Assembly: GCA_017451265.1 (NCBI GenBank)
Contig: JAFSPU010000003.1
Span: forward strand, 337,399 to 401,398
Source of the DNA: Clostridiales bacterium
GTDB lineage: Bacteria; Bacillota; Clostridia; Saccharofermentanales; Saccharofermentanaceae
Reading direction: 5' to 3'
Length of the DNA stretch: 64,000 nt
The position numbers and the translations under genes are program-made. The notes below the pieces were generated by a model. The model worked only from the letters and a program-made list of their open reading frames with translations. It had not been told where the DNA came from and ran no database searches. Below are positions 1 through 64,000 of this stretch, piece by piece. Numbering within the stretch: the first letter of the stretch is position 1; each line of letters begins with the position of its first letter.

Positions 1-108
1 ACCTTTTCGGGGGGTGAGGGCAGACTTCTTAAGCAGCACCTGCGAAAAGGAGCTTATAAAGACGCCGGCAACGAGGACAGCCGAATAGAAAAGGACACCG
101 TTATTCAT
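1..108 (-). CDS. SMR-type small membrane transporter subunit, partial
   Basis: Only the first 36 codons lie in the window; the rest is beyond base 1. The ATG at 106-108 overlaps the stop codon of the preceding gene (ATGAATAA), so the two are translationally coupled. The visible peptide starts MNNGVLFYSAVLVAGVFISS and continues through a Gln-Val-Leu-Leu-Lys-Lys stretch, typical of the first membrane helix of EmrE/ArnE/ArnF-like proteins. Two adjacent short SMR-like genes usually form a heterodimer. Next to a polyprenyl-phosphate glycosyltransferase and a sugar aminotransferase, the likely role is flipping a lipid-linked amino sugar across the membrane; this is inferred from context. Confidence 0.65.
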   Translation of the reverse strand, partial: MNNGVLFYSAVLVAGVFISSFSQVLLKKSALTPRKG

Positions 109-475
109 CTGTCTCTTTCTCCCCCAGCGAGAACAGCACTATACCCGCGATAACTATAACAGCTCCCAGCACCTTATTCGGCGTGACTTCTTCCGAGAAA
201 AGTATATATCCCCATATAAGCCCCCATATGACCGTCACGGCCTTATTGGCGTACGCGAATACCAGCGGCAGATGCTTGAGCACCTGCTGCCAAATAACCG
301 CATATACACCGAGCAGAAGTATCATGCCGCCGTAAACGCCGCAGAACTTGATGCTCAGGAAATCCTCTCCCGAGGCGTATTTACTTAATACCGTGCTTAA
401 TGAATAGATTATGAAAGCGGCATGAAGCACCGCTATCCAGACAAGGGACTTCTTATCATTCTTTGCTTCCGTCAT
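101..475 (-). CDS. SMR/EamA-like four-helix membrane protein (ArnE/ArnF-like)
   Basis: This 124-residue protein begins at the ATG at 473-475, inside the last codons of the upstream aminotransferase (20-base overlap). A longer in-frame extension exists but lies wholly inside that gene and lacks the family start. Four hydrophobic segments are visible (roughly residues 11-33, 41-60, 66-87 and 97-116), with the family's conserved loop containing PLVFAYANKAVTVIWG. The length fits one subunit of a small multidrug resistance type pair. Its partner follows immediately. Operon context with a sugar aminotransferase and a GtrB/ArnC-like transferase suggests a flippase for undecaprenyl-phosphate amino sugar; a drug exporter is the alternative. 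Confidence 0.75.
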   Translation of the reverse strand: MTEAKNDKKSLVWIAVLHAAFIIYSLSTVLSKYASGEDFLSIKFCGVYGGMILLLGVYAVIWQQVLKHLPLVFAYANKAVTVIWGLIWGYILFSEEVTPNKVLGAVIVIAGIVLFSLGEKETDE

Positions 476-1598
476 GATAAAAACCTGCGATTGCCTTCGC
501 GACAGCAGCTGCATCTTCATCAGAAAGGAAGTAATGCATCGGGAGGCGCAGAAGTCTCTCACTCTCGGATGTCGTGTATTTATCTTCACCGTCGAAGCGG
601 CCAAACTTCAATCCTGCTTCCGCACTGTGAAGCGGAACATAATGGAAAACCGTCAGTATATCAAGGCCCTTAAGATAAGCTATAAGCTTCTGTCTCCCAT
701 CGAGATCCGCAGTCTTGATATAGAAGATATGCGCATTATGAGTTATCCCTTCGGGAGCAACAGGAAGTTCTATATATCCTTCATCAGCCAGAGGCTTCAG
801 AAGTTCGTAATACATATTCCATAAATGCATTCTTTTGCCATAAAGCCCGTCCGCATTCTCGAGCTGTCCCCACAGGAATGCGCACAGTATGTCGGAAGGC
901 AGATATGACGATCCCACATCAACCCATGAATACTTCGCGATTTCACCTCTGAAGTACTTGGATCTGTTGGTACCCTTCTCTCTTAAGATCTCGGCTCTCT
1001 CGATATCGGCCGGATTGTTAACGAGCAGTGCTCCTCCTTCGCCCATCGAATAGTTCTTGGTCTCGTGGAATGAATAGCAGCCGAAGTCGCCAAACGTACC
1101 GAGAGCTTTGCCGTGATACTTGCTCATGACTCCCTGTGCCGCATCTTCGATGACCTTGAGATCATGCTGCTTCGCTATTCTCATAATCTCATCCATCTCA
1201 CATGCAACACCCGCGTAGTGAACGCACATTATGGCTTTAGTTCTGGATGTGATGGCCGACTCTATCTTCGTCTCATCTATATTCATGGTATCAGGACGCA
1301 CATCGATGAATACACATTTGGCGCCCGCTCTTACAACTGCGTTCGCAGTGCTGGAGAAAGTGAAGCTCGGCAGTATTACCTCATCACCTTCTCCGATATT
1401 GCAAAGAAGCACTGCCATCTCGAGTGCAGCTGTTCCGGAAGTAGTCATAAGACATGCCGGACAGCCTGTGGTTTCCTCGAACCACTTCCTGCATTTCGCC
1501 GTGTACTCACCGTCGCCGCTGTGATAGTGATTGTTCAAAGCCTTTGTAACATGCTTGATGCAATTATCGTCTGAATACGGTCTGTTAAAGTCAATCAT
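456..1598 (-). CDS. rffA: dTDP-4-amino-4,6-dideoxygalactose transaminase (RffA/WecE type)
   Basis: A PLP-dependent DegT/DnrJ/EryC1 aminotransferase of 380 residues. In the family, RffA transfers an amino group from glutamate to dTDP-4-keto-6-deoxyglucose, giving dTDP-Fuc4N for surface glycans. Resemblance to E. coli RffA as remembered runs along the whole chain: the blocks IDVRPDTMNIDET, VHYAGVACEMD, EDAAQGVMS, REKGTNRS and SERLLRLP are all present. The Schiff-base lysine is K181 in SFHETKNY. It lies 4 bases downstream of a glycosyltransferase and overlaps an SMR-like gene, so the sugar is probably loaded on a polyprenyl carrier and exported. The enzyme family is firm; the exact sugar is inferred. 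Confidence 0.9.
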   Translation of the reverse strand: MIDFNRPYSDDNCIKHVTKALNNHYHSGDGEYTAKCRKWFEETTGCPACLMTTSGTAALEMAVLLCNIGEGDEVILPSFTFSSTANAVVRAGAKCVFIDVRPDTMNIDETKIESAITSRTKAIMCVHYAGVACEMDEIMRIAKQHDLKVIEDAAQGVMSKYHGKALGTFGDFGCYSFHETKNYSMGEGGALLVNNPADIERAEILREKGTNRSKYFRGEIAKYSWVDVGSSYLPSDILCAFLWGQLENADGLYGKRMHLWNMYYELLKPLADEGYIELPVAPEGITHNAHIFYIKTADLDGRQKLIAYLKGLDILTVFHYVPLHSAEAGLKFGRFDGEDKYTTSESERLLRLPMHYFLSDEDAAAVAKAIAGFYHDGSKE

Positions 1599-1602
1599 AG
1601 TC

Positions 1603-2520
1603 TTATTTATTCTTGATCTCTCTTACTATGTACAGCGGGCGGTCCTTGGACTGCATAAAGATCTTTCCGATATAGATTCCCGCGATTCCGTTGGAAGATA
1701 TGATAAGCCCTCCGACGAGAAGCACGATTGCGATAACACTCGTCCAGCCCGGATCGATATCGGCAACAAAATACTGAATAACCAGGAATACGATATACAG
1801 AAATGCTATCAGCGTAAGACCGAAGCCCACATACGCGGATACTCTCAGCAGGGAATCCGACTGGGATGTAAGTATATCCTCCGCGAGTCTCAACTTCTTC
1901 ATGAATGTATATGAAGACTTGCCTTCCTTACGCGGATCAGTCTCGATATCAATAAACGCCTGCTTATATCCCATCCAGCAGATATATGTCGAATACTCTC
2001 TGTGGTACTCTCTCATATCGCAGAAGCTCTTGATGACAGCCTTTGTACATACGGAGAAGTTACCTATCTCGGGATCATACTTAAATCCGGAAAGCTTCTC
2101 GTATATCTTGTAATACACCTTGGAAACGAATTTCTTGAAGCCGGTATCTTTCCTCTCCTTACGCATTCCGAATACGACATCGTATCCTTCTTTTGCCTTG
2201 AGATAGAGTTTCTTCAGCTCTTCCGGTCTGTCCTGAAGATCGCAGTCCATAACGGCAATATAATCGCCTGATGCGTGATCAAGTCCTGCCGTGATCGCCT
2301 TACTCTGACCGAAGTTTCTGGACAAATCGATACCGACTACCTTCTTATCCTGTGATGTGATCTCGTCTATAACAGACCATGAACCCTGGGGGCAGGCGTC
2401 ATTGACAAAAATAATCTCATACTCAGCGGTAATATCGGATAAAGTCGCCGTTAAGCGTTCATACAGTTCACGAACCGCTGCTTTGCATCCGTATACAGGA
2501 ATTACAACTGAAATATCCAT
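1603..2520 (-). CDS. polyprenyl-phosphate glycosyltransferase, GT2 (ArnC/GtrB-like)
   Basis: A family 2 glycosyltransferase of 305 residues. The N-terminal GT-A domain begins ISVVIPVYG and carries the nucleotide/metal motif D92-C-D94 followed by LQDRPEEL. Near the C-terminus are two membrane helices (about residues 227-250 and 258-283) followed by a conserved tail, the layout of DPM1/GtrB/ArnC enzymes that move a sugar from an NDP donor to undecaprenyl phosphate on the cytoplasmic face. The ATG at 2520 is preferred over an adjacent GTG because GGCGGG lies 8 bases upstream. Between an ATP-grasp ligase and rffA, its donor is probably dTDP-Fuc4N or a derivative. Confidence 0.85.
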   Translation of the reverse strand: MDISVVIPVYGCKAAVRELYERLTATLSDITAEYEIIFVNDACPQGSWSVIDEITSQDKKVVGIDLSRNFGQSKAITAGLDHASGDYIAVMDCDLQDRPEELKKLYLKAKEGYDVVFGMRKERKDTGFKKFVSKVYYKIYEKLSGFKYDPEIGNFSVCTKAVIKSFCDMREYHREYSTYICWMGYKQAFIDIETDPRKEGKSSYTFMKKLRLAEDILTSQSDSLLRVSAYVGFGLTLIAFLYIVFLVIQYFVADIDPGWTSVIAIVLLVGGLIISSNGIAGIYIGKIFMQSKDRPLYIVREIKNK

Positions 2521-2537
2521 CACATTACCCGCCAGAA

Positions 2538-3680
2538 TTACTCGCTCTCAGGCATAAATCCCGCAATAAGATCTCTGTCCGAAGAAGCCATTATATAATA
2601 TCCTTTTCGGGTGGAACTATCAATTATCGAGGACAGGTCGCCGCGTCTGTCATCGACCTCATACAGCACATCGGGATACCCGCTTCTGATCGTCTTAAGA
2701 CAATCCTCGGCAGCATCATCGGTAATGTATCTGATCGCCGCCGCCCTGTTGATACTCCCGGTAAACTCTTCAGGCTTATCTCCCAGGCACACATCGATAA
2801 CGGCTTTGATGAAGTCATATCCTGTCGACAGCTGAACCAGAGTGCTTCCTATCATATCGCCGCCCATTCTCGCACCGATCTCGATGACCTTGATATCATC
2901 ACCGTTAACCTTGAGTTCCGAATGAGACGCACCGTACTTTACCTGCAGCGCATCAAGACCGTTGAAGACAATCTGTCTTACCTTCTCGATCTGCATATCA
3001 CTTAAGTCAGACGGCTCGATATGTCCGGTCTCTATGTAGTGAGGATCGCCTGTAGTATATTTCTTCGTAACGGCAAGAAGCGTGTGCTTACCTTCATACG
3101 AGATGCACTCCACACTGTACTCATCGCCGTACACATATTCTTCTATCAAAGCTCTCTTCTCGAGGCTCTGCTCTATAGCTCTTACAACAGCCTCTTTAAT
3201 ATCATCATCTGCGGAATTAAGACGCGTAACGCCGCGGCTTCCCGAACGGTCTGTGGGCTTTACGATAAGCGGATAACCCATATCGCTTACATCAGGTATC
3301 ACACCATCTTCTACAAGTCTGCATACGGCAGCAGGAACGTTGCCAGCCATGAAAGCCTTCTTCATAGAATACTTGTTAACCGACGACAAAGAGCTCTCTA
3401 TGCTGTTGCTTACAAGGCCCATGTTCTGAGCGACATAACATACCGTCAGCACTGCAAGATCCGAAGCGATACTGCAGATACCGTCGATTCCGATCTTCCT
3501 GCATTCTTCAAGGATCCGCTCTTTCTCGACTATGCTTATCGGGTAAAAAACATCCGCTTCTTTCTCACCGACATCACCGCACTCCCATGCGAAAACATGA
3601 GTCTCAAGACCCATCGATTTTGCTTTTCTGATCAGGGGAAGCTGGAGGTATGAAGCGCCGATTATTGCTATCTTTCTCAT
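2538..3680 (-). CDS. ATP-grasp carboxylate-amine ligase
   Basis: A 380-residue ATP-grasp protein. The N-terminal Rossmann-like domain begins MRKIAIIGASYLQLPLI (PurK/carbamoyl-phosphate-synthase style), the central ATP-binding part holds GYPLIVKPTDRSGSRGV, and the metal-binding segment is VIEIGARMGGD. Such enzymes join a carboxylate to an amine through an acyl-phosphate. The start is the ATG at 3680; an upstream in-frame extension overlaps hemW and has no family sequence. It directly precedes the glycosyltransferase and the 4-amino sugar transaminase, so one testable idea is that it acylates the sugar amine with an amino acid. The substrate is not visible from sequence. Confidence 0.8.
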   Translation of the reverse strand: MRKIAIIGASYLQLPLIRKAKSMGLETHVFAWECGDVGEKEADVFYPISIVEKERILEECRKIGIDGICSIASDLAVLTVCYVAQNMGLVSNSIESSLSSVNKYSMKKAFMAGNVPAAVCRLVEDGVIPDVSDMGYPLIVKPTDRSGSRGVTRLNSADDDIKEAVVRAIEQSLEKRALIEEYVYGDEYSVECISYEGKHTLLAVTKKYTTGDPHYIETGHIEPSDLSDMQIEKVRQIVFNGLDALQVKYGASHSELKVNGDDIKVIEIGARMGGDMIGSTLVQLSTGYDFIKAVIDVCLGDKPEEFTGSINRAAAIRYITDDAAEDCLKTIRSGYPDVLYEVDDRRGDLSSIIDSSTRKGYYIMASSDRDLIAGFMPESE

Positions 3681-3693
3681 ATAACGAAGTATA

Positions 3694-4782
3694 TTAAACA
3701 AAATCCATAAACACAAGATTCGCGAAGTCGAGGCCCCTGCGCGAGAGGCAGTAACCTGAAGGCGTCTGCTCCAGGTAGCCGAGCTTAAGGTTCTTCTGGA
3801 TCTCATCAGGAAATCCTTCTGCAAGTTCACGGCTCACACCCGCACTCGTCCTTAACGCGAGCATGCATTTCTCTTTTATCTTATCCTGCTCCGTGAGCAC
3901 TTCTTCCGTGATGCGTTTCAGCGGGTCAGCGATATACTCTTCGATGCTCTCGGGGTGCGCGAACCTCTCCGAATTCAGATACCCGTGCGCGCCTGCACCG
4001 AAAGCATAGTACTCAGACCCGCTCCAGTACGAAAGATTATGCCGGCTCTCGTACCCCGGGAAAGCGCAGTTTGAGATCTCATACGGGATGAGCCCGCGCT
4101 CCGCTAGGAAGTCACGCAGGCCATGGTACATCTTTCTCTCCAGTTCCTCGTCAACATACTCGCCCAGCCTGTCCCCGTACAGCTTCTCGAAAGGTGTCCC
4201 CTCCTCGATCATAAGTGAGTATATACTGATGTGTTTCGCGCCCGCGTTTATAAGAAGCTGCGCGTCCTCGTAAAGGTCCGCGAGAGTCTGCCCCGGCACG
4301 CCTGTAATTAGGTCGCACGAAATATTATTGAACCCCGCATTCTTCGCATTTCCTATGGCTGCCAGCGCCTCCTGTCTGTCATGCAGCCTGCCCAGGGTCT
4401 TCAGCACGTCATCATGCAGTGACTGCACTCCGATCGAGATGCGGTTAAAGCCCGCCTCCAGGTACCGCCTCCCCTTGCCTTCATCAAAAGAATTCGGGTT
4501 AACCTCCACGGTGAACTCGCCGTCGTCTATCGAGAACCAGTGTCGCAAAGACTTGAGCGCACTGCACACATAAGATGCTTCCGCAAACGACGGCGTACCT
4601 CCCCCGAAGTAAATGGTATCTGCACCGCCATCTGCTTCTGCAGAACATATCACGGGCTGCTCCAGGATCTCCTTCTCAAGCGCCTCGAAATACTCCTTCA
4701 TCTGCGGCTTGCCCACCACGGAATAGAACCCGCAGTACGGGCACTTGCGCGCGCAGTAAGGGATGTGAACATAGATGTGCAT
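3694..4782 (-). CDS. hemW: radical SAM heme chaperone HemW
   Basis: This 362-residue protein begins MHIYVHIPYCARKCPYCGFY, with the three cluster cysteines C10, C14 and C17 in the CxxxCxxC spacing of radical SAM enzymes. GGGTPS, the NPNSF block and the C-terminal HemW domain place it in the HemN-like HemW group, now regarded as heme-delivery proteins and not as oxidases. Length is normal. Its ATG overlaps the stop of the DUF4276 gene by one base (TGATG), and an ATP-grasp gene follows 13 bases later. HemW more often sits beside lepA or hrcA; the placement behind a DUF4276 gene is unusual. Confidence 0.92.
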   Translation of the reverse strand: MHIYVHIPYCARKCPYCGFYSVVGKPQMKEYFEALEKEILEQPVICSAEADGGADTIYFGGGTPSFAEASYVCSALKSLRHWFSIDDGEFTVEVNPNSFDEGKGRRYLEAGFNRISIGVQSLHDDVLKTLGRLHDRQEALAAIGNAKNAGFNNISCDLITGVPGQTLADLYEDAQLLINAGAKHISIYSLMIEEGTPFEKLYGDRLGEYVDEELERKMYHGLRDFLAERGLIPYEISNCAFPGYESRHNLSYWSGSEYYAFGAGAHGYLNSERFAHPESIEEYIADPLKRITEEVLTEQDKIKEKCMLALRTSAGVSRELAEGFPDEIQKNLKLGYLEQTPSGYCLSRRGLDFANLVFMDFV

Positions 4783-5486
4783 CAGAATGTTGTCCTGTGT
4801 ACGCCGGGACGCGGCATGGAAGGTATGGGAGCGGAGTTTCTAAGCGCAGTCAGCAGCGCATTCTTGAAGGTCTGAAAACTCGGAGAGACGTTGCTGCCGG
4901 GTTCCATGTAAGGCGAGATCGCCTCCGCCCACCTGGCCTTGTAGTGGCCGATAGCGGGGTACCCGATCTCGATGATGTCTTCGTAGTTATAAGGGAACGT
5001 AACGCGGCACAGAGTTTCCCATGTGCCGCATATGCTGTCCTGCACATAATCCTTGTACGCATTCAGGTCCGCGTCAGGGTAAGCCTTAAGCACAGCATCG
5101 ATATCACCCAGAAGCCAGGACTCGACCTCCTCGGTGCAAAGCCCGATTACGGACCTTATGTCACGCGCATACTTCTTGCACACGCGGTACAGTTCCTGCC
5201 GAAGCTCGTCGGGAACGTTATTATCGGAGTCTATTATCACGACTAAAATGGTGTCGGTATTTCCGTAGACTTTGTTGTAAGCGCGGCACTTTGCCGGGAG
5301 CAGATCAAGAAGCGAGCTCGCAAACTTAACGGGACGCGTGTCCCAATCCTTGGGCAGGCTTCCGCAGCCTCTGTGAGGTCTTACTGCGTGTGTCGCGTCT
5401 ATCTTCTCTTCTTCGAGAAGTCTCGTCACGAGACGCTCAACTACGACCGCACCGGATCTGTCTTCTGTCAGTATCTCAATGTGCAT
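4782..5486 (-). CDS. DUF4276 family protein, TOPRIM-like
   Basis: A 234-residue cytoplasmic protein. The N-terminus ILTEDRSG resembles the glutamate-bearing first strand of a TOPRIM fold, and LVVIIDSDNN supplies a D86-x-D88 pair; a later E119-E120-x-E122-x-W124 element is the recognisable signature of DUF4276 proteins. The pattern suggests a metal-dependent nuclease. It starts inside the last 11 bases of the ATPase gene upstream, so the two are very likely made together. ATPase plus TOPRIM-like pairs include OLD/Gabija- and PARIS-type phage defence modules; a role in defence here is inferred from architecture only. Confidence 0.75.
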   Translation of the reverse strand: MHIEILTEDRSGAVVVERLVTRLLEEEKIDATHAVRPHRGCGSLPKDWDTRPVKFASSLLDLLPAKCRAYNKVYGNTDTILVVIIDSDNNVPDELRQELYRVCKKYARDIRSVIGLCTEEVESWLLGDIDAVLKAYPDADLNAYKDYVQDSICGTWETLCRVTFPYNYEDIIEIGYPAIGHYKARWAEAISPYMEPGSNVSPSFQTFKNALLTALRNSAPIPSMPRPGVHRTTF

Positions 5487-6681
5487 TGTTTATGCCTTCG
5501 TCATCGTACTCGCTCGAGCCCTGGTCAAGGTGGCCGCCGTACCAGATTGCGCCCATGCCTACGCCCTGCTCTGTCAACGCCATAACGACAGGATCGGAAC
5601 CTGCGCATGTGATCTTTACATCGGCCTTCTCGTAGTCTTCCTCGTCATCTCTGGAGAACACCCAGATCTCCTTCGGAGACATCGACTCCACGATGTAAGG
5701 ATTATGTGTGGAGAAGATGATCTGCGAGTACGGATGTCTTAATGTAAACTCGCGCATATCGTCTGCAAGAACATCGACCATGTCATGGTAAAGATCCCTG
5801 TCAGGAGTCTCTATGAAGATAGTCGACTTCGGCTCAGGATCTCTTAACAGGAGCAGGTATTTAAACAGCTTCTCGGGACTGCCCTGAAGGTTCATGGGAA
5901 GATGCTTTTTCTTCTTCCGCATGGTGGGGATCTTGGAGTTGATCTCATCCATGAGATCTTCGTATGTATCGTCTCCCAGGGATTTGATATAGTCGAGCAC
6001 ATTACCTACATTGCTGCCCTCGGAATTAAGATGCTTGTGACCGCCGGGTGCATTTCCCGCGGAGAAATAATCAGATGATTCCTCGGCAGAGAAAGCGCAG
6101 AAGAACCAGCCGTTGATCTCGTTCATGAGAAGCTTGATGGGGTCATCGCTTCCGTTCAGTCTTCCGAGGACGCTTAAGGCCGTGATGCGGTCATCGTTTA
6201 TAAGTCTTGCTTCAGAAGAATTCGTATATACTTCCCTGACTTCTATCTTACCGTCTTCTCCGCGCACGGAAGAGAGAACTCTCTCATTCTCGATATACGG
6301 GCTGCCCTGTGCACTAGCGCCGACTGTGAGTTCATACTGAAGGAAATCGGACTTCTTCGTATTCGGATCCATGATCCTGAAGAAGATACTGAACGAAGCA
6401 GGCTTATCTTTATCGACCAGAAGGTTCATGAATCCGGGTCTGTTGTCGGTAGTTGAAGCCTTGCCGACATCTGTGATGATGCATCTTTTAACAAATGAAA
6501 GAGCTCTTATGAATGCACTTTTTCCGGTGTTGTTCCTTCCGATAAGCGCATTGAGATTTCTAAGTCTAATTCCCTGTTCAGACGGCGCCGTTCCGGCATA
6601 CTGAGCGGAGTCGCCGATCATCATTCCAACTGTATCATCCGTGAACACATCGAAGTTCTTAATATTAACTCCCAGGATCAT
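5476..6681 (-). CDS. AAA/ABC-type ATPase (AAA_15/AAA_21, OLD-like)
   Basis: A 401-residue P-loop ATPase. Walker A is GRNNTGKS at residues 48-55, and the switch/H-loop segment is IIFSTHNPYIVES. In the Walker B region, where the family normally has a hydrophobic run then D-E-P-E and L-H-P, this protein has IFIETPDRDLYHD, so the aspartate and the catalytic glutamate positions read E and T. That suggests slow or altered hydrolysis. GGAGG lies 9 bases before the ATG. It heads the minus-strand operon and overlaps the DUF4276 gene by 11 bases, forming a two-protein module like ATPase/TOPRIM defence pairs. A housekeeping SMC-like role cannot be excluded. Confidence 0.8.
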   Translation of the reverse strand: MILGVNIKNFDVFTDDTVGMMIGDSAQYAGTAPSEQGIRLRNLNALIGRNNTGKSAFIRALSFVKRCIITDVGKASTTDNRPGFMNLLVDKDKPASFSIFFRIMDPNTKKSDFLQYELTVGASAQGSPYIENERVLSSVRGEDGKIEVREVYTNSSEARLINDDRITALSVLGRLNGSDDPIKLLMNEINGWFFCAFSAEESSDYFSAGNAPGGHKHLNSEGSNVGNVLDYIKSLGDDTYEDLMDEINSKIPTMRKKKKHLPMNLQGSPEKLFKYLLLLRDPEPKSTIFIETPDRDLYHDMVDVLADDMREFTLRHPYSQIIFSTHNPYIVESMSPKEIWVFSRDDEEDYEKADVKITCAGSDPVVMALTEQGVGMGAIWYGGHLDQGSSEYDDEGINNAH

Positions 6682-6768
6682 ATCAACGCCCTCCGGAAAA
6701 GTAATCTTATTACCTCTTTATTGTACTATAAGTCGGTCTTTTAATGCTTATCCTAAGCAAACAATTAA

Positions 6769-6801
6769 AACACCCGGAACCTAGGCACTGTTCCGGGTGT
6801 T
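6769..6801 (-). terminator. intrinsic terminator of the cell-wall/division operon
   Basis: A 12-bp perfect stem (arms at 6769-6780 and 6790-6801, AACACCCGGAAC paired with GTTCCGGGTGTT) with a 9-base loop is followed on the minus strand by TTTTAATTG. It lies about 40 bases after the stop of the coiled-coil gene at 6843 and separates that operon from the ATPase operon. Confidence 0.85.
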
Positions 6802-6842
6802 ACGCGGTGTTTTGTGAGTCAAGTTGCAACTCAAAAAGTTAC

Positions 6843-7346
6843 TTACATTGAATCAAGCGTTGTATCTATCTCTGAAAGATTTGTCTGGATCTTTGCGATG
6901 CTCTCAGACAGGGAATTGTTAGCATCTGTAAGAAGCTGCTTAACATAGATGTGAGCGCTCTTGCGGAGTTCGTCAGCCTGGTTCTCAGCTGCTGCGAGGA
7001 TGTTGTCAGCCTCGTCTCTTGCGCCCTTTGTAATCTCGTGATCGTTAACCTTGGAAGCGTACTGACGGTTTGCCTCGTCGATGATCTTCTTGCTCTTCTC
7101 ACGTGCTGTAGTGATGATCTCCTGAGCTCTTACAACGATGTCATTACTCTGAGCGATCGAAGCGGGGAGATGATTCTTAAGCTCCTCCAAAGAAGCGATC
7201 ATGTCATTTCTGTCAACTGCACAGTTTGAAGAAAACGGTACGCCGCTCGCTGCACGGAGAGTCTCGATCATATCGTTGATGTTGCTGATAACATCATATC
7301 GCTCAACCCTCTTCTGCGGAGCCTGTCCGTAATTACTGTTGTCCAT
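6843..7346 (-). CDS. coiled-coil protein (V-ATPase subunit H/DivIVA-like), function unknown
   Basis: A soluble 167-residue protein. After about 30 residues containing RYDVISNINDMIETLR it is almost wholly helical, with repeats rich in A, E, K and Q (for example REKSKKIIDEANRQYASKV and DEADNILAAAENQADELRKSA) that resemble peripheral-stalk subunits and DivIVA-like coiled coils. No enzyme motif is seen. Proteins of this kind are found next to coaD in Clostridia, and this gene starts 4 bases after coaD ends. It is the last gene of the operon before the terminator at 6769. A cytoskeletal or septum-linked role is possible but unproven. Confidence 0.7.
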   Translation of the reverse strand: MDNSNYGQAPQKRVERYDVISNINDMIETLRAASGVPFSSNCAVDRNDMIASLEELKNHLPASIAQSNDIVVRAQEIITTAREKSKKIIDEANRQYASKVNDHEITKGARDEADNILAAAENQADELRKSAHIYVKQLLTDANNSLSESIAKIQTNLSEIDTTLDSM

Positions 7347-7349
7347 AGG

Positions 7350-7838
7350 TTAAGTCCTTCCTTTCCTTAATCTCTCGTTTACTTTATCAACTATCTGAGC
7401 CGGCAGCATTCCGGAGATATCTCCTCCGTATGAACCGACTTCCTTGACCAGGCTTGAACTGATAAGTGACAGGTCATCGCGGCAAGGCAGCAAGGTTACA
7501 TCGTAACTGGGGCAAAGCATCTTGTTTGCCAGAGCCATCTCGGCTTCATATCTGAAATCCGACTCGGATCTGATGCCTCTTACTACTGCATTACAACCCA
7601 AGTCTTTGAAGATGTCAACAAGGAGACCGTCGCTTCCGAGCACTTCGATGTTCTCATACTCACCGAGTACTTCTTTGACCATCTGAACTCTCTCATCGAG
7701 ATCGAACAGATAAGTCTTCTTGTTGTTATTCATGACAACAACATAGAGCTTGTCGCAGATCTTCGACGCTCTTCTCGCTATATCTTTATGCCCTCTTGTT
7801 AAGGGGTCAAAGCTTCCGGGAAACAACAGCGAAGTCAA
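7350..7838 (-). CDS. coaD: phosphopantetheine adenylyltransferase
   Basis: CoaD (162 residues) makes dephospho-CoA from 4'-phosphopantetheine and ATP, the penultimate step of CoA synthesis. The nucleotidyltransferase motif is in FPGSFDPLTRGHKD near the N-terminus, and the second ATP-binding signature is SLISSSLVKEV, with lysine where many orthologues have arginine. Length matches the family. It follows rsmD by 17 bases, a common bacterial arrangement, and precedes the coiled-coil gene. Confidence 0.95.
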   Translation of the reverse strand: MTSLLFPGSFDPLTRGHKDIARRASKICDKLYVVVMNNNKKTYLFDLDERVQMVKEVLGEYENIEVLGSDGLLVDIFKDLGCNAVVRGIRSESDFRYEAEMALANKMLCPSYDVTLLPCRDDLSLISSSLVKEVGSYGGDISGMLPAQIVDKVNERLRKGRT

Positions 7839-7855
7839 CTACAAAATCCTCCACG

Positions 7856-8425
7856 TTAACCATTCTTCGAGAAAAATGTTAACATTGCCAGACCGTACCT
7901 ACAAGTACGATTGGGTGTCATGTTCATTACATCTGTTACAAAAGGCAATTCGGACGAATGCTCAACTATAAGAATGCCTCCGTCATTAAGCAGGTCACGC
8001 CTTACGATAATCTCGCACGCAGCCGCTGCAGCCTTTTCCGCCATCCTGTACGGCGGGTCCATGAAGATGATGTCAAACTTGCGTCCCTCATCAGCCAGTG
8101 ACTCGAGAGCCGCATCATAACCTGCCTTCATCAAAATGATGTCATCATCTTCATCAAGCTTAAGCTTATTTAGATTAGACTTGATCACTCCGCATGCCTG
8201 TCCCGCTTTCTCCACGAGAACGACAGACGATGCTCCGCGGCTCAAAGCCTCTATACCGATGCCTCCCGTGCCTGCAAACAAATCGACGAAATCGCACCCC
8301 GAAATGCGGGTCTGAATAATTGAGAACAGGGCCTCCTTGACCTTGTCTCCGGTAGGTCTTGTGTTGTCTCCCTTGGGAGCATCGAGAATTATCCCTCTGA
8401 ACTTTCCTGATACTACTCTCGGCAT
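7856..8425 (-). CDS. rsmD: 16S rRNA (guanine(966)-N2)-methyltransferase RsmD
   Basis: A 189-residue SAM-dependent methyltransferase. It opens PRVVSGKFRGIIL, characteristic of RsmD, has the SAM-binding loop DLFAGTGGIGIEALSRGA and the catalytic DPPY tetrapeptide (IIFMDPPYR). It methylates G966 of 16S rRNA during 30S assembly. The start codon overlaps the recG stop by one base, and coaD follows, so the recG-rsmD-coaD order is kept as in many Firmicutes. Confidence 0.95.
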   Translation of the reverse strand: MPRVVSGKFRGIILDAPKGDNTRPTGDKVKEALFSIIQTRISGCDFVDLFAGTGGIGIEALSRGASSVVLVEKAGQACGVIKSNLNKLKLDEDDDIILMKAGYDAALESLADEGRKFDIIFMDPPYRMAEKAAAAACEIIVRRDLLNDGGILIVEHSSELPFVTDVMNMTPNRTCRYGLAMLTFFSKNG

Positions 8426-10590
8426 TACAGTGTCCCCATCTTATCGGCAAACCTTAACCTGAACATGGTGCCGATATTATTCATAAGTGTCTTGGCTTCT
8501 TCACCGCCCTGCTCGAAAAGCTTATTAACCTCATCGCACGCGGTCTTGGCAAGCGGCGCGTCAGTAAACAGGTTGGCGGCGCGCAGTGTCGGGATACCGT
8601 GCTGACGCGTTCCGAAGAAGTCACCGGGGCCTCTTAACTCAAGGTCTTTCCCCGCGAGTTCAAATCCGTCGGAACACTCGCACATAAGCTTCATTCTCTC
8701 GAGCGCACGCTCGGTCTTGTTATCAGAACAGAGCACGCAGTAAGACTGCTTGTCGCCTCTTCCGATCCTTCCCCTTAACTGGTGCAGTGTGGATAAGCCG
8801 AAGCGCTCGGCGTTCATTATCATCATCATCGTAGCATTCGGGTTATTAACACCGACTTCGATTACCGTGGTGGATATAAGCACCTTCACTTCTCCTGAAA
8901 GGAATCTTTCCATAACCTCGAGCTTGGCAGTCTCCTTCATAGAACCGTAGAGCACCGCTGTCTCGTACTTCTCCGAGATACCGTGTTCATCAAGTCTCTT
9001 CTTCATCGTCTTGACGCTGACAGCCTCGGGAGCCTGCCCCTCAAGCCCGAAGAAGTCGTCGAAATAATACTCATCAGGCGCCACCGTCTCCGAATCATCG
9101 TCAATACGCGGGCACACGATATACGCCTGCTCTCCCTTGCGAAGCTTGGCTATAAGAACATTATAGATATCGTCGCCGTCAGTGTAAGGCAGGAAGTGCG
9201 TCATGATGGGCTTCCTGCCTGCCGGCTTCTCACGTATTACGGAAGTCGCCATGTCACCGTAGATGACCATGGCAAGAGTACGCGGTATAGGCGTCGCCGT
9301 CATGACGAGGTTATGCACTGCATTCACGCCGTCAGTGCCATCACGTGAGATCAAAAGCTTCTCCCTTTGCTTTACGCCGAAGCGGTGCTGCTCGTCTGCG
9401 ATAACGAGGGACAGGTCGTTAAACTGAACATCATCCGTGAGCACAGCATGCGTGCCGATAATGACCGAGGCCTCACCCTCCTTAAGCTGCGTCTTGATTT
9501 CTTTTTTTAGCGACGCTTTCGTCTTACCCAGAAGCAGGGCCACATTAATGCCGGACCCCGCAAGAAGTGCGCACGCCGAGTCATAATGCTGCTTGGCAAG
9601 AACCGACGTGGGCGCGAGCAGTACAGACTGCTTTCCCATGATGGCAGTCATCGCCATGGAAAGGATGGCAACCGCGGTCTTACCGGAGCCGACATCACCC
9701 TGCACGAGACGGTTCATGGGCTTACTCAGCATGAGGTCCTGCTGTATATCCGTGAGTGCTTTGCGCTGGTCTCCCGTGAGCTTAAACCCGAGGTTACCTA
9801 CAACTGTCTTCCACCTTGCGGCAGCTTCTGAAGACAGCCCTCCGGAAGACGGCACCACGACAGGCGCGACCTCATCCGGGCCTCCCGTGGTCATGAAATA
9901 CTTCATGCCGATGCCAAGAAGGATGAGCTCTTCAAAAGCAATCCTGCGTCTGCCCTCCGCCGCCTGCGCAATAGTAGCCGGTGCGTGCACATACTCATAA
10001 GCTTCAGCTGCACTGCACAAGTTCTCGCGCTCTTTAAGGGACGCGGGTATCACATCGGGGATCTGGTTCTTCACAAGCTTCAGCGCCGTGAGAGCCCACT
10101 TGTTTATCATGTTGGAAGTGATGCCGGCAGTAAGGTGGTACACGGGGCGAACAAGTCTTAATTCATCGGCAGAAGCCGCCTTCTCGCAGAAAGGGTTTAC
10201 GATCTGCGCGTGCATGCCGTAGTACGTAACCGTGCCGTGCACGAAGATCTTGTCACCCACCATAAACTTGTCGATTATATAAGGCGCATTAAAGTACGAA
10301 AGCTCAATGCGGCCTGAGCCGTCGCTCACGTAAAAAGCCACAGGGGACTGCTTCTTAAAACCCTTGCGAACAGGCGCAGACGTGACGGTGCCGAGGAACG
10401 AGATCTCCTGTCCCTCCTCACACTGATCTATAGAAGACACATCAGACCAGTCGTTATAGCGGCGCGGTATGAACGAGATCAGGTCGTAAACACTTGTGAT
10501 CTCGAGCTTGGCGAGCTTACGCGCAGCCTCAGGGCCGATACCGTAAAGCACCGTGACCGGGCTTCCTAATGTCACCTTAACATCACTCAT
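8425..10590 (-). CDS. recG: ATP-dependent DNA helicase RecG
   Basis: RecG (721 residues) reverses stalled forks and branch-migrates recombination intermediates. The N-terminal wedge/OB domain occupies about residues 1-200; the helicase core has Walker A QGDVGSGKTAVA, the DEQH box in VIADEQHRFG, and TATPIPRTLA; the C-terminal helicase half holds the QLRGRIGRG motif. It is slightly longer than E. coli RecG (693) but complete. It overlaps the nth gene by 4 bases (ATGA) and rsmD by one base, indicating coupled translation. Confidence 0.96.
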   Translation of the reverse strand: MSDVKVTLGSPVTVLYGIGPEAARKLAKLEITSVYDLISFIPRRYNDWSDVSSIDQCEEGQEISFLGTVTSAPVRKGFKKQSPVAFYVSDGSGRIELSYFNAPYIIDKFMVGDKIFVHGTVTYYGMHAQIVNPFCEKAASADELRLVRPVYHLTAGITSNMINKWALTALKLVKNQIPDVIPASLKERENLCSAAEAYEYVHAPATIAQAAEGRRRIAFEELILLGIGMKYFMTTGGPDEVAPVVVPSSGGLSSEAAARWKTVVGNLGFKLTGDQRKALTDIQQDLMLSKPMNRLVQGDVGSGKTAVAILSMAMTAIMGKQSVLLAPTSVLAKQHYDSACALLAGSGINVALLLGKTKASLKKEIKTQLKEGEASVIIGTHAVLTDDVQFNDLSLVIADEQHRFGVKQREKLLISRDGTDGVNAVHNLVMTATPIPRTLAMVIYGDMATSVIREKPAGRKPIMTHFLPYTDGDDIYNVLIAKLRKGEQAYIVCPRIDDDSETVAPDEYYFDDFFGLEGQAPEAVSVKTMKKRLDEHGISEKYETAVLYGSMKETAKLEVMERFLSGEVKVLISTTVIEVGVNNPNATMMMIMNAERFGLSTLHQLRGRIGRGDKQSYCVLCSDNKTERALERMKLMCECSDGFELAGKDLELRGPGDFFGTRQHGIPTLRAANLFTDAPLAKTACDEVNKLFEQGGEEAKTLMNNIGTMFRLRFADKMGTL

Positions 10591-11231
10591 TTATTCACCA
10601 CACGCTTCCTGCAAAACGAGGTAAGCGGACACTTCTCACAGTCGGGGTTACGCGAGTCGCAATAACTTCTTCCGAGGTCCACCGCCATGTGCCCAAGCCC
10701 GATCCAGGACTCCTCGGGAAACACCTCGCAGATATCCTTCTCCACCTTAAGCGGGTCAGTGTTGTCAGTGATGCCGATACGGTACATCACGCGCTTGCAG
10801 TGAGTATCCACGACTACCGCGGGTATGCCGTAGATCTCCCCGATAATTAGATTTGCTATCTTCTTGCCGACTCCGGGGCACTTCATGAGCGGGCCGATCT
10901 CACGCGGCACGATGCCTTCCCACTCACTGCAGTAAAGGTGCGCAAAGGTCTTTATAGACTTCGCCTTCGACTTATAAAGGCCGCAGGGCTTTATGATCTG
11001 TATAAGCTCTTCCTCAGGGAGAGCATCTATATCAGCCATGGAGGGGCACTCCTCAAAAAGCTCGCGTGCCGTGATATTCACTCTTACATCAGTGCATTGG
11101 GCAGAAAGTATGCCTCTTATGGCAAGCCTTTCAGGGCTGTCGGAATCAAGCGAGCATGACGAATCAGGGAATGCCTCCGTCAAGGCCTTCAGGGTAAGGT
11201 CGGCAAGCTTGATGCGATCGCTTTTCTTCAT
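10587..11231 (-). CDS. nth: endonuclease III
   Basis: A 214-residue base-excision DNA glycosylase/AP lyase acting on oxidised pyrimidines. The helix-hairpin-helix is KCPGVGKKIANLI, with the catalytic lysine in the second half of that motif; the catalytic aspartate is in VVVDTHCKRV; the C-terminal Fe-S cluster loop is CDSRNPDCEKCPLTSFC with the C-x6-C-x2-C-x5-C spacing. Length is standard. It starts 3 bases after the histidine kinase gene and overlaps recG, so three repair or signalling genes share one transcript. Confidence 0.95.
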   Translation of the reverse strand: MKKSDRIKLADLTLKALTEAFPDSSCSLDSDSPERLAIRGILSAQCTDVRVNITARELFEECPSMADIDALPEEELIQIIKPCGLYKSKAKSIKTFAHLYCSEWEGIVPREIGPLMKCPGVGKKIANLIIGEIYGIPAVVVDTHCKRVMYRIGITDNTDPLKVEKDICEVFPEESWIGLGHMAVDLGRSYCDSRNPDCEKCPLTSFCRKRVVNK

Positions 11232-11234
11232 GGA

Positions 11235-12722
11235 TCAGTCTTTCTTGGGCGGAAGAGGGAACGAGAAGATAAATCTGGCTCCGCCTAATTCCTGGCTCTC
11301 TTCAAGTCTGATAGACTGGCCGTGACCTGACAGTACCTGCTTACAGATATAAAGGCCGAGGCCGAAGCCCTCCTGCTTACGTGAAGGATCAGCTTTATAG
11401 AAGCTCTCGAACACTCTGGAACGCTTCTCAGGCTCCACTCCGGGGCCGGAATCCTCTACTGAAATGTACATGCAGGTCTTCCTGTCGCTTTCAGACGAAA
11501 TAATGATCTTACCGCCCTCAGGCGCGAATTTTATTGCGTTTGTAACAATGTTAAGCAGAACTCTGCACAGCATCTGGATCTCTCCGTAGACCTTGGTGCC
11601 GCCCTCTTTGTCGATCCTGGTCTCCACAGTGATATTCTTGGCGGAAAGCTGAGGCTCAAGCTCGGATACAAGCTCTTCGACAGCCTCTACAAGGTCAAAT
11701 TCATCCATCAGGTCGGGCTCGACATGAGACAGAGACGACGCCTCAGTCATGGAAACGACGAGACCTCTGATCTTATCGACCTCGGTCTTGATCTTCGTTA
11801 AGTACTTCTCATAAAGCTCAGGAGGGATCGTACCGTCGATCATGGCTGTTACGAAGCCGTTTATCGATGTCAGAGGCGTCCTGATGTCATGTGCGACAGA
11901 AGAAATGAAGATAGCACGGTCATTTTCCTGGTTCTCGAGAGATTCGATCATGGAATTGATATACTGAGCCATCTCCGTAAGGTCAGATGAAAGAGTCAGC
12001 ATACCTGTACTGTCACCGAGCTTCGTATACTTGTCATCTACACGTGCCGTCAGATCACCGTCAGACACCTTGGATACAGTCTTGGATATTTCTCTTAATG
12101 GTCTGATAGTCAGACCGACAAAGCCTATAAACATGGCTATGGCTGCGACCAGCGACACGAGAGTCGGATATAAGATGATTGAAAGATATGCATCTATGAA
12201 GTTTGTCTGGTCCATCTTATGGATAACTACAGAATAAAGTCCGGTATCTCCGATTTTCATACCTGTGACGATCTCAGCGGAAGTAGCTGTGAGTTCACGG
12301 TAATCCTGCCAGATACCCTGCTCTGCATTTACTGATTCGATCGTGCTGCGTATCAGGGTATTAACATCATCGCCGTAGTAAGCAATATCGTTGGCATATT
12401 GGATTACTCCGTTGCGGTCTACGATATAAGCAGCAACCTTATCTTCGATGAGGTTCGATGCCAGATACATATTGATAAGGCTGTCCTGCTCTTTCTGATC
12501 ATCAGGATAAGCCTCGGTAATCTTCAGATAATCAACACTGATATCGGAACAAATCGAAGCCGTATCAGCCATGTGATTGCTTATATATTCATTGCTGATG
12601 CTCTGATACGAGATAATAATAAGCACAGCAAAAACAATCACTGTGCTTATTATCAGAAACGTATTCAGAAATACGGCAAAATCCGTAGAGACTGACTTGT
12701 ACTTATAGGAACTGATACCCAT
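11235..12722 (-). CDS. sensor histidine kinase
   Basis: A membrane histidine kinase of about 495 residues. Transmembrane helices lie near residues 19-40 and 180-205 and flank an extracytoplasmic sensor domain. A HAMP linker follows, then HisKA with phospho-acceptor H278 in SSVAHDIRTPLTS, then an HATPase domain with N box NIVTNAIKFAPEGG, G1 box DSGPGV and G2 box GFGLGLYI. The upstream GTG at 12728 that overlaps the regulator stop is an alternative start two codons earlier. It forms a PhoR/ResE-like pair with the next regulator. The stimulus is unknown; linkage to the division cluster hints at envelope sensing. Confidence 0.9.
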   Translation of the reverse strand: MGISSYKYKSVSTDFAVFLNTFLIISTVIVFAVLIIISYQSISNEYISNHMADTASICSDISVDYLKITEAYPDDQKEQDSLINMYLASNLIEDKVAAYIVDRNGVIQYANDIAYYGDDVNTLIRSTIESVNAEQGIWQDYRELTATSAEIVTGMKIGDTGLYSVVIHKMDQTNFIDAYLSIILYPTLVSLVAAIAMFIGFVGLTIRPLREISKTVSKVSDGDLTARVDDKYTKLGDSTGMLTLSSDLTEMAQYINSMIESLENQENDRAIFISSVAHDIRTPLTSINGFVTAMIDGTIPPELYEKYLTKIKTEVDKIRGLVVSMTEASSLSHVEPDLMDEFDLVEAVEELVSELEPQLSAKNITVETRIDKEGGTKVYGEIQMLCRVLLNIVTNAIKFAPEGGKIIISSESDRKTCMYISVEDSGPGVEPEKRSRVFESFYKADPSRKQEGFGLGLYICKQVLSGHGQSIRLEESQELGGARFIFSFPLPPKKD

Positions 12723-12724
12723 AA

Positions 12725-13450
12725 TCACTTAGTCTCGAATTTGTATCCTCTGCTCCAGACAGTGCGGATGCACCAGTCTCTTTCTACACCGGGAATCTCG
12801 ATCTTCTCACGGATTCTCTTGATGTGTACGTCAACAGTTCTGGACTCACCGAAGAAGTCGTAACCCCAGACATTCTCGAGCAGCTGCTCTCTGGAATATA
12901 CGCGGTTCGGGTTGGAAGCGAGGAAGAAAAGAAGCTCGAGCTCCTTCGGGGGCATGTAAACTTCCTTTCCGTCTGCCGTTACAACATACTTAACCTTATC
13001 GATCGTAAGACCGGGGAAAGTAACAAGGTCTGTAGCCTTGTTCTCATCAGCGCCGGCAGCGTCTCCGCCCTGGCCTGCTGCAGACTTCTCTGTTCTTCTT
13101 AATACTGCCTTAACTCTGGCAAGAAGCTCCTTAGGCTCGAACGGCTTCGGAACATAGTCATCAGCACCGAGCTCAAGACCTACAACTCTGTCGAGTGTGT
13201 CTGTTCTTGCTGTAAGCATGATGATCGGAACATCAGATACTCTTCTGATCTCGCGGCAGATATCGTTACCGTCCATGCCGGGAAGCATGAGATCGAGGAT
13301 GATGATATCAGGCTTCGTAACATTAAATGTAGCGACTGCCTTGTCACCCTGCATGCAGGAAACTACTTCATAGCCTTCCTTCTCGAAGTAAAGCTTCTGA
13401 AGCTCGATGATATCTGCATCATCATCAACAATAAGTACTTTCTTTGCCAT
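12725..13450 (-). CDS. OmpR/PhoB-family response regulator
   Basis: A 241-residue two-domain regulator. The receiver has the acidic pair D10/D11, phosphorylation site D53 in IILDLMLPGMDG and the conserved lysine in PKPFEPKELL; a short linker rich in G, A and D precedes a winged-helix DNA-binding domain ending GYKFETK. It overlaps the kinase gene start and sits 19 bases after nrdR, so it belongs to the ftsZ-nrdR transcript or has an internal start. Targets cannot be told from sequence. Confidence 0.92.
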   Translation of the reverse strand: MAKKVLIVDDDADIIELQKLYFEKEGYEVVSCMQGDKAVATFNVTKPDIIILDLMLPGMDGNDICREIRRVSDVPIIMLTARTDTLDRVVGLELGADDYVPKPFEPKELLARVKAVLRRTEKSAAGQGGDAAGADENKATDLVTFPGLTIDKVKYVVTADGKEVYMPPKELELLFFLASNPNRVYSREQLLENVWGYDFFGESRTVDVHIKRIREKIEIPGVERDWCIRTVWSRGYKFETK

Positions 13451-13469
13451 AAGAGTCTCCCCCTAATCC

Positions 13470-13925
13470 TTAATTATTCGTACTCAAATGTTCAACTTCA
13501 TCAGTGAAAGACTTGATGTCGGTAAAGTCTCTGTATACAGAAGCAAATCTGACATAAGCGACCTTATCCAGCTTCTTAAGTCTCTCCATTACGATCTCGC
13601 CGATAGCGTTAGTCGAGATCTCATGGTTACGCTGATCATTAAGACAATTCTCGACTTCATCGACTATCTTCTCGAGATTGGCATTGGAAACGGGGCGCTT
13701 AGAACAGGCGGAAGCAAGACCTGCCATGAGTTTCTCTCTGGAGAAATCCTGACGTGTTCCGTCCTTCTTAACGACCTTCATACCAAGCACTTCGGCGCGC
13801 TCCGTGGTGGAGTATCTGTACTCACATTCAATACAGACTCTTCTGCGCCTAATGGCGCGCCCCTCATCAGAGGGGCGCGTATCTATTACTTTATCATTAT
13901 CAGCTCCGCACTTAGGGCACTTCAT
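13470..13925 (-). CDS. nrdR: transcriptional repressor NrdR
   Basis: NrdR (151 residues) senses ATP/dATP and represses ribonucleotide reductase genes. The N-terminal zinc ribbon has two CxxC pairs (MKCPKCGAD and CIECEYR), followed by RAIRRRRVC and the ATP-cone domain starting KKDGTRQDFSREKL. Length is typical. Its ATG overlaps the ftsZ stop by one base, linking nucleotide-pool control to division-gene transcription. No NrdR box was searched for systematically in this window. Confidence 0.96.
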   Translation of the reverse strand: MKCPKCGADNDKVIDTRPSDEGRAIRRRRVCIECEYRYSTTERAEVLGMKVVKKDGTRQDFSREKLMAGLASACSKRPVSNANLEKIVDEVENCLNDQRNHEISTNAIGEIVMERLKKLDKVAYVRFASVYRDFTDIKSFTDEVEHLSTNN

Positions 13926-15337
13926 TACTGATTATTGTCCTTGTTGCCAAACATGAACCAAGGCTTTGCTGTCCTCGGTGCTGCAGGTCCCTCGGAAGCA
14001 GGTGTTACGTTAACCTGAGGCTTACCGCCGTACTGGGAAGGAGCTGCGGGTGCAGGCTGCTGAGCCGGCATCTGATATGAATGTGTCTGTACCGGAAGAG
14101 GTGAAACGGGCTGCGCAGGTGCCTGCTCAGGAACAGGTGCGGGAGCTGCCTCGGGTTCACGGGCTGCCTGTACTCTGGAATTTACTGAATCATCTCCGAA
14201 AAGGAATCCGGGAGCTGCCTGTCTGGGAGCAGGTGCAGGAGCGGGCTCAGGTCTGGAGTAGGAGCTTCTGCTTGTTGTTGTAACAGGAGCAGCCTGTCTG
14301 GGCTCGCTTACGAGCTGGGGATTATTTCTGGAAAGAATTGATGTGCTTGCTCTGTGGTTAGCAGAAGCATTCACGGAATTATCGAAACCGGATGCGATAA
14401 CAGTGATCATGATCTCATCCTCGAGGGATGCATCGATAACTGCACCGACGATAATCTCAGCCTCAGGTGCAACAGACTCCTGAACGAGCTTAGCAGCTGC
14501 GTCGATCTCCTGGAGCTTCATGTTACGTCCGCCTGTGAAGTTGATGATTACGCCGTTAGCGCCTTCGATCGTTGTATCGAGCAGAGGTGAATTGATAGCC
14601 TGCTTAACAGCAGCTGTAGCTCTACCCTCGCCGGAAGCACGGCCGATACCCATGTGACAGATGCCTGCCTTTGTCATTACTCTTCTAACGTCAGCAAGGT
14701 CGAGGTTGATAAGTCCGGGGATAGCTACGAGGTCGGAGATACCTGCTACACCAAACTTGAGAACCTGGTCTGCCATATTGAAAGCTTCCTCGAAGGATGT
14801 ATCGTCATCAACAACTTCAAGGAGCTTGTCATTGCTTACAACTACGAGAGCATCTACATACTTCTCGAGCTCACGGATACCTCTCTCGGCATTCTGTGCT
14901 CTTCTTGCGCCCTCAAATCCGAAAGGTCTTGTTACTACAGCTACTGTGAGGATACCGAGCTCCTGAGCGATCTGTGCAACTACGGGAGCAGAACCTGTTC
15001 CTGTACCGCCGCCCATGCCGGCTGTGATGAACAACATATCTGTGTTGGAGATAGCCTCAGCGATCTCGTCCTTGGACTCCTCTGCAGCCTTCTCACCTAC
15101 GCTGGGATCAGCTCCGCATCCGAGACCTCTTGTTACCTTCTCACCGATCTGGACCTTAATAGTCGACTTAGTCCTGGCAAGAGCCTGATTATCACTGTTT
15201 ATGGAAATGAATTCGATTCCCTGTACACCGCTGTCGATCATTCTGTCAACTGCGTTACAGCCTCCGCCGCCACAACCGATTACCTTGATGGTAGCGAAAT
15301 GATCCTCGTCCAAAACAAAACCTCTCTTATCAGACAT
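13925..15337 (-). CDS. ftsZ: cell division GTPase FtsZ, with unusual double-motif tail
   Basis: The tubulin-like ring protein (470 residues; many FtsZ are 350-400). The GTPase core has the nucleotide-loop GGGCNAV, the tubulin signature GGGTGTGSAP and the T7 region. From about residue 320 there is a long linker rich in Pro, Ala and Gln. The C-terminus ends in KPWFMFGNKD (458-467), and a similar PGFLFGDD lies at about 376-383. Neither looks like the usual FtsA/SepF-binding peptide, and no ftsA is present in the cluster. GGAGG lies 9 bases before the ATG, and a sigma-A promoter lies upstream at 15405-15433. Confidence 0.97.
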   Translation of the reverse strand: MSDKRGFVLDEDHFATIKVIGCGGGGCNAVDRMIDSGVQGIEFISINSDNQALARTKSTIKVQIGEKVTRGLGCGADPSVGEKAAEESKDEIAEAISNTDMLFITAGMGGGTGTGSAPVVAQIAQELGILTVAVVTRPFGFEGARRAQNAERGIRELEKYVDALVVVSNDKLLEVVDDDTSFEEAFNMADQVLKFGVAGISDLVAIPGLINLDLADVRRVMTKAGICHMGIGRASGEGRATAAVKQAINSPLLDTTIEGANGVIINFTGGRNMKLQEIDAAAKLVQESVAPEAEIIVGAVIDASLEDEIMITVIASGFDNSVNASANHRASTSILSRNNPQLVSEPRQAAPVTTTSRSSYSRPEPAPAPAPRQAAPGFLFGDDSVNSRVQAAREPEAAPAPVPEQAPAQPVSPLPVQTHSYQMPAQQPAPAAPSQYGGKPQVNVTPASEGPAAPRTAKPWFMFGNKDNNQ

Positions 15338-15404
15338 TGTCAGATCCTCCGTGTATCTGTATAAATGTACTTCTCAAAATCCTATATATAGTACAATCAA
15401 ATAA

Positions 15405-15433
15405 ATTTTAAACTAAATGTTGTACTTCGACAA
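15405..15433 (-). promoter_or_regulatory. sigma-A promoter for ftsZ
   Basis: On the minus strand TTGTCG (15428-15433) and TAAAAT (15405-15410) are separated by exactly 17 bases, about 68 bases before the ftsZ ATG. The 166-base gap between ftsQ and ftsZ is the widest in the operon, so an internal promoter here fits a need for extra FtsZ. Confidence 0.7.
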
Positions 15434-15503
15434 TAGAATATTTCAGTATCACCGCTTAATGTTAAACTTTTTTTCTTATTAATGCAATCAGCCTATATTA
15501 AAA

Positions 15504-16586
15504 TTAAGTATCATACGCGCGATATATCTTTTCATCATCTGTCATATCCAGCGAACCCGCGGGCAGTCCCTCGAAGGCATCGGCCCTTATCGCATACAGC
15601 AGCCACTGCATGTTATCGTCGATATTCTCGACTCCGGCAAGCTTAACCTGGAGTATGGTTCCGTCCGGAAGTTCGATAGTCAGGAAGATAAGACCTGACG
15701 ACAGCACGCGGATCTCCCTGACGCTGTCATAGAAGCTGTATCCGTCGTTACGGATGGATCCGCGGTCGGCATCCAGCACGGCTCCGAGCACCAGGATCAT
15801 CTTCCTGAACTTAAGGGACTCGGTTATATCCGTCCTCTGGCCGATGACCACTCCGTTAAGGTCAAGTCCGCACAGGATTGGGTGAACGTCGTATGCGTCA
15901 TCAAACGTCTGGAAATCCAGGATTACGCCCTCATCATCAATGACCGCATAACCGTCAGGCACTCTGATATATGCAAGTCTGTGTCTCTCCGTCACGTTAA
16001 TGACGAGACCCGAGGGGAAATCTATATCAACATCGATGTCGATAATATAAGGCGTGCTTCTGACAAGACTCATGCTTCTGCTTAAGGTCGGCTTCAGGAT
16101 GTGATCACCGATATGAACGTCCAGGGCATCCATTATCTGCTCATCAGTAAACTCATAATTACCATTAATCTCGATGTGATCGATCCTCATGGAAGGATTA
16201 AAGATAACCGACCAGATGAACACCAGCACAGTTACGATCAACAATACAGTCAGTACAGTCTTGAAGTCATAAGGAAAACCAGGAAGGTATTCCTTCTCGT
16301 CATTTTTCTTTTTAGATGATTTCTTCTTAGGCGCAGGCTTAGCCTTCTGCGGTTCAGGCTTTTCGGCTTCTTCAGGCTTTTTCTCAGATTCGTCTTCCGG
16401 CTTCTCCTCAGAAGGTTCTTCAGGAAGATCTTCTTCCTTCTTCTCTTCCGCTACAAAAACAACGCCGTCGTCCTTCGGCGGTTTCTGGCTTTTCTCGTTA
16501 TCAGCCTCCTCTAAAGCCTCCAGAGCCTTCTCCATCTCGTCGGCTATGTCGGCCTGAGGTTTCTTTTCCTTCTCCCCGTCACTCAC
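15504..16586 (-). CDS. ftsQ: cell division protein FtsQ/DivIB
   Basis: A 360-residue single-pass membrane protein of the divisome. Residues 1-106 form a cytoplasmic tail extremely rich in Glu, Lys and Pro; one helix spans about 110-129 (VLTVLLIVTVLVFIWSVIF); the outside part starts with a POTRA domain (IDHIEINGNYEFTDEQI) and continues as the FtsQ beta domain. It works with FtsL and a DivIC-type partner around the septal PBP. It overlaps murG by 8 bases. The charged tail is longer than in E. coli FtsQ but similar to other Firmicute DivIB proteins. Confidence 0.9.
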   Translation of the reverse strand: MSDGEKEKKPQADIADEMEKALEALEEADNEKSQKPPKDDGVVFVAEEKKEEDLPEEPSEEKPEDESEKKPEEAEKPEPQKAKPAPKKKSSKKKNDEKEYLPGFPYDFKTVLTVLLIVTVLVFIWSVIFNPSMRIDHIEINGNYEFTDEQIMDALDVHIGDHILKPTLSRSMSLVRSTPYIIDIDVDIDFPSGLVINVTERHRLAYIRVPDGYAVIDDEGVILDFQTFDDAYDVHPILCGLDLNGVVIGQRTDITESLKFRKMILVLGAVLDADRGSIRNDGYSFYDSVREIRVLSSGLIFLTIELPDGTILQVKLAGVENIDDNMQWLLYAIRADAFEGLPAGSLDMTDDEKIYRAYDT

Positions 16587-17679
16587 CGATGAGTTCTCCT
16601 ATAGCCCTGACGATCTTCTCGTCACAGTCGGGCACCGCGAGTTTCTTCGCATTCTGTCTTATATTCTTACGCCTCTGTTCGTCATTAAGAAGCTCCTCGA
16701 GCACATCTCCGAGCTTACCCTCAGCGACATCCTTGTCAGGCATCAGCACGCATCCGCCGATATCAGCGAAAGCCGATGCGTTATAAGTCTGGTGGTCATG
16801 CGCCGCATACGGATAAGGGATCAGCACAGAACACGAGCCGATAGCCGCCGTCTCAGCGCAGGTTACCGCGCCCGACCTGGTAAGCGACACGTCCGCCGCC
16901 GCCATGTACTCATTCGGGTTGGTGATGTACTCATGCATCTCGAGGTTATCCGGGATAACTACATCATCCGCAATCTTCTGCGACTGCTGCTTGCCCGTGC
17001 CGAGCACGAATCTTACATTCTTAAACCTCGGCTCCGATGCAGCCTTGATAACGAAATCGTTGATAGTCTTCGAGCCCAGGCTTCCGCCCATGGCAAACAC
17101 CATTTTGTCGTCAGGACCGAGACCGAACTTGGCACGGCACTCCTGCGCGTCAGTAGAAGCCACGCCGGATCTTATCGGGTTACCCGTGCACACCACTTTC
17201 CCTGCCTTGGAAAAGTCCTTTTCGAGGTCGGGAAAGCCCGTGAGGACCAGGTCCGCCTTGCGTCCGAGCCAGCGGTTGGCTCTGCCGGGGAACGCGTTTG
17301 CCTCGTGAATTATGACGGGCACCTTAAGCGATGCGGCAGCCTCGAGCAAAGGCGCGCAAACATAGCCGCCGGTGCCGATTACTGCGTCAGGCTTAAAGTC
17401 CTTGATTATCTGCGTGCACTGCTTGCGCCCCTTAAGGTTCGCGCTGAAAGCCTTCACCATCTTAAACGACGGCTTCATGGGGAAAGGCTTGGCAGTAATA
17501 TTGCGAAGCTCGTAGCCAGCCTTGGGTACAAGCTCGCCCTCCAGGCCTTCCTGCCTGCCCGTGAAGATGATCTCGCAGCCGCCTTCAGGGCCGTAATGCG
17601 CCGCCAAAGCGTCCGCAATGCTGATCGCGGGATTTATGTGGCCTGAGGTGCCTCCGCCTGTCACGATAAACTTCTTCAT
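16579..17679 (-). CDS. murG: undecaprenyldiphospho-muramoylpentapeptide beta-N-acetylglucosaminyltransferase
   Basis: MurG (366 residues) adds GlcNAc to lipid I to make lipid II at the inner face of the membrane. The N-terminal glycine loop GGGTSGHINPAISIA and a second G loop at MGGSLGSKTIN are intact, as are the acceptor-binding IHEANAFPGRANR and the SRSG-like TRSGAVTCAE of the UDP-GlcNAc site. It overlaps ftsW by 4 bases and ftsQ by 8. Confidence 0.96.
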   Translation of the reverse strand: MKKFIVTGGGTSGHINPAISIADALAAHYGPEGGCEIIFTGRQEGLEGELVPKAGYELRNITAKPFPMKPSFKMVKAFSANLKGRKQCTQIIKDFKPDAVIGTGGYVCAPLLEAAASLKVPVIIHEANAFPGRANRWLGRKADLVLTGFPDLEKDFSKAGKVVCTGNPIRSGVASTDAQECRAKFGLGPDDKMVFAMGGSLGSKTINDFVIKAASEPRFKNVRFVLGTGKQQSQKIADDVVIPDNLEMHEYITNPNEYMAAADVSLTRSGAVTCAETAAIGSCSVLIPYPYAAHDHQTYNASAFADIGGCVLMPDKDVAEGKLGDVLEELLNDEQRRKNIRQNAKKLAVPDCDEKIVRAIGELIGE

Positions 17680-18911
17680 GCTGCACTCTCCGCCTTTTCT
17701 TTGATCTTAGGCGAGGTTCCGCTTCTCGAAACGCACAGGATAAGTCCAAACGCAACGAGCAGGAACAGCTGTGCGGTACCGCCGTAACTTACGAACGGCA
17801 GCGTAACACCCGTAGAAGGGATAACCTGCAGCTCAACGGCGAGGTTAAGCACGACCTGTATCACTATGAGTGTCGTGCAGCCCGTGGCGAGCATCCTCGA
17901 GAACACGCTGTTCGCCCTCAGTATTACCTGCACGAACATCGCGAAGATTACCATATAGAAGAAGATCAGCACGGCACCTCCGATGAAGCCCGTCTCCTCC
18001 ACATAGATGGAGAAGATGTAGTCGTTCTGCGCCTCTGATACGTAGTTATATTTAGCACGGGAAGAACCCAGGCCTCTGCCCCACATACCGCCCGAACCGA
18101 GAGCGTTATGGGCATTAGTAACCTGACGGGTTTCATCCTCCGTTACCTCGACCTCCTCGTCACCGCTCGTAGCAGCGAAGATGTTGAGTCTCTGGTAAAC
18201 ATGTGCGAAGTTCTTACGGAAGTTAGGGTTAACGGCGATGTAGATACTCGCGAAAAGCACTCCGACCAGAAGAATGGAGAGGCCTCCGAGGATCCACGCG
18301 CGGATACCCGCACCGGAATTCAGCGTGCACATGAATACGACGACGCCGATGATAAGGAAGCACGAGAAGTGCGGCTCAAAAAGAATGAATACGTCGACAA
18401 GCAGGCATGCCGCCACCGGGATAATGAAGTCGAAGAAAGCGTGGTTCCAGGCCTGAGCCTTGCCGGTCTTGGACTTAAGCCGCCCCTGCGCCCTCAGCCT
18501 GACTATGTATTCCCTGTAGCCCGCGAGCGCTATTATAAGACCGATCTTACATAGCTCCGAGGGCTGGAACTCCCAGGAGCCGATGAGGATCCATCTTTTA
18601 GCACCGTTGATCTCACTACCGAAAAGCTTAACCGCTATGGCAAGTCCCAGACTTAAAAAGTACGCCGTGAAAAAGATTACCGGGTGCTTGAAGAAGTTTA
18701 CCGGCATGAACGATATAACGAGCGCCACCGCGATTCCTACGACAGTCCACAAAATCTGCCTCTTAAGGTAATACGCTGAGTCGTGAACGCTCTTGGCATA
18801 GCCCGCAGGACCTGATACCGAATAAAGAATGACAAGGCCGAACATGACGATGGCGAACATCATCAGGATCAAAGGAATATTGCTCTGTCTTTGTGTCTTG
18901 ATCTTAGTCAT
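17676..18911 (-). CDS. ftsW: SEDS peptidoglycan glycosyltransferase FtsW
   Basis: FtsW (411 residues from the ATG at 18911) polymerises lipid II at the septum with its cognate class B PBP. About ten hydrophobic segments are visible, with SEDS signatures in SWEFQPSELCKIG, the long extracytoplasmic loop near residues 230-280, and STGVTLPFVSYGGT near the C-terminus. The start overlaps murF by 8 bases; a longer in-frame extension inside murF is not family-like. In most clusters mraY and murD sit between murF and ftsW; neither is here. Confidence 0.95.
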   Translation of the reverse strand: MTKIKTQRQSNIPLILMMFAIVMFGLVILYSVSGPAGYAKSVHDSAYYLKRQILWTVVGIAVALVISFMPVNFFKHPVIFFTAYFLSLGLAIAVKLFGSEINGAKRWILIGSWEFQPSELCKIGLIIALAGYREYIVRLRAQGRLKSKTGKAQAWNHAFFDFIIPVAACLLVDVFILFEPHFSCFLIIGVVVFMCTLNSGAGIRAWILGGLSILLVGVLFASIYIAVNPNFRKNFAHVYQRLNIFAATSGDEEVEVTEDETRQVTNAHNALGSGGMWGRGLGSSRAKYNYVSEAQNDYIFSIYVEETGFIGGAVLIFFYMVIFAMFVQVILRANSVFSRMLATGCTTLIVIQVVLNLAVELQVIPSTGVTLPFVSYGGTAQLFLLVAFGLILCVSRSGTSPKIKEKAESAA

Positions 18912-20340
18912 TACCGGTAAATTCCTTGGACAGTGCCTCGAAGCCGAAAGAGTGTGAAGCCTTGAACAGCACAGTGTCACCGGGCTTGATGATCTCATGG
19001 ATCTTTCTGCTTACTTCCTGTGTGTCGGCACATGATATCACATCAGCATTTGATCTGACGTTCTTAAGGCCCTTGATGAATGCATCGCGGTCGTCACCTG
19101 TCACGATGATCTTATCGAACTTATACTTGCCGCATTCTTCTCCGGTGAGCCTGTGAAGCTTAGCGGAGTCGTCACCGAGCTCGAGCATACCGCCGAGCAC
19201 CGCGATCTTACGGCTGCCGGGATTTGTCGTATCCAGGTTCTTAAATGCCGCCGCCATTGACTCGGGAGAAGCGTTATATGCATCGTTGATTACAGTGTAA
19301 TCCTTGCCGTGGTATGTCTTGCCTCTGCCGTCCATCGGAGCGTACTCAGAAAGAGCCTGCTTGGTCTTCTCGAAATCTGCATCCAGAATACCTGCGCACG
19401 AGAGTGCAACACATGCATTTCTGACATTATGCTCGCCTCCAAGTGCTATATGCATTCCCTTTATTGCATGATTATAACCGCCGAGCGTGACATCAACATC
19501 GAACTCCATTCCATCATGCTCGCTGACATTATAAGCGCGAACACTTGCGGGACAGTTCATAACGCTTTCCTTAAACTTATCTCCTACCGAGACTGCCACG
19601 AGACCGTTGTTAAGAGGAATGATGTTTCTTACATAATCGAAGAGAAAATCGTCATCGCCGTTTACGATGAGGATTCCGTTTTCTGTGAGGCCGTCGATGA
19701 TCTCGCACTTGGCTGCTCTGATTTCCTCACGCGAGCCGAGGATTCCGATATGTGAATAGCCGACATTCGTGATAACAGCGATGTCGGGATGAGCGATATT
19801 CGTAAGGTAAGAGATCTGTCCTCTGCCTCTCATCCCCATCTCCACGATCAGGACCTTGGTGTCCTCGGGAGCCGAGAGAATGGTCTGAGGAAGACCGATA
19901 TCGTTATTAAGATTCATCTTGGTGGACCACACCTTGAAAGAAGGCGTGAGCGCTGCCGTGATCATGTCGCGCGTGGTGGTCTTGCCGACGGAACCCGTGA
20001 CCGCGATCACCTTGGCATTTATCTTGAATCTGTAGTGTTCTGCTAAAGCACCGAGTGCAATGAGAGTGTCCTTAACGACGATGCCTATACCGCCTTCGGG
20101 CACCTTGGATGCGCTGCTGACGATGACCGCACACGCGCCCTTGGAGATGGCCTGCTGCACATAGTCGTGGCCGTCGAATCTCTCGCCCTTGAGAGCAATA
20201 TAGAGATTGCCTTCCTCGATAGTGCGCGTATCAGTAGACACGCCGGACACGAAGAGTGTCCCGCCTACCGCGCCTTTGCGGTTTATAACGGTGCCGTTTA
20301 CAGCGGCGACCGCTTCATCGAAAGAGAACATCCGTCTCAT
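18904..20340 (-). CDS. murF: UDP-N-acetylmuramoyl-tripeptide--D-alanyl-D-alanine ligase
   Basis: MurF (478 residues) adds D-Ala-D-Ala to UDP-MurNAc-tripeptide. The ATP loop is VTGSVGKTTTRDM, the substrate domain carries TRTIEEGNLYIALKGERFDGHDY, and the ligase region has NDAYNASPESMAAA, a MurF hallmark. The ATG overlaps the murE stop (ATGA), with AGAGG upstream. Length is normal. Confidence 0.96.
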   Translation of the reverse strand: MRRMFSFDEAVAAVNGTVINRKGAVGGTLFVSGVSTDTRTIEEGNLYIALKGERFDGHDYVQQAISKGACAVIVSSASKVPEGGIGIVVKDTLIALGALAEHYRFKINAKVIAVTGSVGKTTTRDMITAALTPSFKVWSTKMNLNNDIGLPQTILSAPEDTKVLIVEMGMRGRGQISYLTNIAHPDIAVITNVGYSHIGILGSREEIRAAKCEIIDGLTENGILIVNGDDDFLFDYVRNIIPLNNGLVAVSVGDKFKESVMNCPASVRAYNVSEHDGMEFDVDVTLGGYNHAIKGMHIALGGEHNVRNACVALSCAGILDADFEKTKQALSEYAPMDGRGKTYHGKDYTVINDAYNASPESMAAAFKNLDTTNPGSRKIAVLGGMLELGDDSAKLHRLTGEECGKYKFDKIIVTGDDRDAFIKGLKNVRSNADVISCADTQEVSRKIHEIIKPGDTVLFKASHSFGFEALSKEFTGND

Positions 20341-21836
20341 TTTCTTTCCTCTCGTATGCGGGAAGCAGCCTCAGCGGCAACCTCCGCATCATCAAAATGT
20401 ATTGTGCGATCCTTGAAGATCTGATAATCCTCATGGCCCTTGCCCGCAATGAGAACGATGTCTCCGGGCTTCGCAATGCTTATGGCTTTATGTATAGCTT
20501 CCGCTCTGTCGATGACAGTCTCGAACTTGCCAGGCGTCTTCTCTATCGCGGATACGATGTGACCCACGATCACCTCGGGGTCCTCCGTCCTCGGGTTATC
20601 CGAAGTAACGATGGTGTAGTCGGACTTGTTACCCGAAACCTCACCCATCTCGAACCTTCTGGTGTGCGATCTGTCGCCGCCGCAGCCGAATACGGTTATA
20701 ACTCTTCCTGATGCAGCCTTCTTAAGCGTGTCCAGAACATTCTCAAGGCTCGCTGCATTATGCGCGTAATCCACGAGAATGGTTATGCCGAGTTCGTTCT
20801 TAACCGGCTGCAGTCTTCCCGGAACCTCGATCCCGGCAAGGCTCTTCTCCACTGCCTTGGCATCAGCGCCTGACAGGAAAGCCGCCGTAAGTGCGCACAG
20901 AGCATTATACACATTAAATTCGCCGGGTATAGCCACAAATAATCTTCCGTTATACCAGGGACTTAATAAACTGAAGTAAGTTCCGGCGCGTCCGTCCTTC
21001 ATTCCGTTCTCCAGATCGTACGCCTGAACATCGCATGTATCGGAGAGGCCGTAAGTGATTATCTGGCAGCCGCACTGCTGAGCCTTCACGTAGAACTCGC
21101 CGCTCACGGGCGTATCCATGTTAATGACTGCAGTCTTAGTCTGCTCCCACAGCTTGAGCTTGCAGTTAAGGTAATCCTGCATGTCGGGGTGCTCATTGCC
21201 GCCGATGTGGTCTTCATAAAAATTAGTGTAGCAGCCGACGTCGTAAACGATGCCGTAAACACGGTCGAGCTTCAGACCCTGGCTGCTGACTTCCATAACA
21301 CAGGCGTCAGAGCCGCACTCCGCCATCCTGGCAAGCATCTCGTAGTTATCGCGCGCCTCGGGAGTCGTGTGCGCAGAGGGGATCTTCTCGTCGCCGATGA
21401 TGTCGCAGACGGTTCCTATAAGGCCGCTTTTCTTGCCCGCGGTCTCAAGTATGTCTCTTACCATAAACGCGATCGTAGTCTTGCCCTTGGTACCCGTGAT
21501 GCCGATCATGTTAAGCTTCTTCTCCGGGTGTCCGAAAAACTCCCGGCTTAAAAGCGCACACTGCAGTCTCGTGTCCTTAGCCTTAAGAACGCAGGCACCG
21601 GTGCCCTCCGCCATCGCCTTGAGCTCCTCGTCAGTATAAGGGCAGTCGTTCTCGTCAGCCACGATCACGGAAGCCCCCTTCTCAAGCGCAGACTTAATAT
21701 AAGAGTGGCCGTCTGAAGTGAAGCCCTTCACAGCAACGAAAAGGCTGCCCTCGGTAACCTTCCTGGAATCGAACTCGACCGAAGTTACCTTCACACGGCT
21801 GTTTCCCGTTATTACTCTGAAACCGTCTAAATTCAT
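20337..21836 (-). CDS. murE: UDP-N-acetylmuramoyl-L-alanyl-D-glutamate--2,6-diaminopimelate ligase
   Basis: MurE (499 residues) adds the third stem amino acid. The ATP loop is GITGTKGKTTIAFM. The C-terminal specificity motif reads DNPR (in VTSDNPRTEDPE), the form associated with meso-diaminopimelate, not lysine, so the organism probably has a DAP-type wall. It begins one base after the PBP gene ends and overlaps murF by 4 bases. Confidence 0.96.
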   Translation of the reverse strand: MNLDGFRVITGNSRVKVTSVEFDSRKVTEGSLFVAVKGFTSDGHSYIKSALEKGASVIVADENDCPYTDEELKAMAEGTGACVLKAKDTRLQCALLSREFFGHPEKKLNMIGITGTKGKTTIAFMVRDILETAGKKSGLIGTVCDIIGDEKIPSAHTTPEARDNYEMLARMAECGSDACVMEVSSQGLKLDRVYGIVYDVGCYTNFYEDHIGGNEHPDMQDYLNCKLKLWEQTKTAVINMDTPVSGEFYVKAQQCGCQIITYGLSDTCDVQAYDLENGMKDGRAGTYFSLLSPWYNGRLFVAIPGEFNVYNALCALTAAFLSGADAKAVEKSLAGIEVPGRLQPVKNELGITILVDYAHNAASLENVLDTLKKAASGRVITVFGCGGDRSHTRRFEMGEVSGNKSDYTIVTSDNPRTEDPEVIVGHIVSAIEKTPGKFETVIDRAEAIHKAISIAKPGDIVLIAGKGHEDYQIFKDRTIHFDDAEVAAEAASRIREERK

Positions 21837-21837
21837 G

Positions 21838-24249
21838 TCAGCCTACCATTCCTTCCTCGGACTCGCCGTCAGTGCCGTCTTCAGACACCACGCCGTCCTC
21901 ACTCTCGATCTCGCCCTGGGGCTCGTCGCCGTCGATAACTATCGCGGTGTTCTCCAGCGTAACCGTAACGATAGAGCCCGAGAAGACTATGCTTCCCGCA
22001 AGATCGCTCTGGCCCGTGCAAATACCCATTACATCACCTTCGATGTGGCAGTTAAGGTTGGCATCACGAAGCGCTTCCATGCACTCGATCGCTGTCTTAC
22101 CGGACAGATTAGGCACTGTGCTCGAGAGCATCTGCACATTCTCACCCTCAGGATAGAGCATTACTATTCCGCTGCTGTAAAGCTGTGCGTCTGTGGAAGG
22201 ATATGTGTAGCCGACTATCGTCTCTGCCGTCATGTTGGCGGAACCGTAAACACATGAGATACCGTTATAACCGATCCTGGACGCAGCTTCCGTGGCAGAA
22301 AGACCTACTACAGGCTGAACCCAGTACCTTGTGGTGAGCTGCTCGTAGTCCTCTTCAGTGAGGATTCTCGGCACGCCCATGTAACGCAGCGTACCTTCAA
22401 CGATACGTGCCGCCGTGGCAGCAGCCGCTGAGGAACCTACCGAGTTCTCGGCAGGCTTATTAAGAACTACGAGGACCGCGATCTGCGGATCGTAGGAAGG
22501 TGCAAAACAGGAGAATGACAGAACGTGTGCGCCTGCAAGCTCACCGTTCTCAATGGTGGATGTAGACGTCTTACCTGCAACGTAGTATCCCGGAACCTGA
22601 CCTGCAGAACCCGTACCTTCGTCTACTACGTCGATCATGAGCTGTCTTACTCTCTCGCAAGTACTCTCGGAGAAGATCGTTCTAATGACCTCAGGCTCGA
22701 TCTCATCGACCGTGTTGCCGTTCTCATCAGTAATATAGTGAACAACGTGAGGCACCATGAGGTTACCTCCGTTAACGATGGCGCAGTAAGAGTTAAGAAG
22801 CTGAATAGGTGTAACCGTAGCTGACTCACCAAAAGACAAGCAGCTCATATCGATTACGGTAGGATCCGTGTGGAAGATACCCGTACCTTCAGCAGGAAGA
22901 TCGATACCGGTCGTCTCGTAGAAACCGAACATGTGCACGTATCTGTAGTATCTGCTTACGCCGATCCTCTGGGCAAGCTGAACGAAGATAGGGTTACATG
23001 AATTCTCGAAGCCCTGTCTCAAGGACTCCATACCGTGATTACCGCCGTTCTGCTTCTGCATCCAGCAGGAGATCGTATCTATGTCGGACACCTGGATAGG
23101 CGCGTCGGAGAACTCCTCGTTCTCGTTCGTAAGATTCTCCTCGAAAGCAATGCATGTCGTAAGAGCCTTGAACGTGGAACCCGGCTCGTATGTATCGGAT
23201 ATGCAGCGGTTACGCCAGACATTACCCATCAGGTACTCTACCTGGGCATCGTCATCCATCGAGTTCCAGACGATGGCGTCCATTCCGTAAGGGATTCCGT
23301 AAGGCTCATTCAGATCGTAGTCAGGAAGAGAGACCATGGCGAGGATGGCGCCCGTGTAAGGGTTCATGACAATGGCGCAGATTCCGTCCCTCGGCGCATA
23401 CTGGATGTAAGCGCTTCTGCAGATCTCCTCAGCAATTCTTTGGATATTAATATCTATATTAAGAACAAGGTTGTTGCCGTTTACCGCGGGCTGCGTGATG
23501 GCATCGGAGTAAGGCAGAACGCCTTCCGTACCCTGGTCAACCTCAGAATACCTGTAGCCGTCAGTACCGGAGAGGACGGAGTTGTAATAAGCCTCCAGGC
23601 CGTAAACACCGTTAAGGCTGACGCCGTCATTGCTGGCGTAGCCAATTACCTGCGCTGCAAGGCTGCCGTAGTTGTAGTATCTTTGCGGCACCGCAAGGAA
23701 CGAGATGCCTGACAGCGAGTGCTGCTGGCAATATGTCTTTGCGGGCTCCGCAAGCTCCGCCTCGAGGTTACGGATAAGATCCATACCGGCAACGTCGTTT
23801 CTGGGGTCAGACGTGTCTTCCGGGTCAAAGGGGAGCACCTCGTCGATGTCGGCCGCGGGCATCTGGAACAGCTCAGCCATATCGTTTATGAGCTGATCGC
23901 GGCTTAAGGTGCCGTTCATGATCTCGCTGCTCGACATAAGGATCTTGGGCGAGATAACTACAGTATAGTTATAAGTATTGGAAGCGACCGGCATCATGTT
24001 GGCGTCGTAGATAACTCCGCGGTCCGCCTCGTAGGACATCATCCTCCACTGCTGGTTGGACGCAGCCCTGGCATAGGTGTCGTAGTCGATTACGGTGGTC
24101 TTGTAAAGGTCTCCTATAAGGTAGAGAGAGAAAGCTCCGATAAGCGCAAAAATAGCAAGAGTGAGTCCTAAGGACACTCTCTCGTTCTGGCTCTTCTCGG
24201 GATGTTCCGAATTATGTGTTTCTTCTCTTAAATTCCTGTCTTCACTCAT
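21838..24249 (-). CDS. ftsI: class B penicillin-binding protein with PASTA domains (FtsI/SpoVD type)
   Basis: The septal transpeptidase, 803 residues from the ATG at 24249; this overlaps ftsL by 8 bases and is preferred over a TTG three codons earlier. There is one N-terminal helix (about 27-48), a PBP dimerisation domain, then the transpeptidase domain with S358-T-F-K361 and S417-C-N419. The third motif reads K560-T-S562 where nearly all family members have K-T/S-G. Two PASTA-like repeats follow (about 645-705 and 712-770) and then an acidic tail. Such tails bind muropeptide or beta-lactam in related proteins. Confidence 0.93.
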   Translation of the reverse strand: MSEDRNLREETHNSEHPEKSQNERVSLGLTLAIFALIGAFSLYLIGDLYKTTVIDYDTYARAASNQQWRMMSYEADRGVIYDANMMPVASNTYNYTVVISPKILMSSSEIMNGTLSRDQLINDMAELFQMPAADIDEVLPFDPEDTSDPRNDVAGMDLIRNLEAELAEPAKTYCQQHSLSGISFLAVPQRYYNYGSLAAQVIGYASNDGVSLNGVYGLEAYYNSVLSGTDGYRYSEVDQGTEGVLPYSDAITQPAVNGNNLVLNIDINIQRIAEEICRSAYIQYAPRDGICAIVMNPYTGAILAMVSLPDYDLNEPYGIPYGMDAIVWNSMDDDAQVEYLMGNVWRNRCISDTYEPGSTFKALTTCIAFEENLTNENEEFSDAPIQVSDIDTISCWMQKQNGGNHGMESLRQGFENSCNPIFVQLAQRIGVSRYYRYVHMFGFYETTGIDLPAEGTGIFHTDPTVIDMSCLSFGESATVTPIQLLNSYCAIVNGGNLMVPHVVHYITDENGNTVDEIEPEVIRTIFSESTCERVRQLMIDVVDEGTGSAGQVPGYYVAGKTSTSTIENGELAGAHVLSFSCFAPSYDPQIAVLVVLNKPAENSVGSSAAAATAARIVEGTLRYMGVPRILTEEDYEQLTTRYWVQPVVGLSATEAASRIGYNGISCVYGSANMTAETIVGYTYPSTDAQLYSSGIVMLYPEGENVQMLSSTVPNLSGKTAIECMEALRDANLNCHIEGDVMGICTGQSDLAGSIVFSGSIVTVTLENTAIVIDGDEPQGEIESEDGVVSEDGTDGESEEGMVG

Positions 24250-24793
24250 CCGATGCAACTTCTTGGAGGTAGTAGTTTGTCAGAGCTTCCACAGCGCTGT
24301 CATACGCCTCCTCGCTGATTCCAAACTCTTCGTCATATGATACCATAGTTACGAGTTTGTCATCTTCGGGCATCGGGATGATTACGACCTGATTCGTATT
24401 AGGATCCTGCATACCCAGAGCGAGTGCCTGCGCTCTGATGCTGTCCATATCTGTAATACCGTTTACGTCCTCTTCGGAGTCAAGGATATTTCTCTTCAAC
24501 ACCGCTATATCATCCTTGAGATCCGAATTATCCTTTGCAAGTTCCGCCAGGCCTACCTGGGGGTTGATAAGCAACATAAAGAACACACCGACAAACATGA
24601 TAAGTCCGACCGCAATAACAGATTCGAAGATCCTGCTTCTTGTTGCCTTACGGATCATCTTCGCTTCTTTCTTCTTGAGTTCTTCTTTTCTGTCCTCTGC
24701 TTCCTTGGGAGAGAGCGCGGGATACTCATATACCTGCCTTGAGATAGGCACGTATACTTCAGTGTAGAACTCGTCTGTTTTTACTGAAGACAT
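24242..24793 (-). CDS. ftsL: FtsL-like septum protein
   Basis: A 183-residue bitopic protein. After about 60 charged cytoplasmic residues, a single membrane helix (about 55-79, ESVIAVGLIMFVGVFFMLLI) is followed by a short coiled coil, ELAKDNSDLKDDIAVLKRNI, and then a globular tail ending LQEVASDE. Sequence identity is low, as usual for FtsL; position between rsmH and the PBP is the main support. It overlaps rsmH by one base and the PBP gene by 8. Confidence 0.8.
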   Translation of the reverse strand: MSSVKTDEFYTEVYVPISRQVYEYPALSPKEAEDRKEELKKKEAKMIRKATRSRIFESVIAVGLIMFVGVFFMLLINPQVGLAELAKDNSDLKDDIAVLKRNILDSEEDVNGITDMDSIRAQALALGMQDPNTNQVVIIPMPEDDKLVTMVSYDEEFGISEEAYDSAVEALTNYYLQEVASDE

Positions 24794-25770
24794 CAGTTTG
24801 TCCTCCCGTCTGTTCTTTCGAAGATCCTAAGCTTTGCGCTGTGGGATCTGTTATTCATTTTTAATTCCTCATCACATGCCGTGATCGGCTTTCTTGTGAT
24901 GACTCTGCCGAGGCTCTTCTTACCGCATACGCAGGGAAGATTCTTCGGACATGTGCAAGGGTCCTGGAGAGTACGGAACTCTTCCTTTACGATCCTGTCC
25001 TCCAGAGAATGGAAGCTGATAACTGCCATTCTTCCTCCCTCGGACAGTCTCTTAGGACCTTCCTGCAGTAAAGTTCTGACGGAATCGAGCTCGTGATTAA
25101 CCTCGATCCTGATAGCCTGGAAGCATCTTCTTGCGGGGTGCTGATCCTCGTATCTTGCCTTGCCCGGCATATACGAAGCGATTGCTTTAGCAAGCTCCAC
25201 CGTGGAAGTGAAAGGCTTCTCCTGCCTATCCCTTACAATCCCTGAAGCTATCCTTCCGGCGTATCTTTCTTCCCCGTAGAGTCTGAAGATCTCCTCTAAT
25301 CTTCTGGCGTCATATGTGTTTACCACTTCATACGCCGAGACCTTCTGTGTCTCATCCATTCTCATATCCAGAGGACCGTCTACCGCATAAGAGAAACCTC
25401 TCTGAGCCGTATCGATCTGGTGAGAAGAGACTCCCAGGTCTGCTAAGATTCCGTCAACCTTGTCAATGTTCATATCATCGAGGACTGTCGTAATCTCCGA
25501 GAAATCGGATTTTACGATCTTCCACGTCTTTCCTTCTTCAGCCTTGGCCTTTGCCTTAGCTTCGCAGACTTCAATCGCCTCGTCATCCTTATCGAGCGAG
25601 ATCAGAAGACCCTTCTCGTTAAGTCTGTCGGCGATACCGCCGCTGTGGCCCCCGCCGCCCGCCGTGCAATCTACATAGATTCCGTCAGGCTTAATATTAA
25701 GAGCCTCCATGCACTCATTAAAAAGGACCGGTATATGGGTAAATGTCTCTACCTTACTATCCCGATCCAT
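24793..25770 (-). CDS. rsmH: 16S rRNA (cytosine(1402)-N4)-methyltransferase
   Basis: RsmH/MraW (325 residues) N4-methylates C1402 in the 16S rRNA decoding centre. It contains HIPVLFNECMEALN, the SAM loop VDCTAGGGGHSGGIADRL, ILADLGVSSHQID, QAIRIEVNHEL and ISFHSLEDRIVK, all standard for the family. It overlaps mraZ and ftsL by one base each. Confidence 0.97.
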   Translation of the reverse strand: MDRDSKVETFTHIPVLFNECMEALNIKPDGIYVDCTAGGGGHSGGIADRLNEKGLLISLDKDDEAIEVCEAKAKAKAEEGKTWKIVKSDFSEITTVLDDMNIDKVDGILADLGVSSHQIDTAQRGFSYAVDGPLDMRMDETQKVSAYEVVNTYDARRLEEIFRLYGEERYAGRIASGIVRDRQEKPFTSTVELAKAIASYMPGKARYEDQHPARRCFQAIRIEVNHELDSVRTLLQEGPKRLSEGGRMAVISFHSLEDRIVKEEFRTLQDPCTCPKNLPCVCGKKSLGRVITRKPITACDEELKMNNRSHSAKLRIFERTDGRTN

Positions 25771-26201
25771 TAGAGGCCTTCTACGAAATACGTGGTCTCA
25801 AGACCTTCAATAGAAGAGATATCGTGATCCTCTTCGTCGTAGTGTGCCTTAGTGCATATATCGAGTTTGCCGTCGACATCGAAGACGCAGATCTCGTCTC
25901 CCGGCTTAGCTCCGATCCTCTCCCACAACTCATCGCTAACCTTAATTCTGCCCTGGGAATCCACAGTGCACTCCAAAGCCTCACCGATAATCTCTCTTTT
26001 GAGCTTTCTTACCTTGGCATCCATGGAGTTGAGTTTTCCGAGCTGATCGGCGATCTTGCGGAAGTTAACGGCAGGATAAACACTCAAATAGCCTGTATCA
26101 AGGCTATTGGTAACTACCAACTCCTCGCCCAGGCCCTCTTTGTGCTTTGTCGGGATGAAGAATCTTCCCTTAGCATCAATCTTCTTAGTGTCTCTTGCCA
26201 T
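25770..26201 (-). CDS. mraZ: transcriptional regulator MraZ
   Basis: MraZ (143 residues) is an AbrB-like ring-forming DNA-binding protein that controls its own cell-wall/division operon. The two half-domains each carry the D-x-x-G-R element: DAKGRFFIP and DSQGRIKVS. It is the first gene of the operon, with AAAAGGA before the ATG. Two 16-bp direct repeats at 26246-26261 and 26277-26292 upstream look like its binding boxes. Confidence 0.96.
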   Translation of the reverse strand: MARDTKKIDAKGRFFIPTKHKEGLGEELVVTNSLDTGYLSVYPAVNFRKIADQLGKLNSMDAKVRKLKREIIGEALECTVDSQGRIKVSDELWERIGAKPGDEICVFDVDGKLDICTKAHYDEEDHDISSIEGLETTYFVEGL

Positions 26202-26245
26202 CGTCCTTTTTAACTCTGTTATATTGTTACAACTTGGTGGTTTAC

Positions 26246-26292
26246 TGACACTTTACTCCACATTGCTGAAATTTTGTGCCACTTTTCTCCAC
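26246..26292 (-). promoter_or_regulatory. candidate MraZ operator: two direct repeats
   Basis: On the minus strand GTGGAGAAAAGTGGCA (26277-26292) and GTGGAGTAAAGTGTCA (26246-26261) match at 14 of 16 positions and are offset by 31 bp, three helical turns. Known MraZ sites are short G-rich direct repeats upstream of mraZ, several of them with AAAGTG cores. A possible -10 (TATAAC, 26218-26223) lies between the repeats and the mraZ ATG. Confidence 0.65.
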
Positions 26293-26651
26293 GCATTTGT
26301 ATTTTATATGTAACGATTTTGTTATGCAAGGGCTTTTATCGTTTTTTCTTGATTTTTTGTTCTTTTTTCTTGAGGGGGCTGATCGGCCGGGCCGGCCATC
26401 CGGGCACTTTTGTATACTTTTTGGCAGTTTTTGAGAAAACGTATAAGTTTCCAGGCCTATTTGTATACTTTTTTCTTGTTTTGGGAATTGAGTATAAGAA
26501 TCAGCGCTTCTACCCCCTGTTTTCCCCTGTTAACCATCCAAATCAGCTCCTGATCGCTCAGAATCATCTACTTTTTTGGGATTTTTAGGAAAACGTATAA
26601 TCGCGATTGCACTTAATTCGTAAAATCAGAAAAAAGTGCAATAATACATAT
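26293..26651. repeat. T-rich intergenic region with degenerate 51-bp repeat
   Basis: Between the mraZ boxes and the DUF1294 gene no coding sequence is supported. A 14-base block TTTGTATACTTTTT occurs at 26409-26422 and 26460-26473, and GTATAAG at 26441-26447 and 26492-26498; both pairs are offset by exactly 51 bases. A third GTATAA (26595-26600, after a similar T-rich run) is 103 bases further, close to two more periods. A short GC-rich stem-loop sits at 26380-26399 (GGCCG paired with CGGCC). No clear rho-independent terminator was seen. Confidence 0.55.
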
Positions 26652-26933
26652 ATGGAATTTCTTATAAGAGTATTAATTATCTATTATTTATTAATAACAA
26701 TAGTCACCTTCGCAGCTTATGGTATTGATAAGCGCAAGGCGATTAAGAATCAGTGGCGCATTCCCGAGAGAGTACTGATTTCATTGGCTTTCGCGGGTGG
26801 TTTCTTAGGCGCGATCTTCGGAATGATCATGTTCAGACATAAGACAAAAAAGCTGAAATTCCGCCTTCTGGTACCAATATCAGCCATATTACATGTAATT
26901 CTCATAATTTTTCTTGTGATAACTCTTCATTAA
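26652..26933 (+). CDS. DUF1294 family small membrane protein
   Basis: This 93-residue protein has three hydrophobic segments and the DUF1294 core YGIDKRKAIKNQWRIPERVL, then AFAGGFLGAIFGM and FRHKTKK. The ATG at 26652 is chosen because the core fits and because an extension to 26607 is not family-like. No ribosome site precedes it; a possible extended -10 (TGCAATAAT, ending at 26645) lies 6 bases before the ATG, so the mRNA may be leaderless. Function of the family is unknown. Confidence 0.85.
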   Translation: MEFLIRVLIIYYLLITIVTFAAYGIDKRKAIKNQWRIPERVLISLAFAGGFLGAIFGMIMFRHKTKKLKFRLLVPISAILHVILIIFLVITLH

Positions 26934-26949
26934 TTGTTGAACCTGTTGC

Positions 26950-26978
26950 TTGTTGTCTGATCGCAAGAAATCTACAAT
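26950..26978 (+). promoter_or_regulatory. sigma-A promoter for the acidic lipoprotein gene
   Basis: TTGTTG (26950-26955) and TACAAT (26973-26978) are 17 bases apart, 51 bases before the ATG at 27030. Confidence 0.6.
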
Positions 26979-27029
26979 ACGCAAGGTATTTTTGTGTAGG
27001 ACAAAAAGACAATTTGGAGGAATAAAGAA

Positions 27030-27287
27030 ATGAAGAAGATTATTGCACTTGCTATTGCTACAACTATGGTATTCGCTATCGCTGCTTGCGGCGATACAGC
27101 TACAGAGACATCTGCTGTTGAGACAGTTGCTGAGACAGTTGTTGAGACAGAGGCTGTTGAGGAGACAGAGGCTGTTGCTGAGACAGAGGCTGCTGTTGAG
27201 GAGACAGAGGCTGCTGTTGAGGAGACAGAGGCTGTTGAGACAGAGGCTGCTGAGGAGTCTGTTGAAGAGACAGAGGCTGAGGCTTAA
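27030..27287 (+). CDS. small acidic low-complexity lipoprotein
   Basis: An 85-residue predicted lipoprotein. A signal peptide (MKKIIALAIATTMVFAIAAC) ends at lipidated C20. The rest is almost wholly repeats of E, T, A and V, encoded by imperfect 18-base repeats of the GCTGTTGAGGAGACAGAG type, and there is no folded domain. GGAGG lies 8 bases before the ATG, a promoter lies upstream and a strong terminator downstream, so it is probably a real, monocistronic gene. Two larger lipoproteins here (44279 and 58767) have similar E/T/A tethers after the cysteine. It may be a surface spacer or a truncated relative; function is unknown. Confidence 0.75.
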   Translation: MKKIIALAIATTMVFAIAACGDTATETSAVETVAETVVETEAVEETEAVAETEAAVEETEAAVEETEAVETEAAEESVEETEAEA

Positions 27288-27370
27288 TTCTCTCTTTACT
27301 TATTAAAAAACAAACTAATTATTTAAAAAGAAAAATTAGCCCTTAGTACACAAAATACACACATTATTGC

Positions 27371-27408
27371 AACAGGGATGCTTTTATGAAGTAGCATCCC
27401 TGTTTTTA
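27371..27408 (+). terminator. intrinsic terminator
   Basis: A perfect 12-bp stem (27371-27382 with 27393-27404, AACAGGGATGCT/AGCATCCCTGTT) and a 10-base loop are followed by a T run. It ends the lipoprotein transcript. Confidence 0.9.
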
Positions 27409-27426
27409 TGTTGTTTTTTTCCACCA

Positions 27427-27435
27427 TGATATAAT
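27427..27435 (+). promoter_or_regulatory. extended -10 promoter of tadA, leaderless
   Basis: TGATATAAT matches the extended -10 consensus exactly, and the tadA ATG begins 7 bases later at 27443, about where transcription should start. No Shine-Dalgarno sequence is present. Confidence 0.6.
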
Positions 27436-27442
27436 CATCCCT

Positions 27443-27934
27443 ATGGAAGATCAGAACACCAAGTTTATGAAGGCGGCGCTCAAGGAAGCGCAGAAGGCAT
27501 ACGAGAAGAAGGAATGCCCGATAGGATGCGTCATCGTCAAAGACGGCAAAGTATTCGTCCGCGCGCATAACCTGAAGCTCACCAAATCAAACGCCCTGAT
27601 GCATGCCGAGATCATCGCTATCGACAAGGCCTGCAAGAAGCTCGGCGACTGGCGTCTTAATGATATGGATATGTATGTCACTCTCGAGCCCTGCACAATG
27701 TGTTCCGGCGCGATCGTCCAGTCCAGGATCCGTAAAGTCTACTTCGGCGCATATGAACCCAAGTCAGGTGCGGTCTGTTCATGCAACGACATCTTCAACG
27801 TCGAGCACGGACATAATCACCATGTGGAATTTGAAGGTGGCGTAATGGAGCAGGAATGTTCCGATCTGATGCTTAAATTCTTCAAAGAGATGCGCGAGAG
27901 AAATAAGGAAAAGAAATCGAATGAGTCTGATTAA
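27443..27934 (+). CDS. tadA: tRNA adenosine(34) deaminase-type nucleoside deaminase
   Basis: A 163-residue zinc deaminase of the TadA/CDD fold. The zinc/proton-shuttle motif is in ALMHAEIIAID and the second zinc motif is EPCTMCSGA, with RIRKVYFGAYEPKSGAV after it as in TadA. TadA converts A34 of tRNA-Arg to inosine; some family members deaminate guanine. The mRNA appears leaderless. It overlaps the next membrane-protein gene by 14 bases. Confidence 0.85.
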   Translation: MEDQNTKFMKAALKEAQKAYEKKECPIGCVIVKDGKVFVRAHNLKLTKSNALMHAEIIAIDKACKKLGDWRLNDMDMYVTLEPCTMCSGAIVQSRIRKVYFGAYEPKSGAVCSCNDIFNVEHGHNHHVEFEGGVMEQECSDLMLKFFKEMRERNKEKKSNESD

Positions 27935-28541
27935 GATACTGTTTCTTATTGCAATTATCGGCCACATTCTCTGCGGAGTATGCGACTGCCTGCTTACTTA
28001 TGTACCGGGAGGAAAGTTCAGTGCCGAACAGTTATCTGACAACGACAAGCTGAAGGCCACCTTCAGCAAGATGCCTCTTAAGAATCCCCTTCTTTCGATG
28101 CTGCTGGGTGTACTCGCCATGCTGATGTTCTCCGCAGGCTACTACGGAATATACCTGTGGCTCAAAGAGTATTCTGTGACACTTGCGGTAATCGTTCTGA
28201 TCTCTTCGGCGGTATTCATTATTCCCGGCGTTGCACATCACGTATTCTGCGGTGCAGCCGAATGGTTTTATATCAAGATGGGAATGACCGAAGAAGCACG
28301 TCAGACAATAATCAAGTTCTTTAAGGACACATCATCCACCATGATCGTTTGCTATCTCGGAATGGCTGTATTTGCAGTCACGCTGTTTATTGCTGTTGTT
28401 ACCGGAAAGACGGACCTGCCCAGATGGGCATGCATCTTCAATTCTGCCCTGCTCTACATACCGCTGTTCCCCTTAAGGATAGGCGGCACCGGCAACTGGG
28501 TGGGCGCCATCATGTTCCTGGGACTGTTTGCGCTGATTTAA
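27921..28541 (+). CDS. multi-pass membrane protein, DUF6796-like
   Basis: This 206-residue protein has about six hydrophobic segments. Recognisable blocks are GHILCGVCDCLLTYVPGG near the N-terminus and GVAHHVFCGAAEWFY in the middle, with a conserved His-His and acidic residues that could bind metal or substrate. It resembles an uncharacterised Firmicute family. The start ATG lies inside the end of tadA. Its 3' end overlaps the convergent HXXEE gene by 32 bases. Confidence 0.7.
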   Translation: MSLIKILFLIAIIGHILCGVCDCLLTYVPGGKFSAEQLSDNDKLKATFSKMPLKNPLLSMLLGVLAMLMFSAGYYGIYLWLKEYSVTLAVIVLISSAVFIIPGVAHHVFCGAAEWFYIKMGMTEEARQTIIKFFKDTSSTMIVCYLGMAVFAVTLFIAVVTGKTDLPRWACIFNSALLYIPLFPLRIGGTGNWVGAIMFLGLFALI

Positions 28542-29040
28542 GCAGCTGCTTATTCGCCTTATGCATCACAGCATGAGCGATCTTAAGGTTGATTATCATT
28601 AGTACTATTCCCGCGGTTATCAGCATCACTGACTGAACATTAAAGTCGATAAACTGACCCGACTTTAAAAGTACAACAATACTCACAGGAAGACAGATCA
28701 GACTCGTTATAAAACTCGGGATATACTTGCGGATATAAAACGTCTGTCCAATATGAATCAGAAAGTGTCCAGCAATCGAAAGAAACACTCCGTACCACAA
28801 CGCATACAGCACATCACACGGCAGATAATACGCAAGCAGGCTGATGCCAAAGATCGGAACAAACTCTTCATAAACAGCCGCCGCGAAGCCGGCCGTTGAG
28901 ATATTGCGGTACGCTTTCAACACCTTCGGGAACCGTTCAAACAGCCACGGATTTCCCCTGAAGAAGTTCCCAAATCCAACCACCTCTTCCATATCATGAA
29001 AGATAAAGATTATCGGCAGCAAAAGAAGATACTCTCTCAT
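28510..29040 (-). CDS. HXXEE domain membrane protein
   Basis: A 176-residue integral membrane protein. The family motif His-x-x-Glu-Glu is in FHDMEEVVG close to the N-terminus, and a second conserved element is VYEEFVPIF. Five or so helices are visible. The ATG at 29040 is used because GAGGTG lies 5 bases upstream; a longer frame overlaps the regulator promoter region. It is divergent from a TetR gene and may be its target. Biochemical function is unknown. Confidence 0.8.
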   Translation of the reverse strand: MREYLLLLPIIFIFHDMEEVVGFGNFFRGNPWLFERFPKVLKAYRNISTAGFAAAVYEEFVPIFGISLLAYYLPCDVLYALWYGVFLSIAGHFLIHIGQTFYIRKYIPSFITSLICLPVSIVVLLKSGQFIDFNVQSVMLITAGIVLMIINLKIAHAVMHKANKQLLKSAQTVPGT

Positions 29041-29059
29041 ACGCACCTCACAACTGACA

Positions 29060-29102
29060 CACTTGTGTATTTTTGTGATTATGTTACGATGTACCACAAG
29101 TG
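29060..29102. promoter_or_regulatory. candidate TetR operator: inverted repeat
   Basis: CACTTGTG (29060-29067) and its complement CACAAGTG (29095-29102) flank 27 bases in the divergent HXXEE/TetR intergenic region. Spacing is longer than a classic TetR site, so the two halves could be separate sites. Confidence 0.35.
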
Positions 29103-29167
29103 AAGTAAACAGTTACGGCAAAAGATACACAAACTCGCGGGAATGTGTCTTTTCGGGAGGCAGAGGC

Positions 29168-29713
29168 ATGAATACAACTACGAATCCATCGGCAGTAAGA
29201 TCCAGAAACGAGATTACCAAGGCGCTGCTGAAGCTTATGGGCAAATACCCTTACAGCGAGATCACGGTTACGCAGATCGTGATGGAGACCAATCTTGTCA
29301 GGAAGACCTTCTACAGGAACTTCACTTCCAAGGATGATGTTCTCGATGCGATCATAAACAACGCCATTATCGAGTACACGGATGCACTCGTAGAATCAGA
29401 CGAGGATCCTCTGGCAGTTATCTTCGCTTTCTGTGAGAAGAACAGGAAGCTGCTCAAGCTCCTTCACAAGAACAACATGCTCTATCTGCTTCTGCTTAAA
29501 CTTAACGAGACTCTGCCGAAGATCAGCGAGACGACAGATAAAGAGAAGAATCCGTTCGCGAAATTAATGACGGGACTCGAGCCCGATTACCTTATCGCAT
29601 TCAATGTCGGAGCTATATGGAACGTCATCTTCAAGTGGGTCGACCGTGGTATGACCGATTCACCGGAGAAGATCAAGACTACGATAGAGAACTATCTCAG
29701 CAGATTACATTAA
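29168..29713 (+). CDS. TetR/AcrR-family transcriptional regulator
   Basis: A 181-residue regulator. The N-terminal helix-turn-helix runs from RSRNEITKALLKLMGKYPY through EITVTQIVMETNLVRKTFYRNF, typical of TetR proteins of the AcrR/FasR style; the rest is a helical ligand domain. The ATG at 29168 follows GGGAGGCAGAGGC. It faces the HXXEE gene and ends by overlapping addA by 4 bases, tail to tail. The ligand is unknown. Confidence 0.85.
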   Translation: MNTTTNPSAVRSRNEITKALLKLMGKYPYSEITVTQIVMETNLVRKTFYRNFTSKDDVLDAIINNAIIEYTDALVESDEDPLAVIFAFCEKNRKLLKLLHKNNMLYLLLLKLNETLPKISETTDKEKNPFAKLMTGLEPDYLIAFNVGAIWNVIFKWVDRGMTDSPEKIKTTIENYLSRLH

Positions 29714-32700
29714 ACCTCTATCGCCATGTCTTTCCTGAGCAGCCAGACATAGCGCGACTTGACCGGGATGCCCGAAGCTTCTACAGCGGCAGCATAGAGT
29801 TCGAGCTGTTCAGCATGGCGCTTCTTAACTTCACTGATCACCTCAGCAGGATCATCAGACTTGATGTAATCAGTCTTATAGTCGATGATCACAGCCTTGC
29901 CGTCATCGTCGATATACATCGCATCGAGTGTTCCCTGTACAAGCTTATAGTCATCACGCCCGGGATTGATACGGATAGAGCATATCAATTCACGCTCACG
30001 GTCTGCGTGACCTTCAGCATCAGCCTTTAACAAAGCCCTACACAGATCACTCGCAGCAAACGCTTCAATATTCTTCGAGAACTTACCTACCGCCGCTCGT
30101 TCAACCTCATCAAGTATGCCTTCAGTAACAAGCGCATCAAGCTCCGCCTCCGCCGGCACTCCTTCCGCCAGAGATGTAAGATCAACAAACCTCATCGCCT
30201 TATGAACAGCAGTACCGAGCGCAGTTCCGGACAGACCGCCACACTCACCAATATAGTGGTCAGCATCAGGAACAAGAAGATTGATCGCTCTATTAAGATC
30301 AACTTCCGTATCCGAAGTCTCCTTCGTAAAAAGTGATTCCTCTTCTCTCTTCATCGCTGACACCGAAGTCTTCGCAGGCGCCTTCATCGCATCCTCATAA
30401 CGGTAAGGATCAAACTTAGGCATACCTAATTCATCAACACCAATGCATCCATAAATCTCCTGTCTTCGAAGATCCGCTTCACTATTAGCACTTGCTGGGG
30501 CTTTAGCAACAGTCGGAGAAGCTTCAGCAAGTTCATCATCAGAAGACTCCATAACATCCAAGACAGTCTTAACTGTCACCTTCACACCTTCAAAACCGGA
30601 CCTGTAGGAGAATAGCTCTTCATTAAGCCCGCAGATTTCCTTAAGGCCCGAAGAATCAGGCGAGAGTTTCATTCGGATGAGCGCGCTCAACATTAGCTTA
30701 TCGATACCCGACATTCCCACATAAAAATCACGGGACAGCTTTCTGTCTTCTGAAAGCAAAGGTGTCAGAACAGAAGATCCGAGCGGCTTCGATGACAGAT
30801 CCATACGTCTTATGAAGCACAGATTCTCTTCAGCTCTCGTAAGTGCTACATACAAAAGTCTCATCGCTTCCGCATTCTCTTCAAGTATGTTTTCTTCTTT
30901 TACAATGGCCTTCTCTAAAGAAGTTGATGCATAGGATGTATCCTCCTCATAATCATCAACAACAAACCGAGGTCCCTTAGGGTCATCAGGAGACAAAACA
31001 CTACCGGACTTAAAACTAATATAGCCATTAGTATCCTTCTCATTTGAGCCGTCTACATCAACAACGATAACGCACTTATTCTCAAGACCTTTACTTTTGT
31101 GGTAACTCATGCAGCGCACAAGATCCTCACCACCGAGATCAAACTCTATCGCTGCATCATCATCAAGCCTCGACTGCATCTGATCAATCACGTCTGATAC
31201 TTCAGTAAGATCGCTTCCGCGCTTAAGGAAATTACTACACAGCCATCTCTTAAAAAGATCCAGTTTATTGACTTCATATGGAGCATCCTGCATCAGTGTT
31301 GCCTTAATGCCTGTGCGCACATAAATCAACTCTATGAGTTCACCAATATCGCGTATAACACTCTCGGAACGCAGATCATCAATTGCATCGAGCATGATCC
31401 GGCACTTATTTCTAACACTCTCATCCGGACCATTAACAGCATAATTACGAATCTTTATAATCAGGTTCATCTTCTTATACTCAACCGGTGCGAATCCGAC
31501 GATTTCAGCAAGCTCATCAAGAACAAAATTCGAGAATCTGTACGGAGAAAGAATCACACCGGCAAGACATTCATCACGATACTCATTCGCGAGCACCTTG
31601 ATAAGATTACACATACCGATAATCTCATTATCCGAGAACAGCGGCTTCTTATCCATGCACCTTGCACTGATACCGAATCGTCTGAGATGGGCAGCAGCGT
31701 CCTTAGCTGCGCTGTTCGTTCTTGTGAGCACGAAGATATCCTTCTTCTCATATCCTGCATTAAGGTATTCCTGTACCTTGCTCCTGATCTCAGATACGAG
31801 CATCTCGATCTGCTTAACATCACTCTCGGCACTACCCTCATCACCTTCCGTGGATTTCTTCTCTTTCTCCTTCGCATTGATGAGAACAACTTCAGGTAAC
31901 GGCCCTTCCTTTGCCCCCTCGGGAGAATTAAGTTCATGGTTACCGCCTTCGTAATCAATCTCAGCTGCACCGCCGCTCATGAGCTGGTCAAATATTTCAT
32001 TAACAAAAGACAGAATCTGAGGAGTACTTCTGAAGTTACAGTTAAGACCCATTAGCTTACCCTTGGAAGGATCCTCTGTATACACTTCAGACTTACGAAT
32101 AAACATCGCAGGATTTGCATTTCTGAACTTATAGATACTCTGCTTAACATCTCCTACACAGAAGACATTATTATCTGCAATCTTCTCCACAACAGCATCC
32201 TGAAGAGATGTATTATCCTGATACTCGTCGATATAGATCTCTTTGAACTTGGTTCTATAAAGTTCACCAGCTTCATTAGTCTTCAGAATGCGAAGGCACA
32301 TATGCTCCTGGTCGGAATAATCGATACCTCGAAGGTCCCGCTTATACTTGCTGTACCTGCCATCCATATCCTTAAGAACCGCCGCGAAAGCTCTTGCACA
32401 TGACGTCCTTCGCACCTGCTTCTCAAGCAACTTTTCAACATCAATATCTCTTATTAATAGATCAGGGTTAACAGCACATAGGTCGGAAGATGCCTTCCAA
32501 CCCCACTTAGCAGATTTAATCTCTTCTCCGCAACTCTTGTGATTATCACGGTTAATGATGCATGCTCTGGCGATAGGAGCAATTTTTTCCAAGAAAATCT
32601 CGTCCTTAACTTTATTTCTCTCATAAAGATTCGGATATATATCAGCTCCCTGTTCATTAAGGAGATTTGTATAGAAATGCTTTATTGCACCCAACAGATC

Positions 32701-33555
32701 CAACAAAGTCTTAGCCGTTCCTTTTTCATTATTATATTCATCGATCAGCTTTCTGAAAGAAGAGAATATCCACTTTAACTCATCATGTGATGCCGGCTTA
32801 ATATCCAGACCATCAATCATATTTTCAGAAGAGTTAATGGCGGGCAATAGCCTGCTAATGAAACGATCATTGTACTCAACAATTCTGTCGAGCCCAATCA
32901 CATCACCATCACTATCAAGCTTCTCGCGATGTGCGATTACTCCGTCAACAACATCAAGATAATCCGGCAGGCTGCGTAGCTTACCATAAGCTTTCTCCAG
33001 CGCATCAGACAAAGGCGCCTCACTCTTGCCATTACCCATTGAGAAGATAAGATTAAGGAAATCTTCCCTCTCCTGCTCTGAGATATCGCCTTCCGCAATT
33101 CTCTCATACACAGCCATGATTGCATCATTCGCTGCCTGCTTCTTAAGCATACTGAGCGTAGTCTCATCAAGAACAGCACTGCCCGGAGCCGCCGCATCTT
33201 CATCTTCAAACATGTAACCCGCCTCACTCACAACGCGGTTACAAAAACTGTTCATCGTCTGGATATACGACACTGATATCTTGTCTATCTGTGACTTGAT
33301 ATGAGTTCTGTCAGCACCGGGTTCAGACAGTGCCTTACGAAGACCGGCCTCAATCTTCTCTCTCATATGAGAAGCCGCATCCTTTGTAAACGTAACTACA
33401 AGAAGCTCATCAATATCAAGTTCCTTATTGATTATCTTCGATGTTATCCTTGCCGCCAGCACGGTCGTCTTACCCGAGCCCGCCGCTGCGGAGACCAGAA
33501 TATTGGATCTTCCTGCATCAATTATAGCCTGTTGTTCGCCAGAAAACTTAACCAT
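29710..33555 (-). CDS. addA: ATP-dependent helicase/nuclease subunit A
   Basis: AddA (1281 residues) is the UvrD-like helicase and nuclease of AddAB, which processes double-strand breaks for RecA. Walker A is AAAGSGKT (23-30); the UvrD-like motifs include VTFTKDAASHMREKI, IDEYQDN, GDVKQSIYKFRNA, and the late ALTRAEENL. The C-terminal PD-(D/E)XK nuclease has VIIDYKTDYI. It follows addB by one base. Full length, no disruption. Confidence 0.95.
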   Translation of the reverse strand: MVKFSGEQQAIIDAGRSNILVSAAAGSGKTTVLAARITSKIINKELDIDELLVVTFTKDAASHMREKIEAGLRKALSEPGADRTHIKSQIDKISVSYIQTMNSFCNRVVSEAGYMFEDEDAAAPGSAVLDETTLSMLKKQAANDAIMAVYERIAEGDISEQEREDFLNLIFSMGNGKSEAPLSDALEKAYGKLRSLPDYLDVVDGVIAHREKLDSDGDVIGLDRIVEYNDRFISRLLPAINSSENMIDGLDIKPASHDELKWIFSSFRKLIDEYNNEKGTAKTLLDLLGAIKHFYTNLLNEQGADIYPNLYERNKVKDEIFLEKIAPIARACIINRDNHKSCGEEIKSAKWGWKASSDLCAVNPDLLIRDIDVEKLLEKQVRRTSCARAFAAVLKDMDGRYSKYKRDLRGIDYSDQEHMCLRILKTNEAGELYRTKFKEIYIDEYQDNTSLQDAVVEKIADNNVFCVGDVKQSIYKFRNANPAMFIRKSEVYTEDPSKGKLMGLNCNFRSTPQILSFVNEIFDQLMSGGAAEIDYEGGNHELNSPEGAKEGPLPEVVLINAKEKEKKSTEGDEGSAESDVKQIEMLVSEIRSKVQEYLNAGYEKKDIFVLTRTNSAAKDAAAHLRRFGISARCMDKKPLFSDNEIIGMCNLIKVLANEYRDECLAGVILSPYRFSNFVLDELAEIVGFAPVEYKKMNLIIKIRNYAVNGPDESVRNKCRIMLDAIDDLRSESVIRDIGELIELIYVRTGIKATLMQDAPYEVNKLDLFKRWLCSNFLKRGSDLTEVSDVIDQMQSRLDDDAAIEFDLGGEDLVRCMSYHKSKGLENKCVIVVDVDGSNEKDTNGYISFKSGSVLSPDDPKGPRFVVDDYEEDTSYASTSLEKAIVKEENILEENAEAMRLLYVALTRAEENLCFIRRMDLSSKPLGSSVLTPLLSEDRKLSRDFYVGMSGIDKLMLSALIRMKLSPDSSGLKEICGLNEELFSYRSGFEGVKVTVKTVLDVMESSDDELAEASPTVAKAPASANSEADLRRQEIYGCIGVDELGMPKFDPYRYEDAMKAPAKTSVSAMKREEESLFTKETSDTEVDLNRAINLLVPDADHYIGECGGLSGTALGTAVHKAMRFVDLTSLAEGVPAEAELDALVTEGILDEVERAAVGKFSKNIEAFAASDLCRALLKADAEGHADRERELICSIRINPGRDDYKLVQGTLDAMYIDDDGKAVIIDYKTDYIKSDDPAEVISEVKKRHAEQLELYAAAVEASGIPVKSRYVWLLRKDMAIEV

Positions 33556-33556
33556 A

Positions 33557-36500
33557 TCACTTGTCCTGCTTCCACGATTTATCTAACATAGTGACTTCAT
33601 CCGAACTCGGCTTGTCATTAATATTAAGAAACCTTCCGCACGCCCCCTTGAAGCTGCAGAAAGTACATGCGCCGTCGTATTCACTCGCCGTCAGTTTAGC
33701 CGCTCCCTTACCTTGCGCAATCTTAGAACATGTCTCCTCAAGTTTCTGTCCTGCATACTCGATCATGGGCTCGATATCATACTTCTTTTTGCTCGCACTT
33801 AAGTATTCAAACAACTGCGGCTTCTTGCCATTATCACCCTTCTTCGTAGGCAGATAGATGCCAATATAACCAACATCATCCACCTTCTTCCCGGGCTGCT
33901 TCTCAAGCCCATACGCATAAGCGAAAAGCTGGATTTGCACGCCGTCAGCAAGCTTCTTTCCTTCAACTTCCTTGGCATAGGATTTATAGTCAACAACTCT
34001 TAAGAGACCATCTTCATTCTTATCTACTCTGTCGATCGAGCCTTTAAACTTGAACTCGAACTCGATACCGTCTGCAGTCGTAGTAATGTCGATCTTATGC
34101 TCAAGTTCTTCCACCTTCGCCTCGAACGCATCAGGTCTGTAACCGGACTCCTTATAGTAGTCGAGCATCGCTGGATACGCCTTGCTGAATATCCTCTTAA
34201 CCTTAAGTCCCGGATATACCGCATATCTGTTCGAGAACTTATCAGGATTCTTGATTTGCTCATCAGCTATAGCTCTTCTGAAATAATCATCAGCAAGCTT
34301 CTCTATCTTCTCCGGAACAGCCTCATCGATAATCTGATCGATAGTCTTATCAGACAGTTCTTTTTTTACATCGCTCATGGCGAATTCGAACATAGAATGG
34401 CTCAGGCTTCCGAACTCGTTACCATCTACCTTTGTTCCGTCAGTTCTTACCTTGATTCGCAGCGCGTAATCAAGCATATACTGCAAAGGACATCCGTTAT
34501 ACTTCTCGATTGAAGATACACTGCAGGTGTTCCTTCCTAACAAAAGCTGATGCATGTGTGAAGGAGTAATAAAACTCGAATTCTCATCTGAAGCATCATG
34601 ACGTCTCTCAACAGGATCGCCATATACAGGAGTCTCAAATCCGCCGGTCGGAATCAGATACTCATCCTCACCTTCCTGAAGTGCTCTTCTTATATACGTA
34701 AATACAGAGCTGGGCATCTCAGAAGCCGGCGTGATAAAACAAAGTTTATCCGATACACAGTTAAGGAGCAGTGATGACTCAATGAACTCCTGCCTTGATC
34801 TCATTTGGACCTTATCAGGCAGTCCCAAAGCCTTAAGCTTAGTTGAAGGCAAGATACCTTCGCGCGAGGACTTATGAGGGAAGTTCTCAGCATTCGCACC
34901 AAGTATATAAAGCACCTTACAAGATGTATAAACAGACGATTCAACTGAAGTTATCTGAACAGAATCAGCACACAGAGGAATGCTTCCTGATGCCTTATTC
35001 TTCATATCAGTCTTGATTAAAGATGCAAACTGTTCACGAGTAATCACAACCTCATTAAGTTCACCCGTCAAGGATGACAAAAGGCCCATAATCTCTGTAT
35101 AGCCTTTGACAATCGCCAAAGCCGTATCCTGGTCACCTCGGTCGATAAACTCATTGCGTAAAGCTTCAATCTCTTTCTTAAGGCCCCCAATATACTTAGC
35201 AAGTGTTTCAGCCTTACCTGCGATAGTTGTCTTCGCATCAATCGCATCCGTAATCTCACTTAACGGTACGAGCACATTCTTAACTATATGCTCATACAAA
35301 TATGAAGGTCCGTCTGCTACGAGTTTACTGTCATCAAAGATCTTAAACTCATCCTTCTTTATCAGCTCTCCGTCTGACTCGAATGTAAGCTTATAGAAAT
35401 TCTCGTTAAACAATCGGCTCCTGTTACGGATATTCTCACGAAGCAAATAATTATCGAACACATCGACCAAATCTCTTCTGACACCTGTGAGCACACCCGT
35501 ACGAAGGATCTTCAACACAGAATTCGCATCGTAATCGTATATCGACAGATTGAGAAGACCAATCACGAATCTTACGACCGGGGTATTCAACAGTATGACC
35601 TTCTTATCAATAAATGCCTGCAGATCGAACAGGCTGAAAATACTCTTGATACAATCCTTATAATCCTCATCAACACACAGTATTCTGATGTCACTATACC
35701 TATACTTCTTATCAACACGTACGAGCTTATTGATCTCGTTCGCCACATAAGACACGGCATCATCATGGTAAGCATAAGAAAGAAGTTCGATTGAATCATC
35801 CTGTGGCATCGAAGACACATTCACATCCATGTCACCGCACGCATAATGATGAGCAATAACATTCAACCTGTTTGCATTCTCCTGCGAGAACGAAGCAGGC
35901 TCGCACACAACGCCTCCTACACTCTCAAGGTCAGAAATCGTTTTCTGACCAAACTCACCGAAAGCAGCGTCATCACCTTCACTCGAACAAGACGCATATA
36001 CAATAACTTCCGCCCCTGCATCAGACAGAGCCTTAATTAGTCTTCTCTCCTGCGGAGTAAGATTACGTGCACTGCCAAGACCGGTTATTACGAATCTCGA
36101 CTTAACAAAAGACGCGAGCGACTTATATCTTGAAGGCACTCCCTCAGCCAATGACATTACAGCCTTAGCTGCAGCATCAGGTAAAGTCTCATCTACGGGC
36201 AATCCATACTTCTTACCAAGTTCATCAGTTCTTCTCATAAGGAGAAGCATTTCGGTAAGCTTACCGTCGTTATCACCCTCACTGTCGATCAGCGTTTCTA
36301 TCTTATCAACGCCGATATCATAACGATGAAAGTCGCCTATCAGGTCAACTAACATATCGACATATTCGAAGTGGTAGCGAAGGCGGTTAAAGTTAGGAAA
36401 GTCTGAAGGCGAATCCGTCAGCACTCGGTAGATCAGGTTACGCAGAACCGAATCATCCGAAGAAGATTCCTTGCCCGTCATGGACAGGATCTTGTACGAA

Positions 36501-36748
36501 AGTCTGACAAAACTTAATACATCTACATCAAGCGTTCCTGCGCTGACGGGACCGAACGAGGTCTTTATATCATCCGAGGAAGATTTACCCTTAACCAGGC
36601 GGTCGAACACCAAACGTTCCACCGAAGCCTTAACGGACTCCGGAACTATAAATACAGTCTGCTGACCCTTATTCATAGACTTCATCTGATTTTCGACAGC
36701 GAACTCAGTTATGGGTCTATAAGTAGTATACGGAATGATCTTGATCAT
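33557..36748 (-). CDS. addB: ATP-dependent helicase/nuclease subunit B
   Basis: AddB (1063 residues) is the partner subunit of AddA, with an inactive helicase-like N-terminal part and a C-terminal Fe-S nuclease. The nuclease motif is VVDYKSYAK; cluster cysteines are seen in YNGCPLQYMLDY and at the C-terminus in ACTFCSFKGACG. GGCGG precedes the ATG by 7 bases, and TATAAT (36781-36786 on the minus strand) may be its -10. The product degrades blunt ends until a Chi-like site. Confidence 0.93.
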   Translation of the reverse strand: MIKIIPYTTYRPITEFAVENQMKSMNKGQQTVFIVPESVKASVERLVFDRLVKGKSSSDDIKTSFGPVSAGTLDVDVLSFVRLSYKILSMTGKESSSDDSVLRNLIYRVLTDSPSDFPNFNRLRYHFEYVDMLVDLIGDFHRYDIGVDKIETLIDSEGDNDGKLTEMLLLMRRTDELGKKYGLPVDETLPDAAAKAVMSLAEGVPSRYKSLASFVKSRFVITGLGSARNLTPQERRLIKALSDAGAEVIVYASCSSEGDDAAFGEFGQKTISDLESVGGVVCEPASFSQENANRLNVIAHHYACGDMDVNVSSMPQDDSIELLSYAYHDDAVSYVANEINKLVRVDKKYRYSDIRILCVDEDYKDCIKSIFSLFDLQAFIDKKVILLNTPVVRFVIGLLNLSIYDYDANSVLKILRTGVLTGVRRDLVDVFDNYLLRENIRNRSRLFNENFYKLTFESDGELIKKDEFKIFDDSKLVADGPSYLYEHIVKNVLVPLSEITDAIDAKTTIAGKAETLAKYIGGLKKEIEALRNEFIDRGDQDTALAIVKGYTEIMGLLSSLTGELNEVVITREQFASLIKTDMKNKASGSIPLCADSVQITSVESSVYTSCKVLYILGANAENFPHKSSREGILPSTKLKALGLPDKVQMRSRQEFIESSLLLNCVSDKLCFITPASEMPSSVFTYIRRALQEGEDEYLIPTGGFETPVYGDPVERRHDASDENSSFITPSHMHQLLLGRNTCSVSSIEKYNGCPLQYMLDYALRIKVRTDGTKVDGNEFGSLSHSMFEFAMSDVKKELSDKTIDQIIDEAVPEKIEKLADDYFRRAIADEQIKNPDKFSNRYAVYPGLKVKRIFSKAYPAMLDYYKESGYRPDAFEAKVEELEHKIDITTTADGIEFEFKFKGSIDRVDKNEDGLLRVVDYKSYAKEVEGKKLADGVQIQLFAYAYGLEKQPGKKVDDVGYIGIYLPTKKGDNGKKPQLFEYLSASKKKYDIEPMIEYAGQKLEETCSKIAQGKGAAKLTASEYDGACTFCSFKGACGRFLNINDKPSSDEVTMLDKSWKQDK

Positions 36749-36825
36749 ACAAAAACCGCCATGAAGTGATAATTAATTTATTATACCTCACAGCGGATTC
36801 TTACCAGTCCTATTAATGTCTCAAC

Positions 36826-38664
36826 TCAGATCTTATCCAGATTCTTTCCGTTAATCTCACGAAGCGTCACGCCCTTGGCCTCAAGCTTGGACTCAATTGC
36901 TTCCTGCTCCTTAGGACGCTTGATCTTCAGCGTTGTCGTCTTGATCATATCCTCTTCAGAGAATACATAGTTATGTACGATCTTGTACGAAGGCATCTTG
37001 TGGTTAACACTTCGCATCTGCTCGTCAAGGTAATCGGCTACCTTCTCGTCATCGGGATCCTTCTCCAGGCCAAGTTCTCTGCCGATAGCCGCACGGTCGA
37101 TGAGCAGCTTAGCGGAAATATCGATCTGTCCGCGGTCATTGCCTGCGCCCCAGACGAACGCCTCAGTAACGCCCTTGATTTCAGTGATCAGGGACTCGAT
37201 CTCCTCAGGGAAAGCCTTCTTACCTGAAGTAAGTACGATCATGGACTTAACACGGCCCGTGATGTGGATCGAACCCTTCCTGTCGATATAACCCATATCA
37301 CCTGTATGGAACCAACCGTTCTCATCGATGACTTCCTTAGTAGCTTCCTCGTTCTCGAAGTAACCCTTCATGACGCAGTCAGACTTGGTAATGATCTCAC
37401 CAACTACATTAGCGCCCGTCTCTTCAGTATCAATAGCAGCCGTAATTCCGATCAGCGGACGGCCTACACTTCCGTGCACATTGCATACCTCGTTCGTAAC
37501 CGAGATAACAGGCGATGTCTCCGTCAGGCCGTAACCCATGAAGAATTCGATACCGAAGTTCGTAAATGCATCAATATATCTCTTATCGATACCGGCGCCT
37601 CCGATAACTACCATTCTCATGTCACCGCCTAAGTTATCAAGGATCTCCTTGAATACCGCACGCCTTACGTCAAAGCCGCACCTTTTCAGGAACTTGGTAA
37701 CAGGCACCATTACGTTGATAAGCTTTTCCTTGCCGGAAGCCTTGATGCCCTCCTCGATCTTGGAGTAGATATTCTCGTAAAGAAGCGGCACTGAAATACA
37801 TACCTCGGGATGCCATTCCTTAAGGTTCTTAACGATATAGCGAAGGCCGTCCGAAAGGCACAGGCAGCCGCCCACATACAGGATAAAGAAGTCACATGTA
37901 TTCTCGAAAGTGTGATGCAGCGGCAGTATCGAGAACGCGCGGTCACCTGCAAATACCGGCAGCGTCTGCTGGATGCAGTACACGTTTGTGCAGATGTTTC
38001 TGTGAGTCAGGAGCACGCCCTTACTCATGGAAGTCGTACCTGAAGTAAACAGGATGATACGCGGCTCATCGGAAGCGATAGGTGTCGTCATGAAGGAGTC
38101 GTCACCCTTCTCGCGCAGGGCCTTACCCTTCTCTATAAGCTCATACAGGTCCTCGAAGCCGTCCAGGGAAAGGTCCTCACCCTTGCCGAGGCCGTCCTTG
38201 TACATGCACACGAACTTCTCGATGCAGGACTTGATGCTGCCTTCCTTCTGCTTGCCCGCGATGGAGACCATCATGGCGTGGTGCTTCTGCTGGTAGAAAA
38301 TGACCTTGGCCTGAGACCTCTCGAGCAGCGCAATGAGCTCGTCCTCGGGAAGCATTCTGTCCAGGGGCACGCCGACGCTGTCCGTGTCGAGGATGGCGTT
38401 GTAGCAAAGGTGCCACTCATAGGAGTTTGCGCCTACTACTGCGAGACGCTCGCCCTTGTACTTGCTGTTAAGGATATATGTGCCGAGGCTCTTGATGTCG
38501 TCACCGTACTCGGCGAAGGTTCTGTGGGTCTCGGATTCCTTGGGATTTCTTCTGAATATAAAAGCATCGAGAGCAGCATGCTTCTCGCAGGCACTCATCA
38601 TCAGATCGCGGATGTTCTCATGGTACTCCGCTTTATATATAGCTGTGCCGGTTATCTCGCGCAT
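36826..38664 (-). CDS. long-chain acyl-CoA synthetase (AMP-binding)
   Basis: A 612-residue ANL-family adenylating enzyme, FadD-like. The P-loop is ILFTSGTTSMSKGVLLTH, the A5 motif is YGLTETSPV, the hinge is HTGDMGYIDRKG, and the C-terminal region has ITGRVKSMIVLTSGKKAFPEEIE. It should activate fatty acids to acyl-AMP and acyl-CoA at the membrane. GGAGG lies before the ATG. It is divergent from a plsC-like gene, so the two may feed phospholipid synthesis. Fatty-acid specificity is not readable. Confidence 0.9.
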   Translation of the reverse strand: MREITGTAIYKAEYHENIRDLMMSACEKHAALDAFIFRRNPKESETHRTFAEYGDDIKSLGTYILNSKYKGERLAVVGANSYEWHLCYNAILDTDSVGVPLDRMLPEDELIALLERSQAKVIFYQQKHHAMMVSIAGKQKEGSIKSCIEKFVCMYKDGLGKGEDLSLDGFEDLYELIEKGKALREKGDDSFMTTPIASDEPRIILFTSGTTSMSKGVLLTHRNICTNVYCIQQTLPVFAGDRAFSILPLHHTFENTCDFFILYVGGCLCLSDGLRYIVKNLKEWHPEVCISVPLLYENIYSKIEEGIKASGKEKLINVMVPVTKFLKRCGFDVRRAVFKEILDNLGGDMRMVVIGGAGIDKRYIDAFTNFGIEFFMGYGLTETSPVISVTNEVCNVHGSVGRPLIGITAAIDTEETGANVVGEIITKSDCVMKGYFENEEATKEVIDENGWFHTGDMGYIDRKGSIHITGRVKSMIVLTSGKKAFPEEIESLITEIKGVTEAFVWGAGNDRGQIDISAKLLIDRAAIGRELGLEKDPDDEKVADYLDEQMRSVNHKMPSYKIVHNYVFSEEDMIKTTTLKIKRPKEQEAIESKLEAKGVTLREINGKNLDKI

Positions 38665-38724
38665 TACGACCTCCGTTCAAAACTATAAAATAATAACATT
38701 TTGATTATTTTAAGTCTATATAGT

Positions 38725-38752
38725 TTGACTTACTAATTATTATCGTTATGAT
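38725..38752 (+). promoter_or_regulatory. sigma-A promoter for the PlsC-like gene
   Basis: TTGACT (38725-38730) and TATGAT (38747-38752) lie 16 bases apart, 45 bases before the ATG at 38798. Confidence 0.65.
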
Positions 38753-38797
38753 GTATATAAGTTTCGGCTGAATTAACACTGTTACAGAGGAAATAAC

Positions 38798-39529
38798 ATG
38801 GCGGAAAACAAGGAAAAAGCTAATAAACCTGCAGATCATCATAAGCACCTTGACGAGAAGTATCCTACACCGAGAGGAATACGCGGAAACCTCGCCAAGA
38901 TCGGCTTCCTTTTCCTCACGACTATCCTGACCGACTTCAAGTGCGTCGGCAGAGATAACTTCCCCAAGAACAACCCTTATGTCGTTGCGAGTAACCACCA
39001 GTGCTTTGCTGACGGCGTGCTTATAGACAAGTGGCTTCCCCGCGGACACTTCAAGTGGATGTGCGCGCTCGTAGGAGCTGACCTCGAGACTGACTACGGT
39101 CACCTCGGCCGCCTCATCATGAAGGTAGGACGCGGCATCGCCGTTGACAGATACGGCAATCCCGTTCGCGGTCTCATCAAGGCCAAGAAAGAAGTTGAAA
39201 AGGGCAACATCTGCTTCGTCTTCCCTGAAGGAACACGTACCCATGACGGCAAGCTCGGTCCCATGAAGGACGGCGCAGCTTACATTGCGGTCAAGGCAGG
39301 CGTTCCGCTCATCCCCGTATACATCTCGGGTGCTTACCAGATCTGGCCCAGATCACAGAAGTGGCCGCACCCCTGGAAGGCTCCTTTCAAGAGAAGAAAG
39401 CTCATCATCTATGTAGGCGAGCCCATCTACGGCAAGGACCACGACAACGATGCCCACAAGGTTACCGATGCCATGAGCAAGTGGATGCATGACATGGAAG
39501 TCCTCCACATCGATCCTGACTTAGGCTGA
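38798..39529 (+). CDS. plsC: 1-acyl-sn-glycerol-3-phosphate acyltransferase
   Basis: A 243-residue PlsC-like acyltransferase. The catalytic H-x4-D motif is in ASNHQCFADGVL, the second block is GRGIAVDRYGNP, and the third is FPEGTRTHDGKLG. A charged N-terminus of about 40 residues precedes a hydrophobic segment. The usual role is acylation of lysophosphatidate to phosphatidate on the membrane. It has its own promoter and AGAGGAAAT before the ATG. Divergence from an acyl-CoA synthetase supports a lipid role. Confidence 0.9.
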   Translation: MAENKEKANKPADHHKHLDEKYPTPRGIRGNLAKIGFLFLTTILTDFKCVGRDNFPKNNPYVVASNHQCFADGVLIDKWLPRGHFKWMCALVGADLETDYGHLGRLIMKVGRGIAVDRYGNPVRGLIKAKKEVEKGNICFVFPEGTRTHDGKLGPMKDGAAYIAVKAGVPLIPVYISGAYQIWPRSQKWPHPWKAPFKRRKLIIYVGEPIYGKDHDNDAHKVTDAMSKWMHDMEVLHIDPDLG

Positions 39530-39623
39530 TAATTTAAAGTTTTATTTACATATAGTTTTAAACTTTACCTCCTGCGAGTTGTTATTATTAAAGAAGATAC
39601 ATAACTCTCACGGAGGTATTTAT

Positions 39624-40556
39624 ATGGAAGACAAGATGCGTCTGGTAACCAGAAGTGATTTTGACGGTTTGGTATGTGCGATGCTTTTTAGAGAACTCGA
39701 TGTCATTGGCGATATCAAATTCGTTCATCCTAAGGATGTCCAGGACGGCAAGGTAGAACTGTCCAGCAATGACATTACTACTAACCTACCTTTCGATCCC
39801 AGAGTAGGAATCGCATTTGACCACCACGAGAGTGAGCTTTCACGTAACGACATGGAAGCCATCAAGGAACAGTATATCTGCTATGTAGCGAAGTCCGCTG
39901 CACGTGTTGTTTATGATTACTACGGCGGTGCCGATACTTTCAAGACAGTAACTACTGAGATCATGGAAGCAGTTGATAAGGGTGACAGCGCCGACTTCAC
40001 TGCAGACGAGATCCTTAACCCGAAGGACTGGGTACTCATGAACTTCCTCATGGACGCAAGAACCGGCTTAGGCCGTTTCCATAACTTCAGGATCTCCAAC
40101 TACGACCTCATGATGGAGCTCATCACCTACTGCACCAACCACACCATCGAAGAAGTCCTCGCACTTCCCGATGTTAAGGAGCGTGTGGATCTTTACTTCG
40201 AGCAACAGGAGCTGTTCAAGCAGCAGCTTAAGGACACAGTCGTAATTCACGATAAGGTTGCAGTCATCGACTTAAGACCTCTGGAGACTATCTACGCAGG
40301 CAACCGCTTCATGGTATATGCCATGTGGCCTGAGGTAGAGATGAGCGTACATGTTGCGTGGGGCTTTAAGAAGCAGAACACGGCTGTCATGATCGGTAAG
40401 TCGATCATCAACAAGGCAGGAACTCTTGACATCGGTCAGCTCTGTCTGGACTACGGCGGCGGCGGACATCCGAACGCCGGTACATGTCAGCTTGACAACG
40501 ACAAGGTAGACGATATCCTCCCTGACATCATCGCCATGCTGAACACTCACCCGTAA
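39624..40556 (+). CDS. DHH/DHHA1 family phosphoesterase
   Basis: A 310-residue DHH protein. The metal ligands are visible in RSDFDGLVCA and in the DHH box FDHHESE; the DHHA1 substrate-binding loop is DYGGGGHPNAGTC near the C-terminus. Related proteins are exopolyphosphatases, oligoribonucleases or cyclic dinucleotide-product phosphodiesterases. The ATG at 39624 follows CGGAGGT. An EAL-domain gene begins 24 bases downstream, which favours a role in nucleotide second-messenger turnover, though the substrate is not proven. Confidence 0.8.
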   Translation: MEDKMRLVTRSDFDGLVCAMLFRELDVIGDIKFVHPKDVQDGKVELSSNDITTNLPFDPRVGIAFDHHESELSRNDMEAIKEQYICYVAKSAARVVYDYYGGADTFKTVTTEIMEAVDKGDSADFTADEILNPKDWVLMNFLMDARTGLGRFHNFRISNYDLMMELITYCTNHTIEEVLALPDVKERVDLYFEQQELFKQQLKDTVVIHDKVAVIDLRPLETIYAGNRFMVYAMWPEVEMSVHVAWGFKKQNTAVMIGKSIINKAGTLDIGQLCLDYGGGGHPNAGTCQLDNDKVDDILPDIIAMLNTHP

Positions 40557-40580
40557 AATAAAACCTACAAGCGGTGATCA

Positions 40581-42515
40581 ATGGATTTATATTATTGCCT
40601 GACATTTACATTCTCGCTGGCTGCGACACTTATTTGCCTTTCTGACTTCTGTTTCGTTAAGGTACAAAATACGATGGGCAAGACCCAGAACAAGTTCTTC
40701 GTTATCCTACTCTGGATAGTCGCTCTTAACGGGATATGTACCACTTTGTCAGGCTTTTATTCTATCTACGCCGATAAATCCGAGCTCGCCTTATATGTTA
40801 TCGATCAGGCGAGGTATTTTTACTTCGTAATCCACACGGCACTCGCACCTGTATTCTTCTTCTACATCTCACATGTGTGCGGCGTCGTCTTCAGATCGAA
40901 CTCAAACAAGAAGAAATACATCTACTACAGTATCCTCATAATATGCGAGGCACTCGTAATAACGAACCCCCTCACCAACTGGGTCTACTACCGTGACGAG
41001 AACAACGTGTTCACGCGTAACTGGGGCGAGGCGGTAATCTACCTTGTATCCGCGTTCTTCCTTTTCCTGTCATTCAAGTACCTCTACACTTCCTGGGGCG
41101 CACTTAACACCAAGAGAAGAAGCGGTCTTCTCATGTTCCTGGGCATCACGCTCACGGGCATCGTGGCGCAGCTTCTTAACCCGGATCTGAAGGTGGAGCT
41201 TTTCGCTGAGGCGATCGGTCTTACAGGCGTCATGATGATCATCGAGAACGAGGACGACAGGATCGACATCGAGACCGGCCTTTATAACCGTCAGGCCTTC
41301 ATTCTTGACCTCGGCGGCTACTTTGCCAACAAAACTCACCTGCACGCGATCAGCTTGAGGATCAACACACCCGAGATCATCTCGCGCAAAAGCGGCGTGG
41401 CTAACCGAGAGCTTGCTGAGAAAAAGGTAGCGGAGTACCTCGAGACCATCCATAAGAAATACAACATCTACAAGCTCGGACGAAGGACGTTCGTGCTCGT
41501 CGCTTTCGGCTTAAATGACGATGAGGCATATGACATCGCATCCAGGATCCATTTGAGATTCGACAAGCCCTGGCAGCTCGTCGACACTTTGGTACTGCTG
41601 GAGTCTTCCCTCCTCGTGGCCAAGATCCCGGAGCAGATCGAGAACCTTAACGACGCGCTATACATGTTCGAGAGCTTCCAGCCCGACGACAACAAGAAGA
41701 TCCTGTCAGGCTCAGACCTCGATTCCATCCTGAGGGGCTCGGCCATTGAGAAAGCTATTTCCAACGGTCTCGCAGACGGCAAGTTCGAGGTATACTATCA
41801 GCCTACTTACTCCATCGACGGCAAGACTCTGCACGGCGCCGAGGCTCTCGTACGACTGCATGATGACGAGATGGGTATGCTGTACCCCGACGAGTTCATT
41901 CCTGTGGCCGAAAACATCGGTCTTATCGACGCCATCGATGACTTCGTTCTCATGGATGTATGTAAGATGATCAAGGACGAGAATCTTGACAAGATCGTCG
42001 ACTGCATTAATGTAAACCTCTCCGTTATCCAGCTGATGAAGTCAGGATTCGTAGAGCATATTAACGGCATAGTAGAGATGAGCGGAGTAGATAAGAAGTT
42101 CATCAACTTCGAGGTTACCGAGTCCATCTCGGCAGCGAGCTATGAGCTTATGAATTCCACCATCAATTCACTTAAAGATGAGGGCTTCCTCTTCTCCATG
42201 GATGACTACGGCACCGGCTACTCCAACATGAAGGCTCTGGCCTCCATGCACCTTGACTGCATCAAGATCGACAAGAGTATCCTCTGGGAAGCCGAAAAGA
42301 GCAAACTGGGCTACATCATCCTTGAAAACTGCGTGCGCATAATCCACCAGATGAATCTGGATATTCTGGTGGAAGGCGTTGAAACAGAAGCGCAGATCGA
42401 GCTGCTGCGTCCTCTCGGAGTTAAGTACCTGCAGGGCTACTACTTCAGCAAGCCCGTTCCGAAGGCTGACTTCCTTAAGATCGTGAGGGAGAGCGATACT
42501 CAAAGCAAAGCATAG
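40581..42515 (+). CDS. membrane EAL-domain protein with degenerate GGDEF
   Basis: A 644-residue signalling protein. Residues 1-220 hold about seven hydrophobic segments, a 7TM sensor layout. Residues 225-375 look like a GGDEF domain in which the signature is replaced by G300-R-R-T-F304, so cyclase activity is unlikely. The EAL phosphodiesterase domain is complete: EAL at 421-423, NVNLS, FEVTES, DDYGTGYS, KIDKS, VEGVET and LQGYYFSKP. It probably hydrolyses c-di-GMP to pGpG, which the DHH enzyme just upstream could then degrade. Its 3' end overlaps the convergent phosphatase gene by 41 bases. Confidence 0.9.
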   Translation: MDLYYCLTFTFSLAATLICLSDFCFVKVQNTMGKTQNKFFVILLWIVALNGICTTLSGFYSIYADKSELALYVIDQARYFYFVIHTALAPVFFFYISHVCGVVFRSNSNKKKYIYYSILIICEALVITNPLTNWVYYRDENNVFTRNWGEAVIYLVSAFFLFLSFKYLYTSWGALNTKRRSGLLMFLGITLTGIVAQLLNPDLKVELFAEAIGLTGVMMIIENEDDRIDIETGLYNRQAFILDLGGYFANKTHLHAISLRINTPEIISRKSGVANRELAEKKVAEYLETIHKKYNIYKLGRRTFVLVAFGLNDDEAYDIASRIHLRFDKPWQLVDTLVLLESSLLVAKIPEQIENLNDALYMFESFQPDDNKKILSGSDLDSILRGSAIEKAISNGLADGKFEVYYQPTYSIDGKTLHGAEALVRLHDDEMGMLYPDEFIPVAENIGLIDAIDDFVLMDVCKMIKDENLDKIVDCINVNLSVIQLMKSGFVEHINGIVEMSGVDKKFINFEVTESISAASYELMNSTINSLKDEGFLFSMDDYGTGYSNMKALASMHLDCIKIDKSILWEAEKSKLGYIILENCVRIIHQMNLDILVEGVETEAQIELLRPLGVKYLQGYYFSKPVPKADFLKIVRESDTQSKA

Positions 42516-44196
42516 TCAGATCATCGAACTGCTCAGCTTCATTCACAAACTCATCAACTGACTTTCTTACATGCTTAAGTATCTGCTCCGGTATAGCATC
42601 CGGAGTTTTATTAAGTGCCTGGATCATTCTGTCCATACCGAACAGATTCTCATCATGGTCAGTGGCCTCAGGAACACCGTCGGTATAAAGGAAGATCTTA
42701 TCTCCGGGCTTAAGCTGAATCTCGTAGTCGGTATACGTCATTCCTGCCTCATAGCCGATTACCATGCCGTGGCGATCCTTATAGATCTCGAAGGCATCTC
42801 CCTGCTTCAGGACAGGATACTCGTGTCCTGCATTAGACGCGATGAGCTTACCTGTGGAGATCTCCAGGATACCGATCCATACGGTAACGAACATCTCTTC
42901 CTTGTTATTCGCACAGATAGCATCATTGGTGATCGTAAGTATCTCGGCGGGAGACTTACCCATCTTGGCGTAGTTAGCGAGGATAATCTTCGAAGCCATC
43001 ATGAAAAGAGCCGCGGGAACGCCCTTACCGGATACATCTGCCATTACCATGCACAGGTGATCATTATCTATAAGGAAGTAGTCGTAGAAGTCACCTCCGA
43101 CCTCCTTGGCGGGATCCATGGTGGCATAGATATCGAACTCTGGTCTGTCGGGGAACGCCGGGAAGATATGCGGGAGCATGGCAGCCTGTATCCTTGTGGC
43201 AACAGACAGCTCCGTGCTGATACGCTCCTTCTCAGCCGTAACAGACGCAAGGTTATCGATATATCCTGTCATATCCTTCTCCATGTCTGCCATGGTAAGG
43301 TACAGATCCTCAATCTCATCACCGGTGCGTATATTAAGCTTGGAAAAATGATCCGTCTCCCTCACACCGTTCTTCTTATCAGCGGTATATGCTTCAGCAG
43401 CGTCAGCTATCTGATTAAGAGGAGTAACCAGTGTCTTCTTGATACGATTGAGGATCCGGAAGAGCATTATTGCCATTACTGCAAGAAGAACAACCGTAAT
43501 CTGGATAACATATACCTTCATGCCGGCCCAGATATTATCAATGGTAAGATCCGCAAGCACAAAGTAAGCCACATTGCCATCAGGATCGTGAACAGGATAA
43601 CCTACAGTACACATCCAGCCGTAAGCTTCGGTATTATCGATATCATAGAGCATTCCCTTACCGTCCCAGTTAAGGAATCTGTTCAGTTCTTTATCGGCAA
43701 TAGGCTCCCAGTCTCCGGGGTAACGTCTGTCTACAGTATCGGGATCAGCAATATAAACAAGAGATCTTGTGCCTTCATCATACATACCGATATAGAGATC
43801 GGCTATCTCTTCTGATCTGCAGTACTGGGGGAGCATATGTATAAGAATGTCATACATCTCTGAACTCTGTTCATCCTCGTAGAACGCTCTGTATTCATCT
43901 GTTCCGATAAGCTCTCTTTGCTCATCCGTAAGGCTCCTGTATTTTCCCATGATGCTTGATGCAAGGAGAGCTGTATCCGTTCCTCTGTTGGCAGACTGAG
44001 CTGCTACTCTCGTCATATTGAATGCATGACTTATATACTGCTTTGTAAGCGAATAGCTGTACAGACCAAGACCTGTAATCAGAAGACCGAGGCCAAGGAA
44101 AATACAATTCATCAGCATGCCGCGGAAAGTCTTAGCCTGAAGAGAGTGTTGCTTTCTCTCCAAGGCGCTCATTTCTCTTACGGATTTACTTTTCAT
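42475..44196 (-). CDS. PP2C/SpoIIE-family serine phosphatase, RsbU/RsbP-like sensor
   Basis: A 573-residue membrane phosphatase. A first helix near residues 25-50, an extracytoplasmic sensor region, a second helix near 230-255 and a HAMP segment precede a coiled coil and a SpoIIE domain. Metal-binding blocks are DPAKEVGGDFYDYF, MVMADVSGKGVPAALFM, FLYTDGVPEA and FDDLTML. The ATG at 44196 follows GGGGGA; a frame extending to 44223 lacks a ribosome site. Such enzymes activate anti-anti-sigma factors, but no rsbV/rsbW is in the window. Confidence 0.88.
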   Translation of the reverse strand: MKSKSVREMSALERKQHSLQAKTFRGMLMNCIFLGLGLLITGLGLYSYSLTKQYISHAFNMTRVAAQSANRGTDTALLASSIMGKYRSLTDEQRELIGTDEYRAFYEDEQSSEMYDILIHMLPQYCRSEEIADLYIGMYDEGTRSLVYIADPDTVDRRYPGDWEPIADKELNRFLNWDGKGMLYDIDNTEAYGWMCTVGYPVHDPDGNVAYFVLADLTIDNIWAGMKVYVIQITVVLLAVMAIMLFRILNRIKKTLVTPLNQIADAAEAYTADKKNGVRETDHFSKLNIRTGDEIEDLYLTMADMEKDMTGYIDNLASVTAEKERISTELSVATRIQAAMLPHIFPAFPDRPEFDIYATMDPAKEVGGDFYDYFLIDNDHLCMVMADVSGKGVPAALFMMASKIILANYAKMGKSPAEILTITNDAICANNKEEMFVTVWIGILEISTGKLIASNAGHEYPVLKQGDAFEIYKDRHGMVIGYEAGMTYTDYEIQLKPGDKIFLYTDGVPEATDHDENLFGMDRMIQALNKTPDAIPEQILKHVRKSVDEFVNEAEQFDDLTMLCFEYRSPSRS

Positions 44197-44278
44197 AATT
44201 CCCCCAAATATGCCATAAACCAATTAACCCACTATCTATTATAATATATTTTGCTATTAAGCCGATGAGGTAATAACT

Positions 44279-46177
44279 ATGAAAAAGAAAAAGATCACAG
44301 CTTTGCTGTTGGCGGTAATGCTCATGGCAAGCGCCTGCAGCAACACTTCTACGGTCGAGACCGCGCTCGAAACTGCCGGCGAGACCGCTGAAACCGCGCA
44401 GACAGAGGAAACTGCTGACGAGACTGTTTATGAAGCTGACATTGCCGACTACACAGGCATGACAGCCGATGAGATCGTGGCCTCTCTCACGCTTGAGCAG
44501 AAGGCAGCCCAGATGGTTCAGGGCGCGCTCTACAACGTGGATTACGATGACATGGAAGAGTACGGCTACGGCTCCGTATTAAGCCATTACGGCATGTTCC
44601 CCGAGCTGTCGGTATCCGAGTGGAGATCCATCACTGACGACTACCAGGACGCGGCTCTGGCATCAGACGCAGGCATCCCGATGCTCTACGGCAACGACAG
44701 TGTGCACGGCGTCAACTTCACTAGCGGATGCGTCATCTTCCCTCACAACATCAATATCGGTGCCGCCAATGACCCCGAGCTCACAGAAGAGTACGGCGCC
44801 ATAGTGGGCAGCGAGATGATACACGCGGCGCAGATCTTTAATTTCGCGCCTGTCGTTAACAACTGCATCGACCCGCGCTGGGGCAGAACCTATGAGTGCT
44901 ACTCGTCCGAGTTCGACCTGTGCGACTCCATGGCCACAGCCTTCATCACAGGCCAGCTTTCCGAGGGCGTTATAGTCTGCCCCAAGCACTTCTTTGCCGA
45001 GGGCTACGTCGTTTACGGCACGGGCGAAAATTCTGACGGCGTCAACCGCCTCATCGACAGAGGCGACTCACAGCCCACGCAGGAGCAGATCGACGAGTGC
45101 CTTGCGGTGTACCGGCACATGATCGAGCTTGGCGCGCAGACCATCATGATCTCCCACACCTCCATGTGGGGCACCAAGATGCACGAGAACGCCGAATATA
45201 TCCAAATGCTTAAGAACGACTTCGGCTTCGAGGGCTTCATCATCTCCGACTGGGATTCCATCGAGAAGTGCTCCGGCTCCAACCTGTACGAGAACGTCTG
45301 CCTCGCCATCAACGCAGGCATCGACATGCTCATGGAGGCAGGCAACTACGAGGAAGCACGCCAGTGCATCGTGGAGGCCGTACAGAACGGAGACATCACT
45401 GAGGAGCGCGTTAATGACGCAGTAAGAAGGATCATTCAGGTTAAGCTTGATGTGGGCCTCTTCGACGACCCTTACATCGAGAACTTCGACACCACTTACG
45501 AGTTCAACTCAGACCGCTCACATGAGGTCGCAAGACTTCTGGCTGCTGAGTCCATCGTCCCGATGAAGCTCGGTGATCATGCCACCATCGAGCCCGGCAT
45601 GAGAGTGCTGGTAATGGGACCTGCAGCAGACGACACAGGTGTTCTGTGCGGCGGCTGGACATACGGCTGGGAAGGAGCTGCTGACAGCGACCTTGGCTAC
45701 CGTGCCATCCCAGAGGGCGTAACCATCCTTGACGGTCTCGAGGCTGCAGCTGATGAGATCGGCTTCGAAGTTGTAACCGATCCTGACATTGCTGATTCAT
45801 GTGATCTCGTTATCCTCTGCGTAGGCGAGTATCCGTATGCAGAGTGGGACGGCGATACACCTTCGCTCTCCATCACAGGCGGCTCACAGACGCTCGACGG
45901 AAACAGACAGGCTATCGATGAGGCGGCAGATCTTGACCTGCCTGTCGTCACACTCGTAGTCGCTGGCCGTAACATGATCGTTGAAGATTATATCGACGAG
46001 TGGGATTCCTGCTACTTCTGCTACCTGCCGGGTTCCGAGGGCGGTAACGGCATCGCTGACATCTTGGTCGGCAACATGCCCATGACAGGCACACTGCCCA
46101 TGCCTTACTACACTTCAGAGGACGACATCGGCACGGACAATTACCTGCACGGCGTCGGCTGGAGCGCAGCAAACTAA
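44279..46177 (+). CDS. glycoside hydrolase family 3 lipoprotein (beta-glucosidase/exoglucanase)
   Basis: A 632-residue surface lipoprotein. The signal peptide ends in the lipobox ASAC with C20, followed by about 35 residues rich in E, T and A. The GH3 TIM-barrel has the nucleophile D324 in FIISDWDS and the sugar-binding KHFFAEG and CIDPRWGRTYE; a C-terminal alpha/beta domain follows with VLVMGPAADDTG and YLPGSEGG. The layout resembles plant and bacterial beta-1,3/1,4 exoglucanases. It probably releases glucose from beta-glucans outside the cell. It has GAGG before the ATG and no linked transporter. Confidence 0.9.
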   Translation: MKKKKITALLLAVMLMASACSNTSTVETALETAGETAETAQTEETADETVYEADIADYTGMTADEIVASLTLEQKAAQMVQGALYNVDYDDMEEYGYGSVLSHYGMFPELSVSEWRSITDDYQDAALASDAGIPMLYGNDSVHGVNFTSGCVIFPHNINIGAANDPELTEEYGAIVGSEMIHAAQIFNFAPVVNNCIDPRWGRTYECYSSEFDLCDSMATAFITGQLSEGVIVCPKHFFAEGYVVYGTGENSDGVNRLIDRGDSQPTQEQIDECLAVYRHMIELGAQTIMISHTSMWGTKMHENAEYIQMLKNDFGFEGFIISDWDSIEKCSGSNLYENVCLAINAGIDMLMEAGNYEEARQCIVEAVQNGDITEERVNDAVRRIIQVKLDVGLFDDPYIENFDTTYEFNSDRSHEVARLLAAESIVPMKLGDHATIEPGMRVLVMGPAADDTGVLCGGWTYGWEGAADSDLGYRAIPEGVTILDGLEAAADEIGFEVVTDPDIADSCDLVILCVGEYPYAEWDGDTPSLSITGGSQTLDGNRQAIDEAADLDLPVVTLVVAGRNMIVEDYIDEWDSCYFCYLPGSEGGNGIADILVGNMPMTGTLPMPYYTSEDDIGTDNYLHGVGWSAAN

Positions 46178-46179
46178 GG

Positions 46180-46424
46180 CGCAGTTACTGCACTTGTAGT
46201 TACAGAGGCCCGTGACAGACCACTGCACGCTCTCTTTAAAGCGCGCGGGATAGAAACGGTACTGCTGAATCGGAAGCAGTTCCCTCTGTCCCGGCGCGAC
46301 GCGCGTGATATAGCCTTTTCGTTCCCACTGGGGACTGGATGGCATACGGCAGCTGTTTCCAGCCTCTGAAAGCATAAACGGGAGTCAGGATGTAGCATCT
46401 GATGTCATCATGACCTAACTTCAT
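46180..46424 (-). pseudogene. decayed radical SAM gene fragment
   Basis: No intact reading frame, but two minus-strand frames join into a recognisable N-terminus. Frame one (46424 to about 46317) reads MKLGHDDIRCYILTPVYAF and on to GWKQLPYA; after an internal loss and frame change near 46317, frame two reads GYITRV, then YRFYPARFKESVQWSVTG and the cluster motif CNYKCSNC (46181-46204). This order is that of peptide-maturase-like radical SAM proteins of Clostridia, from memory. Homology stops just beside the GH3 stop codon. It is a truncated, frameshifted remnant. Confidence 0.7.
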
Positions 46425-46430
46425 GTATTG

Positions 46431-48368
46431 TTAACCTACGTAGCAATAGCACCAGAAGCAGAACACAAGATACAGGTATAGCAACACGATCCTTCCTACT
46501 GCACACATACGGTCAACAGCCATATCATTGCCGTCGTTTCCGGATACGGACGTACGACGCATGAAGATAACAGTAAGACTTATAAGCAGTACCGCCATAA
46601 CACTTCTAATCAGGGGAAACGCCACTGAAGTGATGTTAGTCAGGATCTCATAAATCGGGATGCCACTGTAATTGTAGCCCTCGATGGCGAGCATACCGTT
46701 ACCGATCATGTAGATCGTATCCGAGTTATCTGCGTGAATTATGATTAGCAACATCTCCACAACGGCCACTAGCAGTAAGATCCGTCTGTCCTTACCGAAG
46801 AAAGGTGCAAGGAAAGCGAAAGAAAGCACAAGCGGAATAAGCCACTGCTGATGAACATCTACGAACACCGCAAAAGCCTCGTAAACCATAAAAATCACAA
46901 GCATTGACCTATACAGAAGATCTTTTCGGTTATTAGAATCAACATCCTTCATGTAACAGTAGATACACACGCCTGCAAAAGCCATCACGAATAAAGAAAG
47001 TCCGCCTATACTATTGGCAAAGAGTAGTCCTGTGAAGTCATGCCAGTCCGTGATAAAATTCGTGATTGCACTGTAGCCTGTGCCTTGCTCAAATATAAGA
47101 ACAGTGACGAGCTTAACTGAGAGGCATATAAGCGTGTTAAGTGCGATGTCCTTAATTCTCTTATTAGCAAGCAGGAGCAGTGGCACAAATATAAGAAAAG
47201 GAATCAGCTTCATTACCACTGCAAAAGCCATGATAAACGAGAACATCTTATAACTTCCTCTGTAATAGAAAGGAAGTGCCAGAAGCATTATGATCACATA
47301 CATAATGTCAATCTGGCCGAAGCCTATCGACACATACAGAAAAAGCGGAGAGAAAGCATAAACGAGTTTCACGCTTCTTTTATAATCCGAAGGCATGCCG
47401 CATTCATCGCTGACTTTCTCAGTAAGTTTCACAGACCATATGACGAGCACCGCCACAAGTATATCGAGATACCACACTGCTAAGTCACCTATGGGTCCAA
47501 AGTCCATTCCGCCGTCAGTAAAGAAGCTAAACGGAATCATAACGACTGCAATTGGCAGCACTGTGAGAACATTGTAGTTATAGCCGTAGAACTTGGCGAG
47601 ACTACCGTTCACAAGCTCCGCATTATATGCATGATCATAATAAGAGAAGAACTCGCCCGCTTTGAAGGCATCGATCATGCGAAGTCCGCACTTAGCCGTG
47701 ATAAACAGATCAAAATACTGGTTTATAAATACCAGTACCATGATGACGCCAACCGCAAAGAGAACCTTATCAGCAATGTATGTCTTCTTCAGGTCATTCA
47801 GCTCGAGCGAGTAAACATACAATAGCACCAGCAGCGAGAACATAAGGTAAACGCCAAGAAACGAGCCCCTAACGGGCGCACCTGAGTTCACTCCTCTGAT
47901 TTCAACCGAAAGTTCATCTTTATCAGTGACACCAATACCGACAGAACCCGTCTCACCTTCAGAAGAAACGAAGTTAAAAGTGACCGTGTAGTGCTCACCA
48001 CGGTTAAGCCGTGTATCGTCAACACTGATGCTCTCTTCATAAATAGAATTGATAATGCCTGACGCGATAACTTTGCCTCTCATATCCTGAATTGCGAGAC
48101 TCGCATCTATTCTTGATATCGGATCATCATAAGATGCGACCCCCTCAAGATCAACTGTAATTTCGGAAACTACATCACAAGGAGAAGCAAACTCCAACGA
48201 CACACTCTGACCAGGGGTAAGCGTCTTATAGTGCGCAGTTTCATTGCTGTATATTCGCGACCACAGCGACATCTTGGGCACTACCGTCACCAGTGCAATA
48301 CCAAGAAGCACGAGCACTACACAAACTGCCGCCAATTGAAAATGAATTCTCTTTGCCTTTATGGACAT
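46431..48368 (-). CDS. polytopic membrane protein, possible mannosyl/glucosyltransferase (GT-C-like)
   Basis: A 645-residue protein with one N-terminal helix, an outside beta-rich domain of about 130 residues, then roughly ten membrane helices and a loop containing FFSYYDHAYNAELVNGSLAKFY. Patterns such as FGQIDIMYVIIMLLALPFYY and MKLIPFLIFVPLLL are like polyprenol-phosphate-sugar dependent GT-C transferases (DUF2029/mannosyltransferase type). The catalytic acidic residue cannot be assigned with certainty. It is monocistronic and upstream of a tRNA on the other strand. An oligosaccharide export role is the alternative. Confidence 0.6.
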   Translation of the reverse strand: MSIKAKRIHFQLAAVCVVLVLLGIALVTVVPKMSLWSRIYSNETAHYKTLTPGQSVSLEFASPCDVVSEITVDLEGVASYDDPISRIDASLAIQDMRGKVIASGIINSIYEESISVDDTRLNRGEHYTVTFNFVSSEGETGSVGIGVTDKDELSVEIRGVNSGAPVRGSFLGVYLMFSLLVLLYVYSLELNDLKKTYIADKVLFAVGVIMVLVFINQYFDLFITAKCGLRMIDAFKAGEFFSYYDHAYNAELVNGSLAKFYGYNYNVLTVLPIAVVMIPFSFFTDGGMDFGPIGDLAVWYLDILVAVLVIWSVKLTEKVSDECGMPSDYKRSVKLVYAFSPLFLYVSIGFGQIDIMYVIIMLLALPFYYRGSYKMFSFIMAFAVVMKLIPFLIFVPLLLLANKRIKDIALNTLICLSVKLVTVLIFEQGTGYSAITNFITDWHDFTGLLFANSIGGLSLFVMAFAGVCIYCYMKDVDSNNRKDLLYRSMLVIFMVYEAFAVFVDVHQQWLIPLVLSFAFLAPFFGKDRRILLLVAVVEMLLIIIHADNSDTIYMIGNGMLAIEGYNYSGIPIYEILTNITSVAFPLIRSVMAVLLISLTVIFMRRTSVSGNDGNDMAVDRMCAVGRIVLLYLYLVFCFWCYCYVG

Positions 48369-48422
48369 ACCACAAATTCCAATTTATTAATAATAATAGA
48401 ATATCACACACCCAGAGTTTTA

Positions 48423-48431
48423 TGGTACAAT
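48423..48431 (+). promoter_or_regulatory. extended -10 promoter of tRNA-Pro
   Basis: TGGTACAAT matches the extended -10 form (TG-n-TACAAT) and lies 16 bases before the mature tRNA 5' end. No good -35 is seen. Confidence 0.5.
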
Positions 48432-48447
48432 TCTTGGGCAAAAAGAT

Positions 48448-48523
48448 CGAGGTGTAGCGCAGTTGGTAGCGTACGTGCTTTGGGAGCATGGGGTCGCAAG
48501 TTCGAGTCTTGTCACCTCGACCA
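48448..48523 (+). tRNA. tRNA-Pro (anticodon TGG)
   Basis: A complete 76-nt cloverleaf. The acceptor stem CGAGGTG pairs with CACCTCG, the discriminator is A and the CCA is encoded. The D arm is GCGC/GCGT, the anticodon stem CGTGC/GCATG has loop TTTGGGA (anticodon TGG), and the T arm is GCAAG/CTTGT with TTCGAGT. It reads proline CCA and, with wobble modification, the other CCN codons. Confidence 0.97.
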
Positions 48524-48530
48524 GGAATAT

Positions 48531-48592
48531 AAACACCCTCGCTACGTACTCCGCACTTCGCTTGTGCGTAAGTACGCTCGGGGTGTTTTTTA
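48531..48592. terminator. long hairpin terminator, likely bidirectional
   Basis: AAACACCC (48531-48538) pairs with GGGTGTTT (48581-48588), enclosing further pairs GTACT-rich (546-550 with 571-575) and GCAC/GTGC (553-556 with 564-567). A T run follows on the plus strand, and TTTATATT on the minus strand. It ends tRNA-Pro and probably also the polyamine operon. Confidence 0.8.
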
Positions 48593-48618
48593 TTTCTGTA
48601 AAGAAGATTGCTCCGCTG

Positions 48619-49773
48619 TTAGCTGCCGAGGCGGTGCTTGAAGTCGGCGTAGCCGAAGTGCGTGATCTGTTCAATGGAGCCGTCCGCCTTAAGCTTATAG
48701 ATATCAGGCAGCGGCATGCCGTTAAAGGTGTTGTTCTTGCATGTGGTGTAGATTGCCATGTCCTCGAACACCAGCAGGTCGCCCTCCTTCAGCTCGTGAT
48801 CAAAACTGTAGTCCCCTATAACATCCCCAGACAGGCATGTGGGACCGCCGAGCCTGTAACGGTACGGTTTGCCTCCCTCGCTGTCCGCGCCCCTCAAAGG
48901 CGGCGTATACGGCATCTCAATGACATCCGGCATGTGGCATGCTGCACTCGCATCAAGGATTGCGATCTTCATGTCCTGATTCTCCACCACATCCAGCACG
49001 CGCGTAAGCAGATAACCCGAATTAAGCGCCACTGCCTCACCGGGCTCCAGATAAACCTGCACGCCCCACTTCTCCTTAGCATCCGTAAGAATACGTTCAA
49101 GCCTGGCAACATCGTAATCAGCCTTGGTGATGTGATGGCCGCCGCCCATGTTGAGCCACTTCATGCGGGGAAGCACGTCGGCGAACTTCTCCTCCACCAC
49201 GCGCACCGTTACTTCAAGCGCATCCGAATTCTGCTCGCAAAGTGTATGAAAGTGCAGTCCGTCCAGAAGCTCCAGAAGCTCGGGCGTCATCTCCTTATCC
49301 AACACACTTCTCGTTACTCCCAGGCGGCTCCCGCGTGCACACGGATCGTAAATCTCATGACCTTCCTGCGTGGAGCACTCGGGGTTGATCCTAAGTCCTA
49401 CGCTCTTGCCCGCGTTCTTGGCCTTAAACCCGAATTTCGCAAGCTGATGAACCGAATTAAACACAATGTGATCCGCATACTTTAAAAGCTCGTCAAACTC
49501 ATCATCGCGGTAGGCTCCGCAGAAGACGTGCACCTCACCTTCCGGCATCTCTTCCTTGCCGAGCCTCGCCTCGTAAAGCCCGCTCGCCTCAGTGCCTGCC
49601 AGGTAACCTGACAGCAGCGGATAGAAGTCGTAATTCGAGAACGCCTTCTGCGCGAGCAGGATTTTGCAGCCAGTGCGTGACATGACTGAAGCCAAGGCCT
49701 CAGCGTTCTTTAAAAGCTGCCCCTCGTCGATAACGTAGCAGGGCGTTTTTAAGCTGTCGAAGATGCCGTTCAT
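48619..49773 (-). CDS. nspC: carboxynorspermidine/carboxyspermidine decarboxylase
   Basis: A PLP enzyme of the alanine-racemase fold, 384 residues. It decarboxylates carboxyspermidine (or carboxynorspermidine) to the polyamine. The N-terminus TPCYVID is a family mark, the PLP lysine is in ILLAQKAFSNYDF, and GLRINPECS, HFHTLCEQ, MGGGHHIT and EPGEAVAL are all present. The ATG at 49773 is preferred; a GTG at 49782 that overlaps the previous stop is possible. It is the last gene of the polyamine operon. Confidence 0.92.
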   Translation of the reverse strand: MNGIFDSLKTPCYVIDEGQLLKNAEALASVMSRTGCKILLAQKAFSNYDFYPLLSGYLAGTEASGLYEARLGKEEMPEGEVHVFCGAYRDDEFDELLKYADHIVFNSVHQLAKFGFKAKNAGKSVGLRINPECSTQEGHEIYDPCARGSRLGVTRSVLDKEMTPELLELLDGLHFHTLCEQNSDALEVTVRVVEEKFADVLPRMKWLNMGGGHHITKADYDVARLERILTDAKEKWGVQVYLEPGEAVALNSGYLLTRVLDVVENQDMKIAILDASAACHMPDVIEMPYTPPLRGADSEGGKPYRYRLGGPTCLSGDVIGDYSFDHELKEGDLLVFEDMAIYTTCKNNTFNGMPLPDIYKLKADGSIEQITHFGYADFKHRLGS

Positions 49774-49778
49774 ATTAA

Positions 49779-51038
49779 TCACTCTACCAGTACGGGAGCG
49801 AAGTTCTCGCGCCTGGGAAGTCCGTGCTTATCGAGTGCATCGAGGAACGGATCCGGATCGAATTCTTCTACCGTGTGGACGCCCTTCTCGGTCCACTTAC
49901 CTGTAAGCAGCATCAGAGCGCCGCACATTGCGGGCACGCCTGTGGTGTAGCTTATAGCCTGGCTCTCAACTTCCTTGTAGCACTCCTGGTGATCGCATAC
50001 ATTATAGATGTAGTAAGTCTTTTCCTTGCCGTCCTTCTTACCCGTGAAGATGCAGCCAATGTTGGTCTTGCCGTGTGTGCGGGGGCCGAGGCTTGCAGGA
50101 TCAGGGAGAAGCTCCTTAAGGAACTTGATGGGAACGATCTCGTGTCCTTCGAAGTTAACGGGAACCGTGGAAAGCATGCCGACATTCTCGAGACACTTCA
50201 TGTGTGTAAGATAGCTCTGTCCAAATGTCATGAAGAAGCGGATCCTCTTAACCTCGGGGATATTTACAGCAAGGGACTCGAGCTCCTCATGGTGAAGAAG
50301 GTACATGTCCTTCTGTCCGACGGAGTCGAAGTCGTACTCACGCTTGATGCTCATGGCGGGGATCTCTACCCACTTGCCGTTCTCGATGTAGCTTCCGGGA
50401 GCGGATACCTCACGCAGGTTTACTTCGGGGTTGAAGTTGGTGGCGAAGGCATAGCCGTGGTCGCCTCCGTTGCAGTCGAGGATGTCGATCGTATCGATGG
50501 TATCGAACTCATGCTTCTTGGCATAAGCGCAGTAAGCCTGAGTTACTCCGGGATCGAAGCCGCAGCCGAGAAGTGCCGTAAGTCCCGCCTTCTCGAACTT
50601 CTCCTTGTATGCCCACTGCCAGCTGTAATCAAAGTAAGCTGAGAAGCCCTGCTCCTTACATCTCTTCTCATAGATCGCACGCCACTTAGGATCGTCTGTA
50701 TCCTCGGGCTCGTAGTTAGCCGTATCCATGTAGTTAACGCCGCAGATGAGGCATGCATCCATGATCGTAAGGTCCTGATAAGGAAGCGCGATGTTCATGA
50801 CAAGATCGGGCTTGTATGAATTGATGAGCGCAACCAGCTCATCGACATTATCTGCATCAACCTGTGCCGTGGTAATTACAGTCTTCGTCTTTCCCTTAAG
50901 CGCTTCGGCGAGCGCGTCGCACTTGGACTTAGTTCTGCTCGCGATGCAAAGCTCAGTGAACACATCGTCCACCTGGCAGCACTTTCTGATGGCCACATTT
51001 GCGACACCTCCGCAACCGATTACCAATACTCTGCTCAT
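49779..51038 (-). CDS. carboxynorspermidine/carboxyspermidine dehydrogenase (Lys1-like)
   Basis: A 419-residue saccharopine-dehydrogenase-like reductase. It should condense aspartate semialdehyde with putrescine (or a related amine) and reduce the product with NADPH. The N-terminal Rossmann loop is VLVIGCGGVANVAIRKC, followed by CIASRT, NIALPYQDL, LLGCGFDPGVTQAY and CNGGDHGYAF. It overlaps nspC or lies 5 bases from it and follows speB by 16 bases. Agmatine as acceptor (carboxyaminopropylagmatine route) is an alternative. Confidence 0.9.
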   Translation of the reverse strand: MSRVLVIGCGGVANVAIRKCCQVDDVFTELCIASRTKSKCDALAEALKGKTKTVITTAQVDADNVDELVALINSYKPDLVMNIALPYQDLTIMDACLICGVNYMDTANYEPEDTDDPKWRAIYEKRCKEQGFSAYFDYSWQWAYKEKFEKAGLTALLGCGFDPGVTQAYCAYAKKHEFDTIDTIDILDCNGGDHGYAFATNFNPEVNLREVSAPGSYIENGKWVEIPAMSIKREYDFDSVGQKDMYLLHHEELESLAVNIPEVKRIRFFMTFGQSYLTHMKCLENVGMLSTVPVNFEGHEIVPIKFLKELLPDPASLGPRTHGKTNIGCIFTGKKDGKEKTYYIYNVCDHQECYKEVESQAISYTTGVPAMCGALMLLTGKWTEKGVHTVEEFDPDPFLDALDKHGLPRRENFAPVLVE

Positions 51039-51054
51039 GTTGTTATCCCCCTTA

Positions 51055-51909
51055 TTATGTGTTGATTGAAAGGATCAGTTCTCTTAATACTTTGCAGGCA
51101 ACTGCCGTGGAGGCGCCGCTTGCATCAAGCATGGGTGCGAGCTCATTAACGTCCGCACCCACGATGTTCGTCTTGCTTACCGTAAGGATCGCATCCAGAA
51201 GCTCCGTGAAGTTTACGCCGCCAGCCTCGGGTGTACCCGTGCCGCAGAACACGGACGGATCCAGGCAGTCGAGGTCGATCGTGAAATACACGGGTGTGTT
51301 GTTCTTAGAAAGTTCCTCACACACTTCCTTAAGCCCGTCGAAATTAAACCTGTGCATGTCAGTGTGCTCTGCCGCAAACTTAAACTCATCGCGCTCACCG
51401 CTTCTTATGCAGAACTGGTGGATCTTGCCGTCACCCACAAGACCGTGGCATCTTCTTAATACACATGCGTGGCTTAACTTAACTCCGAGGTAATCATCTC
51501 TTAAGTCAGCGTGCGCATCGAAGTGAATGATCTGAAGATCAGGGTACTTCTTGAACACAGCCTTCACAGCGCCGTAAGTTACGAGGTGCTCGCCTCCGAT
51601 CATGAGGGGAAGCTTGCCGTCATTTAAGATCTTTTCCGTCTGCTCTTCGATATCATTAAGTGCCGATTCTGATGAGCCGAAGCAAAGCTCCAGATCACCG
51701 CAGTCGAACACCTTGATGTCAGTAAGATCCTTGTCCTGATAAGGACTGTAAGTCTCTATTCCGAAGCTTTCATGGCGGATGGCCGCACTACCGAATCTTG
51801 CGCCGGGACGAAAGCTCGTGGTGGAATCAAAAGGCGCACCCCAGAGCACGATCTTTGATTCGCTGTACTCGCTGTCGCAGCCGATAAACGTCTCTACATT
51901 CTTATTCAC
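51055..51909 (-). CDS. speB: agmatinase/arginase-family ureohydrolase
   Basis: A 284-residue manganese ureohydrolase. Metal ligands are present in GGEHLVTYG, HFDAHADLRD and DLDCLDPSVFCGTGTPEAGG. In this operon it most likely hydrolyses agmatine to putrescine and urea, or acts on aminopropylagmatine. It overlaps speE by 4 bases. The LRDDYLG segment and lack of an arginase-specific loop support agmatinase over arginase. Confidence 0.88.
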   Translation of the reverse strand: MNKNVETFIGCDSEYSESKIVLWGAPFDSTTSFRPGARFGSAAIRHESFGIETYSPYQDKDLTDIKVFDCGDLELCFGSSESALNDIEEQTEKILNDGKLPLMIGGEHLVTYGAVKAVFKKYPDLQIIHFDAHADLRDDYLGVKLSHACVLRRCHGLVGDGKIHQFCIRSGERDEFKFAAEHTDMHRFNFDGLKEVCEELSKNNTPVYFTIDLDCLDPSVFCGTGTPEAGGVNFTELLDAILTVSKTNIVGADVNELAPMLDASGASTAVACKVLRELILSINT

Positions 51910-52760
51910 GATTCAACCTCCATAAGCATCTTTTCGAGGTATGCGGGAAGATAGAACGAACCCACATGCAGTTTTGTTGTGTAGTACTTGGTGCTTAGGT
52001 GCAGCTTCTTCCACCTGTCCTCATCGAAGTCCTCGATGGGGTGGTACTTCTTGCTCGCAAAGCCGAACAGCCAGTAGCCCGCAGCGTAAGTCGGGATGTG
52101 TGCCTGATATACGCGGCTTATGGGGAACGTGTTTACGATCCTCTTGTGGCTTCTTTGCATAGCCTCTGCGTCATGCTTGTAGAAGGGGCTTCCCTGCTGG
52201 TTTACCATAATGCCATCGCTTCTTAAAGCGTTGTAACAGATGCCGTAGAACTCTCTTGTGAAGTAACCCTCGGAAGGACCGAACGGATCGTTGGAATCGA
52301 CAATGATGAGGTCATATTCGTCGGAACTTCTTCTTATGAAACGCAGTGCATTATCGTAGTAGATATGAACTCGGCTGTCATCGAGCTTGCAGGCGTTCTC
52401 GGGAAGATATGTGCGGCACGCTTCGATAACCTTGTCGTCCATCTCAACGAGGTCGATCCTCTTAACGCTCTCGTATCTTGTGAGCTCCTTAACGACACCG
52501 CCGTCTCCCGCGCCGATAACGAGAATATCCTGAACATTCGGATGAACGGACATGGGGATGTGCGTGATCATCTCGTCGTAGATAAACTCATCGCGCTCCG
52601 TAAGCATTACGTTGCCGTCCAATGCCAGCACCTTACCGAACTCGGGAGTATCGAAGATATCGATCTGCTGATAATCGCTCTTGCCCGAATAAAGATGTCT
52701 CGTAACACGTATGCTGTGTCTTACGTCAGGCGCATGATATTCGCTGAACCAAAGATTCAT
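51906..52760 (-). CDS. speE: spermidine synthase-family aminopropyltransferase
   Basis: A 284-residue SpeE-like protein. The SAM-derived cofactor loop is VIGAGDGGVVKELTRY, the catalytic aspartate is in IIVDSNDPFGPSEGYFT, and VNQQGSPFY and YQAHIPTYAAGYW follow as usual. It transfers an aminopropyl group from decarboxylated SAM to putrescine or agmatine. No speD is in the window, so the donor supply is unclear and its substrate in this operon is open. Confidence 0.88.
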   Translation of the reverse strand: MNLWFSEYHAPDVRHSIRVTRHLYSGKSDYQQIDIFDTPEFGKVLALDGNVMLTERDEFIYDEMITHIPMSVHPNVQDILVIGAGDGGVVKELTRYESVKRIDLVEMDDKVIEACRTYLPENACKLDDSRVHIYYDNALRFIRRSSDEYDLIIVDSNDPFGPSEGYFTREFYGICYNALRSDGIMVNQQGSPFYKHDAEAMQRSHKRIVNTFPISRVYQAHIPTYAAGYWLFGFASKKYHPIEDFDEDRWKKLHLSTKYYTTKLHVGSFYLPAYLEKMLMEVES

Positions 52761-52772
52761 CCGTTATCCTCC

Positions 52773-54227
52773 TTATACCAGAATGTTGATGTTGTTGATG
52801 TCCGGATCCTCGGGACCTGTCATGGAACAGCCCTTGGCCTTCGCGTAGCTTATGTACTCGAGTATGGCTTCAGTGATCCTCTCACCGGGAGCCAGGATCG
52901 GGATTCCGGGCGGATAACACATTACGAACTCACTGCAGACCTCTCCCGCACTGTCCTTAAGCGGAACGCTCTTCTTGTTGGAATAGAAAGCCTTCTGCGG
53001 ACTGCATACGACCTCGGGATCTATATACTCCTGCGTCATGAGGCCGTCGGGATTTTTCTTGTATCTTCTGCGGATCTCGGCAAGCGCACTAACGAGTCGC
53101 TCGAGCTCCTGCATTCTGTCACCGATCGAAAGATATGCGAGGATGTTTCCGATATCACCGAACTCGATCTGGATGTCGTACTCATCTCTTAAGATGTCGT
53201 AAACCTCGATGCCCGCAAGGCCGATATCCCTTGTGTGAACACTTAACTTGGTGGGGTCGAAGTCGAAGATGGAATCACCGTTTATCATCTCGCGTCCGTA
53301 AGCATAGTAGCCTCCGATCGCGTTGACCTCTTCCCTTGCGTACTCCGCCATCTCGATAACCTTGCGGAAGACTTCCTTTCCTCTTAATGCGAGGTTTCTT
53401 CTGCTTATGTCAAGGCTCGACATGAGAAGATAACTTCCCGATGTCGTCTGCGTAAGATTGATGATCTGTCTTACGTGTCCTTCGCTTACGTTCTCGCCGA
53501 TAAGAAGGAGGCTCGACTGAGTTAAGCTACCGCCGCTTTTGTGCATCGATACGGCAGCCATGTCGGCACCTGCACGCATGGCAGACACAGGCATGTTCTC
53601 GCCGAAATAAAAATGCGTTCCGTGCGCCTCGTCAGCAAGGCATAACATGCCCGCGTCGTGCGCCATCTTTACGATAGCTCTTATATCACTGCAGATACCG
53701 TAGTAAGTCGGGTTATTAACCAGGACCGCAACCGCATCGGGGTTCTCCTCGATCGCCTTCTTAACCTGGTCGCGGTTCATGCCGAGCGAGATACCGAGTC
53801 TTCTGTCGACATCAGGATTAACGTAGACCGGGATTGCTCCGCACAGTACCAAAGAATTGATAACGCTTCTGTGCACGTTACGCGGGAGGATGATCTTGTC
53901 GCCCTGCTTGCAGCAGGAAAGAACCATGCTCTGAACCGAGCTTGTCGTGCCGCCTACCATAAGGAACGCATGCTTCGCACCGAAAGCATCTGCAGCAAGA
54001 AGTTCCGCCTCGTGTATTACCGACACGGGATGGCAAAGGTTATCCAGAGGCTTCATGCTGTTGACGTCAACGCCGACGCACTTCTCGCCGAGAAAAGCCG
54101 TGAGCTCAGGGTTACCCTTGCCGTGCTTATGTCCCGGCACATCGAAAGGCACCACGCGCATCTCGCGGAATCTCTCGAGAGCCTCGTAGATCGGAGCCCT
54201 TGTCTGATCCAATTCTGTTCTTTCCAT
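52773..54227 (-). CDS. speA: arginine/lysine/ornithine decarboxylase
   Basis: A 484-residue fold-type I PLP decarboxylase of the short Firmicute SpeA type. PLP lysine K230 is in SMHKSGGSLTQSS, with DVPGHKHGKGNP near the N-terminus, GGTTSSVQSM for cofactor phosphate and ADEAHGTHF for the ring. Followed by speE and agmatinase, arginine is the most likely substrate (giving agmatine). The start is ATG with GAGGTGA 4 bases upstream. A terminator and a long leader lie immediately before it, so its expression is probably conditional. Confidence 0.9.
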   Translation of the reverse strand: MERTELDQTRAPIYEALERFREMRVVPFDVPGHKHGKGNPELTAFLGEKCVGVDVNSMKPLDNLCHPVSVIHEAELLAADAFGAKHAFLMVGGTTSSVQSMVLSCCKQGDKIILPRNVHRSVINSLVLCGAIPVYVNPDVDRRLGISLGMNRDQVKKAIEENPDAVAVLVNNPTYYGICSDIRAIVKMAHDAGMLCLADEAHGTHFYFGENMPVSAMRAGADMAAVSMHKSGGSLTQSSLLLIGENVSEGHVRQIINLTQTTSGSYLLMSSLDISRRNLALRGKEVFRKVIEMAEYAREEVNAIGGYYAYGREMINGDSIFDFDPTKLSVHTRDIGLAGIEVYDILRDEYDIQIEFGDIGNILAYLSIGDRMQELERLVSALAEIRRRYKKNPDGLMTQEYIDPEVVCSPQKAFYSNKKSVPLKDSAGEVCSEFVMCYPPGIPILAPGERITEAILEYISYAKAKGCSMTGPEDPDINNINILV

Positions 54228-54560
54228 AGTTCACCTCAAACAAAAACGCAAGCTGTGCAATCTCACAACTTGCGTATGGTTCAAATATATTCTGTCGGTC
54301 ATCAAATAATGATAATCCGGTATCCAGAGTCTATATAGTAATACTACTTTTACTACTCTTATTGACCATTTCACAAGTCTGCGTAAGTTACGCATTTCGG
54401 TTATAAAGTAACCAACTTATAAAACTGAGCTTTTAACTCAATCAATAGATCGGAAGAACCGATCATCGGCAGTGGACCCGGCTGTCCGTGGCCTCAACTC
54501 CTTAGGAGTGGTCCGTAAATTACTTTAGACTCTGATAAACATCGTCTATAAAACACGGGC
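54228..54560 (-). promoter_or_regulatory. structured 5' leader of the polyamine operon, riboswitch/attenuator candidate
   Basis: About 326 transcribed bases precede speA. A 9-bp long-range helix (CAGAGTCTA 54526-54534 with TAGACTCTG 54325-54333) closes a domain of about 210 bases. Inside it, on the minus strand, GGACC/GGTCC encloses two small hairpins (ACTCC/GGAGT and GGC/GCC), followed by GATCGG/CCGATC, TGAGT/GCTCA, GGTTA/TAACC and TGCGTAA/TTACGCA. A terminator lies just before the ribosome site. ACGCAGACTTGTG upstream resembles the terminator's first arm and could be an alternative partner. A 21-codon ORF (54401-54466) may encode a leader peptide. No known riboswitch class was recognised. 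Confidence 0.65.
54241..54277 (-). terminator. leader terminator upstream of speA
   Basis: On the minus strand ACGCAAGTTGTG pairs with GCACAGCTTGCGT around a short loop and is followed by TTTTTG. It ends 4 bases before the speA ribosome site (54231-54237), the place of a transcription attenuator. Confidence 0.8.
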
Positions 54561-54589
54561 ATTATACCTTGTACACCCATGTTCGTCAA
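54561..54589 (-). promoter_or_regulatory. consensus sigma-A promoter of the polyamine operon
   Basis: TTGACG (54584-54589) and TATAAT (54561-54566) on the minus strand are 17 bases apart, just after the stop codon of the HAD gene. The predicted start near 54553 gives the long speA leader. Confidence 0.85.
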
Positions 54590-54599
54590 TTAAATAAAA

Positions 54600-55415
54600 T
54601 TAAGGATTCAGAAGCTCGATTATCTTGCGCGTGACGCTCTCCTCGTTGTTCGTGCCGATCGTCTCCGTGAAGCACTCCTTGAGCTTAGGGTGCGCGTTTG
54701 CCACCGCATACGAGAAGGCTGCATGCTCCGCCATGGGAATGTCGTTAAGGTAATCCCCGAAGACCGCGGTCTCCTCAGGCGTGATGCCGAGCGCCTCCTG
54801 CAAAGTCTTCACGCCGACGCCCTTGGAAAGGCCTGCTGCATACACATCGATCCACACATATGCCGTCACCTGCACACGCAGGCGGTTCCCGTCAAACTTG
54901 CGCAAAAACGGGTAAATATTCTTCTCGATGTCATCGAAATGCAGCAGGGCAATCTTTATCACGGGCTCCGGGATATTATGCAGGTCACACGCGCGCCACG
55001 AAGGGAAGTATTTGCTCAGCTCCTGCAAGATCTTCGGTGTAACTTCCCGGCTTGAACTCACCCAGGCATCGTTTAACCCGCATGCCACAGGGAACACATC
55101 ATCAAGGCGCTCCGCCTCCTCAAGGACAGGCGCGTAGTCTTCATAAGAGATCAGCGTCTCCTTAAGGATCTTTCCGCGGTGAAATACGCGCGCCCCGTTA
55201 TCCGTTATAAAGGCCATCCTCTGCGCATACTCGCCAAAAGGTACTGCGGCGCCGTCAATGGCCCTGCCGCTTCCGGCAGCAAAAACGACACCCTGCTTCT
55301 CCATAAGCTCGAAGGCTTCCTTGAAGTTAGACGGAAGAGTGCTGTCACTTCTTAGCAGGCACCCGTCCAGATCGGTTACTATGAGTTTAACTGGCACGCA
55401 AGAGACCTCTTTCAT
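54600..55415 (-). CDS. HAD-superfamily phosphatase, Cof type
   Basis: A 271-residue Cof/YidA-like hydrolase. HAD motif I is VTDLDGCLL, motif II is near AAGSGRA, and motif IV is AVFGDYLNDIPMAE; a C2B cap domain lies between. It probably dephosphorylates sugar phosphates or nucleotides. A GTG at 55397, 8 bases after AGAGG, gives a start of MPVKLIVTDLDG and may be the true start instead of the ATG at 55415. It lies alone, upstream of the polyamine operon. Confidence 0.85.
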   Translation of the reverse strand: MKEVSCVPVKLIVTDLDGCLLRSDSTLPSNFKEAFELMEKQGVVFAAGSGRAIDGAAVPFGEYAQRMAFITDNGARVFHRGKILKETLISYEDYAPVLEEAERLDDVFPVACGLNDAWVSSSREVTPKILQELSKYFPSWRACDLHNIPEPVIKIALLHFDDIEKNIYPFLRKFDGNRLRVQVTAYVWIDVYAAGLSKGVGVKTLQEALGITPEETAVFGDYLNDIPMAEHAAFSYAVANAHPKLKECFTETIGTNNEESVTRKIIELLNP

Positions 55416-55502
55416 AAATCATTCACGTGGTTAATTGTATCATGCGCCATTTATATGTAATTATCAGTCTCTTATTGCGATTATCACTCACCTATTTTCA
55501 AT

Positions 55503-57641
55503 CTATAATTCATCCAGCCCCAAACTCTTCAGATACTCATACGTCCCATCATAGAACTCAGGCAATCTCGTACTATCTTCCCAGAACCCGTTCTTTGTCT
55601 TATGAGAGTTGCCTTCAGGTACACAGATAATCATTCCGGCTCTTGCACGAGTAAGCAAAACTCTGTATGCGTTAAGCATGTACTTCATTCTGTCCTGCTT
55701 GCTTTCGGTATCGGGAATGAGTTCTTTCCACTTAGATGATTTGCTGAATGTGTAGTATTTCCATTCACCATTCTCATAACGCATATCTGCATCCCACAGT
55801 AGGCATGTGTAATCCAACTCTAATCCCTGAACCTGAATCTCGGTAGCTGCATCCTCAAGATAATTCGAAGATCTTGTATCTGTCTTATCGTCCAGGAACC
55901 AATGGACTGCATTCTCATCATCACTGACTAAAACATGAACACCCAAAGGCTTATATCGAGCTGATTCTTTCGTTATCAGTACACCTGTTCTTTCAGAACC
56001 TCTGACCTTATCGTGAAGCCATCTTCTTGCCTTCTCCATATCTCTTGTAAGGACAATCGGATAACGATCTTTAATCTCCGCATAGATAGATGCTGCATTA
56101 TCATCAAGTGCCAATAAGGCATGTACAAAAGAGGACAGCTTTTCAGCTCTATACGATCTTAACGAAACGCCCAAATGCAGGTTCTCGGCATAGGTTACAT
56201 TAGGATTAGCTGCAAGCAATTCGTTAACCTTACCTTCTGCATATTCAGGTTCCGTTAACTGAGGCGATATATAAACTTTCCAATGAGTATAAGTCTCATT
56301 TAAAGCCTTGATCCATTCGGATATACCGGCCTCACCTGTATTGATCTCCTGACCGCCTCCGACAAGGCAAATTATCGTTGCCCAGTCCTCTCGCTGATCA
56401 AGTGACCATATCAGGAATGATGCTTCCGATACAGGGAAGTTCGGTACCTTGAGTTTGTTACCATATGTACCACCGCGTTTAAGATAGGCTGCTAGCCTCT
56501 CGTGTGTCCATGAACGCTGTGCTTCGTCAAAGATCGCAACATGCTCAACTTCACCATATCCTGCTTCTTCCATTCTCATCGCCTTTTCAGGATCAATCTC
56601 AAGAACACCATTCTCAACAGGGTTCTTAATCTTAGCAAGCATATTATCTCTGTAACGGTGAATGATCTGAATGAACTTACTGACTTCACGTTTGGAATCT
56701 GTCAGTTTCTTTTTCTCACCTCTGTCTTTGCACTTCTGATAATTATCTCTTGCAAGAGCTTCATTCAGTACTGCTACCAAAGGTCCGTTACCGGACAAAT
56801 AAACCGCGCCTTCATCTTCAATAGGTGTATCCGATCCCTGATAGGTCTGTTTAACTGCAACATCAAGACCGACCAACGTTTTGCCTGCACCCGGAACACC
56901 GGTGACAAAACAAATACTCTTCTCGCGATTAGCCTTACTCTTATGAATAACATCAAGTATGTAAGCAATGGTTTGATCTGTAGCAACTTTATCGGCTTCA
57001 TGTCTTGTAATGTCTTCTACAGAATGACTCTCATAAAGAGTTCTTGCAGCCTCAATAATAGTAGGTGTCGGAGCATATGGACTTATGATCCAATTAGCAT
57101 CAATCGATTGCTCATTAGGATACTGACTCAATACGTCATTGAGCAAACCAGAGATTCCCGTTTCACCAGTCACAAGCGGATTAACCACTCTATCATCATA
57201 AACTGAGGATTGTATAAGTGATGATGTCTTAGAATATTTAGTCGCTATAAGAATCGGTACGATCAACGCATCCTGACTGAGCTTATGGAAGTTCTTCAAA
57301 TCAAGTGCATAATCCAAAACTTGGTCTAAGTCACCTTCTAAGATACTCGACTGTCCTGCTTTAAACTCAAGACAAAAGATTATGCCATTCAACAACAGAA
57401 CAACATCAATTCTTTTACCTAATCTCGGGATATCATATTCAAAGATAATAAGACCATCTGTATCTGCCCAAGGAAGTAAGGTCGTTTGCATAACCTCTAT
57501 TTCCTTCATCCAGGCATCTCTGGTAGTAGTTAGAGCATCACCATGATATCTTTCGCACAGGATACCCAGAACCGTTTCCTTCTCCTTATTCAGAAACGAT
57601 TTGATATCACTATCGTATAAGCACCTTGGACTTTTACTCAT
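55503..57641 (-). CDS. DUF2075/Schlafen-like helicase with N-terminal nuclease-like domain
   Basis: A 712-residue P-loop protein. Around residues 68-96 there is a PD-(D/E)XK-like pattern (D79, then E92-x-K94 in CLEFKAGQ), suggesting a nuclease. Walker A is GVPGAGKT (248-255), Walker B is IFDEAQRSW, a QVQGLELDY segment and LLTRARAGMIICVPEG near the C-terminus resemble SF1 helicase motifs. It is alone between non-related genes, its promoter region carries a duplicated operator-like repeat, and its A-T bias is above that of its neighbours. A role in phage or plasmid defence is possible but not shown. Confidence 0.8.
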   Translation of the reverse strand: MSKSPRCLYDSDIKSFLNKEKETVLGILCERYHGDALTTTRDAWMKEIEVMQTTLLPWADTDGLIIFEYDIPRLGKRIDVVLLLNGIIFCLEFKAGQSSILEGDLDQVLDYALDLKNFHKLSQDALIVPILIATKYSKTSSLIQSSVYDDRVVNPLVTGETGISGLLNDVLSQYPNEQSIDANWIISPYAPTPTIIEAARTLYESHSVEDITRHEADKVATDQTIAYILDVIHKSKANREKSICFVTGVPGAGKTLVGLDVAVKQTYQGSDTPIEDEGAVYLSGNGPLVAVLNEALARDNYQKCKDRGEKKKLTDSKREVSKFIQIIHRYRDNMLAKIKNPVENGVLEIDPEKAMRMEEAGYGEVEHVAIFDEAQRSWTHERLAAYLKRGGTYGNKLKVPNFPVSEASFLIWSLDQREDWATIICLVGGGQEINTGEAGISEWIKALNETYTHWKVYISPQLTEPEYAEGKVNELLAANPNVTYAENLHLGVSLRSYRAEKLSSFVHALLALDDNAASIYAEIKDRYPIVLTRDMEKARRWLHDKVRGSERTGVLITKESARYKPLGVHVLVSDDENAVHWFLDDKTDTRSSNYLEDAATEIQVQGLELDYTCLLWDADMRYENGEWKYYTFSKSSKWKELIPDTESKQDRMKYMLNAYRVLLTRARAGMIICVPEGNSHKTKNGFWEDSTRLPEFYDGTYEYLKSLGLDEL

Positions 57642-57662
57642 AACAATACCTTACCATAAAAA

Positions 57663-57777
57663 TGTATCTTATCATTGACACATATATCAATAATTCTGTA
57701 CGTCAATAAGATACAATTGCCGGATGTATCTTATCTTTGGTCGATTATTGTCCAATTCGTGTAGCTAATAAGATACA
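57663..57777. repeat. duplicated operator-like inverted repeat, 62-bp period
   Basis: TGTATCTTAT occurs at 57663-57672 and 57725-57734; its complement ATAAGATACA occurs at 57706-57715 and 57768-57777. Each inverted pair is separated by 33 bases and the pair repeats after exactly 62 bases. The sites lie between the divergent helicase and metallo-beta-lactamase genes and overlap or flank both promoters, as expected for a repressor binding several times. Confidence 0.7.
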
Positions 57778-57785
57778 ATCACATC

Positions 57786-57794
57786 TGCTATAAT
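57786..57794 (+). promoter_or_regulatory. extended -10 promoter, leaderless metallo-beta-lactamase gene
   Basis: TGCTATAAT is an exact extended -10 and ends 6 bases before the ATG at 57801. There is no ribosome-binding sequence, so the transcript is probably leaderless. The last operator-like repeat lies where a -35 would be. Confidence 0.6.
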
Positions 57795-57800
57795 CCCCTC

Positions 57801-58385
57801 ATGCTCACACCAATCAAATACGGCAACACAAATACATATCTTGTACACGGAACCACAGGGAATCTGCTGGTTGATACTGACATGGCCGGAACTTTGCAGG
57901 GGTTCTATAGAGCTATTATGGCACAGGAGATTCAGGTGAGTGATATTACTTATGTACTCGCGACGCACTACCACCCGGATCATATCGGGATAGTGAGTGA
58001 ACTTATGGCGCTGGGTGTGAAGCTTGTTATCGCGCAGCCGCAGGTGGAACATGTCCATTACGCAGACGAGATCTTTGCCCGAACACCGCAGCTTAATTAC
58101 AAGCCTATCGATGAGTCGCAGGCGCGCATCATTACACTTGAAGACAGCCGTGCTTTTCTTAATGAACTTGGCATTGAAGGAGAGATTATCTCTACACCCT
58201 CCCACAGCGCGGACAGCATAACTCTCATACTCGATGAAGGCATCTCCATCACAGGCGACCTGGAGCCGCAGTCTTACATCGATGCTTACACCGATAACAA
58301 AGCACTTAAAGCTGACTGGGAGAAGATCCTAAGCTTCCACCCTCACCGCATCTGCCACGCACATGCGAACGAGGTGCTCCTGTAA
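57801..58385 (+). CDS. metallo-beta-lactamase fold hydrolase
   Basis: A 194-residue MBL-fold enzyme. The zinc motif is ATHYHPDHIG; further ligands are likely in TPSHSADS and ITGDLEPQ, and the end has SFHPHRICHAHA. It is small, near the size of hydroxyacylglutathione- or RNase-Z-independent MBL proteins. The substrate is not known. It is divergent from the DUF2075 helicase and may be co-regulated through the shared repeats. Confidence 0.88.
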   Translation: MLTPIKYGNTNTYLVHGTTGNLLVDTDMAGTLQGFYRAIMAQEIQVSDITYVLATHYHPDHIGIVSELMALGVKLVIAQPQVEHVHYADEIFARTPQLNYKPIDESQARIITLEDSRAFLNELGIEGEIISTPSHSADSITLILDEGISITGDLEPQSYIDAYTDNKALKADWEKILSFHPHRICHAHANEVLL

Positions 58386-58391
58386 ACTGAC

Positions 58392-58419
58392 TCAAATAAA
58401 AAGACCGGCAGTGCCGGCC
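58392..58419 (-). terminator. intrinsic terminator, minus strand
   Basis: The stem GGCCGGC/GCCGGTC and a run of TTTTTATTT read well only on the minus strand. The plus-strand side, after the metallo-beta-lactamase gene, has a poor T run. Confidence 0.7.
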
Positions 58420-58612
58420 TAATTTGCAAATCATTAGGTAATCCGATACTCTGTCCCCGCCTTAACCTAACCGGTGACTGAAACCGATCTCCTATGTCGC
58501 TTACCCAACAGACTAAGACCCATCTGTCGTTTAACCGACATTCGCGCCTCACATTGCTCATATCTTCACCTTCCGGGGCGTGTTTAAATGAAAGTGCTAA
58601 TGAAGAAGAAGG
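58392..58612 (-). ncRNA. candidate structured small RNA
   Basis: No protein is supported in this 381-base gap. On the minus strand, GGCCGGC/GCCGGTC (58403-58419) followed by TTTTTATTTGAG is a good intrinsic terminator with no gene in front of it. Upstream are CCTAAT/ATTAGG (58418-58438), an ATCGGT/ACCGGT hairpin, TGTCG/CGACA, ACAGA/TCTGT and the longer ATGTCG/CGACAT pairing. The 5' end is not defined; a weak promoter could lie near 58610-58650. It reads antisense into nothing coding before the terminator. It does not match tmRNA, SRP RNA or RNase P RNA. Confidence 0.4.
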
Positions 58613-58668
58613 AGTTATTACAGTTAAAAAGAGCCAAACAGTTCACATTTCGGTAATAATAACTTTTC

Positions 58669-58698
58669 TTGACATTTCTATTTGAGAGATAAGAATAA
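58669..58698 (+). promoter_or_regulatory. probable promoter for the cystatin-like lipoprotein
   Basis: TTGACA at about 58669-58674 is followed after 19 bases by AATAAT. The -35 is perfect but spacing is long, so the -10 is uncertain. Confidence 0.45.
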
Positions 58699-58766
58699 TA
58701 AGTGTGACCTTACTTACAGGACAAGCGTCTTAGGGGTAAGAACACAAGAATAGGAGGTAAATGAAA

Positions 58767-59483
58767 ATGAAGAAGACATTAGCATTGATTCTTACAGCAG
58801 CTATGGGTGTTACAGCACTCGGCGCATGCTCAAACACAACAGAGACATCAGCACCTGAGACACAGGCTGAGACAGTTGCTGAGACAACTGCAGAGCAGAC
58901 TGAGGCTACAGCAACAGAGACAACTGCAGCAGAGACAGAAGCTACAGCAGCTGAGACAACAGCAGCAGCTTTCGATCCCACGATCACATCTGATCTGCAG
59001 AACCTGTTCGACACAGGCATGGAAGGTCTTGTAGGCGTTAACTACACACCTGTTTACTACATGGGTATCCCTTCTGATGATCCTCTCGGAAACACATTCC
59101 TTTGCATGGCTACTGCAGTAGTACCTGATGCCACACCTTACTGGGCACTCGTAACCATGGAGGACGTAGGATCTGAGGTTACTATCACAGAGATCAAGAC
59201 AATCGACTACGGCGCATCTTCCACAGCTTCTGAGGTTGTTTTCGCTGAAGGTTCTGACGGCCCGGCTCTCGGCGCTTATGAGGAAGTTCCTGACGCACCC
59301 GTATCTGACGAAGTTCAGAACGTTGGCGGTTATGTATTCTACGATGTACTCGCTACTCAGGTAGTTTCCGGTATGAACTACTGCTGCCTGACACAGGAGA
59401 ACGGTCAGTGGTCTCTCGTAACAGTTTACGTTAATACACAGGGTGAGGCTGAAGTTACTAACGTTGCAGCTCTTAACTTCTGA
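58767..59483 (+). CDS. lipoprotein with acidic/threonine tether and cystatin-like repeats
   Basis: A 238-residue lipoprotein. The ATG at 58767 is 9 bases after AGGAGG; an ATG at 58761 is too close. The lipobox LGAC gives C21. Residues 22-68 are rich in E, T and A. The folded part (about 74-238) has two similar segments: one around 94-141 with NTFLCMATAVVP and YWALVTM, and one around 190-231 with YDVLATQVVSGMNYCC and WSLVTVY. QVVSG (198-202) followed by MNY is like the QxVxG loop of cystatins. It might be a surface protease inhibitor or a general cystatin-fold module; function is not proven. Confidence 0.75.
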   Translation: MKKTLALILTAAMGVTALGACSNTTETSAPETQAETVAETTAEQTEATATETTAAETEATAAETTAAAFDPTITSDLQNLFDTGMEGLVGVNYTPVYYMGIPSDDPLGNTFLCMATAVVPDATPYWALVTMEDVGSEVTITEIKTIDYGASSTASEVVFAEGSDGPALGAYEEVPDAPVSDEVQNVGGYVFYDVLATQVVSGMNYCCLTQENGQWSLVTVYVNTQGEAEVTNVAALNF

Positions 59484-59521
59484 TATCAGTAAACTGACAT
59501 AACAAACTAAAGCATAACAAG

Positions 59522-59556
59522 CCCCGGCGCATCCGCTTAGGACCGCCGGGGTTTTA
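59522..59556 (+). terminator. intrinsic terminator
   Basis: CCCCGGCG (59522-59529) pairs with CGCCGGGG (59544-59551) and is followed by TTTTAT, 40 bases after the lipoprotein stop. Confidence 0.9.
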
Positions 59557-59617
59557 TAATGCCATCACCGGTAAAGCGTATTATAATAAACACAGCATCT
59601 AACGGGGAGGCAGACAG

Positions 59618-60430
59618 ATGAGTAATGGGATAGAACTCAGTAAAGTCACCACAGATAAATTCACCATGAATTACATGAAGTTCGGCTGCGGCAGTAAGAC
59701 CATGGTCATAGTACCCGGCTTAAGCGTGGACAGCGTCATGAAGTATGCCGATGCAGTCGCAGGTGCGTATGCACCGATGACAGAGGACTTCGCAGTATAC
59801 CTTTTCGACAGGCGCTCGGATCTTCCCTCCACCTACTCCATTCAGGACATGGCGGACGACACCGCAGCAGCCATCAGCAAACTCGGCCTTAAGGACATAT
59901 ATCTTTTCGGCGCTTCCCAGGGCGGCATGATCTCCATGGTGATCGCACTGGATCATCCGGAACTTGTAAGCAAGCTTATCCTCGGCTCCACTGCAGCGAG
60001 AGTGGATCAGGAGCACTTCAGCGGCGCCATCACGCACTGGATTAACCTCGCAGCAGCAAAGGACGCCGAAGGCCTTTACCTGTCTTTTGGCGAGGCGCTC
60101 TACCCGCCTGAAGTTTACGAGCAATCCAAGGACGTTCTTAAGCAGTGCGCGGCAGGCGTCACGGAAGATGACATGGCCCGCTTCGTTATCCTCGCGAAGG
60201 GCATCAGCGGCTTCGATGTTTCTTCCCGCGTGAAGGGCATCTCCTGCCCAGTCCTCGTGTTAGGCTCAGAGGACGATAAAGTCTTAGGAGGTGACGCTTC
60301 CCGTGAGATCTACGAAGTCCTCAGCTCCCGCGCAGACTGCGATATCCATATGTATACCGGCTTCGGCCACGCGGTCTACGACCTGGCCCCTGACTACAAA
60401 GAAAGAATGACGGAGTTTTTCTTAAGATGA
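59618..60430 (+). CDS. alpha/beta-fold hydrolase
   Basis: A 270-residue hydrolase. The nucleophile is S100 in LFGASQGGMIS, the acid is probably in GSEDDKVLGGD and the histidine in TGFGHAVYD. The pattern suits esterases, lactonases or C-C hydrolases. GGGGAGG precedes the ATG. It overlaps the next lipase gene by 4 bases, so both form an operon. Substrate unknown. Confidence 0.88.
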   Translation: MSNGIELSKVTTDKFTMNYMKFGCGSKTMVIVPGLSVDSVMKYADAVAGAYAPMTEDFAVYLFDRRSDLPSTYSIQDMADDTAAAISKLGLKDIYLFGASQGGMISMVIALDHPELVSKLILGSTAARVDQEHFSGAITHWINLAAAKDAEGLYLSFGEALYPPEVYEQSKDVLKQCAAGVTEDDMARFVILAKGISGFDVSSRVKGISCPVLVLGSEDDKVLGGDASREIYEVLSSRADCDIHMYTGFGHAVYDLAPDYKERMTEFFLR

Positions 60431-61755
60431 TACTGGCAATACTTGTTTTTATACTGACTTCAAACCTGCTGCTGATCCTGGACCTTCTGGGGATCGCAGC
60501 TGAACCTGCATTACTCATCCCCGCATACGCGGTCCTCTCGGCACTTACGATCTTCTGCCTTATAATGCCGTCTTTTAAAAAGTTCCCTCTCATGGGCCTT
60601 CGCAATACTCAGCGCGGCACGGCACTTCTGATCGAGTTTCTTATAACATGCGTCGCTGACGCCGGGTTCCTCACGGCTTTCCTCATCATGGGAGGCTGGG
60701 ACTTCGACAGCACCGCGGTTATCGCCACCATAATAATCGACATCGTGGTGGGCAACCTGATCTTCTGGGACGGCATCATCCGCGTTTACATCACATCCAA
60801 GCAGATCGGCCTTAAGTGGAGGCTCATCGGCATCTTCTGCGGCATGATCCCGATCGTACACCTTATCGTGCTCGGCCACATCATAAAGCTCACCTACAGA
60901 GAGTACACGGACGAGAGCTCACGTTACTATCTTAACGAGAAAAGACTTCCCGAGCAGGTCTGCGCCACCAGGTACCCCATCCTCATGGTGCACGGCGTAT
61001 TCTTCAGGGACTTCAAGCACTTTAACTACTGGGGACGCGTGCCCGCGGACCTTGAGCTTAACGGCGCGCGCATCTACTACGGAGACCAGGAGTCGGCAGC
61101 TTCCGTCGATGACTGCGGCAAGCACCTCGCGGCCAAGATAAAGCAGATTGTGGACGAGACTGGCTGCGGCAAGGTCAACATCATTGCGCACTCTAAAGGC
61201 GGCCTTGATTCCAGAGCAGCCATCACACTTTACGGCGCGGCACCTTATGTCGCCTCCCTCACCACGGTAAACACTCCCCACAGAGGCTGCCAGTTCGCAG
61301 ACTACCTCCTCGGCAAGGCTCCCCAGGGCCTTAAGAACACCGTGGCCAACCAGTATAACAACGCCCTGAGAAAGCTCGGGGATAAGAACCCCGACTTCAT
61401 TGCGGCGGTAACGGACCTCACACACGACGCACTCACGGCTTTTAACCAGCGCTGCCCGGACATGGACGGCGTCTACTACCAGAGCATCGGCTCCAAGTCC
61501 ATCAAGGCCGCAAGCGGAAGGTTCCCGCTGAACCTTTCATATCACCTTGTAAAGTATTTTGACGGTCCTAACGACGGCCTTGTCTCGCTGCCTTCCATGA
61601 AGTGGGGCGCGGACTTCACTTACGTCTCCCCGCTTAAGAAGCGCGGCATCACTCACGGCGACATGATCGACCTGATGCGTGAAAACATCGACGGTTTTGA
61701 TGTCAGAGAGACGTATGTAGACGTCGTAAGCGGCCTTAAGCGCAAGGGCTTCTAA
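60427..61755 (+). CDS. membrane-anchored lipase/esterase
   Basis: A 442-residue protein. The first 155 residues hold about four to five membrane helices; the rest is an alpha/beta hydrolase with oxyanion HG at 189-190 (ILMVHGVFF) and nucleophile S256 in IIAHSKGGLDSR, then TTVNTPHRGCQFADYL and DGLVSLPSM, typical of triacylglycerol-lipase-like enzymes. Fusion to a membrane domain is unusual and suggests action on membrane lipids. It follows the previous hydrolase with a 4-base overlap. Confidence 0.85.
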   Translation: MILAILVFILTSNLLLILDLLGIAAEPALLIPAYAVLSALTIFCLIMPSFKKFPLMGLRNTQRGTALLIEFLITCVADAGFLTAFLIMGGWDFDSTAVIATIIIDIVVGNLIFWDGIIRVYITSKQIGLKWRLIGIFCGMIPIVHLIVLGHIIKLTYREYTDESSRYYLNEKRLPEQVCATRYPILMVHGVFFRDFKHFNYWGRVPADLELNGARIYYGDQESAASVDDCGKHLAAKIKQIVDETGCGKVNIIAHSKGGLDSRAAITLYGAAPYVASLTTVNTPHRGCQFADYLLGKAPQGLKNTVANQYNNALRKLGDKNPDFIAAVTDLTHDALTAFNQRCPDMDGVYYQSIGSKSIKAASGRFPLNLSYHLVKYFDGPNDGLVSLPSMKWGADFTYVSPLKKRGITHGDMIDLMRENIDGFDVRETYVDVVSGLKRKGF

Positions 61756-61775
61756 ACCCCGCCGCATAAGGGTTT
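61754..61775. terminator. weak bidirectional terminator
   Basis: AAACCC (61754-61759) and GGGTTT (61770-61775) form a 6-bp stem between two convergent genes; the T runs are short. Confidence 0.35.
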
Positions 61776-61786
61776 AACATTGTTAC

Positions 61787-64000
61787 TTACCACTCTACCG
61801 AGGTAACTTCGTAAAGATTCGAGTAATCGATGTAGCCCTCGGCTGCGTTCACGCTTACCACCTCATTATCAGGGCCGTAAACGATCTCCACGGAGACGGT
61901 CTCATTGATGTTACCGAAGCAGTCTCTTATGAGGAAGTTCACGAGGACAGTCTTGCTGCCGTTACCTGTGCCGAACATGCTGCCGCGGTTGATGTTAAGA
62001 GTGCCGTCGTATTCGAAGGCATCGAACAGGCCCCTTATGAGGACCACAGTCTCATCACTGTTCATCTCGGCTACAGAGTAATACAGGAACTTCACCACAT
62101 CGCCTTCCTCAAGGTTAAAGATGTCGTTGGTGGCAACACCGCTGGAAGGATCTACCGCCGCGCAGTAAAGGAGCGAGTACTCGTCCGCGGTCTTATCGTA
62201 GTAGATGTATATAAACGACCAGACCTGATTGATGTCCGCTGGAGTCGCGTAGATCGTGTGGTCGGCCGTGTCCTCTATGGGGAAGACCGTGATGTCGTAG
62301 TTGTCGAAGTTAAGCCACTCACAGTTCGGGTTATACGTGTAGGACGCGGAAGAGCCCGCATCCGCATAGACGATCTCTGAACCGAACAGAGTGTAGTAGT
62401 CGCCGGTGTCGAACGGATAGTAGTAGCACACGTTGGCTTCCACGGAAAGCACTGCCGACTCGCCGGACGTGATATTCAGCATGATGTTGCCCGCGTCGTC
62501 GAAGTTAAGCTCATATTCTATCTCGTCAGGTGTCGAAGAGCTTACCTGGATCATGTTAAGGTACTGCGGATCCAGGTTGCTGTTTACCTCGGCCCAGACG
62601 TGGTCGTCAGCCGTCCAGTAGTCTGAGAACCTTACCTGCATGAGCGCCGCATACCAGTAGTAACCGTCGATGAAATCGATGTTGTTTACATAGCCTCCGA
62701 GGCAGTAGTTGATATGCTCGTGCAGTATCTCAAGAATCTCCTCCTCGGTGTACTCGATGTCATAAGTGTTCAGCATAGACTCGTAAGTGCTTCTTACAGC
62801 CTGCGGATAGCCTGCTGACGGGAAGTAGATCGACATGCCGAAAGAGTTCGAGCGCGCCCTTCCCGAAACGCTCGTCACGTTGTCGTCGATCAGGGCAAGA
62901 AGCTCGTCATCCACCGTGGTGTCAGTGAACACGGACCTTAAGTCATTAAGGAAAGACCTGAAGTCGATAAGGTTACCTGGCATGCCTCCCTCTGCGCCGT
63001 AGTTCTCGCACTTGGATGCAATGTTTATCACGGACGCAAACTCAGAGGCATCGTAAGTGGAGTAGTAAAGTCTCTCCCAGAACTGCCCCATAAGCTCGTC
63101 CATCTCATCCATGCAGGACAGGTCGATCATGGCCATCGTGCCCGTGGAGAAAAGCTCAGACACGTCGGCATCGGAAGAGTACTGCGCGGCGTAGGCGTTG
63201 ATCTCGTCCTCATAAAGCGAGAGGATCTCGGTGCCGAGCTCCTGCGCGGTGCAGTCGGGGTTCTCGGACAGATAAGTGATGTAACCCATCGGGATGCCGA
63301 TAACCGCGGGGATAACTTCCTCGGAAGCCACCATGTAGTCTGCGTAAGGCGCCATGGCGGAAGCGATCTCCAACGAACCTGAAAGGCACGTGTTGAACGC
63401 AATCAGGTCGAAGTGCGCGCCTGAGTTGCCGAAGCCCTCGCGCACCTCATCGAGTGTGAGGCAGTCGTTATAGCACTCGCTCTCATCGATGCTGGTGGTC
63501 ATGCAGTTATAGAGGACGCCGTTGCTGTCCTCGTAGAAGATCTCATCGTGCTCCATGTTGCCGTAAGGCTCAGCGTAGCCGTGGTTCCACATCACGAACA
63601 TGTAGTGCTCGGCAGGATACTCCTGAACGCCCCAGGAGATGAAGTCGGAAAGCGTCTGCGCCGCGCCCATCGACTGAAGGGGAACGTCTCCCAGGTCCAC
63701 GATCTCGCCCTGCTTTACCTGGAACCTTCCAAGCGAGTCGTTATCGATATCTATGTCATATACAGAGTCGTCGGAGAAGTAGCTGTCGACATTATTCCAA
63801 AAGAGCGTACCGCCTGTCTCCACGATGATGTTCACGTCATCACTTATGTCCTCGTCATCCATCCAGTCGAAAGCGAGTGAGCCGAAGCCGTTGGTGGTCT
63901 CAAGGTCAGTGCCGCACATGTACACGAGCACCGTCCAGGAGGAAGCGTCCGCGGGTGTCACCGGGCCGCCAAATCCATCGTCGACATCATCATCGTCGTC
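61787..64000 (-). CDS. clostripain-family (C11) cysteine peptidase, 5' end outside window
   Basis: The frame stays open to base 64000, so the N-terminus is missing; the GTG at 63961 is not the start because upstream codons in frame encode a run of Asp and then GFGGP. The visible 738 residues begin WTVLVYMCGTDLE after that acidic linker. The catalytic histidine is in MWNHGYAEPYG and the cysteine in IAFNTCLSGSLEIA, with ASEEVIP after it, as in C11 peptidases. A beta-rich C-terminal region of about 300 residues follows. It is probably a secreted or surface protease; the anchor would be in the missing part. Confidence 0.85.
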   Translation of the reverse strand, partial: DDDDDVDDGFGGPVTPADASSWTVLVYMCGTDLETTNGFGSLAFDWMDDEDISDDVNIIVETGGTLFWNNVDSYFSDDSVYDIDIDNDSLGRFQVKQGEIVDLGDVPLQSMGAAQTLSDFISWGVQEYPAEHYMFVMWNHGYAEPYGNMEHDEIFYEDSNGVLYNCMTTSIDESECYNDCLTLDEVREGFGNSGAHFDLIAFNTCLSGSLEIASAMAPYADYMVASEEVIPAVIGIPMGYITYLSENPDCTAQELGTEILSLYEDEINAYAAQYSSDADVSELFSTGTMAMIDLSCMDEMDELMGQFWERLYYSTYDASEFASVINIASKCENYGAEGGMPGNLIDFRSFLNDLRSVFTDTTVDDELLALIDDNVTSVSGRARSNSFGMSIYFPSAGYPQAVRSTYESMLNTYDIEYTEEEILEILHEHINYCLGGYVNNIDFIDGYYWYAALMQVRFSDYWTADDHVWAEVNSNLDPQYLNMIQVSSSTPDEIEYELNFDDAGNIMLNITSGESAVLSVEANVCYYYPFDTGDYYTLFGSEIVYADAGSSASYTYNPNCEWLNFDNYDITVFPIEDTADHTIYATPADINQVWSFIYIYYDKTADEYSLLYCAAVDPSSGVATNDIFNLEEGDVVKFLYYSVAEMNSDETVVLIRGLFDAFEYDGTLNINRGSMFGTGNGSKTVLVNFLIRDCFGNINETVSVEIVYGPDNEVVSVNAAEGYIDYSNLYEVTSVEW

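What the first reader, a model, noticed from the sequence alone, without database searches (positions are those of the whole stretch)
54228..54589. Possible new riboswitch or attenuator controlling polyamine synthesis
A consensus promoter is followed by a leader of about 326 bases, a 9-bp long-range helix closing a domain of about 210 bases with several hairpins, and an intrinsic terminator directly before the speA ribosome site. This is how transcription-terminating riboswitches are laid out. T-box, lysine, SAM, guanidine and cobalamin consensus elements, as remembered, are not present. A polyamine, arginine, agmatine or dcSAM ligand would make sense for the operon.
Basis: partly seen in the sequence, partly recalled or inferred. 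Interest (0 to 1): 0.85.

Follow-up and report, generated by a model that had tools for sequence, protein, structure and literature searches.

The report
Polyamine-operon riboswitch, ldcC RNA family
The RNA leader in front of this bacterium's polyamine-making genes belongs to a catalogued but unexplained RNA family that proves to be larger than catalogued and is built like a metabolite-sensing off-switch, most likely for spermidine.

Summary
In detail: a near-consensus promoter, a ~327-nt leader, a 9-bp long-range helix spanning 210 nt and a strong intrinsic terminator precede a speA-like gene. It is not a new RNA family: Rfam RF02440 (SpF59 sRNA, "ldcC RNA") matches the 5' quarter (59.6 bits, cut-off 37.2). 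But RF02440 models 54 nt, and conservation continues ~140 nt further. A model of the 3' domain alone finds all 18 RF02440-positive genomes in a phylum sample of 398, plus two strong ones RF02440 missed; in a family sample it finds only 12 of 27, because one genus has a compact 3' domain. Of 132 loci, 120 have a polyamine synthesis or import gene next (speD, speA-type, carboxynorspermidine synthase, or potA); 11 of the other 12 have under 600 nt of flank. One inner strand (ACUUGUG, helix P8) complements the terminator's 5' arm: 58 of 85 arms carry CAAGY/CAGGY/CAAGG, against 7 of 82 other terminators, and the duplex co-varies. Best explanation: a transcription-terminating off-switch sensing a polyamine, most likely spermidine. 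Anatomy and pathway link are computed; binding and termination are inferred. The one accepted spermidine riboswitch is a rare SAM-I variant, so this would be a second class. I could not read the 2017 paper recalled as naming the ldcC motif.

The parts
54561..54589 (-). promoter: -35 TTGACG (54589-54584), 17-nt spacer, -10 TATAAT (54566-54561); start of transcription near 54554 (inferred)
   Evidence: 11 of 12 consensus matches; sequence
   Evidence: native against swapped pairing z 7.4 over 93 loci
54519..54524 (-). P1, 5' strand AGUAAU; partner AUUACU 54342-54337
   Evidence: native against swapped z 11.5 over 93 loci
54466..54514 (-). 5' core = full-length RF02440 match: P2 GGACC/GGUCC (54514-54510 / 54478-54474), P3 hairpin (54509-54497), P4 GGC/GCC with near-invariant loop (54493-54480), 3' flank UGCCGA
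   Evidence: 59.6 bits, cut-off 37.2, model 1-54 of 54; the P2 outer pair and one P3 pair covary above my tree-based null
54448..54464 (-). P5 hairpin GAUCGG/CCGAUC (GGCAAC/GUUGCC in many relatives)
   Evidence: all 6 pairs show changes on both sides, 74.4% of cells paired (outermost pair mostly misaligned)
54360..54447 (-). conserved 3' domain: P6 (54447-54442 / 54365-54360), P7 (54440-54437 / 54429-54426), P8 (54421-54414 / 54379-54372), P9 (54413-54409 / 54403-54399), P10 (54394-54389 / 54385-54380); not covered by RF02440
   Evidence: alignments A1, A2, pair counts, model R1 hits
54372..54379 (-). GACUUGUG, 3' strand of P8 and proposed antiterminator strand (8 pairs with 54274-54267)
54325..54359 (-). 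conserved 3' tail AGAGUAGUAAAAGU..AUUACUAUAUAGACUCUG carrying the 3' strands of P1 and of the long-range helix
54246..54275 (-). intrinsic terminator, 12-bp stem, then UUUUUGUUU; its 5' arm (54274-54267, CGCAAGUU) is the proposed partner of the P8 3' strand
   Evidence: comparison with 82 other terminators
52773..54227 (-). first gene: speA-like Orn/Lys/Arg decarboxylase of the AAT fold, 484 aa
   Evidence: Pfam OKR_DC_1 238.2 bits, cut-off 27; the best NCBIfam models are far below their cut-offs, so arginine as substrate rests on agmatinase in the operon and on pneumococcal SP_0916 (PMC7531197)
51906..52760 (-). speE, polyamine aminopropyltransferase
   Evidence: 362.5 bits, cut-off 260
51055..51909 (-). 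speB, agmatinase
   Evidence: TIGR01230 273.3 bits, cut-off 174.3
49779..51038 (-). carboxy(nor)spermidine synthase-like (CANSDH)
   Evidence: best match NF043000, 406 bits, below its curated cut-off of 800; Pfam saccharopine dehydrogenase domains
48619..49782 (-). nspC, carboxynorspermidine decarboxylase (CANSDC)
   Evidence: TIGR01047 439.9 bits, cut-off 409.05

Best explanation
The leader is a cis-acting riboswitch of the RF02440 / ldcC RNA kind that lowers transcription of the polyamine operon when the end product is abundant. An aptamer domain of ~210 nt (P1 to P10) folds as it is transcribed. When the ligand, most likely spermidine, binds, the P8 helix is held together, so its 3' strand ACUUGUG is not free; the terminator hairpin then forms and RNA polymerase stops before speA. 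Without ligand, the P8 3' strand, often together with the 3' arm of P10, pairs with the 5' arm of the terminator (antiterminator) and the operon is transcribed. Shown by computation: conserved architecture, the antiterminator complementarity and its co-variation, near-equal energies of the alternative folds at the decision point in this window, and the link to polyamine synthesis and import. Inferred: direct ligand binding, spermidine as ligand, and the sign (off).
For: RF02440 match. Conservation beyond RF02440: 45 invariant columns in 38 divergent members (17 fixed by my search pattern and 4, GACC, by my selection); 21 of the rest lie in the 3' domain. Model R1 of the 3' domain finds all 18 RF02440-positive genomes of 398 plus 2 strong and 1 weak (7 of the 18 supplied training sequences). 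Structure: 86.1% of cells paired against at most 41.8% slid; covariation score 0.198 against 0.111 shuffled and at most 0.081 slid. Switch: the P8 3' strand matches the terminator 5' arm at z 14.5, none of ten other segments above 2.1, 79 loci; CAAGY, CAGGY or CAAGG in 58 of 85 arms against 7 of 82 other terminators, and best-run scores higher, p 5e-14 (49 of 72 non-redundant); native duplexes stronger than swapped, z -7.1 over 72 loci, controls -0.1 to -1.3. Window at the decision point: consensus aptamer -81.6, antiterminator -82.1, unconstrained -83.0 kcal/mol. Context: first recognised gene SpeD 38, SpeA-type 35, PotA 25, CANSDH 22 of 132 loci (SpeD, PotABCD and nspC checked). Among 58 family genomes the RNA is in 35 of 45 with a CANSDH match at E below 1e-60 and in 0 of 13 without. 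The pneumococcal RNA F59 lies between SP0915 and SP0916, by my reading of the table on the strand of SP0916 (Mann 2012, passages); SP_0916 is an arginine decarboxylase (PMC7531197, title, start of abstract and passages).
Against: No binding or termination data. In the family sample R1 finds only 12 of 27 RF02440-positive genomes; the 15 misses are all genus g269, which has a compact 3' domain without an evident terminator in the one locus read (L145). Inner helices are too conserved to covary: P8 has no two-sided change (0 of 8 pairs), P4 none, P6 one cell; my tree-based test (home-made, not R-scape) passes for only 2 of 17,391 column pairs. 26 of 111 parsed loci gave no terminator above my threshold, 2 of them for lack of sequence. 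The best contiguous match anywhere in the aptamer fell in the P8 3' strand or the variable segment before it in 55 of 79 loci, elsewhere in 24. In potABCD loci contiguous complementarity is near control level (8.9 against 8.5) and only the two-part duplex co-varies (z -3.5); in the CANSDH group (8 close relatives) native is not better than swapped (z +1.1). The control terminators were found with a stricter scan than the native ones. Ten family genomes with CANSDH have no RNA hit. The unconstrained fold pairs the RF02440 core differently from the consensus; energies ignore pseudoknots and ligand.
Confidence: 0.6

Rival explanations
1. Same riboswitch architecture, but the ligand is another pathway compound (putrescine, agmatine, arginine, lysine, dcSAM, norspermidine or carboxyspermidine).
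For: In the window the first gene is a decarboxylase acting on an amino acid; SpeD, the dcSAM source, is first in 38 of 132 loci.
Against: CANSDH-CANSDC two-gene operons (4 of 4 CANSDH-first loci with over 6.5 kb downstream) and potABCD (PotA first in 25 of 132 loci) point to the pathway's end product and import substrate; an off-switch on putrescine would shut off the enzymes that consume putrescine.
Confidence: 0.2
2. The leader is sensed by a protein that stabilises the terminator, as PyrR does for pyr leaders.
For: Conserved leaders with terminator and antiterminator are also used by proteins; the anatomy alone cannot tell. No regulator was sought.
Against: The long multi-helix near-invariant core resembles large aptamers more than the short protein sites I know (recall); the RNA occurs in many Bacillota families.
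Confidence: 0.13
3. It is a trans-acting small RNA, as the Rfam name SpF59_sRNA suggests.
For: Listed as sRNA F59 in pneumococcus (Rfam type 'sRNA'). No target search was made.
Against: A polyamine gene follows on the same strand in 120 of 132 loci, 11 of the other 12 having under 600 nt of flank; the terminator and co-varying antiterminator act in cis; an attenuated leader would itself be seen as a small RNA.
Confidence: 0.04
4. Leader-peptide attenuation with no RNA sensor.
For: Short ORFs exist in the leader (one search lists 11 candidate starts with at least 8 codons, many nested).
Against: What is conserved is RNA sequence and helices; variable hairpins change length freely, which would shift frames. 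Frames of relatives were not compared one by one.
Confidence: 0.02

Closest known systems
Rfam RF02440 SpF59_sRNA (ldcC RNA)
   Same: Full-length match above the gathering score; the pneumococcal F59 that gives it its name (identity taken from the name) lies in the gap before a speA-type decarboxylase gene
   Different: Rfam models 54 nt; the conserved RNA here spans ~210 nt with six further helices (P5 to P10), a long-range helix and a terminator switch. Rfam types it as an sRNA; here it looks like a cis leader. Whether the 2017 description of the ldcC motif (recalled; paper not held) already shows the larger structure is unknown to me
Spermidine riboswitch (SAM-I variant; Salvail et al. 2023, PMC10853860, passages and concluding section read)
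   Same: Controls polyamine genes; transcriptional off-switch with terminator and antiterminator; the tested example lies before an ldcC gene of Trichococcus ilyis
   Different: Different RNA: no SAM-I family match in this leader at E up to 5. That class is rare (13 representatives in their alignment); RF02440 is in 18 of 398 genomes sampled from this phylum
Transcription-terminating riboswitches in general
   Same: Promoter, conserved receptor-like domain, mutually exclusive antiterminator and terminator, ribosome site and first gene
   Different: Ligand binding not shown; the antiterminator strand is an inner strand (P8) rather than the closing P1 strand (usual arrangement recalled)
speF motif (alphaproteobacteria)
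   Same: Leader RNA of a polyamine gene, not validated as a riboswitch (review PMC11477304, passages)
   Different: No Rfam match to it in this leader; different phylum and gene

Membership tests
Rfam RF02440 (SpF59_sRNA / ldcC RNA) | covariance-model score at or above the gathering cut-off, full length | tested here: met
   59.6 bits against 37.2, model 1-54 of 54
Rfam RF02440 (SpF59_sRNA / ldcC RNA) | located upstream of a speA/ldcC-type gene, like pneumococcal F59 | tested here: met
   speA-like gene 54227-52773 follows; F59 lies in the gap before SP0916
transcription-terminating riboswitch | conserved structured receptor domain with evidence of pairing across relatives | tested here: met
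   inner helices supported by conservation more than by covariation
transcription-terminating riboswitch | mutually exclusive terminator and antiterminator linked to the receptor domain | tested here: met
   (computational only; not in the CANSDH group by the swap test, and no terminator found in 26 of 111 loci)
transcription-terminating riboswitch | direct, selective binding of a small molecule that changes termination | not testable with these tools
   needs in-line probing and single-round transcription
spermidine riboswitch (SAM-I variant) | SAM-I-like consensus | tested here: not met
   cmscan of 54200-54620 against 4227 families at E up to 5 returns RF02440 and two chance eukaryotic matches only
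T-box, lysine, SAM, guanidine and cobalamin riboswitches | match to a corresponding Rfam model | tested here: not met
trans-acting sRNA | base-pairing target and action in trans | not tested
   no target search was made; genomic placement argues for cis

The most novel reading that the evidence does not exclude
RF02440 is a fragment of a large, widespread second natural class of polyamine (spermidine) riboswitch: a ~210-nt aptamer, unlike the SAM-I variant, that turns off both polyamine synthesis and polyamine import across Bacillota and perhaps beyond (a spirochaete MAG, L080, has the core before speD-speA-speE-speB, with a diverged 3' domain), and whose inner aptamer helix itself supplies the antiterminator strand.
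Probability: 0.5. Interest if true: 0.8.

Novelty: new member of a known kind. Interest (0 to 1): 0.62.

Why it matters
Polyamines are near-universal cations whose selective sensing by RNA has been hard to prove. The 2023 paper on the SAM-I-variant spermidine riboswitch calls that class narrowly distributed and says further polyamine classes surely remain to be discovered (PMC10853860). This leader offers a concrete candidate with boundaries, a named switching strand, a ranked ligand and members in ordinary soil and gut genera (Paenibacillus, Bacillus, Acetobacterium) for testing. It would also explain why a pneumococcal 'sRNA' lies in front of SP_0916, and it suggests re-modelling an Rfam entry.

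Tried and rejected
Rejected: T-box, lysine, SAM, guanidine and cobalamin classes (no Rfam match); the SAM-I-variant spermidine riboswitch as the same RNA; Rfam matches RF02785 and RF02248 (E 1.1 and 1.7, far below their cut-offs; chance). Arginine or dcSAM as first-choice ligand was dropped once potABCD and CANSDH-CANSDC operons appeared.

Led little further: a search for ldcC RNA, ldcC motif, SpF59 and RF02440 listed two papers, judged irrelevant from titles and abstracts. mostly listed papers on the streptococcal exotoxin also called speA, on decarboxylase enzymes or on polyamine physiology. One search listed six papers for six polyamine-riboswitch phrases; only the SAM-I-variant paper has one in its title or abstract. 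A pneumococcal transcriptome paper (PMC6296669, passages) has no hit for SP_0916, speE or ldcC in its main text; supplements were not open. Two riboswitch reviews were searched by term only: neither mentions ldcC. My tree-based covariation test has little power on near-invariant helices. Plain MAFFT misaligns P3, P5 and P10, so understates them (47.0% and 29.3% of cells paired in the two pieces of P10).

Rows dropped or kept: L022 and L025 were dropped as chance pattern matches before all locus counts; L122 is a chance match too (no family) but kept in the 132. L008 and L057 are the same locus fetched twice (131 distinct of 132; SpeD then 37, arms 57 of 84). L016 and L018 do not match the exact pattern; they were added by hand and are not in the gene or terminator counts. 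Of 134 loci, 113 parsed with all landmarks, 105 entered the anchored alignment, 93 were non-redundant, 40 were picked as divergent and having GACC, and I gave 38 to the aligner, leaving out L072 and L086. Terminators: 85 of 111, 79 with the 3' landmark, 72 non-redundant. For R1 I listed 33 sequences and gave 28 to the aligner: 7 from genomes searched again and 21 of the 118 pattern loci, so their recovery is by construction. The 1e-60 and 1e-100 limits for CANSDH were chosen. Of the loci fetched later, I read by eye only L137, L143, L144, L145, L156 and L159; L167 to L169 were only scanned with R1.

Full report
What is there. On the minus strand, a near-consensus promoter (TTGACG-17-TATAAT, 54589-54561) is followed by a ~327-nt leader, a 12-bp intrinsic terminator (54275-54246) and, after a GAGGUG ribosome site, the ATG at 54227 of a 484-aa Orn/Lys/Arg decarboxylase. 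The operon continues with speE, agmatinase speB, a carboxy(nor)spermidine synthase-like gene (406 bits, below its curated cut-off of 800) and nspC, carboxynorspermidine decarboxylase.

It is in a known family, but the RNA is bigger than the family's model. Rfam finds one family in the leader at its cut-off: RF02440, SpF59_sRNA (ldcC RNA), 59.6 bits against 37.2, at 54514-54466. The pneumococcal RNA F59 is listed as 82 nt between SP0915 and SP0916, by my reading of the table's arrows on the strand of SP0916 (Mann et al. 2012, passages), and SP_0916 is an arginine decarboxylase (PMC7531197, title, start of abstract and passages). Conservation runs ~140 nt past the RF02440 core. In 38 divergent sequences 45 columns are invariant; 17 are forced by the search pattern and 4 (GACC) by my selection, and 21 of the remaining 24 lie in the 3' domain (these loci had also passed a loose landmark match).

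A covariance model of the 3' domain alone (R1, 103 positions) finds all 18 RF02440 genomes among the 398 (7 of them supplied training sequences) plus G270 and G023 (E 8.5e-15 and 8.0e-13) and a weak G067. G270 and G023 have a diverged or replaced 5' core but keep the 3' domain ahead of a speA-like reading frame (by eye). Over the 118 pattern loci, R1 matches 101 at E 0.01 or less (71 of 80, 30 of 38; 21 of the 118 were in training). The misses include contigs that end early, chance matches and diverged forms; the spirochaete locus L080 gets only E 0.66. Against a universal 3' domain: in 58 genomes of the window's family R1 finds 12 of the 27 RF02440-positive ones; the 15 missed are all genus g269, and R1 has 4 weak hits in other g269 genomes. 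The one g269 locus read (L145) has a compact 3' domain: P5, P6 and P8 landmarks kept, P10 missing.

Structure. P2, P3 and P5 show compensatory changes; the outer pair of P2 (U-A, G-C, C-G) and one pair of P3 exceed a tree-based null of my own making (93 sequences, 17,391 column pairs, 2 below E 0.05, a third at 0.067). For the given 48-pair structure, 86.1% of cells pair against at most 41.8% after sliding, and the covariation score is 0.198 against 0.111 shuffled. P4, P6 and P8 are nearly invariant and therefore rest on conservation: P8 has only one-sided changes, P6 one two-sided cell, P4 no two-sided change. P1 and the AGAGUC/GACUCU pairing are supported by native against swapped partners (z 11.5 and 7.4; control -0.3; 93 loci).

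The switch. Of 111 parsed loci, 85 have a terminator within 350 nt by my scan; of the 26 without, 2 lack downstream sequence. Among eleven aptamer segments tested, the 5' arm of these terminators is unusually complementary to one, the 3' strand of P8 (..ACUUGUGAAA): z 14.5, the ten others 2.1 or less (79 loci). The best contiguous match anywhere fell in that strand in 24 loci, in the variable segment just before it in 31 and elsewhere in 24. CAAGY, CAGGY or CAAGG occurs in 58 of 85 arms against 7 of 82 other terminators in the same loci, the latter found with a stricter scan; in the non-redundant set it is 49 of 72. Energies of duplexes between P10-3'/P8-3' and the arm are better for native than swapped partners (-10.95 against -9.38, z -7.1, 72 loci), in the speA (27), speD (19) and potA (18) groups separately (z -3.5 to -3.6), not in the CANSDH group (8 loci, z +1.1); three control segments give -0.1 to -1.3. 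In the potA group the contiguous score alone is near control (8.9 against 8.5), so there the pairing is two-part. In the window GACUUGUG (54379-54372) makes 8 pairs with CGCAAGUU (54274-54267). When RNA polymerase has made the 5' arm and most of the loop, three folds lie within 1.4 kcal/mol: consensus aptamer -81.6, antiterminator -82.1, and the unconstrained fold -83.0, which keeps P1 and P5 to P10 but pairs the RF02440 core differently. Once the 3' arm is made the terminator state wins (-99.6 against -86.5). That is the energy layout of a switch that a ligand holding the aptamer together could tip towards termination.

What it controls. Of 132 loci (131 distinct), the first recognised gene downstream is SpeD in 38, SpeA-type in 35, PotA in 25 and CANSDH in 22; of the 12 unassigned, 11 have under 600 nt of flank and 1 (L122) is a chance match. 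One of the 11, L023, has a core without a 3' domain, and the only reading frame of at least 80 aa that my scan lists after it is none of these. The reference SpeD (L014) is AdoMet decarboxylase by TIGR03331, 400.3 bits against 255.8. In L028 PotA is above its cut-off and PotB, PotC and PotD are best matches below theirs; PotA passes a cut-off in L095 and L097 and is a best match below it in L110 and L100; the other potA loci are assigned by similarity to L028. Among 58 family genomes the RNA (RF02440 or R1) is in 35 of 45 with CANSDH at E below 1e-60 and in 0 of 13 without; within the window's genus, at E below 1e-100, in 14 of 18 and 0 of 10 (Fisher p 1.5e-4 for the genus; limits chosen after seeing the data). 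One ligand fits all four contexts: the product of SpeE and of CANSDH/CANSDC and a cargo of PotABCD, spermidine (pathway knowledge). Putrescine fits import and speA but not the two-gene CANSDH-CANSDC operons, which consume it.

Expression platforms differ. In L145 no terminator is evident and a CCUU..AAGG pairing could cover the ribosome site of speD (by eye), which would be a translational version.

Known or new. The one polyamine riboswitch class I found described is the SAM-I variant (six papers listed; PMC10853860 read in passages and its concluding section), and its authors expect further classes. A search for ldcC RNA, ldcC motif, SpF59 and RF02440 found nothing on this RNA, though the library lacks most subscription and non-commercial-licence papers. 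The 2017 collection of candidate structured RNAs, which I recall as the source of the name ldcC, is not held, so how much of the larger structure it already draws is open. I therefore file the element as a member of RF02440, an orphan family as far as I could find, and rate as unproven but likely that it is a polyamine riboswitch.

Confidence by step: cis-acting terminator/antiterminator control about 0.9; direct small-molecule sensing about 0.75; a polyamine as ligand about 0.7; spermidine in particular about 0.5 to 0.6.

Noticed in passing
window 51906-52760 (speE): The operon carries spermidine synthase (SpeE) together with the alternative carboxyspermidine route, yet no AdoMet decarboxylase (PF02675) was found in the host genome (69.5% complete); where SpeE would get decarboxylated SAM is unclear.
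   Followed up: partly
L159 (G023) and L156/L167 (G270): The 3' domain is intact before a speA-like reading frame, but in L159 no RF02440 core is recognisable, and in L156 the core is diverged (P2 AGAC/GUCU, ACGGACA and UGCCGA kept). RF02440 did not report either genome.
   Followed up: partly
L145 (genus g269); L072 and L106 look alike: Compact form of the RNA before speD: P10 missing, no terminator found, and a possible ribosome-site hairpin, suggesting translational control.
   Followed up: partly
anchored alignment columns mid16 and g1 (window 54425 and 54368): Two columns covary as A-C (53 sequences) and G-U (27 of 86), a non-canonical but isosteric exchange, possibly a tertiary pair (E 0.63, not significant).
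   Followed up: no
L095 and L132, P9-P10 region: Segments of 176 and 161 nt, against 33 nt in the window, with hairpins of their own sit inside the otherwise conserved RNA of two potA loci.
   Followed up: no
L023 and L060: Core-like matches with no recognisable 3' domain; the held sequence ends 583 nt (L023) and 231 nt (L060) downstream, and the reading frame after L023 is not a recognised polyamine gene.
   Followed up: no
window 48448-48520: A tRNA gene (Rfam RF00005, 63 bits) on the plus strand lies about 100 nt beyond the end of the polyamine operon.
   Followed up: no
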